From assembly GCA_012520235.1 (NCBI GenBank), contig JAAYOR010000014.1, forward strand, positions 1 through 39,320: a stretch of DNA of 39,320 bases, read 5' to 3'. The translations under genes and the position numbers were made by a program. This DNA is from Fretibacterium sp. (GTDB taxonomy: Bacteria > Synergistota > Synergistia > Synergistales > Aminobacteriaceae). Positions 1 through 39,320 of this stretch are shown here, piece by piece. Below the pieces are notes generated by a model. That model had not been told where the DNA came from. It saw only the letters and a list, made by a program, of their open reading frames with translations, and ran no database searches. Every line of letters begins with the position of its first letter. Position 1 is the stretch's first letter.

Positions 1-26
1 ATCGACCGGTGCATGCACCGGTCGAT
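1..26. repeat. perfect 26-bp palindrome at window edge
   Basis: The first 26 bases form a perfect inverted repeat with no spacer; the half-site is ATCGACCGGTGCA. It may extend beyond the left edge, which I cannot see. It could be a dimeric-regulator operator, half of a larger repeat, or an artefact if a contig end lies here. The sequence shows the symmetry only; function is unknown. Confidence 0.6.
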
Positions 27-192
27 GGCTCTTTGGAAGCACGCAGCTGTCGTTCAAAAGAGGAACTGTCTCTGAGTTCGCTCCGTGCTTCCTCTTTCTT
101 CTTCAAAAAACAGCCCCCCTCCGTCAACAAAGTTCTTAAGCCCAAGAACGGAAGTCACGATGCACTCGCCGAAAATGCTCCCCGGCACGCGA
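27..192. other. non-coding stretch with a weak hairpin
   Basis: I see no credible gene here. Two overlapping inverted repeats are present: GGAAGCACG (35-43) with CGTGCTTCC (84-92), and AAAGAGGAA (57-65) with TTCCTCTTT (89-97), the second running into a pyrimidine-rich run. They could be the remains of a terminator or a structured RNA, but the loops are long and nothing else supports an RNA gene. A 71-codon plus-strand frame crosses this stretch and runs through both the palindrome and the dut terminator, so it is not treated as a gene. Confidence 0.35.
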
Positions 193-222
193 CAAAAAAC
201 CCCCTTGACTTATTAGGGGGTT
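193..222 (-). terminator. Rho-independent terminator of pnp-dut
   Basis: Read on the minus strand, AACCCCCT (222-215) pairs with AGGGGGTT (205-198) around a 9-nt loop and runs into a T tract (complement of 194-199). It lies about 70 bp beyond the dut stop codon and closes the pnp-dut transcription unit. Confidence 0.85.
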
Positions 223-291
223 GAAAGCGTTGAAGAAAAGCGTCAGTTAAAACAGCGGTTTCAGTTTTACTGCGGGCATCCTCGAGCTCAT

Positions 292-741
292 TCAATTTCC
301 CGTGCTGCCAAAGCCGCCCTCACCACGTTCCGTCTCGTCCAAAACCTCCACCTCGTGCCATTGTACGTGGGCCACCGGAGAGAAGACCATCTGAGCGATC
401 CTGTCTCCGGGCTCTATCCGGAAGGGCTCCGTTCCGATGTTCGCCAGGATGACTCCCACCTCGCCACGGTAGTCCGAGTCGATGGTCCCAGGGGCGTTGG
501 GGACCATGATCCCATGCTTCAGGGCCAAGCCGCTTCGGCCGCGTATCTGCGCCTCATAGCCCTCCGGGATGGAGAGCTTCAGGCCCGTTGGAACGAGAGC
601 CCTCCCGCCAGGGGGGATGGCGAGAGCAGCTGAAGCCCGGAGATCCATGCCAACCGAGCCGGAGGTGGCGTAAGAAGGAAGGGGCAGGTCCTCAGTCCTG
701 CCGCTGCGCGCCACTGTGACGGTGATGACCTCTCTCCTCAT
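292..741 (-). CDS. dut: dUTP diphosphatase (dUTPase)
   Basis: This trimeric cytosolic enzyme hydrolyses dUTP to dUMP and pyrophosphate, keeping uracil out of DNA and feeding thymidylate synthesis. All five family motifs are visible in order: GMDLRA (31-36), GRSGLA (68-73), [15 protein letters not shown] (85-99, with the substrate-site Asp), GDRIAQMVF (112-120) and the glycine-rich [11 protein letters not shown] at the C-terminus (138-148). At 149 aa it has the normal length. The ATG lies 6 bp after the pnp stop, with only a weak upstream Shine-Dalgarno, so it is probably translated by coupling from the pnp mRNA. Starting here keeps the conserved first beta strand (VITVTV). A terminator follows. 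Confidence 0.96.
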
Positions 742-747
742 GCCCGA

Positions 748-3054
748 CTAATAGTTCCTGCGCGGTCGACCGCCACCGGAACGAGAGTCACGGCCAGAAC
801 GTTCCCGGTCGCCTCCCCGTCCCGAACTCCCTCGGTTCGGACCACCTCGGTCGCCCCGCTCTACTCGGGCAGGTTCGCTTCCCGCCAGTCCTGCGATGAG
901 GTTTTCGCGCTCACGCTCATCGGGCAGGGCATCGGCAAGCCCAAGCTCGCGAATCCTCTCCTCATTAGAAATGATGCGCCGGCGGGTGAGGTTGACGCGC
1001 CCCATGTCATCGATCTCCTTGACCATGACCAGCACTCTGTCACCTGGCTTGAAGACGTCCTCCACCTTGGGGATGCGATACGTACTCACCTCACTGAGGT
1101 GCAAGAGCCCTTCCTTGCCAGGCAGGCACTCCACAAAAGCACCAAAGGTCATAAGGCGCGTCACGGTCCCCCAGTAAACCTCTCCGGCCTCCAGATCCTT
1201 TGTCAAAGCCCGGATGACATCTCGAGCCTCGTTCACCTGCTCCTGGGTCGGACCGGCGATGCTGACGTCGCCGGAGTCCTCAACATTGATCTTGACCCCG
1301 GTCTTCTGAGTGATACTGCGGATCATCTTGCCGCCCGGCCCGATGACATCACGGATCTTTTCCGTGTCGATGACCATCTTCAAGATTCGCGGAGCGTTGG
1401 GGGAAAGAGAGCTCGGTGCAGGAATGGCAGCCTCCATCTTATCTAGGATCTCCATACGGGCCTTTCGCGCCTGTCCCAAAGCAGCCTGAAGGATCTCGCG
1501 GGTGATGCCACCCGCCTTATTGTCCATCTGGAGAGCTGTGACACCCTTGCGGGTGCCGGCCACCTTAAAGTCCATGTCGCCATAGTGGTCTTCAAGGCCC
1601 TGGATATCCGTCAGGATGCTCACCTTGTCGTCCTCTTTGATGAGGCCCATCGCGACCCCGGCCACATGGCGCTTGATAGGCACGCCCGCGTTCATCATGG
1701 AGAGACTGCCGCCGCAGATGCTGGCCTGAGAGCTCGAACCGTTGGACTCCAGGATATCGGAGACGACGCGAATCACGTAGGGAAACTCGTCCTCGCTCGG
1801 TATGACGCAACGCAACGCGCGCTCCGCCAACGCACCATGCCCAATCTCACGCCGCCCTGGGCCGCGCATCGGGCGCACCTCTCCCACAGAGTAAGGCGGG
1901 AAGTTGTAGTGCAAAATGAAGCGTTTGGCAGGTTCGTCAAGCTTGATCCCATCAAGGACCTGATCGTCCTCGCCCACCATGCCGAGCGTCGTTACAGCCA
2001 GAGCCTGAGTCTCGCCACGCGTAAAGAGCGCGGAGCCGTGTACCTTGGGGAGGACCCCCGTCTCGCAGGTGATCTCTCGAAGCTCGCTCATCGCACGCCC
2101 GTCCACTCGGACCCCCTTGTCCACGATGAGAGACCTCATGATCTTCTTCACCCGATCGTCCACAAAGGCTGAGATGTAGTCCTCCCTGCCGGGCAGGGTC
2201 TCCGCAAAATGCTCTTTGGCCACCTTCTTGGCCAGGGCTATCTTTTCGTAGCGGGGTTTCTTCTCATGAATGCGGACTGCGTCCGCGATATCCCGATCCA
2301 GATTCGAGACAATCCAATCGTCAATCTCGGGCAGGCGCTCAGGAGAAGCGATTTCAACCTGAGGTTTGCCAACCTCGTCCCTCATCCTTCGGAAGAGGGA
2401 CAACAGCTTTCGGATCTCCGCCTGAGCCAGCTCCAACGCATCCACCAGGATCTCCTCAGAGACCTCGCGGGAACCGGACTCCACCATTGTCACCCCATCT
2501 TCGTGCGCTGCGACCAGAAGCTCCAGGTCGGAGAGGAGCATCTGCTCTTCCGTCGGATTGACGACCAGATTGCCATCCACCAAGCCGATGCGAACGGCTC
2601 CGACCGGTCCGCCCCAGGGAATTCCTGAGATGGAGAGCGCTGCAGAGGATGCATTGACGGCCAACACGCTGGGAGGATTTATCTGATCCACAGCCATGAC
2701 CGTGTTCACGACGTGTACTTCGTTGCGCATAGCGTCATCGAAAAGGGAACGGATGGAACGGTCCACAACACGAGCGCTCAGGATGGCCGAGTCCGAGGGG
2801 CGTCCCTCCCGCTTGATAAAACCACCCGGGATCTTTCCGGCAGAATAATAACGCTCCTCAAAATCGACCAGAAGTGGGAAAAAATCGATGCCTGTACGTG
2901 CGGTGTCCGTAACGCAGGCCGTGGCCAAAATAACTGTCTCGCCATGCGACGCCAACACCGCACCATTGGCCTGCTTTGCTACTTTCCCCGTTTTAAAAAC
3001 GAGTTCCCGTTCGCCAACCTGAACGGAATATACTTTTTCTTGTCCCTGTTCCAT
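748..3054 (-). CDS. pnp: polyribonucleotide nucleotidyltransferase (PNPase)
   Basis: PNPase is a trimeric 3'-5' phosphorolytic exoribonuclease of mRNA turnover and RNA quality control. The 768-aa protein shows two RNase PH-like domains joined by an alpha-helical linker. The active-site segment of the second, EDHYGDMDFKVAGTRKG, lies around residues 485-500 and keeps the metal-binding aspartates. A KH domain with IGPGGKMIRSI follows near 570, then an S1 domain (about 625-695). The last 60-70 residues are an Arg/Gly-rich tail that probably adds RNA contacts and is longer than in E. coli PNPase. The start is supported by GGAGG about 7 nt upstream. rpsO, the usual upstream partner, is not beside it; instead it has its own promoter and drives dut. 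Confidence 0.98.
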   Translation of the reverse strand: MEQGQEKVYSVQVGERELVFKTGKVAKQANGAVLASHGETVILATACVTDTARTGIDFFPLLVDFEERYYSAGKIPGGFIKREGRPSDSAILSARVVDRSIRSLFDDAMRNEVHVVNTVMAVDQINPPSVLAVNASSAALSISGIPWGGPVGAVRIGLVDGNLVVNPTEEQMLLSDLELLVAAHEDGVTMVESGSREVSEEILVDALELAQAEIRKLLSLFRRMRDEVGKPQVEIASPERLPEIDDWIVSNLDRDIADAVRIHEKKPRYEKIALAKKVAKEHFAETLPGREDYISAFVDDRVKKIMRSLIVDKGVRVDGRAMSELREITCETGVLPKVHGSALFTRGETQALAVTTLGMVGEDDQVLDGIKLDEPAKRFILHYNFPPYSVGEVRPMRGPGRREIGHGALAERALRCVIPSEDEFPYVIRVVSDILESNGSSSQASICGGSLSMMNAGVPIKRHVAGVAMGLIKEDDKVSILTDIQGLEDHYGDMDFKVAGTRKGVTALQMDNKAGGITREILQAALGQARKARMEILDKMEAAIPAPSSLSPNAPRILKMVIDTEKIRDVIGPGGKMIRSITQKTGVKINVEDSGDVSIAGPTQEQVNEARDVIRALTKDLEAGEVYWGTVTRLMTFGAFVECLPGKEGLLHLSEVSTYRIPKVEDVFKPGDRVLVMVKEIDDMGRVNLTRRRIISNEERIRELGLADALPDERERENLIAGLAGSEPARVERGDRGGPNRGSSGRGGDRERSGRDSRSGGGRPRRNY

Positions 3055-3103
3055 CTTTACGCCTCCTGATTCATCTTCTTCTAACCCTTCTCAAACGTTG
3101 TTT

Positions 3104-3132
3104 AGAATAACACAACACTTCCTTTAGTCCAA
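3104..3132 (-). promoter_or_regulatory. sigma70-type promoter of pnp
   Basis: On the minus strand TTGGAC (3132-3127) and TATTCT (3109-3104) are separated by exactly 17 bp, about 50 bp before the pnp ATG. The match to the housekeeping consensus is good. Seen in sequence; activity is inferred. Confidence 0.6.
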
Positions 3133-3209
3133 GCGGAAAATGCAGCGTTCATGGTGTATCATTAAGGGGTCGAACGAATTCAAACAAGGAGCGGAGACAC
3201 TGACCTAAG

Positions 3210-3707
3210 ATGAATAATAGCCCCATGCATTTTCACCTCTCAGCCACCTTAGTTTTTTTGAGCCTTGCTGCCCTCACCCTATTTCTCTGTCCTCCCGCCC
3301 ACGCCAACAAGGTGAGCGGGGAGTTCTTCGCTCTCAGCTCCAAACTCATCCCCGGAGCCTCTCAATCTGAGCTGGAGGAAATTTTAGGAGCCCCTGCAGA
3401 GCAGCACCTCGTCGGAGGAAATAAGAACCTGAAACGAACCTCCTGGCTGCACGGCGAGATGGGGGTAGAGGTTTATTTTGTGGATGAGAAAGCCTATCGC
3501 ATCATTCTGTCACGTAACTTTGCAAAGGCTATTGAGACAGCCCGCACTCTGGACGCCCTGACCCGTGAGGGAGCAGCCAGGTACAGCTCCATGCCGCGCT
3601 TCGACCCGGCCCATGCAGAATACTACTGGATATCAGGGGACCTGCGTTTTTCCTTTGCAAAAGACGGCCCCAACGCGGTGCGCGTTATCTGCGTCGAAGC
3701 CCCCTGA
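3210..3707 (+). CDS. small secreted protein of unknown function
   Basis: I do not recognise this 165-aa protein with certainty. It has a signal peptide: a short N-terminus, a hydrophobic core (about residues 11-30) and a probable cleavage after PAHA. The mature part begins with a segment of the pattern 'IPGASQSELEEILGAPAEQ' followed by beta-strand-like residues, which resembles the start of BamE/SmpA-like or similar small envelope domains, but this likeness is weak. There is no lipobox cysteine. The start is fixed by an in-frame stop directly upstream; the nearest GGAG is 13 nt away, which is long, and a second ATG at 3225 is possible. It lies divergent from pnp and 93 bp before the exported flavoprotein, with no terminator between, so the two may share an mRNA. 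Confidence 0.75.
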   Translation: MNNSPMHFHLSATLVFLSLAALTLFLCPPAHANKVSGEFFALSSKLIPGASQSELEEILGAPAEQHLVGGNKNLKRTSWLHGEMGVEVYFVDEKAYRIILSRNFAKAIETARTLDALTREGAARYSSMPRFDPAHAEYYWISGDLRFSFAKDGPNAVRVICVEAP

Positions 3708-3800
3708 CATTTTTTATCCCCCACAACCTTCCCAATAAAAAATAAAAACAATCACGAAAGTGTCAAGAAGGTCAAAAAGGAGGATTAAAACTTTATCTCC

Positions 3801-6092
3801 ATGAAGAAGAAACTTCGTTCTCAACCGTTGTTTGTTTCGCTTTTGCTTCTCTGCCTCCTGTTCTGCCTGACCCAGCCCAGCCTGCTGGAAGCTGCTGTTA
3901 AAACTCCTCACGGTAGCTATGATGTCGTCGTCGCCGGAGGCGGCATCGGAGGGATTGCGGCTGCCATCCAGGCTGCCCGGCTTGGGGTCTCAGTCCTTGT
4001 CGTTGAGCCCAGCGACTGGATCGGCGGCCAGGCCATCGCGGCAGGGGTCTCCACGATGGACGACCTCAGCCGTCTTCGCAGCGGTATTTACCTGGAGTTC
4101 ATCTCACGCCTCAAGGAGCGTTACGATCTCAGGGGCAAGTCGATGGGAACCTGCTACTGGGACCCCCGTACCGTCGCCTTTGAACCCTCTCTCGGACAGA
4201 AGGTCCTCTATGAGATGATCGAGGAGACGCGCTCTACCCCATCTCACAAGCTGGATCTCCTCCTGTCCACCTCCGTCACGCAGGTGAAGCTGGAGGGTAA
4301 GACCGTCACGGGCGTCACCCTGCACGGAGCCGAAGGCTCCCACAAAGTGGCCTGCCACGTCCTTATTGACGCCACGGAGTACGGCGACGTCCTTCCCCTT
4401 GCAAAAGCCGATTACCGCCTGGGGAACTCCGTCACCCCTTTCATCGACCCCGAAGCCATGATCCAGGACATCACCTGGGTCGCGATCCTCCAGCGCTACC
4501 CCAACGGGGTCCCGAACGCCCTGCGTCCCTCCCTTCCCCTGCCCGGTTATGAGCTCGCTCAGAGAAATTATGAGAGCTACGTGACGAAGGACGGGAAGGA
4601 CTTCAAGGGCGTCTACCCTGTGGAGCTCCCCGTCAATTTCGTCAGCCACAACGCCTATCGGGGCCTTCCGGACTCCTCCAGCTTTTGGACCTATGATGGG
4701 ACTCCTTCCAACTGGCCCTACATCACCAAAACCGGCGTGAACTGGGGCAACGACTACCCCGGAAAATACGGCTGGCAAGGGAACAGGGGGCTCCCTGCCG
4801 CCTACATTGAGGACCTCACCCTGCGGAAAGAGATTGAGCGGGAGGCCTTCCTCAAGACGCTCCACTTTATCTATTACATGCAAAACGATCTGGGAGAATC
4901 CTGGTCCGTCGCCGATGACGAATATCACCATCCCCAGATCCCCAGCGTTGCCGAAGGGCTGCCGGCCGACTGGCTGGAAATAGCGCGCCGGATGCCACCC
5001 ATCCCCTACGTGCGCGAATCCCGCCGCGTCGTGGGAGTCCACACGCTCACCTCGGCCGAGCTCCTGCGCAACTCCCTCAGCTATCGCGACGGCCAGACCA
5101 ATCATGAGTTCTCCGACGCCATCGCAATCGGAGGCTATATCCTCGACCTCCACGGAGCGGACACCGACGCAGATATGGAGTGGGAGCTCGGCGAAAGGGC
5201 CGCCTCGTCCCAGCTGAACCGCCCTCGAGGTCCTTTCCAAGTCCCGCTGCGCATCCTCCTCCCTAAGGACAAGGAGGGCCTTTTGGCCGCGGAGAAAAAT
5301 CTCTCGATGTCCCGGCTGACCGCCGGAGCTCTGCGGCTTCAGCCCATCTGCATGATGGTAGGGCAAGCGGCCGGAGCTCTCGCAGCCCTCTCGGTCCAGA
5401 ACGGGCTTCCCCTTCGAGACGTCCCGCCGGTTCGGGTCCATAGCGTCCTCCTTGACGCCGGGGTGGTGCTGTCGCTTTGCAAGTATTCCGACGTCCCCCC
5501 TGAGCACCCTTACTACAAGTCCGTGCAGCTCGTCAATCTGTACTCCTTACTCGACCCTCTAGAGCCCCCTCACGCCCCTTCCTACAACATCAGCGACTTG
5601 GACGACCCGGTCCTGGCCATGGCCATCATCAAAGGACACGACAAAGGGGTGTTCGGCGTAGACGAGATGATCACTCAGACGGAGATGGTGCAAATGATGG
5701 AGCGTGCCCGCGAGGCGTCCCGCACGACTTTGGGGCAGGTCCCCCCTATTGGGTCCAAACCGGACCGCTTCATCAGCCGCGGTGTGTTTGCCAAAGCGCT
5801 CTGCCAGACCTTCGACTTTGATGCGCCGGAAGAGGCCGCACCCTCCAAGGCGAAAAAAGGCAGAGGAAAGAGAGAGAAAGCCCCCCAACCGCGCCCGAGG
5901 AAAAGCTCCTTCTTCACTCCTTCGGAACACCCCTCCGCCCCTGCCGTGGAGCTGCTCTCCGCCAAAGGTATCCTTGACCTCTACAAGACGGAACGGGCGT
6001 TTCGCTACGGCCACCCCGTCACGCGCGGAGAGGCCGCAGAGATGCTGATGAAGGCGATGGCAGCAGCGCAGCTGCCTGAAAAAGCAAAATAA
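3801..6092 (+). CDS. exported FAD-dependent oxidoreductase with SLH-like C-terminus
   Basis: The 763-aa protein begins with a Sec-type signal peptide (basic MKKKLR, hydrophobic 9-24, probable cleavage after LLEA). A Rossmann FAD-binding fold follows, with VVVAGGGIGGIAAA (GxGxxG at 46-51), the ribose-binding acidic residue at about 69 and IGGQAIAAG near 74-82. This is typical of the FAD_oxidored (PF12831) group, which extends to about residue 540. From about 560 on there are SLH-like repeats: YSDVPPEHPYYKSV, a middle copy, and a last one ending VTRGEAAEMLMKAM (about 740-753), with a basic linker near 680-700. SLH repeats anchor proteins to the cell wall or envelope, so I infer a surface- or periplasm-bound flavoenzyme. 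The substrate is unknown. No twin-arginine motif is visible. AAGGAGG lies 17 nt before the ATG, an unusually long spacing, but an in-frame stop blocks an earlier start. Confidence 0.87.
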   Translation: MKKKLRSQPLFVSLLLLCLLFCLTQPSLLEAAVKTPHGSYDVVVAGGGIGGIAAAIQAARLGVSVLVVEPSDWIGGQAIAAGVSTMDDLSRLRSGIYLEFISRLKERYDLRGKSMGTCYWDPRTVAFEPSLGQKVLYEMIEETRSTPSHKLDLLLSTSVTQVKLEGKTVTGVTLHGAEGSHKVACHVLIDATEYGDVLPLAKADYRLGNSVTPFIDPEAMIQDITWVAILQRYPNGVPNALRPSLPLPGYELAQRNYESYVTKDGKDFKGVYPVELPVNFVSHNAYRGLPDSSSFWTYDGTPSNWPYITKTGVNWGNDYPGKYGWQGNRGLPAAYIEDLTLRKEIEREAFLKTLHFIYYMQNDLGESWSVADDEYHHPQIPSVAEGLPADWLEIARRMPPIPYVRESRRVVGVHTLTSAELLRNSLSYRDGQTNHEFSDAIAIGGYILDLHGADTDADMEWELGERAASSQLNRPRGPFQVPLRILLPKDKEGLLAAEKNLSMSRLTAGALRLQPICMMVGQAAGALAALSVQNGLPLRDVPPVRVHSVLLDAGVVLSLCKYSDVPPEHPYYKSVQLVNLYSLLDPLEPPHAPSYNISDLDDPVLAMAIIKGHDKGVFGVDEMITQTEMVQMMERAREASRTTLGQVPPIGSKPDRFISRGVFAKALCQTFDFDAPEEAAPSKAKKGRGKREKAPQPRPRKSSFFTPSEHPSAPAVELLSAKGILDLYKTERAFRYGHPVTRGEAAEMLMKAMAAAQLPEKAK

Positions 6093-6173
6093 GCGTCAAC
6101 CGGAAGTTGCCGAAAAACCCAAAGAAAAACTACTTCAGAGCCGGAATCCGTGAGCTTTACGCCAACCACAAAT

Positions 6174-6206
6174 AAAAAGACCGCCCCCTCAACGGGGCGG
6201 CTTTTT
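6174..6206. terminator. bidirectional terminator
   Basis: CCGCCCC (6181-6187) pairs with GGGGCGG (6194-6200) around a 6-nt loop. A T run follows on the plus strand (6202-6206) and an A-rich run precedes the stem (6171-6179), which gives a T-rich tail on the minus strand. It therefore can end both the flavoprotein gene and the converging SNF2 helicase gene. Confidence 0.85.
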
Positions 6207-6228
6207 GTCTTTTAGGTGCCGGACAAGC

Positions 6229-9171
6229 TCACATGGAGTCGTTCCCGGTCTCCTCAAAGATCAGGCGCAGCATCTCCGAGGCGTCAAAAGCCCCGCCTGT
6301 CTCGTCCAGTAGGCCTTCGGCCAGTGCCCGCTTGTGGGCGTGCAGATCCACTATCTTCTCCTCCACCGTATCCTTGGCCACGATCCGGTAGACCGTCACG
6401 GGCCGGGTCTGTCCAATCCGGTGCGACCGGTCGCTGGCCTGGTCCTCCACGGCAGGGTTCCACCACGGGTCCATGTGGATGACAAAATCCGCACCCGTCA
6501 GATTCAACCCCGTCCCCCCAGCCCTCAGACTGATCAAAAAGCAATCCCCCTCCCCACCCTGAAAGGCATCCACACGCCTCTGGCGCTCCCGGACAGGAGT
6601 GGAGCCGTCCAGGTATTGATAGGGGATCTTTTCCTCATCCAGCCAGGCCCGGAGCAGGGAAAGATGGTCCACAAACTGGCTGAATACCAGAGCCCTGTGT
6701 CCGTTCTCACGCAATTCCGTCAGGATGTCCTGAAAAGCCTCCATCTTGGCTGATGGGGCGGCACATTCCGGGGAAAACAATGAGGTGGAGCAGCAGGCGC
6801 GGCGCAGCTTCATCAGGGCAGCAAAGATGTGCATCCGATCGTCTTCCCCCACCTCCTGCAGCTGTTCGACCACAGAGCGGCGCAGTGCTTCATAAAAGGC
6901 CCTCTCCCGCTCCTTCAGCGGGACCCTCAGGGTGACCTCGGTCTTTGGAGGCAGCTCCTCCAGAACCTGCGTCTTGGTCCGGCGAAGGATGAAGGGCTGA
7001 ATCAGTCTTTTCAAGAGCTGCCTCGCCGCCTCGTTCTTATCGCGCTCAATGGGAGTGATGAAACGCCGCGAAAAACTTTCAAACGAGCCCAGATAATGAG
7101 GGTTCAGGAAGCGGAAGAGGTTCCAGAGCTCACTCAGCCGGTTTTCTATCGGAGTGCCCGTCGTCGCAACCTTGAAGTTACCCTTCAACTTCATGGCCGC
7201 GGCGGACCGCTTGGTTCCCATGTTCTTGATGGCCTGAGCCTCGTCCAGGACGATGGTGTGCCAGGGGATAGCGCTCAAGCGCCGGCTCTCGCTTTGGAGG
7301 AGCCCGTAGCTGACGAGGACCAGATCTCTGACTCCCAAGCCGCTCAGAGCCTCCTCCCGATCCCCGGAGGCCAGCTCCCGCACCTTAAGGGATGGGACGA
7401 AACGCGCGGCCTCGCGGGCCCAGTTCTGGCACACGGAAGTCGGGGCCACGACCAGCGAAGGGCCGGACGAACGGGCTGCCAGCAAAGCCAGGGCCTGCAC
7501 TGTTTTGCCCAACCCCATGTCATCAGCCAGGCACGCGCCGCCGCCCCAATGAGCTAGGCGGCACAGCCATCGGTAGCCCTCCATCTGGTAATCGCGCAGT
7601 TCTCCGCGAAAGCCGGGCGGCAGCTCCGGGCTGAGAGAGGCAGCCTCTGCGACGAGATGCGCCTTCTCCCGCCAGCCTGAACTCGACGACTCCGCGCCCA
7701 CATCCTCCAAGAGCCCGACTGCGGCAGGAGCGACGCGCAGCTCTTCCCCTTTGGGCTCCCCGAGCCCCCTTAAGACCTCCAGCTGCCTTTTCAGAGCTTT
7801 CGTCAGGGCCAGGAAGGAGCCGTCCTGCAGGAAGATAAAGCGCCCATATCCATAATCCAGGCCTTCCAGCAGGCTTTTCATGTCAAGGACAAGTTTTTCG
7901 TTCACCTTGAGAGATCCGGACACGGCAAACCAGTCACGGTCGTCGCGCACCGAAAGGGAAAGAGAGGGCATGGACGAAAAGTCGGGCGACAGGACAGAGA
8001 ACGGCTCTCCCCGCACCCACTCCACCCTCACGGTCTCGCCCAACGCCTGAAGCTGCACAAGGAATTCAAGCGCTAAAGCAGGGTCTGGCAAGCTCCATCG
8101 CTCAGGGGCCAGCTGTTCTCCTTCGGAGAGAGCGGGACAGGCAGACTGAAGGTCTGAAAAAGCGTCCAACTCTGCCTCCAGGGAGCGGACCGTCTGGACA
8201 CGCCGTCCGTTCAGGATCCCAAAGAGATTCACCCCTCCCCGGCCGGGCCTGCAGACAGTGCTCCCTTTTCCGAGAGGACGGACCTCCACCTCCACTTCCA
8301 GCCCCTCTTCCACGAGGTAAAGGCGAACGTAAATGCCCGGGTCCGCCAGCACCATCTCAAGGGCGGAGTCAATACCGGCCAAGTCAGAATGGATGGTGAC
8401 GAAAGAGGAAAGGATCCCCAACGTCTTCAACAGTTTCTCCCGGGCGGAGAAAGGCACTTTGAGGCCCGAGTCGCCCAGGATGCGGGCCATGCGCAGGTGC
8501 CGCTCCTCAAAATGCGTCAGCTTCAAGACGTTCTCAGGGTCCTCTCGAAGGAGGAGTTGAGGGTGCGTCTCCCCATAGGGAACGTTTGTCAGATACAAGA
8601 GCCACTCACTGCGCCCGGAGGAGACCACCAGCCTGGGCTCATCCTCAACCAGATCGACCCTCCTTCCATCGTCCATGCGAAAAAGGAAAGGGTGCCCCAC
8701 AAGCGCCAAGAGGGCCTGAGATACGTCCAGGGAGTACTCCATCCCATAATATCCCCGCACAGCCCTCACCGCAGTTGCGGCACGAAGGTCCTGTTCCGTC
8801 ATGCATCCGACAGTCTGAGGTTCATGACGAAGACGACGGAGGGCCACCCGACGCCCCTTGCTCCATCCTTGTCTCTGCAAGGTCTGTTCCAAGGGGATCA
8901 GTGTGACGTCGTAGACCTGTCTCTCATAGTTAGTCCATTCCAGGCCCCAGGCAAAGCGCTTGCCCTCCAACCGTTTGGCCCCTATGCCGGAGAGCTTCTC
9001 AAGGGACTGCTCCCAATCCCCCAAAAAAACCTCGTCCTCCGGGAACTCGGAGAACCCCTCATAGACGAGCTCCCCATCCCCGACCGGCTCATCGTCATCA
9101 AAACCCTCCATAACGCCTTCTTCCGTCTCAAGGCGCTCCCGTTCCGCTTTTCCGCTTCGTTCAAAATTCAT
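6229..9171 (-). CDS. SNF2-family DNA translocase/helicase-like ATPase
   Basis: The 980-aa protein belongs to the bacterial SNF2 (Swi2/Snf2) ATPases, which translocate along duplex DNA and remodel bound proteins. The C-terminal 460 residues hold the motor: motif I DDMGLGKT (550-557), motif II DEAQ (643-646), motif III TTGTPIENRLSELWNL (about 670-686), then the second RecA lobe with VFSQFVDHLSLL, GGTGLNLTGAD and DQASDRSHRIGQ (arginine fingers). The segment before it, with DWFAVSGSLKVNEK near 413-426, matches the bacterial SNF2-associated domain. The acidic N-terminus is not recognised, and I see no SWIM-type zinc finger cysteines. GGAGG sits 6 nt before the ATG. It is divergent from a uracil-DNA glycosylase, which hints at DNA repair, but bacterial members are mostly uncharacterised. 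Confidence 0.93.
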   Translation of the reverse strand: MNFERSGKAERERLETEEGVMEGFDDDEPVGDGELVYEGFSEFPEDEVFLGDWEQSLEKLSGIGAKRLEGKRFAWGLEWTNYERQVYDVTLIPLEQTLQRQGWSKGRRVALRRLRHEPQTVGCMTEQDLRAATAVRAVRGYYGMEYSLDVSQALLALVGHPFLFRMDDGRRVDLVEDEPRLVVSSGRSEWLLYLTNVPYGETHPQLLLREDPENVLKLTHFEERHLRMARILGDSGLKVPFSAREKLLKTLGILSSFVTIHSDLAGIDSALEMVLADPGIYVRLYLVEEGLEVEVEVRPLGKGSTVCRPGRGGVNLFGILNGRRVQTVRSLEAELDAFSDLQSACPALSEGEQLAPERWSLPDPALALEFLVQLQALGETVRVEWVRGEPFSVLSPDFSSMPSLSLSVRDDRDWFAVSGSLKVNEKLVLDMKSLLEGLDYGYGRFIFLQDGSFLALTKALKRQLEVLRGLGEPKGEELRVAPAAVGLLEDVGAESSSSGWREKAHLVAEAASLSPELPPGFRGELRDYQMEGYRWLCRLAHWGGGACLADDMGLGKTVQALALLAARSSGPSLVVAPTSVCQNWAREAARFVPSLKVRELASGDREEALSGLGVRDLVLVSYGLLQSESRRLSAIPWHTIVLDEAQAIKNMGTKRSAAAMKLKGNFKVATTGTPIENRLSELWNLFRFLNPHYLGSFESFSRRFITPIERDKNEAARQLLKRLIQPFILRRTKTQVLEELPPKTEVTLRVPLKERERAFYEALRRSVVEQLQEVGEDDRMHIFAALMKLRRACCSTSLFSPECAAPSAKMEAFQDILTELRENGHRALVFSQFVDHLSLLRAWLDEEKIPYQYLDGSTPVRERQRRVDAFQGGEGDCFLISLRAGGTGLNLTGADFVIHMDPWWNPAVEDQASDRSHRIGQTRPVTVYRIVAKDTVEEKIVDLHAHKRALAEGLLDETGGAFDASEMLRLIFEETGNDSM

Positions 9172-9225
9172 GTCAAGCCTCCGGTTTTACCGCTAACAAC
9201 CCCTGGGAATATCACATCATAATAA

Positions 9226-9231
9226 TATAAT
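9226..9231 (+). promoter_or_regulatory. -10 element of the SMUG1 gene
   Basis: A perfect TATAAT lies 28 bp before the start codon, giving a predicted leader of about 20 nt. The -35 region is poor (TGGGAA at 16 bp spacing). The surrounding AT-rich island is the only one in the 88-bp divergent gap, so the helicase promoter may overlap it on the other strand. Confidence 0.45.
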
Positions 9232-9259
9232 AGAGAAAATATTTGAAGGGACGGGAACG

Positions 9260-10039
9260 ATGAAGGACCGAGTGAAACAGCAGCAGGAGGCAGTTGAGCA
9301 ACTAAACAGAGGGCTTGAATCCCTCCAGCTCGGAGGAGCCGCAACCTGCGTCTACAACCCGCTCATTTACGCACGAAGCGTCTTTGACGCTTACCTCGCG
9401 CGTTACGGAGCGACACGAAAACGGGTCGTTTTTCTGGGGATGAACCCAGGTCCCTGGGGAATGGCCCAGACGGGAGTCCCCTTCGGCGAGGTGAACGTCG
9501 TTAGAGACTGGCTGCAGCTCTCCGCTCCCATCGGACGGCCCAAGCTCGAACATCCGCAATATCCTATTCATGGCCTTGGCTGCAAACGTTCCGAGGTGAG
9601 CGGCAGGCGGCTCTGGGGCCTTTTTCGTAAACGCTTCGGGAACCCGAAGAGCTTTTTTGAGAAGCACTTTGTCGTCAACTACTGCCCCCTGCTCTTCATT
9701 GCCGACTCCCCGCGTAAAAACGGGACGATGGGCGGGCGCAACCTGACGCCCGACAAACTTCCGGCAGAGGTGCGGCATCCCCTTTACGCCCTTTGCAACC
9801 GCCATCTGACAGACGTCATCGAAGCCCTGGAGCCCACTCACATCGTTGGAATCGGTGCCTTTGCCGAGGCACGGGCCCGTGAGGCCATGGGTGAAGGGCT
9901 CCAGATCAGCCGGGTGCTACACCCAAGCCCTGCCTCGCCTCAGAGTAATCGAGACTGGGAAGGGACGGCCACGCGACAACTCATTGAACAGGGAGTCTGG
10001 CCTCAGGAGTCGCTCAAGGAGCAGACAGATATCGGATAA
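9260..10039 (+). CDS. SMUG1-type uracil-DNA glycosylase
   Basis: The 259-aa protein removes uracil (and in studied SMUG1 enzymes 5-hydroxymethyluracil) from DNA to start base-excision repair. The family signature is nearly perfect: LGMNPGPWGMAQTGVPFGEV (59-78), including the Asn that positions the water, and HPSPASPQSN (221-230), which holds the catalytic His. Human SMUG1 reads GMNPGPFGMAQTGVPFG and HPSPRNPQAN at these sites. SMUG1 is much rarer in bacteria than Ung or family 4 enzymes. The start has GGGACGGG just upstream. The next gene begins 35 bp downstream without a terminator, so co-transcription is likely. The last 10-15 residues look like an unstructured tail. Confidence 0.94.
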   Translation: MKDRVKQQQEAVEQLNRGLESLQLGGAATCVYNPLIYARSVFDAYLARYGATRKRVVFLGMNPGPWGMAQTGVPFGEVNVVRDWLQLSAPIGRPKLEHPQYPIHGLGCKRSEVSGRRLWGLFRKRFGNPKSFFEKHFVVNYCPLLFIADSPRKNGTMGGRNLTPDKLPAEVRHPLYALCNRHLTDVIEALEPTHIVGIGAFAEARAREAMGEGLQISRVLHPSPASPQSNRDWEGTATRQLIEQGVWPQESLKEQTDIG

Positions 10040-10074
10040 CTTACGGACATTATAAAGAATGAGGGGGAAATTTT

Positions 10075-10905
10075 ATGTCTTTTTACACCGTTGACTCACA
10101 AAGCTGCATCCGTTGCGGCCTCTGCAGCCAGGTCTGCACCACGCGAATCATCAAAGCGGACTCAAACGGCCTGCCGTTCATCCCTGAGGAGAGAACCACC
10201 TCCTGCATTCGATGCGGCCAATGCGTTGTCTTCTGTCCCGAGGCTTGCAACAGCCTGGCCTTTCAGGACGGACCGCTTCCGCTCATCGATGCCTCCCTGT
10301 TCCCCAGCCCTCAAAGCGCGGAGACGCTCCTGCGCAGCCGTCGCAGCATCCGAAACTTCAAGGCCCAGCCTGCCCCGCGAGAGCTTCTGGAGCGGGCTCT
10401 GGAGACGGCTCGTTACGCACCGACCGCTCAAAACCTTCAGAGCATCCGCTGGCTGGTCCTGGAGAGCTCGGAAAAGGTCGCTGAGCTGGAACGCCAGGTG
10501 ATCGAATCTTTCAAAGAGCTCTCAGAAAACCCTCCGCTGGGCGTGAGCCCAAAACAGGCTGCAACCCTGAAGGGCATCGTCAAAGTCTTTGAGGCCGGGA
10601 TCCCTATCATCTTTCGAGGCGCACCACATCTGGCCATCGCGATAGCTCCCACAGGCGGCAACTTCACCACTGAGGACGGGGTCGTTGCTCTCACCTATCT
10701 GGAGCTGGCGGCCCACGCTCTGGGTTTGGGGTGCTGCTGGGCCGGTTTCTTCACTCTGGCCTGCCGCGCCTCCCGAACCCTCTGTAACGCTCTTGGACTG
10801 AAGGAGAGCGAGCAGGTCGTCGGCGCTCAGATGTTAGGCTATCCGCTCTACGGACTCAGCAAACGTCTGCCTCCGAGGAAAGAAATCGAGGTCACCTGGC
10901 TCTGA
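10075..10905 (+). CDS. nitroreductase family protein with N-terminal ferredoxin domain
   Basis: The 276-aa protein joins a bis-[4Fe-4S] ferredoxin module to an FMN-binding nitroreductase fold. Cysteine sets are CIRCGLCSQVC (12-22) and CIRCGQCVVFC (44-54). The first lacks the usual proline after its last Cys (CTT), the second keeps it (CPE). The flavin part starts with SRRSIRNFK (about 88-96) and RYAPTAQN, both typical FMN-phosphate and isoalloxazine contacts, and ends with GYPLYGLSKRLPPRK. Such fusions are common in anaerobes, where the clusters probably pass electrons from ferredoxin to FMN; the true substrate is unknown. A good GAGGGGG lies before the ATG. A terminator follows. Confidence 0.94.
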   Translation: MSFYTVDSQSCIRCGLCSQVCTTRIIKADSNGLPFIPEERTTSCIRCGQCVVFCPEACNSLAFQDGPLPLIDASLFPSPQSAETLLRSRRSIRNFKAQPAPRELLERALETARYAPTAQNLQSIRWLVLESSEKVAELERQVIESFKELSENPPLGVSPKQAATLKGIVKVFEAGIPIIFRGAPHLAIAIAPTGGNFTTEDGVVALTYLELAAHALGLGCCWAGFFTLACRASRTLCNALGLKESEQVVGAQMLGYPLYGLSKRLPPRKEIEVTWL

Positions 10906-10938
10906 GCCCCGCCGCTGAGATTTTAAGAGCACCTCCTG

Positions 10939-10972
10939 AAAAAAGCCCCCTTCCGTCCGGAAGGGGGCTTTA
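10939..10972. terminator. bidirectional terminator
   Basis: AAAGCCCCCTTCC (10942-10954) pairs perfectly with GGAAGGGGGCTTT (10959-10971) around a 4-nt loop. On the minus strand it ends in six T, so it is strongest for fhs, while on the plus strand only CTTT follows. It separates the convergent nitroreductase and fhs genes. Confidence 0.85.
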
Positions 10973-11089
10973 CAATGCATAAACAACATCCTCATTCAGG
11001 CTCAGACCTGACGCTCCCGGGCATGCTCAAAGAGAGCTTTGAACCTCCTCCGGAAAGCACTGAAGCCGCTCGGCATTCCCGGCGTTCCC

Positions 11090-12763
11090 TTAGAATAGCC
11101 CGGTTATCTTGCCGTCCTCGTCAACGTCGATGGAGAGAGCCGCCGGTTTCTTGGGCAGTCCAGGCATGGTCATGATGGCGCCTGTCACGGCCACCAAAAA
11201 TCCAGCTCCCGCAGAGAGGCGAACCTCTCGGACAGTGATCCGGAAACCCTCGGGCCGTCCTACCTTCGTAGCATCGTCGGAGAGGGAGTACTGGGTCTTG
11301 GCCATGCAGATGAGCAGGTCGTCTTTGCCCAGATCGTGGATCAGCTCCAGGTCTTTCTCGGCCTGAGGAGTGAAGTCCACGCCATCCGCCCCATAAATCT
11401 CGCGGGCAATGATGTTCATCTTCTCCTTGGGAGAAAGTTTGGCATCATAGATGGGCTTGAAGTTGGAGGGTTTCTCACAGGCCTCGACGACCTTCTGAGC
11501 CAGCTCCGTTCCGCCGTCCCCGCCCTTCGCCCAGACCTCTGCAAGCGCAAAGGAAGCGCCTATCTCCTGACACTTTTTCTCCACCAGCTTGAGCTCGGCC
11601 TCCGTATCCAGAGGGAAGCGGTTGATGGCCACGACGACGGGAAGCCCAAACTTCTGCACGTTCTCAATGTGCTTCTGAAGGTTGGGCATCCCGGCCTCAA
11701 GCGCCTTGAGGTCCTCACCCGTGAGCTCCGTCTTCTTCTTTCCGCCGTGCATCTTGAGGGCACGCACCGTGGCTACGACCACGACCGCGGCCGGCTTCAA
11801 GCCCGCCATGCGGCATTTGATGTTCAGGAACTTCTCAGCGCCCAAGTCCGCACCGAATCCGGCCTCCGTTACCAGATAGTCAGCCAGCTTCAGCCCAAGA
11901 CGCGTCGCTTGAACGCTGTTGCAACCGTGAGCGATGTTGGCAAAGGGACCGCCATGGATAAAGGCAGGAACACCCCCAAGCGTCTGCACCAGGTTGGGGT
12001 TAATGGCGTCCTTCAGCAGGACGGCCATGGAGCCCGCTGCGCCGATATCCGCAGCCGTCACGGGTTTACCCTCATAAGTGTAGGCCAGCACCATCCTGGA
12101 AAGGCGCGCTTTAAGGTCCATAAGGTCCATGGACAGACACAGGATAGCCATGACCTCAGAGGCCACCGTGATGTCAAAGCCGGCCTCGCGAGGCACACCC
12201 TCCGTCCGGCCGCCAAGGCCGATGATGATCTTGCGCAACGCTCGCTCGTTCAGGTCCATCGCACGGCGGAAGACAACGCGGCGTGGGTCGATGTTCAGCT
12301 CGTTGCCCTGCTGGATGTGGTTGTCCAGCATTGCAGCGCAGAGGTTATGAGCCGTAGTGATGGCGTGCAGGTCTCCTGTGAAATGCAGGTTGATGTCCTC
12401 CATGGGGACAACCTGAGCGTAGCCGCCTCCGGCCGCTCCGCCCTTGACTCCAAAGCTGGGACCCAAGGAGGGTTCTCGCAGGGCCACGCAGACTTTTTTG
12501 CCTATCTTCGCCAAGCCCTGAGAAAGTCCTACGCTGACGGTCGTCTTGCCCTCGCCGGCCGGAGTGGGAGTGATAGCTGTCACCAGAATAAGCTTCCCAT
12601 CCGGCTTGTCCTTCAATTTCTTGAGGACGCTTGAGTGGATCTTGGCCTTATACTTGCCATAAAGATCCAGCTCATCTTCACTGACTCCCAATTTTTTGGC
12701 TATGTCAACAATCGGTTCCATCTTTGCTGCCTGGGCAATAGCAATATCACTGGGTACCGTCAT
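11090..12763 (-). CDS. fhs: formate--tetrahydrofolate ligase
   Basis: FTHFS joins formate to tetrahydrofolate with ATP, giving 10-formyl-THF for purine and one-carbon metabolism; in anaerobes it also runs in reverse during amino-acid or formate metabolism. The 557-aa length is standard. The N-terminus [18 protein letters not shown] and the P-loop-like [16 protein letters not shown] (about 65-80) are diagnostic. [20 protein letters not shown] and [13 protein letters not shown] carry further family signatures. The start has AAGGAG about 11 nt upstream. It stands alone on the minus strand, with 115 bp to the next upstream gene, and ends at the shared terminator near 10.95 kb. folD or other Wood-Ljungdahl genes are not in this window. 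Confidence 0.97.
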
Positions 12764-12878
12764 GAAACTACCACTCCTTCTTTTTTATTTATTCTCAGAC
12801 CCTTCATCGTTACCGATGAGTAATGCCATCTTGCCTGGAAAAAGCAAAGGGTTTTCCCGGGAAAGCTGGATGGTTCCC

Positions 12879-13793
12879 TCAAGCCCGGGAGAGCAGAACT
12901 CTCAAAACTGCCTCGTCGTCCAAGGCTTCTCCGAGGGATCCCAAAACCTCCTCATACTCGGTCGTGCCGCCAAGAGAATCCAAAATTTCCCGCATATCCG
13001 AACTCTCCTCCCCAAAACGCTCCGTGAGCAGGCCGAAGAGGATGACCTTTTGGGAAAACCAATTCAATAGCTCTCTTGAGAGAGACCAGACGCCCTCATA
13101 AAGAATACTGAAATGAAAGACCTCCTCCTCCCATTCTTCTACATCGTTGAGAGCATCGGAGAAGGGCTCAGGCTCAAACTCGGGCTCAGGGAAATACCCC
13201 AGCATATAAAAAGGAGCGTTAGGGGCCAGAGAGACAGCCTCCCAGAGGAATTTGCTCAGGGTTGCCTCATCAAGTTCTCCGCCATCCCTGGATGTCATGA
13301 AGGCAGCTGCCAATCGTGAGTAGGCCCAAGCCAGTTTGCGATCCGGGTCCTGCATCGTCTCCTCCAGGACGCGCGCCCAGTCCTTGCGTTCCAGGAGGAT
13401 GCGATAGTAAAGGCTTCTCCCTGACCCATGGTCATCCAGGTCGTAGCAAATAAGTTTTTCGGCAAGCTTGAAGGCGCGCTCGTCCTCCTCCAGGGCAAAG
13501 AGAGTAAAGGCCATCCTCTGCATCAGGGCCAGGTAGATCAGGCCCAGCTCGTCCTCCATAAAATCGCTCTCCTGGACACCCTCCTCGTCCAGATACGAGC
13601 GCGCGCTGTTCATCGCCCGCTCAAGGATATCAAGCCTCTCTTCGTCATCCTCTGTGAGGTCCGCCAGCAGCAAAAGGGCTTGGGGCTCATCCGGTTCCAC
13701 CTCCAGAATCTGATCCAGAAGCTCCTTCACCTCCTGCAGGTTATCCGATTCATAAACATATTCCAATAGCTCATCGTAGTCTATCTCTCTCAT
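12879..13793 (-). CDS. acidic TPR-like helical protein, unknown function
   Basis: I do not recognise this protein of about 304 aa. It is very acidic (many Asp and Glu) and looks all-helical, with TPR-like phrasing such as LQEVKELLDQILEVEPDEPQ and AMNSARSYLDEEG, followed by segments with alternating Leu and acidic residues. There is no signal peptide or membrane segment, so it should be cytosolic and may be a protein-protein scaffold. I chose the ATG at 13793 (MREIDYDELL): it has AGAAGGGG upstream and leaves 26 bp to the preceding gene, whereas the longer form from 13892 would overlap that gene by 73 bp with compositionally odd Arg-rich residues. It probably forms an operon with the secreted protein upstream. 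Confidence 0.75.
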   Translation of the reverse strand: MREIDYDELLEYVYESDNLQEVKELLDQILEVEPDEPQALLLLADLTEDDEERLDILERAMNSARSYLDEEGVQESDFMEDELGLIYLALMQRMAFTLFALEEDERAFKLAEKLICYDLDDHGSGRSLYYRILLERKDWARVLEETMQDPDRKLAWAYSRLAAAFMTSRDGGELDEATLSKFLWEAVSLAPNAPFYMLGYFPEPEFEPEPFSDALNDVEEWEEEVFHFSILYEGVWSLSRELLNWFSQKVILFGLLTERFGEESSDMREILDSLGGTTEYEEVLGSLGEALDDEAVLRVLLSRA

Positions 13794-13819
13794 ACGTCCA
13801 AACCCCTTCTCCGGCTCTT

Positions 13820-14689
13820 CTACCGACTCTGAGTGTCCCAACCGCCGCCGTTCGAGGGCAAAGAGCCCCCGCCGCTCCCTCCGGTATCCCATTCCGAGCC
13901 TGGAGATGGGGATGGCGAGGGCGAGGGCGAGGGCGAGGGCGCACCAGAGCCCGAGTCCAGCTTGTCAGCAGTTGTTCTTGGCTGCCTATCGTCATGTCCG
14001 TCCCGGAAGCCGGGCAAGGAAGCAAAAGAAAGCTTCCCCTGCCAGAAGAGGCCCATAGAACGCACCAGGTCCGCCAGGTCCAAGTCCATGGCGGCGTGCC
14101 AAAAAAAGCCTTTTTCACGCAAGACACGGGCAATGTAAGGAAGACGCCGGGCAAGCGCCTCTGAGGTCCTCTGCCCCGCAGAGGGGACTACCTTCATCCA
14201 TCGATCCGCGACCCAGACCCTCAGCTCCGGCCTGCCCGAACGCCAGGCCACAGGCGTGCGGACCAGGGGATCGTCCAGAACCGCCATATTGTCACACCGG
14301 TAGTCAAGGACCTTGAGGAACTTTGGCATCTCAAAGAGAAGCATCTCGCTGCCGAAAGGAGCAGTTACCCGAGCCAGCCCGAGGACGTCCGTCGGGACCA
14401 CAGACCCCACAAGAACCGTGGTCGGCACCAGCCCTCCAAAGCGATCTGCACGGCCGTACACCCAGCGATCGGGAGCCACCTGAGCGACCGAGAAACCGTC
14501 GAAAGTGGCGTACCACCCGGGGGGGAGCCCCGCCGGCATCCACACCTCAAAATTCATGGCATAAGCCCTTTGGTAAGCAGCCATCACAGGCTGCGCACTG
14601 CCGGCTCCCGCGCAGGACAAGGAGAGCAAAAACACCATGAGCCAGAGCGTCAAGGAATTGCAACGTTTTTTTCCAGGCAAAGTCAACAT
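13820..14689 (-). CDS. secreted protein with C-terminal Pro-Ser repeat
   Basis: This 289-aa protein is not recognised. It has a signal peptide (basic KKR, hydrophobic 13-25, possible cleavage after AGAGSA). A cysteine in LSLSC is near the right place for a lipoprotein, but the -3 residue is Ser, so the lipobox is poor. The mature region is rich in Trp and Tyr, with YATFDGFSVAQ, WVYGRADRFGG and WVADRWMKVVP, suggesting a compact beta-rich envelope domain. The last 60 residues are low-complexity: a run of Pro-Ser pairs, then Gly/Ser-rich sequence. GGAGTAAGGGA precedes the ATG. It is followed closely by the acidic helical protein. Confidence 0.75.
   Translation of the reverse strand: MLTLPGKKRCNSLTLWLMVFLLSLSCAGAGSAQPVMAAYQRAYAMNFEVWMPAGLPPGWYATFDGFSVAQVAPDRWVYGRADRFGGLVPTTVLVGSVVPTDVLGLARVTAPFGSEMLLFEMPKFLKVLDYRCDNMAVLDDPLVRTPVAWRSGRPELRVWVADRWMKVVPSAGQRTSEALARRLPYIARVLREKGFFWHAAMDLDLADLVRSMGLFWQGKLSFASLPGFRDGHDDRQPRTTADKLDSGSGAPSPSPSPSPSPSPGSEWDTGGSGGGSLPSNGGGWDTQSR
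13902..13937. repeat. hexanucleotide (GGCGAG)n microsatellite in coding DNA
   Basis: Four perfect GGCGAG units (13914-13937) are preceded by two degraded ones. On the minus strand they encode alternating Pro and Ser. The unit is a multiple of three, so slippage would lengthen or shorten the Pro-Ser linker without breaking the frame. Confidence 0.85.
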
Positions 14690-14829
14690 TCCCTTACTCC
14701 TTCAGACGAATGGTATGAGAGCGGTTTGAAATCAGGGACCTTTTCCTGCAGCATTTCCCAACAGGCCGCTCCTCAATGTCTCAATTATAACAGCTTCATT
14801 TGAATCCTCCCATAAAGAACTTCATGATG

Positions 14830-14835
14830 TATAAT
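14830..14835 (+). promoter_or_regulatory. -10 element upstream of the 14938 gene
   Basis: A perfect TATAAT sits 102 bp before the start codon in an otherwise AT-rich divergent gap. No good -35 is seen at 16-18 bp. The roughly 95-nt leader holds a small hairpin (GAGAA...TTCTC). Confidence 0.4.
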
Positions 14836-14937
14836 ATAGGGGCTCGAAGGCGCTTGATAATGAGAAATGAAAATTCTCGGCGCTTCCTGAGAGCTTCAAG
14901 TTGCGTCAATCGCTACTAAGTAAGGAGGGATTATCCG

Positions 14938-15321
14938 ATGGTTACCTTTGGTGGTGTCCGTCTCTCAGGCAGAGAGGAGCTTTTTGCAGCGGCTGCCTCC
15001 TCTCTGCAAAAGGCCCTGACTCAGGGCGCTCAGCTGACCGAGGCTGAGAAGAGGGATGCCCTTGATAAGGTGGAAACAGCTCAGGCCAACGTCACGCGTG
15101 CCTCGTTCCGCATGATGGACCGCCATAACGAGATGGTGAAGAAGTCCCAAGAACTTGCAAAAGTGCGCTTCCGACAAAAAGCAATTGAGCAGCGCAACCG
15201 CAAGCGCCGGGAGGACCATTCGGAGCTTCTGGCCAGGATGGCCATTGAGAACGCTGAAAGGTCCAAATTCTTGAACCGCTCCTCGTGGAAGAGACGGGAG
15301 CAGAAAGCCGTGCCCGTCTGA
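14938..15321 (+). CDS. small basic coiled-coil protein, unknown function
   Basis: I do not recognise this 127-aa protein. The N-terminus contains a short hydrophobic/small-residue helix (ELFAAAASSLQKAL), then a long, highly charged helical stretch from about 33 to 120 rich in Lys, Arg, Glu and Ala (VRFRQKAIEQRNRKRREDH), which suggests a coiled coil or RNA/DNA-binding helix. No signal peptide or membrane segment is visible. Expression signals are strong: a perfect TATAAT, AAGGAGGG about 9 nt before the ATG, and a strong terminator directly after. It is thus a monocistronic, probably well-expressed gene, divergent from the Pro-Ser secreted protein. Confidence 0.8.
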   Translation: MVTFGGVRLSGREELFAAAASSLQKALTQGAQLTEAEKRDALDKVETAQANVTRASFRMMDRHNEMVKKSQELAKVRFRQKAIEQRNRKRREDHSELLARMAIENAERSKFLNRSSWKRREQKAVPV

Positions 15322-15348
15322 CGTAAAAGGTCTTCCGAGCACCGAAAA

Positions 15349-15385
15349 ACAAAAGCGGCTCCCTTTTAAGGAGCCGCTTTTTGTC
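15349..15385 (+). terminator. Rho-independent terminator
   Basis: AAAAGCGGCTCC (15351-15362) pairs with GGAGCCGCTTTT (15370-15381) around a 7-nt loop and runs into TTTTTG. It ends the coiled-coil gene and stands only 38 bp before the LarA-like start codon, so LarA expression needs either read-through or a promoter overlapping the hairpin. Confidence 0.85.
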
Positions 15386-15423
15386 AAGCTTAATCGAAAC
15401 CTACGGAGAAGCAGGAGTAAAAA

Positions 15424-16719
15424 ATGAGCCGATATGAGATGAAATTTGATCAGGGGGAGCTGTCCGTCGAGGTCCCGGGCGAGGACCTCCTGGGCATTTT
15501 GAGAAGTCGTGAGGTCCCCTGCGCGAAAACAGAAGAGGAAGCTGTGCGCAGCGCACTGGAAAACCCCATCGGGACCCCGCGTCTGAGAGATATCGTCAAA
15601 CCGGGCGAGAGGATATGTATTGTCACCTGCGACGTGACGCGCCTCTGGCAGCACCCAAGCCTGTATCTTGAGATCATCGTCGAGGAGCTCCTCGGCGCCG
15701 GAGTCCTTGAAAGCGATATTTTCTTCCTATCCGGGACAGGAACCCACAGAAACCAATCTCCTGAAGAACACAAGGCTCTTTTGGGTGAAAAACTCTACTC
15801 CCGCCACAAGATTTATGATCATCAGAGCAAAACCGACGCAATGACGGACTTTGGCGTCACCAGCCGAGGGACCCCCATCAAATTCAACAAGCGCGCCACA
15901 GACAGCGATCATATTGTCGTCACCGGGGGTATCGTCTACCATTTCATGGCTGGGTGGGGAGGCGGCAAAAAGGGAATTTTGCCCGGAATAGCCTCCTATG
16001 ATACCGTCATGAAAAACCATTCCCTGGCCCTCAGCCCCATCCCCGGCGAAGGACGCAACATGGACTGCAGCAGTGGCACGATAGAAAAAAACCTCATCCA
16101 CCTCGACATGGTCGAAGCCGTGGCAAAGCTCGCCCCTTCGTTTCTGTTCAACGTCATCATGAACGCGGAGGGCCGGATAGGCTGGGCCGTGGCAGGTGAC
16201 TGGCAGCAGGCCTATCAGAAGGGGATGGACATCGTGGACAGCGTGGAGGCCATCCCCATCGACCGCCAGGCAGACCTTGTGATCGCCTCCGCCTGCGGAT
16301 TCCCCAAGGACATCAATTTCTATCAGTCCACCAAGGCCATCTTCAACGGGCGTGAGGCCTTAAGACCCGGCGGAGCCATGCTGCTCATTGCGGCCTGTCC
16401 CGAGGGATACGGCAATCAGGAGGTCCAGAGGATGCTGCTGGACTATCCCACCAACGCGAAGCGCGAGGCCGAGCTGAGGCGTGAGTTCACGATAGCCAAA
16501 CATGTCGGCTTCTGCACGGCGGAGGTAGCAGAACAGTATGACTTCCACATTGTGACCCGGATGGATCCCGCCCTGCTGGAAGGGACCGGCATCACGTCCT
16601 CTCCCACGGTGGAGGAGGCCATGAAAAAAATCCACGCCCGCCACGGAAACCGTCTGAAGACCTGGTTGATGCCTCAGGCCTCCAACACTCTACCCAAGCT
16701 TCAGGCAAGGACGGCATAA
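15424..16719 (+). CDS. LarA-family nickel-pincer racemase
   Basis: The 431-aa protein belongs to the lactate racemase (LarA) superfamily, which uses a covalently bound nickel-pincer nucleotide to racemise or epimerise 2-hydroxy acids by hydride transfer. The key residues of Lactobacillus plantarum LarA (R75, H108, H174, K184, H200) have counterparts here: R73 (DVTRLWQHP), H108 (GTGTHRNQ), H173 and K183 in VYHFMAGWGGGKKGILPG, and H199 (MKNH), with the same internal spacing. The cofactor lysine is therefore present. Many LarA homologues act on substrates other than lactate, so I leave the substrate open. The cofactor genes larB, larC and larE are not in this window. GCAGGAG lies before the ATG. 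A small membrane-protein gene starts 4 bp after it. Confidence 0.9.
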   Translation: MSRYEMKFDQGELSVEVPGEDLLGILRSREVPCAKTEEEAVRSALENPIGTPRLRDIVKPGERICIVTCDVTRLWQHPSLYLEIIVEELLGAGVLESDIFFLSGTGTHRNQSPEEHKALLGEKLYSRHKIYDHQSKTDAMTDFGVTSRGTPIKFNKRATDSDHIVVTGGIVYHFMAGWGGGKKGILPGIASYDTVMKNHSLALSPIPGEGRNMDCSSGTIEKNLIHLDMVEAVAKLAPSFLFNVIMNAEGRIGWAVAGDWQQAYQKGMDIVDSVEAIPIDRQADLVIASACGFPKDINFYQSTKAIFNGREALRPGGAMLLIAACPEGYGNQEVQRMLLDYPTNAKREAELRREFTIAKHVGFCTAEVAEQYDFHIVTRMDPALLEGTGITSSPTVEEAMKKIHARHGNRLKTWLMPQASNTLPKLQARTA

Positions 16720-16723
16720 AACC

Positions 16724-16948
16724 ATGAAGCCGCCCAAGAGCCCAAAGGAGCGCAGAAGGCGAGGGGTGCGGATGACTGCCCTCTCCTTTGCTCTGACAGG
16801 GGTACTCTTGGGCATCAACGGTTTTTTTCTGCCCTGGAGCGAAGAGGGAGCCCTGTTCGCCCTCTACGGGGCAAGCGTCGGCTTTGCCCTGGCTCTGGCG
16901 CTGAGCGCGCTTGGCTTATGGTTTTTCTGGAAGAATAAGGGCCTTTGA
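16724..16948 (+). CDS. small two-helix membrane protein
   Basis: This 74-aa protein has a basic cytosolic N-terminus (SPKERRRRGVR), two hydrophobic segments (about 18-36 and 44-68) and a short basic tail. It lies 4 bp after the LarA-like gene with no good Shine-Dalgarno of its own, so it is probably coupled to it. I do not recognise a family; a role beside LarA (for example in membrane positioning) would be guesswork. Confidence 0.65.
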   Translation: MKPPKSPKERRRRGVRMTALSFALTGVLLGINGFFLPWSEEGALFALYGASVGFALALALSALGLWFFWKNKGL

Positions 16949-16987
16949 CAGCCCAAAACCTTACTCTCTCAAAGGAAAGAGGCCCTC

Positions 16988-17383
16988 ATGCGGACACCAC
17001 TCAGGCGATGCCCCCAAAAACCGAGAAGATTTTACATGCTCCTGACTGTGGTCATTTCCCTGACAACAGGCACCCTTCTTTCCCTCCTGTCAGGGGGCAT
17101 CTTGCTTCGTTTCCCCTACCCTCTCACCCTTTTGAGCCTCTCCCTTGTCGCCTTTTCGTTCTATGGCTATGACAAATTCCAGAGCTCCAGGAGCGGAGGA
17201 CGAATACCGGAGGCCGTCTTACACGCCCTGGCTCTTCTGGGAGGCTTTCCCGGAGCCTGGGCAGGGCGTACCCTCTTTCGCCATAAAACCACAAAGCCCG
17301 TCTTCGGCGTTATCATGATTCTTGCCGCTCTCCTGCACCTCTCCTTTTGCCTCTTTTATCTTTACTTTTGGAGAGCCCTCTGA
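16988..17383 (+). CDS. DUF1294 family membrane protein
   Basis: The 131-aa protein has three to four membrane segments and the DUF1294 core: FSFYGYDKFQSS, then a segment rich in Gly with LLGGFPGAWAGRTLFRHKTTKPVF, which is typical of the family. Function is unknown. AAGGAAAGAGG precedes the ATG. Its TGA overlaps the ATG of the next gene (TGATG), so the two are translationally coupled. It sits in a tight series with the LarA-like gene, the small membrane protein and the nuclease. Confidence 0.85.
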   Translation: MRTPLRRCPQKPRRFYMLLTVVISLTTGTLLSLLSGGILLRFPYPLTLLSLSLVAFSFYGYDKFQSSRSGGRIPEAVLHALALLGGFPGAWAGRTLFRHKTTKPVFGVIMILAALLHLSFCLFYLYFWRAL

Positions 17384-20300
17384 TGAATATTTTCGCCTAT
17401 TACAAGGTCAATGAGCTTGACTCGCTGATTGCAGAGAGCTCCGGCCCAGGGGTTCGTTTCCTGCTCCCCTCTCGCCGGGACAGGGCATGGTGGAAAAAAC
17501 GAGCGCGCCAGGATAACTTCGGCCTTGATTCCGCTTCCCTCTCCGTCTTTTGGAACTGGGAGGACCTGTACAGCACTGTCTGCTCCGCTACCAAAGCGCC
17601 CGCTCTGCGTCAGATAGACCCCCACGATAACCGTCTGATCCTCTCACATCTCGTAAGAGAACTCCTCCTGGAAAAAGAAGAGCTCGTCAGGCTCTGGCCC
17701 GGCCTGGCTCGGCCCGGCTTTTTGGACATCCTCTCAACGGACATCCGTGAACTGCTCAACGAGGGCATCCTGCCTGAACAGATGGAGTCCGGGCTACCGG
17801 AGGAGAACGCAAGCCCCACGGACCATGTGCTCCCCCTTCTCTTCCGTCGATATCTCAAATACCTGAGCGATCATTCTCTTATGGACAGTTCGCAACTCCC
17901 CTGGATCATCTGCCGCCTGCTCGCTTCCGTCTCTCAGGAGGAGTTTCAGGACACAACCCTGATCTTCACGGGCTTCATGTCCTTCACTCACTCCCAGGTC
18001 GAGCTCATCCGTGCCCTGGAAGGACGTTGTCGGGAGATTAAGGTATTCAAGCCCGAGGCATCCCTCCCCGCCTTGCAGGACGCGGCACGTCAGCTGGAAG
18101 GGCTGACTTGGGAGTGCAGGCCCGAGGACAAGGGAGGAGAACTCCTCGCACTTCGCTCCTCAGAACAGGCGACGGAACTGGAGTTTCTGGCCCGAGAGCT
18201 GGCACTCTGGCACTCCGGAGAAGGGCGGCTTTTTCAAGCTACAGGCGAACCTCTGGAGGACTTCGGGGAGGTCGGCATCCTGACCTCCCCCGGAGCGCTC
18301 TCGCTCCTGAAGGAATTTCTCTCTCGTTACAACATCCCCCACACAGCCGAGAGGGGCGTCAACCTGGACGAAACCCTGCCGGGCCGACTTTTCGTCTCAG
18401 CCTGGACGCTATGGGAACAGGGATTCGGCTCTTATGAGACCGCCCTTTTTCTCTCGTATCCCTGTTTTGCCGGTCCCGACTTCCCAGTCGACTCCGCCCT
18501 GAAGGCGGGCCCCGCCGGATTTGCTGTCTGGAAGAAATACCTTGCAGAGGGGAAAAAATTCGGGGACTCAAACCATTCAAAGGCTTTTGCCCGGGCAGGA
18601 GCAGCTCTCCGAGCTGTAAACAGGTTCTGCAGCTTCCTTAATTCCGGCGCCACGCCCGGCCACTTGATGGAAGCGCTTCACCGTTTCCTGACAGAGAAGG
18701 GGCTCTGGGTTGACGCCATGCTCCAGCTTCCTATCCACCAAAACCCTGAGCTGGACGAGGCCTTGAGGGAAACCACATCCTCCATCGCTGCAACGGAGAA
18801 CAAGGCCTTAGCTCTGCGCGAACTCCTGCCCGACATCGGTCCGGTGGGGCAGGAACTCCTGCGGGGCAGAGAGGCCCTGAACTTCTTGAAGAGCTGGAGT
18901 CAAGAGACTCGTATCCGGCCAGACCCTCCCCTCACCGGAGCCGTGACCCTCTGTTCAGCCCCTCCTCCAGTCCTGGCCTCTTGGCCCATCTGGATCATGG
19001 CCGACGTCACTCAGACCCGATGGTCTGGGAAGGTCTCCGACTCCCCCCTCATTGACGAAATTGTGCGAGAACGGCTCTCTCAGGCCTCAGCATGGCTTCC
19101 CTCTTTACAGGACAAACGCGTCCAGAGGGAGGCTCTTTTTCGCCGCCTTCTGCAAACCGGAGACAGATGGACACTCCTGACGCGTGCCGAGCATGACACC
19201 AAAGAGCGTCCCCTCTCAGACCCCCTCTTCCTCTCTTCTTTCCTGAAGGAAAGGAAGTCCTGGAGACTCCGGGAGATTCCCCAGGATGGAGACGGACTCC
19301 TGCCGGGCTCCGACGTTTTTTTCCCTGACATCGAGGCCTCCCCGTCCGTTCAAACTCAAAGGAGACGCCCTGTTCTGAGATCCCCGCGCTCAGAGGCCTT
19401 TGAAACACAAAGCCTCTCTATCTCCATCAGCGACCTGGAGACCCTGTTGGACTGCCCCATGCGATGGTGGCTCCAGAAAAAAGCCTGCCTTCGGGAGCGT
19501 TCGCTTGAAATTTTTTCCGAGGCGGAGCGGGGCAACCTGCTGCACAAATTCTGGGAGCAGGTCTGGGGCGCCTGGAGGGGAATGGACAAGTTCTCCAACC
19601 TGGTTGAAAAGGAATGGCAAAAACTCTTCACGGCACAACCCCCTTACGACGCGTTCGACCATCTCATCCTGGACCCGAGATTCCAGCATCGCCTGAGCAC
19701 GCTTGAGTACCAGCTTTACCGAGCCGGTGCCTCGCAAGAGCAGACTTTGAACGCTTTGAATGAGGTTGGCTACCGGCATCAACGTGTTCTCCGGGAGGAT
19801 GAGGCAGTCATGAGTCTGGACCTCCATGGGGTGACTTTCCGGGGACGTTGCGATCGGGTGGACATCCTACAGGCCCCGGATGGAGGCCTTCATGCCGTCA
19901 TCATCGACTACAAGGGGGGCAGAGGCGGAAAAAACAACTCTTACGATCAGGAATTGAAGGAGCTCTCTCAACGCCCCTGGCTTTTGCCCGAGAACGGCAA
20001 CCCAAAGGAGCTCGAAAAGCTGAAGTTCGGTCTTCAGCTGTCGTTTTATGCCCTCCTGTTCTCTCGGCTGAAGCCTGATGTCACTCTGGCAGGCGTCGGC
20101 ATCCTGGGGCACAGGGATGGCCTCGTGTCCGGAACCTTTACACCCCCTCTTAACTCCTGTTACGTCACGGAGGGGACAGCCACGACCTCCATGGACGAGC
20201 GGCTGGAGGAAGCTGAGCACGCAGCCCTCTGTGCAGCCAGGCTCCTGAAAAAGGGTGTCTTTCCCTCCTGTAGGATTGCGAGCTCCTGCCGCTGGTGCGA

Positions 20301-20388
20301 CATGAAGAGCCTCTGCCGCAAGGGAGAGTTTTTCGGAGAGGTCGTCGGGCAGTCGGAATGGGAGGAGAGTCCGGAGGGCGACGCCTGA
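17383..20388 (+). CDS. AddB-like PD-(D/E)XK nuclease with iron-sulfur staple
   Basis: This protein of 1001 aa resembles the AddB subunit of AddAB helicase-nuclease: a long degenerate helicase-like N-terminal part and a RecB-type nuclease at the C-terminus. Visible nuclease residues are H721 (LLHKFWE), D824 (GRCDRVDI) and D842-x-K844 (VIIDYKGG). Four cysteines, C691 (LLDCPMRWW) and C969, C972, C978 (SSCRWCDMKSLCR), have the same C...CxxCx5C layout as the 4Fe-4S staple of B. subtilis AddB. No Walker A motif is seen near the start. I set the start at ATG 17383 because it overlaps the previous stop codon; a longer frame from 17347 would run into that gene. AddA is not next to it, so the partner must be elsewhere or absent. 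Confidence 0.88.
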   Translation: MNIFAYYKVNELDSLIAESSGPGVRFLLPSRRDRAWWKKRARQDNFGLDSASLSVFWNWEDLYSTVCSATKAPALRQIDPHDNRLILSHLVRELLLEKEELVRLWPGLARPGFLDILSTDIRELLNEGILPEQMESGLPEENASPTDHVLPLLFRRYLKYLSDHSLMDSSQLPWIICRLLASVSQEEFQDTTLIFTGFMSFTHSQVELIRALEGRCREIKVFKPEASLPALQDAARQLEGLTWECRPEDKGGELLALRSSEQATELEFLARELALWHSGEGRLFQATGEPLEDFGEVGILTSPGALSLLKEFLSRYNIPHTAERGVNLDETLPGRLFVSAWTLWEQGFGSYETALFLSYPCFAGPDFPVDSALKAGPAGFAVWKKYLAEGKKFGDSNHSKAFARAGAALRAVNRFCSFLNSGATPGHLMEALHRFLTEKGLWVDAMLQLPIHQNPELDEALRETTSSIAATENKALALRELLPDIGPVGQELLRGREALNFLKSWSQETRIRPDPPLTGAVTLCSAPPPVLASWPIWIMADVTQTRWSGKVSDSPLIDEIVRERLSQASAWLPSLQDKRVQREALFRRLLQTGDRWTLLTRAEHDTKERPLSDPLFLSSFLKERKSWRLREIPQDGDGLLPGSDVFFPDIEASPSVQTQRRRPVLRSPRSEAFETQSLSISISDLETLLDCPMRWWLQKKACLRERSLEIFSEAERGNLLHKFWEQVWGAWRGMDKFSNLVEKEWQKLFTAQPPYDAFDHLILDPRFQHRLSTLEYQLYRAGASQEQTLNALNEVGYRHQRVLREDEAVMSLDLHGVTFRGRCDRVDILQAPDGGLHAVIIDYKGGRGGKNNSYDQELKELSQRPWLLPENGNPKELEKLKFGLQLSFYALLFSRLKPDVTLAGVGILGHRDGLVSGTFTPPLNSCYVTEGTATTSMDERLEEAEHAALCAARLLKKGVFPSCRIASSCRWCDMKSLCRKGEFFGEVVGQSEWEESPEGDA

Positions 20389-20501
20389 GAAGCGGTTTTT
20401 CCGAGCGTTATGGAACATCGTTCCCGCTCCCCGGCTCGCTCCAAGGGAGGACATCAAAACTTAACAAAAACATCGCCTATCTGAGAGGAGACCCGTGTCT
20501 G

Positions 20502-21683
20502 ATGCATGAAAAAAAAGACGTATATCAGCGCTCTTTGGAGCTGCACCGCGAGACGAAAGGGAAGGTCGCCATGTGCTCCAAGATGCCCGTCCGCTCCATG
20601 GCTGACCTGGCTCTGGCTTACACCCCTGGGGTCGCCGAACCCTGCCGCCAGATCCATGCCCATCCAGAGAGCGTTTACGACTACACAGCCAAGGGCAACA
20701 CCGTCGCCGTCATCTCCGACGGAAGCGCCGTGCTGGGCCTGGGAGACATCGGCCCTGAGGCCGCTATGCCTGTCATGGAAGGAAAATGCGTCCTCTTCAA
20801 GAGCTTTGCCGACATTGACGCCTTCCCTCTCTGCCTGAGAACCCAGGATCCCGATGAGATCGTGCGCATCGTCGCAGCGATCACTCCCGGCCTGGGCGGG
20901 ATCAACCTGGAGGACATATCGGCTCCGCGTTGCTTTGAAATAGAAGAACGTCTGAAGGAAATCTGCGGCATCCCCGTCTTTCATGACGATCAGCACGGCA
21001 CCGCCGCCATCCTGCTGGCAGGTCTCCTGAACTCTCTGAAGGTGGTGGAAAAGAGCCTGAATGACGTCAAGATCGTCGTCAACGGAGCAGGAGCGGCCGG
21101 CACAGCTATCTGTTCCATCCTGAACATGGCAGGAGCAACCCAAATCATAGCTTGCGACAGCAAGGGCGCCCTTTCAAGGGATATGGAGCTCCCCCCGGCC
21201 AAAGCCAAACTGGCCGCTTCGACCAACCCCCAGCAGGAAAAGGGCCTGCTCTCTGACGTGCTTGGCGGAGCGGACGTCTTCCTGGGAGCCTCCACAGCAG
21301 GGACCCTCAAGCAGGAGGACGTCAGGCGCATGGCCCCGGGAGCAGTCGTCTTTGCCATGGCAAACCCCACCCCGGAGATATTCCCTGACGAAGCCAAGGC
21401 CGCCGGTGCCGCCGTGGTCGGAACAGGACGCAGCGACTTTCCTAACCAGGTAAACAACTGCTTGGGTTTTCCCGGCATCTTCCGCGGCGCACTTGACGTT
21501 CGGGCCAGCTGCATCAACGACGCCATGAAGCTGGCTGCGGCTCACGCTCTGGCAAGGCTGATCCCGGACGAAGAGCTCCATGCCGAGAACGTCATCGTGG
21601 ACTCTTTCGATCCCCGCGTCGTTCCAGCCGTAGCTGAAGCTGTGGCTGAAGCCGCACGGAAGACCGGAGTTGCCCGAATTTAG
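20502..21683 (+). CDS. malic enzyme (malate dehydrogenase, oxaloacetate-decarboxylating)
   Basis: The 393-aa enzyme converts malate to pyruvate and CO2 with NAD(P)+. Family signatures are plain: AYTPGVAEPCR with the catalytic Tyr (Y40), VISDGSAVLGLGDIGPEAAMPVMEGK with the catalytic Lys (K95), FHDDQHGTAA (metal and substrate site), and the dinucleotide-binding VVNGAGAAGTAI. The C-terminal phosphotransacetylase-like domain of MaeB is absent; this is the short form seen in many anaerobes. I chose ATG 20502 (MHEKKDVYQR), with GAGGAG about 12 nt upstream; earlier in-frame codons encode Arg/Gly-rich sequence overlapping the nuclease gene and are not conserved-looking. Coenzyme preference cannot be read with certainty. 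A very long terminator hairpin follows. Confidence 0.94.
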   Translation: MHEKKDVYQRSLELHRETKGKVAMCSKMPVRSMADLALAYTPGVAEPCRQIHAHPESVYDYTAKGNTVAVISDGSAVLGLGDIGPEAAMPVMEGKCVLFKSFADIDAFPLCLRTQDPDEIVRIVAAITPGLGGINLEDISAPRCFEIEERLKEICGIPVFHDDQHGTAAILLAGLLNSLKVVEKSLNDVKIVVNGAGAAGTAICSILNMAGATQIIACDSKGALSRDMELPPAKAKLAASTNPQQEKGLLSDVLGGADVFLGASTAGTLKQEDVRRMAPGAVVFAMANPTPEIFPDEAKAAGAAVVGTGRSDFPNQVNNCLGFPGIFRGALDVRASCINDAMKLAAAHALARLIPDEELHAENVIVDSFDPRVVPAVAEAVAEAARKTGVARI

Positions 21684-21695
21684 GTCAGTCACCAT

Positions 21696-21756
21696 AAAGC
21701 GCAAAAGAAAGCCCTCCTGAAGGCAAATCCTTTGGAGGGCTTTCTTTTGCGCTTTT
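21696..21756. terminator. long bidirectional terminator hairpin
   Basis: Two perfectly complementary 22-nt arms (21696-21717 and 21734-21755; the core reads GAAAGCCCTCC and GGAGGGCTTTC) enclose a 16-nt loop that can itself pair AAGG with CCTT. T-rich flanks lie on both strands. It separates the convergent malic enzyme and ykgJ genes. Confidence 0.88.
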
Positions 21757-21765
21757 GCATTTGCA

Positions 21766-22227
21766 TCAGAGGTCATCAAACGGACATTGGCTCAAAAGCT
21801 CTTGGATCTCCTCTGCCTCGAAAAAACGTCCCGCGTTCATCCCCGGGCATCGGAGGGCATGGAGACTCCAAAGAACACGCGAGGAAAGCAGAGACGGCCA
21901 AAAGGGAAAAAGGGAGCATTGCGCTGGACGCACCGGGTAGATGGAACATCGCGCGTCCTCCGTCCGATAAAAGATGCAATCCCCATTGTGCCTCTCTTTG
22001 AAGCTGGGCTTCTCCCAGCGGGAGGTCACAAAACGGCGCGTGAACTCGGGCTCCTCAAGCTTCAGGAACTCCCGGACACGACGTCCTTCCTCCATCGTGA
22101 AGAAGATGGCGCCAGGTTCACCCCGGCAGCATCGTCCGCATTCGATACAGGAAAAACGCAACCCCTCGCTCCACCAAAGCGAGCGAGGGGTTGCGCCGTT
22201 TTCATGTTCAGGAGCGGGCGACATCAT
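21766..22227 (-). CDS. YkgJ-family cysteine-cluster protein
   Basis: The 153-aa protein has the CxxCxxCC signature (CIECGRCC, residues 27-34) of the zinc- or iron-chelating CxxCxxCC domain (PF03692). Further cysteines in DCIFY, RCSIYPVRPAQC and RCPG complete the metal site. Members include the flagellin lysine methylase FliB, but most are uncharacterised. The N-terminal WWSEGLRFSC is typical of one subgroup, which argues that translation starts before it. ATG 22227 has GAGG 4 nt upstream and overlaps the end of flgJ by 20 bp; a second ATG is at 22224. A strong terminator lies within codons 11-25, so most flagellar-operon transcripts should stop before the cysteine cluster is read. Confidence 0.87.
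   Translation of the reverse strand: MMSPAPEHENGATPRSLWWSEGLRFSCIECGRCCRGEPGAIFFTMEEGRRVREFLKLEEPEFTRRFVTSRWEKPSFKERHNGDCIFYRTEDARCSIYPVRPAQCSLFPFWPSLLSSRVLWSLHALRCPGMNAGRFFEAEEIQELLSQCPFDDL
22152..22194 (-). terminator. intrinsic terminator inside the ykgJ reading frame
   Basis: On the minus strand GCAACCCCTCGCT (22194-22182) pairs perfectly with AGCGAGGGGTTGC (22170-22158) around an 11-nt loop, followed by G and five T (complement of 22152-22157). It has all features of a Rho-independent terminator for the flgF-flgJ unit, yet it lies about 33 bp into ykgJ. Confidence 0.8.
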
Positions 22228-22621
22228 CGCGCCTCATTTTTGGAGGATTCTCCCCCTCTACCTTAGCCATCTCATTTTTTTCGGACCAGGACTGTTTGAG
22301 CTTAGCGGACGACTGCTCTGTCGCCAACCCCACGGCCACTTGATCGTAGAGGAGCTTCCAAAGCCCGACCCCTCCGGAGGCAGCTAAGCTGTCACTGGCC
22401 ATCTCAAGGGAAAGGTCTTCCATCTGCTTCCAGGGGCGTCTATGCTCAGTTCCTCCGATTTTGCGCGCACTGTCCCTCATTTTTTTCCATATCTGGGCCC
22501 ATAAAATAGACTCAAACTGCTGACACGCTTCTTTGAGTTGCTGGGCCTCTTCGGTCTTGTGTAGCTCTGGAGGGACCTCTGTCGTCTGGATACGAAAGTT
22601 GTATTTTTGAATCCTGTTCAT
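22208..22621 (-). CDS. flgJ: FlgJ-like rod-binding protein, no muramidase domain
   Basis: The 137-aa protein corresponds to the N-terminal rod-binding half of FlgJ (PF10135), the rod cap that helps assemble the flagellar rod in the periplasm. The signature is the helix LKEACQQFESILWAQIWKKMRDS (residues about 29-51, shown in part) followed later by MEDLSLEMASDSLAASGGVG. The C-terminal peptidoglycan hydrolase domain of enterobacterial FlgJ is missing, as in many other phyla, so a separate lytic enzyme is expected. AGGAGGAAG lies before the ATG. It is the last flagellar gene of the run, and its end overlaps ykgJ. Confidence 0.87.
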   Translation of the reverse strand: MNRIQKYNFRIQTTEVPPELHKTEEAQQLKEACQQFESILWAQIWKKMRDSARKIGGTEHRRPWKQMEDLSLEMASDSLAASGGVGLWKLLYDQVAVGLATEQSSAKLKQSWSEKNEMAKVEGENPPKMRRDDVARS

Positions 22622-22658
22622 CTTCTTCCTCCTGAGGACCCTCTAAAGGGCCCCACCT

Positions 22659-23810
22659 CTACATGTTGACCAGCTCACCGTGAAGGGCTCCGGCCTTAGC
22701 TATCGCCTGGAGTATCTCAATGATATCGCGCGGTGGCGCACCGATGGCATTCATAACCCGGACAAGCTCTCGCACCGTTGTTGTCGCAGGCATGGCGATC
22801 ATGCTGGTCCCATCCTCATTAACCGTGATGTCCGTGCGGCGCTCCACCGCAGTGGTCCCGCCGGAGAAGGGTTCCGGCTGCACCACATTGGGGTCCTCCT
22901 GAACGGATACCGTCAACCCTCCGTGTGCGACAGCGACAGAGCTGATCTTCACGTCCCCACCCATCACTACCGTCCCGGTCCGCTCGTTGACGGCAACGCG
23001 AGCTACAGAGTCCGGCTCAAGCTCCAGCTTCTCCACATTGGCCAGGAAGGTCGTGGGAGCCGCAACGTATTGCCCGGGCAACGCCACAATCACCCGTCCT
23101 GCGTCCGAGGGGTAAGCAATAGCTCCATATTGACGGTTGATAGCATCCGCTATGCGCTGAGCTGTTGTGAAATCAGGGTCCCGCAGCAAAAGCGCCAGCT
23201 GGCCGCCTATCGTGTAATCGGTCGGGACCTCCCTCTCCACCAGCGCTCCGCCGGGCAAAAGCCCCGACGTCGGGATATTCTTGCTTCTGGAGGCCGCGGC
23301 CCCTCCCACTGAGTAGCCTCCTACTAAAACAGGGCCCTGGGCGACCGCATAAATAACCCCGTCCGCCCCCTTGAGAGGGGCCTGAAGCAGCGTCCCCCCC
23401 TGGAGGCTCTTGGCATCTCCAAGGGCGTTGACGCTGACATCAATCGTCTGCCCCGGTCTCGTGTAGGGAGGAAGCGTCGCCGTCAGGGAGACTACTGCCA
23501 CATTTTTACTCTTGGTCGCTTTTTCATCCGCAGTGACACCAAAATGCTGCAACATATTTCGCAGCATCTGGTTGGCCATGGGCGATTTATCACCTGTGCC
23601 GGCCAGACCGGTCACCAGTCCCACTCCCGTCAGCTGGTTACCTCGAGCCCCCTCAAGCTCGACGATGTCTTTGATGCGCACCTTCGGATGAACACGGGTA
23701 AAATCCATGTCTCGCAGGTCCACCGTCGCCGCCGAGGCAGGCTGAAACCCGCTCAGGAATCCTGTCAGGATCAAAAGGCTTAGAATAAATGTTCTCTTCA
23801 TCATTTTCAT
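22659..23810 (-). CDS. flgI: flagellar P-ring protein FlgI
   Basis: FlgI builds the P ring around the rod in the peptidoglycan layer. The 383-aa precursor has a signal peptide (KRTFILSLLILTGFLSG, cleavage near ASA) and then the family pattern RIKDIVELEGARGNQLTGVG LVTGLAGTGDK (split here), with GAAASRSKNIPTSG, and a C-terminal LVRVMNAIGAPPRDIIEILQ. Length and order fit well. The start is MKMMKR at 23810; MKRTF at 23801 is an alternative, and the Shine-Dalgarno is weak for both. It lies 3 bp after flgH. The presence of a P ring indicates a diderm envelope. Confidence 0.96.
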   Translation of the reverse strand: MKMMKRTFILSLLILTGFLSGFQPASAATVDLRDMDFTRVHPKVRIKDIVELEGARGNQLTGVGLVTGLAGTGDKSPMANQMLRNMLQHFGVTADEKATKSKNVAVVSLTATLPPYTRPGQTIDVSVNALGDAKSLQGGTLLQAPLKGADGVIYAVAQGPVLVGGYSVGGAAASRSKNIPTSGLLPGGALVEREVPTDYTIGGQLALLLRDPDFTTAQRIADAINRQYGAIAYPSDAGRVIVALPGQYVAAPTTFLANVEKLELEPDSVARVAVNERTGTVVMGGDVKISSVAVAHGGLTVSVQEDPNVVQPEPFSGGTTAVERRTDITVNEDGTSMIAMPATTTVRELVRVMNAIGAPPRDIIEILQAIAKAGALHGELVNM

Positions 23811-23813
23811 CTT

Positions 23814-24416
23814 CTAAAAGATCGCGTGAAGGATCTGTGTGATAATACCAGGCTTCTGGGTTCGGCTGATCGAGCCCTTGCCCTTCACCGCCAATTCCGC
23901 ATTAGCTATGAGCTCGCTGGCTATCTGGTTGTTGCCGTTGACGTCCTGAGGCCGTATAACCCCTATCAGCTGAAACTGAAGGGTCTCACTGCTGGTTTGC
24001 ACGTCACGGGTTCCCTCGATAACCAGGTTGCCGTTAGGCAGGATATCCGTGACCAGGCAGGCCAATGTCGTACGAGTGGAGTGCTTTCGCTCCACGGAAC
24101 TATCCCCCTTGCTGTCCGCCTGAGAGGTCAACCCCAGGGCTCGGATAAACTTCAATATCCCCAAACCATCACTCACATTAGCATTGGAGGACTTTGAGAG
24201 GTCCATTGTCGCCTCGTCCTTGGCGTTTGAACTCTCATTGACCAGAACCGTGACAATATCCCCCACCCGCGAAGGGCGAACGTCCGCGATCCAGTTGGTC
24301 CTGTCATCCCAAAGAGAAGCGGCCTCCGCCCTCCCGGGGGCCCAAAAAAGCACCCACATAAAACACATCATCAATCCCAGGACCACCTTCGTCACCCAGC
24401 CGCGCGACGGATTCAT
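23814..24416 (-). CDS. flgH: flagellar L-ring protein FlgH, apparently not a lipoprotein
   Basis: FlgH forms the outer-membrane L ring. The 200-aa protein matches the family in SLWDDRTNWIADVRPSRVGD, IVTVLVNESSNAKDEA, LPNGNLVIEGTRDV and the C-terminal GKGSISRTQKPGIITQIL. Most proteobacterial FlgH proteins are lipoproteins with an L-x-G-C box; here the signal peptide ends in APGRAEA and the mature protein starts near SLWDD with no cysteine. The only Cys in the leader (MMCFMW) lacks lipobox residues and is followed by more hydrophobic sequence. The ATG overlaps the flgA stop (ATGA), so they are coupled. Confidence 0.95.
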   Translation of the reverse strand: MNPSRGWVTKVVLGLMMCFMWVLFWAPGRAEAASLWDDRTNWIADVRPSRVGDIVTVLVNESSNAKDEATMDLSKSSNANVSDGLGILKFIRALGLTSQADSKGDSSVERKHSTRTTLACLVTDILPNGNLVIEGTRDVQTSSETLQFQLIGVIRPQDVNGNNQIASELIANAELAVKGKGSISRTQKPGIITQILHAIF

Positions 24417-25378
24417 GGGATCCTCACCTCCACCGTATTCTCATCTCGAACGACAGCTGTTAAAACAGCCTTATTGTCAAGCCGCCGCACCTTCACCTCA
24501 TCCCCGACCGCTCCGGACGTCATCAAAACGCCTTGGGCGGACACGGATACCCCTCGCCCTCGCGCAACGATGCGGACCGCCTTGCCCACCTTGACCGCAG
24601 GAACAGAGGAGAGCAGATTTAGGGGCACAAGCTGCCCCTGCTTCAGATTTTTCCTCAAAGAACGCCCAACGACCTGTGAGAGTTCCGAAGCATAGACATC
24701 CGGCTGTAAAATCCTCTGGGAGCGGACGAAAAAATCCGAATCCTGCAAGGGCTGGTCCTTCGCCAGTGGCTGAGCCGCCACCAGAACTTTCTGATACCAG
24801 GTCAAACGCACCCCAATTGTGCGTTCCCGGCCCTCATTGTCCCTAAAGCGCAGCGTCACAGCCGACGTGCCAGGCACAATTGAGGCAGGAGCTATAAGAC
24901 GCCCTTCAGGCAGAGAGCCGGCTATCTCAGCTTCAACCTCGCCATCCCATGTCGAGAGAGATTTTATCATAGAAAGCAGCCGCGCTTCATCCGCATTGTC
25001 CACGCCTTTTGGCTTTTCAGCAGCCCTCGAAGCCTCAATGGAGGAACTCACCAGCATAACCTCAGGAGGCATCCGTAGCTCAATGCTCACGTTCTCTAGT
25101 CCACTGACATTCAAAGCCTGAATCACGGCCTTGCGCTCAATTCTGCCCTGTTCAGAAGCTATGAGAAGCGCTCCCAGGGTCTCCCGGACAGAGCGCGGCC
25201 CGGAGATATCCGCAATGTCAGCCAGCAAACAGGTCTCTCCCTCAATAGAGACGACCGAGGGGATGGAGATACGGACGCGCTGCGCGGCCTCAAGAGAAAG
25301 GGGAAAAAGAGGGAGGAGCAGGCAGGAGAGAACTATAAAAAAAAGGCGGAGAAAGCTCCGCCAAAGCCGGCAAAACAT
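24413..25378 (-). CDS. flgA: FlgA, P-ring assembly chaperone
   Basis: FlgA is a periplasmic chaperone needed for FlgI P-ring formation. The 321-aa precursor has a signal peptide (LFFIVLSCLLLPLFPL, cleavage near LEA) and an extended N-terminal region. The conserved C-terminal SAF-type part includes VLVAAQPLAKDQPLQDSDF, VVGRSLRKNLKQGQLVPLNLL and VKVGKAVRIVARGRGVSVSAQG, with a final VRDENTVEVRIP. It lies 6 bp after flgG and overlaps flgH by 4 bp, giving a tightly coupled flgG-flgA-flgH-flgI order that places the ring genes behind the rod genes. Confidence 0.93.
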   Translation of the reverse strand: MFCRLWRSFLRLFFIVLSCLLLPLFPLSLEAAQRVRISIPSVVSIEGETCLLADIADISGPRSVRETLGALLIASEQGRIERKAVIQALNVSGLENVSIELRMPPEVMLVSSSIEASRAAEKPKGVDNADEARLLSMIKSLSTWDGEVEAEIAGSLPEGRLIAPASIVPGTSAVTLRFRDNEGRERTIGVRLTWYQKVLVAAQPLAKDQPLQDSDFFVRSQRILQPDVYASELSQVVGRSLRKNLKQGQLVPLNLLSSVPAVKVGKAVRIVARGRGVSVSAQGVLMTSGAVGDEVKVRRLDNKAVLTAVVRDENTVEVRIP

Positions 25379-25384
25379 CGTAAG

Positions 25385-26176
25385 TTAACGCTTCAGCCCG
25401 TTAGCTATTCTTAAGAAATCGTCAGCCGTCTGAATCCCTTTGGAGTTTGCCTCATAGGCCCTCTGCGCGATGATCATCTCGACCATCTCCTCGACGACCT
25501 GCACGTTGGACATCTCAAGAATCCCCTGTCTCACTGTCGGGATGCCGTCGACGCCCGGCTCCGCAAGGATAGGAGGACCGCTAGCCTCCGTCTCCATAAA
25601 CAGCTTATTACCAAGGGCATAAAGTCCTGCCGGGTTTATGAAGCGGGCCAGCTCCAGTTGCCCCACCTCCTGGAGCTCCGTCTCCCCCGCCAGGCGCACT
25701 GACAGCTGCCCATTGGGGCTCAGAATGATGTCAACGGCGTTTTCCGGAATGACAATGGCCGGCTCAAGGAGCAGACCGTCATGATTAACGATCTGCCCTT
25801 CCCCATCGATCTGCCAGGCGCCAGCGCGCGTATAGGCAATGGTGCCATCGGTCTGAGTCACCTGAAAATACCCATCCTCCCCGGCAATCGCCCAGTCCAA
25901 GGGATTTTCCGTAATCTCAAAGTTCCCTTCGCGCATAAAACTGGGTGTAGCAACAACTCTCGTCCCCAAGCCCACCTGCACACCTGTAGGGATCGTGGAG
26001 TTCGGCTCCACAGGCGTCCCCGGCTCTCGGTAAATCTGGTAGAGCAGGTCTTCAAAATCCGCCCTTCTCTTTTTATAGCCTACCGTGTTAACGTTGGCTA
26101 GATTATGAGAGACAACGTCCAGGTTCGTCTGTTGGGCGACCATCCCCGTTGCGCTGGACCAAAGCGATCTCAACAT
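25385..26176 (-). CDS. flgG: flagellar distal rod protein FlgG
   Basis: FlgG forms the distal rod of the flagellum. At 263 aa it has standard length. The N-terminal MLRSLWSSATGMVAQQTNLDVVSHNLANVNTVGYK (shown here only to identify the rod signature NLANVNTVGYK), the central GEDGYFQVTQTDGTIAYTR and the C-terminal MIIAQRAYEANSKGIQTADD are typical of FlgG rather than of FlgF, as are the many Val/Asn in NVQVVEEMVE. GAGGAGG precedes the ATG. It lies 116 bp downstream of flgF; that gap contains a small AGCAGG...CCTGCT inverted repeat but no obvious terminator. Confidence 0.95.
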   Translation of the reverse strand: MLRSLWSSATGMVAQQTNLDVVSHNLANVNTVGYKKRRADFEDLLYQIYREPGTPVEPNSTIPTGVQVGLGTRVVATPSFMREGNFEITENPLDWAIAGEDGYFQVTQTDGTIAYTRAGAWQIDGEGQIVNHDGLLLEPAIVIPENAVDIILSPNGQLSVRLAGETELQEVGQLELARFINPAGLYALGNKLFMETEASGPPILAEPGVDGIPTVRQGILEMSNVQVVEEMVEMIIAQRAYEANSKGIQTADDFLRIANGLKR

Positions 26177-26292
26177 GTTTGCATTTCCTCCTCAAACAAC
26201 TGCCTCAGATAAGAGCAAGCAGGCTCATGAAAGATCTCCTGCTGTCATGGAAAGAAATCCTCAAAGCTACGGCCCGGTTTTATTTAGTGCCC

Positions 26293-27099
26293 CTACCCTC
26301 TGCCGTAGGCGGTTACGAGCTTTCCCGTCAACTCGTCATGCGCCATCAGAGCTTTGGAGGCACCCTCATAAGCACGCTGAGCTTCAATCATGCGCACCAT
26401 CTCCTCCACAACACTGACATTAGACATCTCCAGAGCTCCAGGGACCAGTCTTACGGCTTCAACCTCCTCAGGGTCACCCGACTCCGCAGTTACAGCCAGG
26501 TTATTTTTGCCAACCTGGCGCAGGTAAGTGGGATTTTCGAAGGTGAAAAGAGTCACATTCCCCACGAGTTCGCCATCCGCAAAAACTTGACCTGTATCTG
26601 TGATCATCACCCGACTGGCATCCGCCACCGCGATCTCACCGCCATCACCCTGGAGCGGCATCCCCTCCGGCGTCACAATAACACCCTCACCAGAGAGTTG
26701 GAAGTTGCCTTGGCGCGTGTAGAAGGTGTTGCCCTGCCCATCCTGGACGGCAAAAAAACCTGGCCCTGCGATAAGCAAGTCAAGAGGATTATCCGTCACC
26801 CTCACAACCCCCGCCTGAGTATCCATGTGGCTCTCCGAGAAGACGCTGGCCAATGCTAAAGAACCAATCATCTGCTTACCCTTCCAGTTCATCGTGAAGG
26901 GAGGGACGGTGACAATTTTTGTCTCCTGGTCCTCAGAGACCTTTTCGATGCGATCCATCATAGCGCTGAATTCAGCGCTCACGGGAACGCGCCGGCGGTA
27001 CCCTATCGTATCCACGTTCGCCAGATTGTTTGTCACCACGTCCAGGTGCGTCTCCTGAACCAGCATAGCCGAACAGGCTGAATAAAGCCCTCTATGCAA
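26293..27099 (-). CDS. flgF: flagellar rod protein FlgF (FlhO/FlhP-like)
   Basis: This 268-aa rod/hook-basal-body family protein shows HRGLYSACSAM at the start, NLANVDTIGYRRR, GPGFFAVQDGQGNTFYTRQG in the middle and MIEAQRAYEGASKALMAHD at the end. With flgG directly after it, it is best called proximal rod protein FlgF. Start choice: AAGGGG lies 10 nt before TTG 27099, which gives MHRGLYS, the usual family start. A GTG at 27108 is in frame but only 1 nt from the same Shine-Dalgarno, so I prefer TTG. In Bacillus two such genes (flhO, flhP) follow mbl; the same order is found here after mreB. Confidence 0.9.
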   Translation of the reverse strand: MHRGLYSACSAMLVQETHLDVVTNNLANVDTIGYRRRVPVSAEFSAMMDRIEKVSEDQETKIVTVPPFTMNWKGKQMIGSLALASVFSESHMDTQAGVVRVTDNPLDLLIAGPGFFAVQDGQGNTFYTRQGNFQLSGEGVIVTPEGMPLQGDGGEIAVADASRVMITDTGQVFADGELVGNVTLFTFENPTYLRQVGKNNLAVTAESGDPEEVEAVRLVPGALEMSNVSVVEEMVRMIEAQRAYEGASKALMAHDELTGKLVTAYGRG

Positions 27100-27195
27100 A
27101 AAAATCACGCCCCTTGTTCAAATGAAAGAAAATCTACAGTAGAATCGGCATCTCGCCGAACGAAAAATCTTCTCTCTTTCCTCAGAGCTCATATC

Positions 27196-27221
27196 TCAGA
27201 GGACCTGTAACCATCCTCTGA
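27196..27221 (-). other. hairpin between mreB and flgF
   Basis: TCAGAGGA and TCCTCTGA (27196-27203 and 27214-27221) form an 8-bp stem with a 10-nt loop just after the mreB stop. No T tract follows, so it may be an mRNA-stabilising or processing hairpin instead of a terminator. Confidence 0.35.
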
Positions 27222-27225
27222 AGGG

Positions 27226-28272
27226 TTAATAACGACGCCTGCGACCCTTCCGGACGTTCGCCAGAATGCCACTGCGTCCCGAGGCCACAAGCTTGTCTAT
27301 CTCCGCAAGGGCTTTCCCCGTCCCAAGGGCCACACACTCCATTGGGTTTTCAGCCGTGAAGCAGTTTATTCCCGTCTGCTGAGTGATGAGTTCCGTCAGA
27401 CCTCTCAGCAAGGAACCACCTCCAGTCAAGACAATACCTCTATCCATTATATCGGATGAAAGCTCCGGCGGCGTTAGCTCCAAAACATTACGAACCCCGT
27501 CGACCAAGGTCTGGATCATCTCACCGATGGCCATGTTGACAGCTGAGCTGGTGACCTCAATCTGACGCGGGAGTCCCTGGACCAGGTCCCTGCCTTTGAT
27601 GACCATGCGCTGCTCCTCCTCAAGAGGAATACAGGTTCCTATCATGATCTTCAGATTTTCTGCCGTTTGCTCCCCTATTGCCAGGTTATATTGACGGCGC
27701 AGGTAGCGCATAATGCCCTCGTCGAACTTGTCCCCACCAATTCGAAGCGACTTGGAGACAACTACACCCCCCAAGGAAATCACAGCTATATCTGTGGTCC
27801 CTCCCCCGATGTCCACTAACATTTTACCACGAGCCTCTTCAACGTTCAGGTTGGCTCCAATAGCCGCTGCCATGGGCTCTTCAATGAGATAGGCTTCCCT
27901 GGAGCCTACCTCCAACGCCGCCTCAAGGACAGCACGCCGCTCCACGTCCGTGGCTCCGGACGGAACGCAAATCATCGCCCGATTTTTAAAAAAACGGCTC
28001 CAGCCATGAGTGACACGCCGCATAAAATATTGCATCATCGCCTCGGTCATGGAATAATCCGCGATGACCCCATCCCGAAGAGGGCGCACCGAAACAATGC
28101 TCCCAGGCGTGCGGCCCACCATGTTCTTGGCCTCATAGCCCACAGCCAGGATATTCCCCGTATCCTGATCCACTGCCACAACAGAGGGTTCCCTCAGGAC
28201 CACGCCTCTTTTCTTTTCAAAAATGAGGATCGTTGCCGTCCCCAGATCAATGCCTATATCCGTCCCAAACAT
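27226..28272 (-). CDS. mreB: rod-shape-determining actin homologue MreB/Mbl
   Basis: MreB filaments guide lateral wall synthesis at the inner membrane. The 348-aa protein has the actin-fold motifs: phosphate-1 GIDLGTATILIF (7-18), DIGGGTTDIAVISLGG (phosphate-2, near 160), and GIVLTGGGSLLRGL (adenosine motif, near 288). The conserved VPSGATDVERRAV and AYLIEEPMAAAIGANL are present. It lacks mreC and mreD next to it, and it lies directly before two rod genes, as Bacillus mbl does, so it may be a Mbl-type paralogue. GAGGGGG lies before the ATG. The C-terminus RKGRRRRY is unusually basic. Confidence 0.96.
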   Translation of the reverse strand: MFGTDIGIDLGTATILIFEKKRGVVLREPSVVAVDQDTGNILAVGYEAKNMVGRTPGSIVSVRPLRDGVIADYSMTEAMMQYFMRRVTHGWSRFFKNRAMICVPSGATDVERRAVLEAALEVGSREAYLIEEPMAAAIGANLNVEEARGKMLVDIGGGTTDIAVISLGGVVVSKSLRIGGDKFDEGIMRYLRRQYNLAIGEQTAENLKIMIGTCIPLEEEQRMVIKGRDLVQGLPRQIEVTSSAVNMAIGEMIQTLVDGVRNVLELTPPELSSDIMDRGIVLTGGGSLLRGLTELITQQTGINCFTAENPMECVALGTGKALAEIDKLVASGRSGILANVRKGRRRRY

Positions 28273-28386
28273 CCGTCAACCCCCTCGGGAGCCCCAATAA
28301 TGCGCATACATGATTGTCATCCTCATTCGCACACACAAAACCGGCAAACGGCAAACAGCCCCCGCCAGTTATCCGTCTGTCCAACA

Positions 28387-29199
28387 TTAAGATGCGCTCC
28401 AGCCGCCGTAAAACCCGTTCCAACGAGAGCTGAAGGGAGAGAGAGAGCCACAATCCACCTCTGAATAGCCCACGCGCCAGAAATACAGACCACAGGCAGG
28501 CGCCGTCATGGCTGATTCAACCCTTTCCCGCCCCTCAAGCAGCCCTTCAAACCAGCTAAGATCCCGTTTCCCAAGCGCCACTGCGTCAATATTTCCCACC
28601 ACAATGCGGACCATGTTCATCAGGAAAGATGGAGCCCGCACAGTCAAATAGGTTATAGGCCCACGGCGTCTGCAGCGCGCACGCTCCAACGTCCGTTCGC
28701 TTTTCTCGGGGCATTCTCCGGCCTTGCAAAAAGCGCGAAAGTCATGTGTCCCCTCAAGCAGACGACAGGCAGCCTTCGCCAGCTCAATGTCCCAGGGGCG
28801 CTTTCGCCACCAGACCAGCCCGTTCAGCTGCGGCAGGGAAGTTCTGCCATGCCAGATGAAATAGCGGTACTCCCTCCAGAGTGCGCTGCGACGAGCATCA
28901 AAAGAGTCAGGGACTAGAAAAACGCGCAAAACCCTCACGTCTTCCGGAAGATAAAAATTGGCAGCAATCAACAGGCGCTCCGGTTCCCAGCGCTTGTTCA
29001 TGATAAAAGAGACCATTTGCCCTAGGGCATGGACCCCTTTATCCGTCCGTCCTGCAGCGACAGTCCTAACAGCTCCGTCAGATAAGGCAGTGAGCGCCCT
29101 TTCAAGAACTTCCTGAACGCTGTCCGCATCCCTCTGGCGCTGCCAGCCCGAATAATTTTTGCCCAGGTAAGCTACCTGTGCCACATATTTTTGCATCAT
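28387..29199 (-). CDS. truA: tRNA pseudouridine(38-40) synthase TruA
   Basis: TruA makes pseudouridine at positions 38-40 of the tRNA anticodon stem-loop. The 270-aa protein starts QKYVAQVAYLGKNYSGWQRQ and has the catalytic Asp (D53) in AAGRTDKGVHALGQM (AGRTDAGVHA in most species; here Lys replaces Ala). AFCKAGE, APSFLMNMVRIVVGNI and the C-terminal APACGLYFWRVGY match the family. The ATG at 29199 overlaps the ecfT stop (TGATG) and a second ATG follows at once; with no clear Shine-Dalgarno, it is probably coupled to ecfT. In-frame sequence further upstream lies in another frame of ecfT and is not part of the protein. Confidence 0.95.
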   Translation of the reverse strand: MMQKYVAQVAYLGKNYSGWQRQRDADSVQEVLERALTALSDGAVRTVAAGRTDKGVHALGQMVSFIMNKRWEPERLLIAANFYLPEDVRVLRVFLVPDSFDARRSALWREYRYFIWHGRTSLPQLNGLVWWRKRPWDIELAKAACRLLEGTHDFRAFCKAGECPEKSERTLERARCRRRGPITYLTVRAPSFLMNMVRIVVGNIDAVALGKRDLSWFEGLLEGRERVESAMTAPACGLYFWRVGYSEVDCGSLSPFSSRWNGFYGGWSAS

Positions 29200-29990
29200 C
29201 AAAGTCTGAGCCAGCGTCTCAAAGAAAGAAAAAGGACTGCCACAGACATAACTAAAATTGTAGCGCGTGTGTCGTTTTTTTTCCACTGCAAAGGGCGCCT
29301 TCTCGTCCTGCCTTTCCCTCCGCGATACCCCCGGGCTTCCATAGCCAGTGCAAGTTCGTCCGCCCGACGAAAAATGATGACAAACAAGGGGATGAGGATC
29401 GGAAAAAAAGCCATGACCCGCCTGAGGAGTCCTCCCTGATCCAGTCGGGCCCCTCGGGAGAGCTGAGCTTTGACGATCCTGTCCATCTCCTCCATCAATA
29501 AGGGGATGAAACGGAGGGCGATGCCAATCATCATAGCGCACTCGTGCGCGGGAACGCCCCAACGGGCAAATGGCAATAGCAAAGCTTCGAGCCCATCTGA
29601 GAGTTCCAGAGGCGCTGTGGTGAGAGGAAGCAGAAGAGCAAAGAGCATCAGGATCGTCAACCGAAGCGAAAAAAAAGTCCCCTCAGCAAGAGCGTCTGAA
29701 AGCAATGCTTCACCCCAGAAGAAGTGCGCTACAACATTGAAGACGAAGGTGAAAAGAGCCAGATACAGGATGGGGCGAGAGGAGGACAGCACGAGCCTCC
29801 AGGAGAGACCGGCTCCTCTGATACAGGCTCCAAGGAGGAGAAGGCAACAGGCGAGCGCCCATGGGCTTGTCGAGACAAAGACAACTCCCATCAGCACCAG
29901 GAGCGCCAGAAGTTTTGCCCTAGGATCCAACGCATGTATGGCGGAGGCTACCGGAACGTACTGGCCCATTGAAAGAGATGCAAACGACAC
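29199..29990 (-). CDS. ecfT: ECF transporter transmembrane subunit EcfT
   Basis: EcfT is the membrane scaffold that connects the ATPases with exchangeable substrate-binding S components for vitamins or metals. The 263-aa protein has about 5-6 hydrophobic segments, a typical start GQYVPVASAIHALDPRAK, and two Ala-Arg-Gly coupling motifs (SRGARLD and AMEARGYRG) in the long cytosolic helices that dock into the ATPase grooves. I take GTG 29990 as the start because AAGAGGG lies about 6 nt before it; ATG 29969 is an internal alternative. It lies between fused ecfA and truA, as in Firmicutes. No S-component gene is in the window. Confidence 0.94.
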   Translation of the reverse strand: MSFASLSMGQYVPVASAIHALDPRAKLLALLVLMGVVFVSTSPWALACCLLLLGACIRGAGLSWRLVLSSSRPILYLALFTFVFNVVAHFFWGEALLSDALAEGTFFSLRLTILMLFALLLPLTTAPLELSDGLEALLLPFARWGVPAHECAMMIGIALRFIPLLMEEMDRIVKAQLSRGARLDQGGLLRRVMAFFPILIPLFVIIFRRADELALAMEARGYRGGKGRTRRRPLQWKKNDTRATILVMSVAVLFLSLRRWLRL

Positions 29991-30046
29991 GAATATCCCT
30001 CTTTATGATTTTTATTTTATATTGTTGCTATTAAGGAAACAGCGGC

Positions 30047-30079
30047 TAAGGGATAGTGGGTCTAAACAGCGATCCCTTA
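30047..30079 (-). other. inverted repeat in the ecfA-ecfT gap
   Basis: TAAGGGAT (30047-30054) and ATCCCTTA (30072-30079) flank a 17-nt loop in an AT-rich 141-bp gap, the largest gap in this part of the operon. An adjacent AAACAGCG is repeated. There is no T tract. It may be an RNA hairpin that tunes ecfT expression, or a protein-binding site. Confidence 0.3.
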
Positions 30080-30131
30080 ATAAAAAACAATGCCCCGTGA
30101 AAATCCGACTTCTCCTCAGGCGGTCGTCAAG

Positions 30132-31820
30132 TCAGAGACCAGGCAACAGCAGTTCGTCCAAGCGCCAGAAGAGCGGGCTATTTAGCCGGCTCTTCCGCAA
30201 GAGAAGGGAGACACGCAGCAAATCAGGACAGACACGAGAAGAGAGCTTCTCTATCAAAAGGGGAACGACGGCCTGTGGCTCTCCTTCAAGTTCGCTCCTC
30301 CCCTGGTTCAGAAACAGAAGTCTGTCGCTGAACTCCAGCGCCATCTCCAAGTCGTGGGTCACAGTGATGATGGTTTTTCCATTTTTTTTCAAGCTTTTCA
30401 ACAGCTCCAGTATCCTCTTCCGATAAGCTGCATCCAGCCCTGCTGTAGGCTCGTCCAGAATCAGACAGGAGGGGTCCATGGATAAGACGGAGGCGATGGC
30501 TACGAGCCTGCGTTCCCCTCCCGAGAGGCGTATCGGATTGCGCTCCTTAAAATCCTCCTCCAGCCCGACTGCCTCAAGGGCCCGGTCAACAGAAAGAGCG
30601 ATCTCCTCTTTTGAGAATCCCAGGTTATTGGGAGCAAAGGCCAGCTCCTCCCTCACCGTAGGACAGAAAAGCTGTTCCTCAGGGTTTTGAAATACCAGCC
30701 CCACCTTGCGCCGCAAACGATGCAGCTCCTCACCTTTTTGGGGCAGAGGGACGTCATCCAAAAGGATGCGCCCCTGCTGGATGGGATACAGGCCGTTCAG
30801 ATGCTGGACAAGGGTTGATTTCCCGCTCCCCGTCCTTCCCAGGATGGACGTCCAGGCTGAATGAGGGAAACGGGCAAAGACGGAGTTCAGAGCAAGAAGC
30901 TCCAGAGGAGTACTTGGATTAAAGCGACAGCTCAAGCCCTCAACCTCAATCGCTGCAGCTCTATCGGCTTCTGTACGCACAAGCTGCGGCCGGGACAGGG
31001 GAAGGGGGAAGGAGCCCAGGGCTTCCGCAACAGATTCTATTGAGACGGAGGGCAAGGGATATCCCCTCTCTCTGAGGCGACGCGCAAGCTGCCTCAGGGG
31101 CGGAAGCTCAAAGCCCAAGCCTTCCGCAACCCCCCAAAAGTCTTCCGGGGCTCCCTGCCAGGCCCATCTCCCCTGAGCTAGGACCAAAACCCGGTCCGCC
31201 TTCTCCAGCCCTTCCAATTGATGCGTCACCTGCAGGATGGTCGTCCCTTTTTCATGGAGGGAACTCAGCACCGCAGCAACATCTGAGCGCCCTTCCGGGT
31301 CCAACATCGCCGTCGGCTCGTCCAAAAGGAGACAGTCTGGCTCTGAGGCCAAAGCCCCGGCAAGGGCCAGACGCTGTTTTTCGCCTCCTGACAGAGTTGT
31401 CACAAGGTGGCTGCGCTTGTGCAGGAGCCCCACCTGAGCCAGGGCACAAAAAACCCGCCTCCCTATCTCTTCGGAAGAGTAGCCCTGGTTCTCCGGAGCA
31501 AAAGCAACATCATCTTCCACCAGGGAAGCCACAATTTGGCTCTCTGGATTCTGAAAGACCACCCCAATCTTCCTGGAGACCTCTCCGGGAAGATAAGTTG
31601 AGGCGTCCCTACCACAAATAAAACAGGCACCCTGCAAAGGGGATTGCAGAGCGCCCAGGATTCTGACAAGGGTCGACTTCCCGGAGCCATTGCGTCCTAA
31701 GACGATCACTCTTTCTCCCTTAAAAACGTCAAGGGAAATTTCATCCAGAACCCGCGTCTGTCCATCATAAGAGAAGGTAACCTTATACAGAGCGAGAACG
31801 ACCTCAGGGGAAGCGTCCAA
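30132..31820 (-). CDS. ECF transporter ATPase, fused EcfA1-EcfA2
   Basis: This 562-aa protein holds two complete ABC ATPase domains that are usually separate (EcfA1 and EcfA2). Domain 1: Walker A GRNGSGKST (42-50), Q-loop VVFQNPE, signature LSGGEKQR (143-150), Walker B LLLDEPT (164-170), switch His (H200). Domain 2: GRTGSGKST (328-336), VFQNPEEQLF, LSGGERR (432-438), LILDEPT (453-459), and THDLE. Both domains keep all catalytic residues. A C-terminal segment from about 515 is unassigned. Start: TTG 31820 is the first usual start codon after an in-frame stop at 31827-31829, but no clear Shine-Dalgarno is visible, so a slightly later start is possible. It lies 29 bp after rplQ and upstream of ecfT and truA. 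Confidence 0.92.
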   Translation of the reverse strand: MDASPEVVLALYKVTFSYDGQTRVLDEISLDVFKGERVIVLGRNGSGKSTLVRILGALQSPLQGACFICGRDASTYLPGEVSRKIGVVFQNPESQIVASLVEDDVAFAPENQGYSSEEIGRRVFCALAQVGLLHKRSHLVTTLSGGEKQRLALAGALASEPDCLLLDEPTAMLDPEGRSDVAAVLSSLHEKGTTILQVTHQLEGLEKADRVLVLAQGRWAWQGAPEDFWGVAEGLGFELPPLRQLARRLRERGYPLPSVSIESVAEALGSFPLPLSRPQLVRTEADRAAAIEVEGLSCRFNPSTPLELLALNSVFARFPHSAWTSILGRTGSGKSTLVQHLNGLYPIQQGRILLDDVPLPQKGEELHRLRRKVGLVFQNPEEQLFCPTVREELAFAPNNLGFSKEEIALSVDRALEAVGLEEDFKERNPIRLSGGERRLVAIASVLSMDPSCLILDEPTAGLDAAYRKRILELLKSLKKNGKTIITVTHDLEMALEFSDRLLFLNQGRSELEGEPQAVVPLLIEKLSSRVCPDLLRVSLLLRKSRLNSPLFWRLDELLLPGL

Positions 31821-31849
31821 AATAAATCAGGATTGCAGGCGAAGACGTG

Positions 31850-32218
31850 TTACTCTTCGTCTCGTTCGACGAGCTGAATAACTGCCATAGGCGCTCCGTC
31901 ACCCGAGCGATTCCCCAGCTTGACAATGCGCGTATAGCCCCCCTTATCAAACGAGGCATAACGGGGTGCTAGCTCCTGGAAGAGCTTGGTCGCAGCCGCC
32001 TTATGGGGCATGCGGGAAAAAACGATTCGAATATCGTGGACACTACCGCCACGAGCGCGCGTTATTAATTTCTCCGCCACGCGACGAAGCTCCTTGGCCC
32101 TCGTGACCGTGGTCGTAATCTGCCCCTTAAGGAAGAGGTCTGCTGCCATACCGGCCAGCATAGCCATCCTGTGGCTTCCATAACGACCCAGTGTTCTACG
32201 ATCCACACGGTGTCTCAT
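31850..32218 (-). CDS. rplQ: 50S ribosomal protein L17 (bL17)
   Basis: The 122-aa protein shows the L17 pattern MRHRVDRRTLGR at the N-terminus, then TVTRAKELRRVAEKLITRA and GGYTRIVKLGNRSGDGAPMA near the end. L17 binds 23S rRNA at the exit side of the large subunit. GGAGG lies 11 nt before the ATG. It follows rpoA by 26 bp, the standard alpha-operon position. ecfA begins just downstream. Confidence 0.98.
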   Translation of the reverse strand: MRHRVDRRTLGRYGSHRMAMLAGMAADLFLKGQITTTVTRAKELRRVAEKLITRARGGSVHDIRIVFSRMPHKAAATKLFQELAPRYASFDKGGYTRIVKLGNRSGDGAPMAVIQLVERDEE

Positions 32219-32244
32219 AGATGTGTAATCCTCCTTTGGTGCTT

Positions 32245-33225
32245 CTAAGACTTTTTCTCGCGGAGTTTAAACCCCACGCTTTCCAGCTTATCCTCGATCT
32301 CCTTCAGGGAGACTTTGCCTAGGTTGCGTATCTTCAAGAGATCTTCTCTCGATTTTTGCAAGAGCTCGCCTATGGTGTGGATTCCGCCCCGCAAGAGACA
32401 GTTCTCGCTGCGAATAGAGAGCTCCAGGTCACGCACCGGACGTGCAAGGAACTCAGCTTCTTCAGAAGTCATTCCCGCATCCACAGTCCCCTCTCCGGCC
32501 TCTGAGCTCTCGGGAGGAGCTCCGCTCTCCAGTTGCTCCAGGCTCGTGACGATATGGCCAAAGTAGGTGCGGATGATCTGCGACGCCTCGCAGACAGCAC
32601 CTTCGGGGGTCACAATGCCGTTAGTCCAGACATCAAGGACAAGGCGCTCGTAGTCCGTTCTCTGCCCCACCCGCGCAGCTTCGATCCAGTAGTTGACCCT
32701 ATGGACCGGAGAGAAGAGCGCGTCCGTAAGGAGAGCGTCTATAGGGAGATAAGTCGGACGCGGGCGCTCTACAGAAAGATATCCGGTTCCCTGTTCAATG
32801 TAAAGCTCCATTGAAAGACGAGCACCCTCCTCAAGAGTACATATCTTTGCCGTGGGGTCAACAAATTCAACCTCGCTGTCCGCCATAATGTCCCCCGCCA
32901 TCACCTCGCCCGGTCTCTCGAAGTCCATGCGCAGGACTCTCACATCTTTGCTTTTAGAGCGAACGGGCACGTGCTTCAAGTTCATCAGAATCTCAATGAC
33001 ATCCTCACGCACACCTGGGACAGTACTAAATTCGTGCAGGACTCCCTCAATGCGGACCGATGTGATGGCGGCCCCTCGAATAGAGGAGAGCAAAACTCGG
33101 CGCAACGCGTTTCCCAACGTCATCCCATAGCCCCGCTCCAGAGGTTCGACGGCCAAACGCCCATAGGTGGGAGTCTTTTCCTCTATTTTCAACAAGGGCC
33201 GCAAGATTTCCAGAGTTTCCAACAT
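32245..33225 (-). CDS. rpoA: RNA polymerase alpha subunit
   Basis: The alpha subunit dimer nucleates RNA polymerase assembly and its C-terminal domain binds UP elements and activators. The 326-aa protein has the dimerisation domain with ERGYGMTLGNALRRVLLSS (about 30-48) and a C-terminal domain (about 255-326) with NCLLRGGIHTIGELLQKS and LLKIRNLGKVSLKEIEDKL, the helix-hairpin-helix that contacts DNA. A Glu-rich linker (SGAPPESSEAGEGTVD) separates them. AGGAG lies 8 nt before the ATG. rpsD, often between rpsK and rpoA, is absent; the 88-bp gap before rpoA holds no gene. Confidence 0.98.
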   Translation of the reverse strand: MLETLEILRPLLKIEEKTPTYGRLAVEPLERGYGMTLGNALRRVLLSSIRGAAITSVRIEGVLHEFSTVPGVREDVIEILMNLKHVPVRSKSKDVRVLRMDFERPGEVMAGDIMADSEVEFVDPTAKICTLEEGARLSMELYIEQGTGYLSVERPRPTYLPIDALLTDALFSPVHRVNYWIEAARVGQRTDYERLVLDVWTNGIVTPEGAVCEASQIIRTYFGHIVTSLEQLESGAPPESSEAGEGTVDAGMTSEEAEFLARPVRDLELSIRSENCLLRGGIHTIGELLQKSREDLLKIRNLGKVSLKEIEDKLESVGFKLREKKS

Positions 33226-33313
33226 AATCCACGCTCCTATTCTTCACAGACGCCAAGGAGTCATGCCGTGAACCAGTCATGAAGAAGACTCTCCACCGCA
33301 ACCGCCAAAAAAA

Positions 33314-33706
33314 TCAAACACGGCGTCTTTTAGGCGGGCGACAACCGTTGTGAGGAATAGGCGTCGCATCTTTGATGAGATTCACCTGCAGACCCGCTGC
33401 CTGAAGAGAACGGATAGCGGACTCCCGGCCCGGCCCAGGGCCCCTCACGATAACGTCTATCTCCTGAACACCATGCTCCTGCGCTCCTTTTGCCACCTGC
33501 TGAGCTGCTATCTGAGCCGCATAAGGGGTGGATTTACGGGTGCCCTTGAAGCCGACATTGCCGCCGCTGGCCCATGATACGACGTTTCCTGCCCTGTCGC
33601 TGATGCACATGATGGTGTTATTGAACGTGGAATAGATGTGAGCTACTCCATAACCTATATTCTTCTTCTCTCGCCTTTTGCCCCTGCGGACAGTTCTTTT
33701 GGCCAC
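33314..33706 (-). CDS. rpsK: 30S ribosomal protein S11 (uS11)
   Basis: The 130-aa protein has the S11 core: [39 protein letters not shown] and the C-terminal [18 protein letters not shown]. It lies on the platform of the small subunit near the Shine-Dalgarno helix. It starts with GTG (33706), preceded by AGGAGG. It follows rpsM by 45 bp. Confidence 0.98.
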
Positions 33707-33751
33707 GCGAGTTTCGCCTCCTCTGAAATTTTCTCTATCCGGCTTTGGGCC

Positions 33752-34129
33752 TTATTTGCCCGCCATCTTCTTGTTGGCAACCGTGCGACGCGGTCCCTTA
33801 CGCGTCCTGGCGTTCGTCTTGGTCCTCTGACCGCGCACCGGAAGGCCCAGCCTGTGGCGAAGCCCTCTATAACATCCGATGTCAATCAGGCGCTTGATGT
33901 TCATAGAGACCTCACGGCGCAGGTCGCCCTCCACTCGATAATGATCCTCGATCTCGCGCCTCAGCTTCTGAACATCCTCCTCCGAAAGGTCCTTGACCCG
34001 TGCGTTGGGATCCACGCCGGTCTTAGCCAATATCTTTTGGGATGAGGAAAGTCCGATGCCAAAGATATATGTCAATGCAATCTCCACCCGCTTATCGCGT
34101 GGAATATCCACTCCTGCAATACGTGCCAT
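33752..34129 (-). CDS. rpsM: 30S ribosomal protein S13 (uS13)
   Basis: The 125-aa protein begins [21 protein letters not shown] and ends with the tRNA-contacting basic tail [17 protein letters not shown]13 sits in the head of the small subunit and bridges to the large subunit. Its Shine-Dalgarno AAGGAGG is formed by the last codons of rpmJ, so the two genes interlock with a 6-bp gap. Confidence 0.98.
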
Positions 34130-34135
34130 TCTTCA

Positions 34136-34261
34136 TTACCTCCTTACGCCCTGCCGCTGCTTATGACGCGGATCGCGGCTGCAGATAATGCGCACGATGC
34201 CCTTGCGTCGGATCACCCGGCAAAACTCACAAATCGGCTTGACCGATGGTTTCACTTTCAT
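34136..34261 (-). CDS. rpmJ: 50S ribosomal protein L36 (bL36)
   Basis: This short gene encodes 41 aa: [20 protein letters not shown], then [21 protein letters not shown]. The zinc-ribbon ligands are C11, C14, C27 and H33 (C-type L36). L36 normally ends at KQRQG; here three more residues (VRR) come from the frame reading through the rpsM Shine-Dalgarno (GTA AGG AGG) before the TAA. It lies 40 bp after infA in the usual infA-rpmJ-rpsM order. Confidence 0.95.
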
Positions 34262-34301
34262 GGGTTCCACTCCTCAGAAAAACTTGAATGTAAAAGACAC
34301 G

Positions 34302-34523
34302 CTATTTATAGCGATAAATGATCCTTCCCCGACTCAAGTCGTAAGGGGAAACCTCCACCAACACCCTGTCTCCAGGGAGAATCCGGATGAAATGCATCCG
34401 CATCTTGCCCGAGACGTGAGCCAGAAGCTTATGCCCGTTTTCAAGTTCCACGCGAAACATAGCGTTGGGGAGAGGCTCCGAAACGACCCCTCTTGCTTCA
34501 ATGACATCCTCTTTGCTCGCCAT
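34302..34523 (-). CDS. infA: translation initiation factor IF-1
   Basis: IF-1 binds the A site of the 30S subunit during initiation. The 73-aa OB-fold protein has the family sequence [38 protein letters not shown] and [20 protein letters not shown]. Length is normal (72 in E. coli). It lies 3 bp after the KOW protein. Confidence 0.97.
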
Positions 34524-34526
34524 GCG

Positions 34527-34847
34527 CTACCCTGCCTCCCTGTCCCGATTTTGTTCATCAACAAGCGCATTCTCATCAAGCAGAGAGAGAAAGTGACGGA
34601 AACGCCCGTGATCAATGTCCTTGCCAGCTTCCACGAAATCAAGTATCTCCGTGATACACCGCGACGTCGGCTGCACGTGCTTTGGATTTTTTGCCTTGGG
34701 ATTCGTCACATTGAACCTTACGGCATCTGCTAAAGCCAGCCTGCTTCCATCAAGAAATCCAACGATCACGTAAGTGTTTCCCGCGTCCTTTCCCCTCTTG
34801 GAAATAACCACCTGACCCACTCGATAAGTCTCTAACAGCTGTGCCAT
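34527..34847 (-). CDS. KOW-domain RNA-binding protein (L14e-like)
   Basis: The 106-aa protein has an N-terminal KOW motif (YRVGQVVISKRGKDAGNTYV, about 8-27) followed by FLDGSRLALADAVRFNVTNPKAKNPKHVQPT, the L14e-like pattern (shown in two pieces: residues 31-45 and 46-61). Proteins of this type lie between map and infA in Firmicutes and are thought to bind RNA or the ribosome, but their exact role is unknown. The C-terminus is an acidic, probably unstructured tail. Its start overlaps the end of map by 16 bp, so translation is coupled. Confidence 0.87.
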   Translation of the reverse strand: MAQLLETYRVGQVVISKRGKDAGNTYVIVGFLDGSRLALADAVRFNVTNPKAKNPKHVQPTSRCITEILDFVEAGKDIDHGRFRHFLSLLDENALVDEQNRDREAG

Positions 34848-35608
34848 GGGGTTAAAATCTCAGGTCCTTCGTCAGTGATGGCGATGGACCTCTCAAAATG
34901 CGCCGCGTCGGAACCGTCGGCGGTAACGACAACCCATTGATCCTTCCCTACTCGAATGTCCTCTTTCCCCAGCATGACCATCGGCTCAATGGCCAGGGTC
35001 ATCCCCCGCTGCAGGGTTACCCCTCTGCCCGGCTTACCGAAGTTAGGCACCTGAGGAGGCTCATGAAGCTTCTTCCCAACTCCGTGCCCCGTATAATCGC
35101 GCACTAGGCCACAGTTACTTTTAAGGACAAACGATTCTACGGCATGGCCGATATCTCCTACCGTATTGCCCTTCAAGCTCACGGCAATGGCTCGATTGAG
35201 GGACTCCTCAGTCACACGGAGCAACCTCTTTCTCTCCTCGCTGATCTCCCCAACCGGGTAGGTACAAGCAGCATCACCACAGTACCCTTTTAAAAGCACC
35301 CCCACGTCGACACTGACGATATCCCCCTCCTGGAGAATACGGTCGTCGCTTGGAATTCCGTGAACCACCTCTTCATTGACAGAAACGCAGATGCTCCCCG
35401 GAAAAGGCTTGATGCCCGCAGCAAGACGATAGCCTTTGAAAACCGGCTTTCCCCCTTGAGAGAGGATGTGTTTCTCTGCAACGCGATCCAGTTCTCCTGT
35501 GGAGATCCCAGGGCGGACAACCTCCCGCAAAAGGTTCAGGATATCCGCTACAACTTTGCCAGCTCCCCGCATGAGAAGGAGCTCTTCCTCGGTCTTGAGA
35601 CAAACCAT
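34832..35608 (-). CDS. map: methionine aminopeptidase, type I
   Basis: MetAP removes the N-terminal Met from new proteins. The 258-aa protein has the five metal ligands in place: D101 (VSVDVG), D112 (GYCGDAACT), H175 (YTGHGVGKKLHE), E208 (LAIEPM) and E239 (AHFERSIAIT), plus the substrate-site H83 (VVHGIPS). The sequence is of the bacterial type Ia, without an N-terminal extension. It starts 2 bp after adk, as in the secY-adk-map order of many bacteria. Confidence 0.97.
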   Translation of the reverse strand: MVCLKTEEELLLMRGAGKVVADILNLLREVVRPGISTGELDRVAEKHILSQGGKPVFKGYRLAAGIKPFPGSICVSVNEEVVHGIPSDDRILQEGDIVSVDVGVLLKGYCGDAACTYPVGEISEERKRLLRVTEESLNRAIAVSLKGNTVGDIGHAVESFVLKSNCGLVRDYTGHGVGKKLHEPPQVPNFGKPGRGVTLQRGMTLAIEPMVMLGKEDIRVGKDQWVVVTADGSDAAHFERSIAITDEGPEILTPWHSC

Positions 35609-35610
35609 CT

Positions 35611-36255
35611 TCAGCCCAGAACAGCCTCAAGAGCTTCAAAGGCTTCTTCCGGTGTCCCGGAGACATCAATACGCCTCAGGAGCTCTTTTTTCTCATACCA
35701 GGCAATGAGAGGTGCGGTTTGATCGCCAAAGACCTTCAGACGATTGCGGATAACCCTCTCAGAATCATCCTCCCTCTGGTAGATCTCCCCATCACAGGCA
35801 GGACATTTTTTGCCGTCAAAGCCATCCTCAGCTCGCAAGAGGTTGTAAATCTTTCCACACGAGCGACAAGTCCTTCGGTTCACCAGACGCTGGACCAGCT
35901 TTTCCTCGTCAATGGCAAAGAGAACGACCGCGTCAAGAGGCCAGTCCCGCTCCTGCAAAAAAGCGTCCAGGAACTCTGCCTGAGCCACAGTACGGGGAAA
36001 ACCATCCAGGAGAAAGCCGGCCTCCGCATCCTGCTCTCTCAACCTGGCGGAAACCATCTTCACCACAACCTCATCCGGGACAAGAGCGCCCTTGCTCATA
36101 TAGCCCTCTGCTTCCAGACCCAACGGGGTTTTGTTCCTCAGGTTCTCTCGAAAAATATCCCCCGTCGAAACATGGATGCAGCCGTAACGCTCCTTTAAAA
36201 AAGCAGCCTGAGTGCCTTTTCCGGAGCCTGGAGCTCCTAAAAGCACCAAACGCAC
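35611..36255 (-). CDS. adk: adenylate kinase with zinc LID
   Basis: Adenylate kinase interconverts ATP + AMP and 2 ADP. The 214-aa long-form enzyme shows the P-loop GAPGSGKGTQ (7-16), the AMP-site FLLDGFPRT (81-89) and a LID domain with four cysteines, C130, C133, C151 and C154 (CRSCGK, CPACDG), a structural zinc site typical of Gram-positive-like enzymes and absent in E. coli. It starts with GTG (36255) behind GGGAGGAG. It lies 15 bp after secY. Confidence 0.97.
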   Translation of the reverse strand: MRLVLLGAPGSGKGTQAAFLKERYGCIHVSTGDIFRENLRNKTPLGLEAEGYMSKGALVPDEVVVKMVSARLREQDAEAGFLLDGFPRTVAQAEFLDAFLQERDWPLDAVVLFAIDEEKLVQRLVNRRTCRSCGKIYNLLRAEDGFDGKKCPACDGEIYQREDDSERVIRNRLKVFGDQTAPLIAWYEKKELLRRIDVSGTPEEAFEALEAVLG

Positions 36256-36270
36256 GGCCTCTCCTCCCTT

Positions 36271-37575
36271 CTACATCCGAAGCAGACTGCCTGATTTGCC
36301 GCCGGACTTCTTCAGGATCCCATCGTAATGGCGCATCAGGAGCTGTGCTTCTATCTGATTGACCGTATCCAGTGCAACTCCAACGATGATCAGGACGGCA
36401 GTCCCTCCAAAGTAGAAGCTCTTGATCCCGATGATCGAGGACATGAAATTGGGGATAAGGGCTACTATAGCCAGGAAAACTCCGCCCCCGAGCGTGATGC
36501 GTTCCATCACCTTAGTGATATAGTCTGCCGTAGGCTGTCCCGGCCGTATCCCCAGGATAAAACCGCCGTATTTCTTCATGTTGTTGGCGATGTCTGTGGG
36601 GTTGAAGACGACCGCCGTGTAAAAATAGGCAAAGAAAATGATCAGAGCAACGTAGCAGATGGTGTAGAAGACACTGCCGGGAGCAAAGAGGTTCTGGATA
36701 AAGCGCCCCGAACCGCTCTCGCTGAAAAAACCCGCCAGGGTGTAAGGGAAGATGAGGATAGAGGAGGCAAAAATTATTGGAATGACCCCCGCCTGATTGA
36801 CCTTCAGAGGAATGAAGGTGCTCTGTCCGCCGTAGACTTTGTTGCCAACCACCCGCTTAGCATACTGCACAGGCAGACGCCGCTGTCCCTCCTGAAGCAT
36901 GATGCAACCAGCAACCACAAGGACCATGAGGGCAAGGCCCAGTAGAAGCGAAAGGAAGCTGAGGCTGCCCGTGCGCAGCATGGCCCAGCTCTGAGTGATC
37001 GCTCCGGGGATGCGCGCCACGATTCCTGCGAAGATCAAAAGAGAGATTCCGTTGCCTATTCCGTGGTCCGAGAGCTCCTCTCCAAGCCACATGACCGCGA
37101 TGGAACCAGCTGTGATCGTCGAGACCACGAGAAGCGCGTCAAAAAAACCGCCCCCAAAAACCCCGAGACTCCCCAGCCATGTCGTCATGCCCACAGCCTG
37201 AATGACGGCAAACAACACCGCCCCATAACGCGTCCACTGTACAATTTTCTTGCGCCCTTCCGTATTGTCCTTTTGAAGCTTTTCCAGATAAGGGAAGATG
37301 ACGACAAGAAGCTGCATGACGATGCTTGAGTTGATGTAAGGAGCCACGCCAAGGGCAAAAATGCTGAAGCGCTGTAACGCCCCACCTGAAAAGAGGTTTA
37401 AAAAGTCCAGGAAGCCGCCCCCTCCCTGGTTGAAGAGATTGGACATGGCTTCAGCGTCAATGCCAGGTGTGGGGATGTGCGCGCCCAAACGGAAGATGAA
37501 TAGGACTCCCAAGGTGAAAAGAATGCGTCGTTTCAGGTCCGGAAGTCTGAAAGCATCGCCGAAAGAGCTAATCAC
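36271..37575 (-). CDS. secY: Sec translocase channel subunit SecY
   Basis: SecY is the protein-conducting channel of the inner membrane. The 434-aa protein has about ten membrane helices, the start FRLPDLKRRILFTLGVLFIFRLGAHIPTPG (first part 9-28), plug/helix 2 region with GGALQRFSIFALGVAPYINSS (shown to S), and the loop GIRPGQPTADYITKVMERIT, which contacts SecA and the ribosome. The GTG start lies 1 bp after the rplO stop with GAGGTGATC as Shine-Dalgarno, so it is coupled with rplO. Confidence 0.98.
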   Translation of the reverse strand: MISSFGDAFRLPDLKRRILFTLGVLFIFRLGAHIPTPGIDAEAMSNLFNQGGGGFLDFLNLFSGGALQRFSIFALGVAPYINSSIVMQLLVVIFPYLEKLQKDNTEGRKKIVQWTRYGAVLFAVIQAVGMTTWLGSLGVFGGGFFDALLVVSTITAGSIAVMWLGEELSDHGIGNGISLLIFAGIVARIPGAITQSWAMLRTGSLSFLSLLLGLALMVLVVAGCIMLQEGQRRLPVQYAKRVVGNKVYGGQSTFIPLKVNQAGVIPIIFASSILIFPYTLAGFFSESGSGRFIQNLFAPGSVFYTICYVALIIFFAYFYTAVVFNPTDIANNMKKYGGFILGIRPGQPTADYITKVMERITLGGGVFLAIVALIPNFMSSIIGIKSFYFGGTAVLIIVGVALDTVNQIEAQLLMRHYDGILKKSGGKSGSLLRM

Positions 37576-37576
37576 G

Positions 37577-38020
37577 TCAGATCACCTCGACCTTCCCGCC
37601 AGCAGCTTCAATTTTAGCTCGTGCCCCTTTGCTGACAGCATGAGCCTTGACGGTGAAGGCTTTATTGACCTCGCCTTTTGCCAAAAGTTTGACGGGAAGG
37701 GAGAGCGAGCGAATCAATCCCGCGTTCCTCAACTCCTGAGGGCCAACCTCACCCCCATTAAACTTTTCAGAAAGAGCAAAAAGATTGACTATCTGGTACA
37801 CCTTAGCAAAACGGGCATTATTGAATCCACTTTTGGGGATGCGACGCACCATAGGCATCTGCCCGCCTTCAAAGCCGGCTCGAACGCCGCCACCCGCGCG
37901 AGCCTTGTGTCCCTTGTGCCCCTTGCCGGCAGTCTTGCCTGAACCGCTTGCGATCCCTTTCCCCAAGCGCTTGGGTTTACGCCTGGAGCCATGGGCCGGC
38001 CTAAGATCGTGAAGATTCAT
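37577..38020 (-). CDS. rplO: 50S ribosomal protein L15 (uL15)
   Basis: The 147-aa protein begins MNLHDLRPAHGSRRKPKRLG with the glycine-rich GIASGSGKTAGKGHKGHKAR, and has FEGGQMPMVRRIPKSGFNN, all typical for L15, which buries its extended arm in 23S rRNA. It lies between rpmD and secY as in the spc operon. Confidence 0.98.
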   Translation of the reverse strand: MNLHDLRPAHGSRRKPKRLGKGIASGSGKTAGKGHKGHKARAGGGVRAGFEGGQMPMVRRIPKSGFNNARFAKVYQIVNLFALSEKFNGGEVGPQELRNAGLIRSLSLPVKLLAKGEVNKAFTVKAHAVSKGARAKIEAAGGKVEVI

Positions 38021-38034
38021 TCTCTGTCACCTCC

Positions 38035-38217
38035 TCAGTTGGCTTCCGTCCAGACGACCAGGTGTCGAACTTTTTCAAGCATACCACGGATCTGAGGGGT
38101 GTCCTCATGCTCCACTGTGGACTGCAGTTTTTTGAAACCCAGGGCCTTAATAGTATTCTTCTGTCTCTTGGAAAAACCGATAGCGCTCTTGACCCACTTC
38201 GCTTTGATCTTAGCCAT
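38035..38217 (-). CDS. rpmD: 50S ribosomal protein L30 (uL30)
   Basis: The 60-aa protein reads AKIKAKWVKSAIGFSKRQKN and ends QIRGMLEKVRHLVVW, matching L30 in length and pattern. It is the standard short gene between rpsE and rplO; it begins 9 bp after rpsE and ends 14 bp before rplO. Confidence 0.97.
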   Translation of the reverse strand: MAKIKAKWVKSAIGFSKRQKNTIKALGFKKLQSTVEHEDTPQIRGMLEKVRHLVVWTEAN

Positions 38218-38226
38218 GACGCCCTC

Positions 38227-38748
38227 CTACTCTGCCGAGACCATCGCCGGCTCAGGGGCCTTCTTGCCACGCAACTTATAGATATCCTCCGCAGTCCGGG
38301 TCTCCCTGATAGCCTCCAGAGTCGCTCGCGCCACGTTGACAGCATTGGAGGTGCGTCCGACAACCTTGGTCACGACGTCCTTAATCCCACCCAGCTCCAT
38401 GATGGCGCGCACCACTCCGCCGGCGATAACTCCTGTACCGGCCGGAGCCGGCTTCAAGAGGACACGGGCAGCTCCAAAACAGCCTGTGATAGGATGGGGC
38501 ATCGTGTCGCCGTCGCGCTTAACCTCGATAAGCCCCTTGCTGGCCTTGTCAATGCCCTTGCGCACAGCCTCCGATATTTCCTTGGCCTTGCCGATCCCAG
38601 CACCAACATAGCGTTCTCCGTCACCCACGACAACAAGGACCGCGAATCTAAAACGTTTTCCGCCCTTGACGACCTTGCTCACACGATTGATGGCAACGAC
38701 GCGCTCTTTAAGCTCAAGGGATTTAGCATCAATTCGCTTTTTGATCAT
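38227..38748 (-). CDS. rpsE: 30S ribosomal protein S5 (uS5)
   Basis: The 173-aa protein has the S5 double-stranded RNA-binding fold, LKERVVAINRVSKVVKGGKR, FAVLVVVGDGERYVGAGIGK and the C-terminal GTGVIAGGVVRAIMELGGI and GRTSNAVNVARATLEAI. S5 guards decoding accuracy and helps mRNA unwinding. It lies 21 bp after rplR. Confidence 0.98.
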   Translation of the reverse strand: MIKKRIDAKSLELKERVVAINRVSKVVKGGKRFRFAVLVVVGDGERYVGAGIGKAKEISEAVRKGIDKASKGLIEVKRDGDTMPHPITGCFGAARVLLKPAPAGTGVIAGGVVRAIMELGGIKDVVTKVVGRTSNAVNVARATLEAIRETRTAEDIYKLRGKKAPEPAMVSAE

Positions 38749-38769
38749 GATCAGCCTGCTCTCCTAAAA

Positions 38770-39135
38770 TTAAAACTTAAGACCAGCCTCGCGAGCCGCG
38801 TCGGCCAAGACCTTGACCTTCCCTTGGTACATATGACCGCCACGGTCGAAGACTACAGTCTCGATCCCCTTGGCCTTGGCGCGCTCTGCAGCCAGTTTGC
38901 CGATGACCTTTGCTGCCTGGACATTGCAACAGCTCTTAAGGCCTTCCTGAACGGGCTTCTCCAGAGTCGAGACCGACGCCAGAGTGTGGCCCAGATCGTC
39001 ATCAATTATCTGAACGTAGATGTGTTTTGCGCTATGGAAGACAGCCATTCTTGGCTTCAGGGCCGTTCCGCTCAGAGTGCGCCGCAGCCTTTTATGGCGT
39101 ATGACGCGCATGTCGCTTCTGCTTTTTTTCCTCAT
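38770..39135 (-). CDS. rplR: 50S ribosomal protein L18 (uL18)
   Basis: L18 binds 5S rRNA. The 121-aa protein reads [40 protein letters not shown] and ends [20 protein letters not shown], all family features. I chose ATG 39135 ([10 protein letters not shown]) because GGTGGAG lies 5 nt before it; a TTG at 39150 in the same frame would include that Shine-Dalgarno in the protein. Confidence 0.97.
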
Positions 39136-39150
39136 TTTGCTCCACCCCAA

Positions 39151-39320
39151 CTACTTAGCGCCGGTCTTGCCGGCCTTGCGAACAATCTGCTCGTTCTGGA
39201 AACGAATGCCCTTACCATGATACGGCTCCGGCGGACGATAGGCGCGGAGAAGCGCACAGGTCTGCCCCACCTGTTCTTTGTCAATCCCTTTGACGGTGAA
39301 CTTGACGGGGGTCTCCAGAA
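39151..39320 (-). CDS. rplF: 50S ribosomal protein L6 (uL6), C-terminal part
   Basis: Only the last 55 residues are in the window; the gene runs off the right edge. The fragment contains [20 protein letters not shown] and [20 protein letters not shown], ending KAGKTGAK and TAG. PEPYKGKGI is the well-known L6 signature (His replaces Lys here). It lies 15 bp before rplR in the standard spc order. Confidence 0.96.

Follow-up and report, generated by a model that had tools for sequence, protein, structure and literature searches.

SLH domains usually pin proteins to the cell wall, and a gene that appears to join such a domain to an exported flavin-dependent oxidoreductase raises the question of what the domain does there: hold the enzyme at the wall or form a part of it. 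The gene lies in a 39,320-nucleotide stretch of DNA from Fretibacterium sp., an uncultured member of the Synergistota, hereafter the window, which is contig C53 of a 2.33-Mb genome (196 contigs, 98.9% complete). A preliminary description of the same DNA had pictured a surface-tethered flavoenzyme with at least two SLH-like units and a possible role in extracytosolic electron transfer. The explanation that we find best as a whole chain, and put forward tentatively as falling just short of an even chance, is a periplasmic flavoenzyme carrying a degenerate SLH module whose role is now structural.

Gene Product and Export

The coordinates, strand, ATG start, and length of 763 amino acids in the preliminary description are correct (Table 1). 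The protein, P0001 in our alignments, begins with a leader, MKKKLRSQPLFVSLLLLCLLFCLTQPSLLEAA, that contains a 15-residue stretch with a mean hydropathy of 2.9; the predicted structure of the whole protein has a helix at residues 8–23 and low pLDDT at 25–32. A pattern scan of leaders found no twin-arginine motif in that of P0001, the loose form of the pattern matching 3 of 56 leaders. The hydrophobic leader and the missing twin-arginine motif uphold the earlier proposal of Sec-type export independent of Tat, and we are confident that the protein is exported. By eye, neither a lipobox nor a barrel was seen in it.

Table 1. Features of the locus, with positions counted from the first letter of the window
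Feature	Residues	Position	Strand	Basis
Small secreted-looking protein, 165 aa, 93 bp upstream of the CDS		3210..3707	+	Conserved neighbor in some relatives
CDS, predicted exported FAD_oxidored–SLH protein, 763 aa		3801..6092	+	ATG start
Sec-type leader (predicted)	about 1–32	3801..3896	+	Hydrophobic stretch, twin-arginine motif absent
FAD_oxidored domain PF12831	41–547	3921..5441	+	E 2.3e-85; same range in genome search
GxGxxG dinucleotide-binding motif GGGIGG	46–51	3936..3953	+	Motif check
Conserved YVRESRR motif	403–409	5007..5027	+	Alignment A1
SLH-fold C-terminal domain	about 560–756	5478..6068	+	Profiles, predicted structure
SLH unit 1, with 27-residue insert at 586–612	562–640	5484..5720	+	Alignment, model
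SLH unit 2, second helix only (ISRGVFAKALCQTF)	656–671	5766..5813	+	Alignment, model
Linker, Lys/Arg/Pro-rich	672–703	5814..5909	+	Alignment, model
SLH unit 3, complete; sole Pfam-detected unit (709–746)	704–756	5910..6068	+	Pfam

The enzyme part matches PF12831 with 287.9 bits (cut-off 27) over profile positions 1–413 of 416, and the complete GxGxxG motif noted earlier falls inside this match. The domain is found in every one of the 52 rows of alignment A1, which comprises P0001 and 51 of the 59 named loci; left out were L025, L034, L051, L056, and L066 (cut short), L052 (frameshifted), L037 (with alignment values equal to those of L036), and L067. Residues Y403, V404, R405, E406, R408, and R409 are invariant across A1, and the YVRESRR motif that they form recurs in a relative from Methylomagnum. 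As this motif and the other family-typical residues, DLHG at 449 and GQAAG at 521, are intact and common to P0001 and the Methylomagnum protein, an active enzyme seems likely at the level of sequence.

What the enzyme acts on is less easily read. The full model gave tied structural matches to Thi4, flavocytochrome c3, urocanate reductase, GidA, and thioredoxin reductases, and we therefore draw no function from structure; the idea of one specific catalytic relative was rejected, the core matches being tied across many Rossmann flavoenzymes. Flavocytochrome c3 and urocanate reductase reach a Z of about 16 against the FAD core, with only some 220 residues aligned. The FAD core takes up the whole match list of the full model, and for this reason no SLH chains appear there. 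A search of NCBIfam returned Rossmann-region matches only, far under the cut-off, and we know of no substrate for this FAD_oxidored branch; PF12831 itself reportedly turns up in a flavoproteome study of Brucella.

The C-Terminal Domain

Taken at face value, the evidence from Pfam is modest. In a search with the full-length protein, PF00395 matches with 23.3 bits (cut-off 20.8, E 6.4e-5), so that one unit passes the cut-off, and barely, and a search of the window's own genome with the same family listed only the porin discussed below and not this gene. Both observations would fit a C-terminus that is an ordinary extension of FAD_oxidored with a chance likeness to the SLH motif. Searched alone, however, the C-terminus gives 30.5 bits (E 3.5e-7), and at E ≤ 0.1 Pfam detects SLH in 30 of 31 long C-termini, 9 of 21 short ones, and 7 of the 9 sequences in alignment A6. 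The profile of A2, our alignment of the 31 long-form C-termini, run against 177,635 PDB sequences, gave 12 matches at E ≤ 10. The top 11 belong to S-layer or SLH-domain proteins, among them Sap (6bt4, the best, 2.9e-6; 3pyw, 3.0e-6), OmpM (8bz2, 4.4e-5), SbsB, and SpaA; the 12th is weak and not SLH (E 0.72). Profiles from 13 distant sequences (A4), the 21 short forms (A5), and A6 likewise put SLH proteins first in the PDB, with SbsB at 7.2e-7, SbsB at 5.6e-4, and Sap at 4.6e-6, respectively.

The predicted fold agrees. Modeled alone, the C-terminus reaches a pLDDT of 82.9 and a pTM of 0.78; the top 13 rows in Foldseek are SLH chains, with modest E-values (best 1.9e-2, TM 0.53/0.62), and VIA-align superposes the model (range 7–206 of 211) on 3pyw with Z 15.6 and an rmsd of 3.4 over 150 residues. 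The remaining Sap and SpaA SLH entries follow at Z 11.8 to 14.6, with the undecaheme S-layer cytochrome 6qvm next (Z 7.7) and unrelated helical proteins after it (Z 3.4 or less). Helical bundles may score high Z by chance in VIA-align, but a chance match is unlikely here because the fold agrees with the sequence profiles; the full-length and C-terminal models were built from overlapping family alignments. Finally, the Methylomagnum relative does without the region, which is thus not part of the enzyme fold. A chance motif or ordinary FAD_oxidored extension is consequently rejected by the profiles, Foldseek, VIA-align, and the Methylomagnum protein, and we give it next to no chance; that the SLH fold is real we regard as practically certain. 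The preliminary description had named an absent SLH match together with an ordinary FAD_oxidored fold as the outcome that would count against it, and Pfam, profiles, fold, and the Methylomagnum relative all came out the opposite way.

The makeup of the domain had been partly misread. SLH sequence is present, but the two stretches taken for whole units are the first half of unit 1 (YSDVPPEHPYYKSV) and the last half of unit 3 (VTRGEAAEMLMKAM), with the second helix of unit 2 standing alone between them. Unit 1 consists of a head, YSDVPPEHPYYKSVQLVNLY, the insert, and then FGVDEMITQTEMVQMMERA; in the linker, residues 695–699 are missing in 30 of the 31 long forms, and pLDDT is low at about 678–690. 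The predicted C-terminal model has the three-unit SLH fold, unit 2 lacking its first helix, and the region would thus be a true but degenerate SLH triplet with units 1 and 3 complete. It shares its fold over the whole domain with the SLH triplets of Sap (3pyw/6bt4) and SpaA (6cwc; Z 15.6 to 11.8) and differs from them in the single helix of unit 2, the long insert of unit 1, the missing sugar-contacting Trp, and its place C-terminal to an enzyme.

Distribution and Relatives

All 59 named relatives belong to Synergistota. In this phylum, 168 of 185 genomes match the protein at E ≤ 1e-3, many of the weakest being general flavoprotein matches, and many genomes contain several matches, up to at least five. 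The same FAD_oxidored–SLH fusion, which the preliminary description proposed to look for in other Synergistota, recurs across the phylum. PF12831 relatives without SLH end at about residue 555–564, where P0001 continues into the SLH domain: the Methylomagnum plasmid protein (WP_221067076; 558 amino acids, 43% identical over residues 60–564) is FAD_oxidored alone, stops where the SLH part would start, and has a leader that looks secreted by eye. An uncultivated phage contig, on the other hand, encodes FAD_oxidored followed by SLH with the same junction (723 amino acids, SLH 59.8 bits). The C-terminus searched alone against plasmids gave no match.

A midpoint-rooted tree of 79 FAD cores places the proteins from Methylomagnum and the phage on long branches between two Synergistota groups; we draw no rooting from them and read the tree only as suggesting that the fusion is either ancient or has been transferred. 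The long forms, those with unit 3, make up one group of 31 rows (support 96/82) beside 19 short forms, two further short forms (L049 and L053) falling just outside the latter. The short forms retain unit 1 and one TRGE helix, and more distant Synergistota homologues also keep unit 1 and terminal helices; SLH has therefore been inherited with the enzyme throughout the phylum and was not fused recently here. The distant homologues are aligned in A3, which covers 22 of the 28 distant loci; L108, L125, and L127 were left out as cut short and L126, L128, and L129, from one genome, as divergent.

Location in the Envelope and Flavin Supply

The window's own genome encodes an OmpM-like porin (L098), an SLH–coiled-coil–barrel protein as judged by eye. 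According to excerpts of PMC9388160, the OmpM tether occurs widely among the diderm Terrabacteria, Synergistetes being one example, and in passages of PMC9388160 and PMC10628300 the SLH domains of OmpM and SlpA reach out from the periplasm to bind peptidoglycan or a polymer of the wall. The porin thus indicates a diderm cell, and the enzyme is probably periplasmic; because the SLH of OmpM faces the wall from the periplasm, an SLH domain here does not imply surface exposure. The genome's porin and the periplasm-side binding of SLH consequently speak against the term surface-tethered. P0001 has not the architecture of an OmpM-type tether, being an FAD enzyme with C-terminal SLH and without coiled coil or barrel. 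It resembles OmpM and SlpA in that its SLH domain should lie in the periplasm of a diderm cell, but a single chain carries a degenerate triplet, whereas in those proteins each chain of a trimer contributes one unit.

In our preferred explanation, the unfolded FAD-dependent oxidoreductase would leave the cytoplasm via Sec and take up FAD outside, in the periplasm. The preliminary description asked how FAD is loaded after Sec export, which is not a new question. According to the introduction of PMC9973259, Sec substrates fold outside and need an exported cofactor, Listeria exports FAD through an ECF transporter for ApbE-type flavinylation, and ApbE uses FAD outside the cytosol; FAD export thus has precedents, and by analogy such loading is plausible and no peculiarity of P0001. 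The genome has an ApbE (E 1.5e-82) and two FMN_bind proteins, from which we conclude that extracytosolic flavin chemistry probably exists in the organism, and nothing beyond that.

The earlier reading went further, toward extracellular electron transfer with P0001 as a possible terminal reductase exposed at the surface. Export of a flavoenzyme, the ApbE and FMN_bind genes, the anaerobic life for which the Synergistota lineage is known, and the presence of flavocytochrome c3 and urocanate reductase among the tied core matches would suit such a role. However, Pfam and a motif scan found no CxxCH heme motif, FMN_bind, or iron–sulfur domain on the P0001 chain, and an electron-transfer relay on the chain is rejected. 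The neighboring genes in the window, named by eye as pnp, dut, an SNF2-type helicase, and the gene of the small secreted-looking protein, include no cytochrome, and no electron relay, whether heme, FMN, or other, was seen among them as named by eye. The structural ties, moreover, extend to Thi4, GidA, and thioredoxin reductases as well, and the envelope is diderm; we consider the surface reductase improbable. P0001 is like the periplasmic flavocytochrome c3 and urocanate reductase in being an exported FAD enzyme whose core is among the tied matches; it lacks a heme domain, and other Rossmann flavoenzymes match equally well. With OmhA of Carboxydothermus ferrireducens (6qvm), a multiheme surface Fe(III) reductase, it shares the combination of a redox protein and an SLH-like module, but P0001 contains just one FAD domain and lacks a heme motif.

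Structural Module or Wall Anchor

According to parts of PMC10628300, the SLH domains of SpaA and OmpM grasp the sugar with one Trp and one Gly, and the Arg of the TRAE motif contacts pyruvate. No unit of P0001 combines all three: Gly is found at 612 and Arg only at 660 and 742, and units 1–3 contain no Trp. The loss is shared by the relatives, Trp being absent at 566–576 (unit 1) in 52 of 52 A1 rows and at 705–716 (unit 3) in 30 of the 31 long forms. The OmpM-like porin of the same genome carries HWAY, GVLSGYPDG, and TRYE; P0001 has HPYY in unit 1 and HPSA in unit 3. Distant relatives do have a Trp in unit 1 (21 of 22 A3 rows); as it is shifted two residues past the porin's Trp, to the position of the porin's Tyr by eye, we do not take it for the signature residue. 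Among the excluded distant loci, a unit 1 Trp was seen by eye in L108 and L126 and not in L125, L128, or L129; L127 stops short. With the sugar-contacting Trp missing from every unit, the wall anchoring proposed in the preliminary description is no more than a possibility.

What remains of the signature is well kept. R660 in unit 2 is invariant in all 52 rows, position 742 in unit 3 is R or K in each of the 31 long forms, and Gly is retained at 612 in 30 of them. Conservation is, on the other hand, uneven along the domain: among the long forms, mean pairwise identity is 69.6% at 555–585 and 69.1% in the insert (586–612), close to the 69.7% of the core (40–550), a similarity that is itself no proof of contact, and falls to 49.7% in the second helix of unit 1, 51.6% in the helix of unit 2, and 47.5% in unit 3. 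The model of all 763 residues has a pTM of 0.90, which we read as suggesting a fixed placement of the C-terminal domain on the core.

These data leave two serious readings. As a true anchor, the triplet would still attach from the periplasm, by way of units 2 and 3, to peptidoglycan or a wall polymer and hold the flavoenzyme at the wall. The fold as established by profiles and structure, the conserved R660 and R/K742, and a unit 3 above the Pfam cut-off all fit, and so does the OmpM of the same genome, which, on the excerpts of PMC9388160 and PMC10628300, implies an SLH-binding wall. The S-layer undecaheme cytochrome of C. ferrireducens provides a redox precedent. An anchor does not, however, explain why no unit unites Trp, Gly, and Arg or why the core-proximal part is conserved like the core, and the short paralogues, with unit 1 and one TRGE helix, have too little for a one-chain, three-unit anchor. 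We hold anchoring to be quite possible, with somewhat worse than even prospects.

A mainly structural module, for which we see the chances as even, is favored because the Trp is missing, residues 555–612 are conserved like the core, and the pTM is 0.90. Under it, the SLH module would have descended from a wall anchor, unit 1 would now form a structural cap packed against the core of the enzyme, a docking suggested by the model, and wall binding may have been weakened or lost in the clade. Several observations count against it. R660, R/K742, and Gly 612 are retained, which may leave the domain some capacity to bind a ligand; unit 3 is still above the Pfam cut-off; and the docking of SLH on the core is read from the pTM of a predicted model. 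According to passages of PMC10628300, furthermore, OmpM of Negativicutes departs from the usual signature, yet the full-length protein binds polyaminated peptidoglycan. On balance, a structural, core-packed role appears slightly more likely than anchoring, which is a close rival.

Gene Neighborhood and the Riboflavin Operon

The gene order around the relatives adds a possible link to flavin synthesis. Of the loci with at least 1 kb upstream (9 of the 59 had less and were left out), 11 of the 28 long-form ones (L022, L023, L024, L028, L029, L030, L031, L048, L052, L056, and L064) have an upstream ribD on the opposite strand, as against none of 22 short-form ones; beyond ribD, contig permitting, come homologues of ribE and often ribH. 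The names RibD, RibE, and RibH presumably apply, on similarity to L024 proteins that we recognized by eye. As the loci are related, we regard the arrangement as a gene order conserved in a few genera and not as independent events. L052 is Fretibacterium fastidiosum, and genome G034 (L133) is also ribD-divergent; in both, a homologue of the small secreted-looking protein sits between the FAD–SLH gene and ribD. In the window, L009, L013, L014, L015, and L062, pnp and dut are found upstream instead, the ribD homologue of the window genome being on contig C15. Across the window and 16 loci, Rfam matched tRNAs only and found no FMN riboswitch near the gene or the riboflavin operons. The small protein is left unnamed because its Pfam matches (DUF3862, BamE, and DUF7738) are below cut-off and its PDB matches are to designed proteins; kinship with the protein upstream of the Methylomagnum gene was considered and rejected (E 1.7).

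Discussion

A limited, keyword-dependent library yielded no literature on a FAD_oxidored–SLH fusion or an exported SLH flavin oxidoreductase, and we see the family as made of known parts and undescribed in the limited literature searched. A broader picture, which we consider doubtful as a whole, would be of phylum-wide periplasmic flavoenzymes in which a wall anchor has turned into a part of the enzyme, with a riboflavin operon sharing the control region in several Synergistaceae genera. If true, SLH would have been taken over for a role in catalysis or assembly rather than in anchoring, and there would be a dedicated line supplying flavin from cytoplasm to periplasm.

Synergistota are anaerobes of the gut, rumen, and mouth, and their periplasmic chemistry is barely described. 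As many genomes carry several matches, the FAD_oxidored–SLH proteins may be a main exported redox enzyme family of the phylum. They make a case for asking whether an SLH domain can lose wall binding and survive as a structural module, and the divergent riboflavin operon offers a testable link from flavin synthesis to exported flavoenzymes.

Genomic context of the FAD-SLH gene

In relatives, the FAD-SLH gene lies divergent from a riboflavin operon at loci L022, L023, L024, L028, L029, L030, L031, L048, L052, L056, L064 and L133, and the small, secreted-looking protein encoded upstream of it in the window (3210-3707) is conserved at its 5' side; the resemblance of this small protein to BamE/DUF3862 is weak and below threshold. 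At L052, from Fretibacterium fastidiosum, a frameshift interrupts the FAD-SLH gene close to its SLH region: the frame stops at 7689 while the match continues to 8356, and either a sequencing error or a pseudogene would explain the break. Within the window, a long reading frame runs on the strand opposite the FAD domain; it is most likely a side effect of GC-rich codon usage.

Table. Coordinates of the features discussed
Feature	Location	Strand
Antisense open frame, 467 codons	window 4104-5507	minus
Small-protein homologues	L009, L010, L011, L014, L015, L033, L052, L133, L136	
Phage FAD_oxidored-SLH gene	IMGVR_UViG_3300036768_000456, L130:2887-5058 (= L138:10001-12172)	
Rhizobium phage gene	MN988500, 15189-15872	
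Rhizobium phage gene	MN988554, 24235-24678	
FMN_bind protein gene and neighbour, L101	G000 contig C34, 700-1902 and 2156-3196	minus

Relatives in phages

The phage contig IMGVR_UViG_3300036768_000456 encodes a FAD_oxidored-SLH protein that looks secreted, has 723 aa and shares 36% identity with the window protein; the third of its SLH-like repeats reads YWAY. Its gene is surrounded by genes for tail proteins, dUTPase, DNA polymerase and ribonucleotide reductase. Two Rhizobium phages each carry a gene whose annotation is FAD dependent oxidoreductase, and these genes align with the central part of the window protein at 28-29% identity.

SLH and flavin proteins elsewhere in the genome

The PF00395 profile search of the window's own genome (G000) returned the porin alone; as it missed the window gene's own SLH unit, SLH counts from such genome searches are lower bounds. 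On another contig of this genome, an unassigned protein of 346 aa adjoins one of 400 aa that carries an FMN_bind domain and has several hydrophobic segments, and the pair may constitute a separate extracytosolic flavin system.
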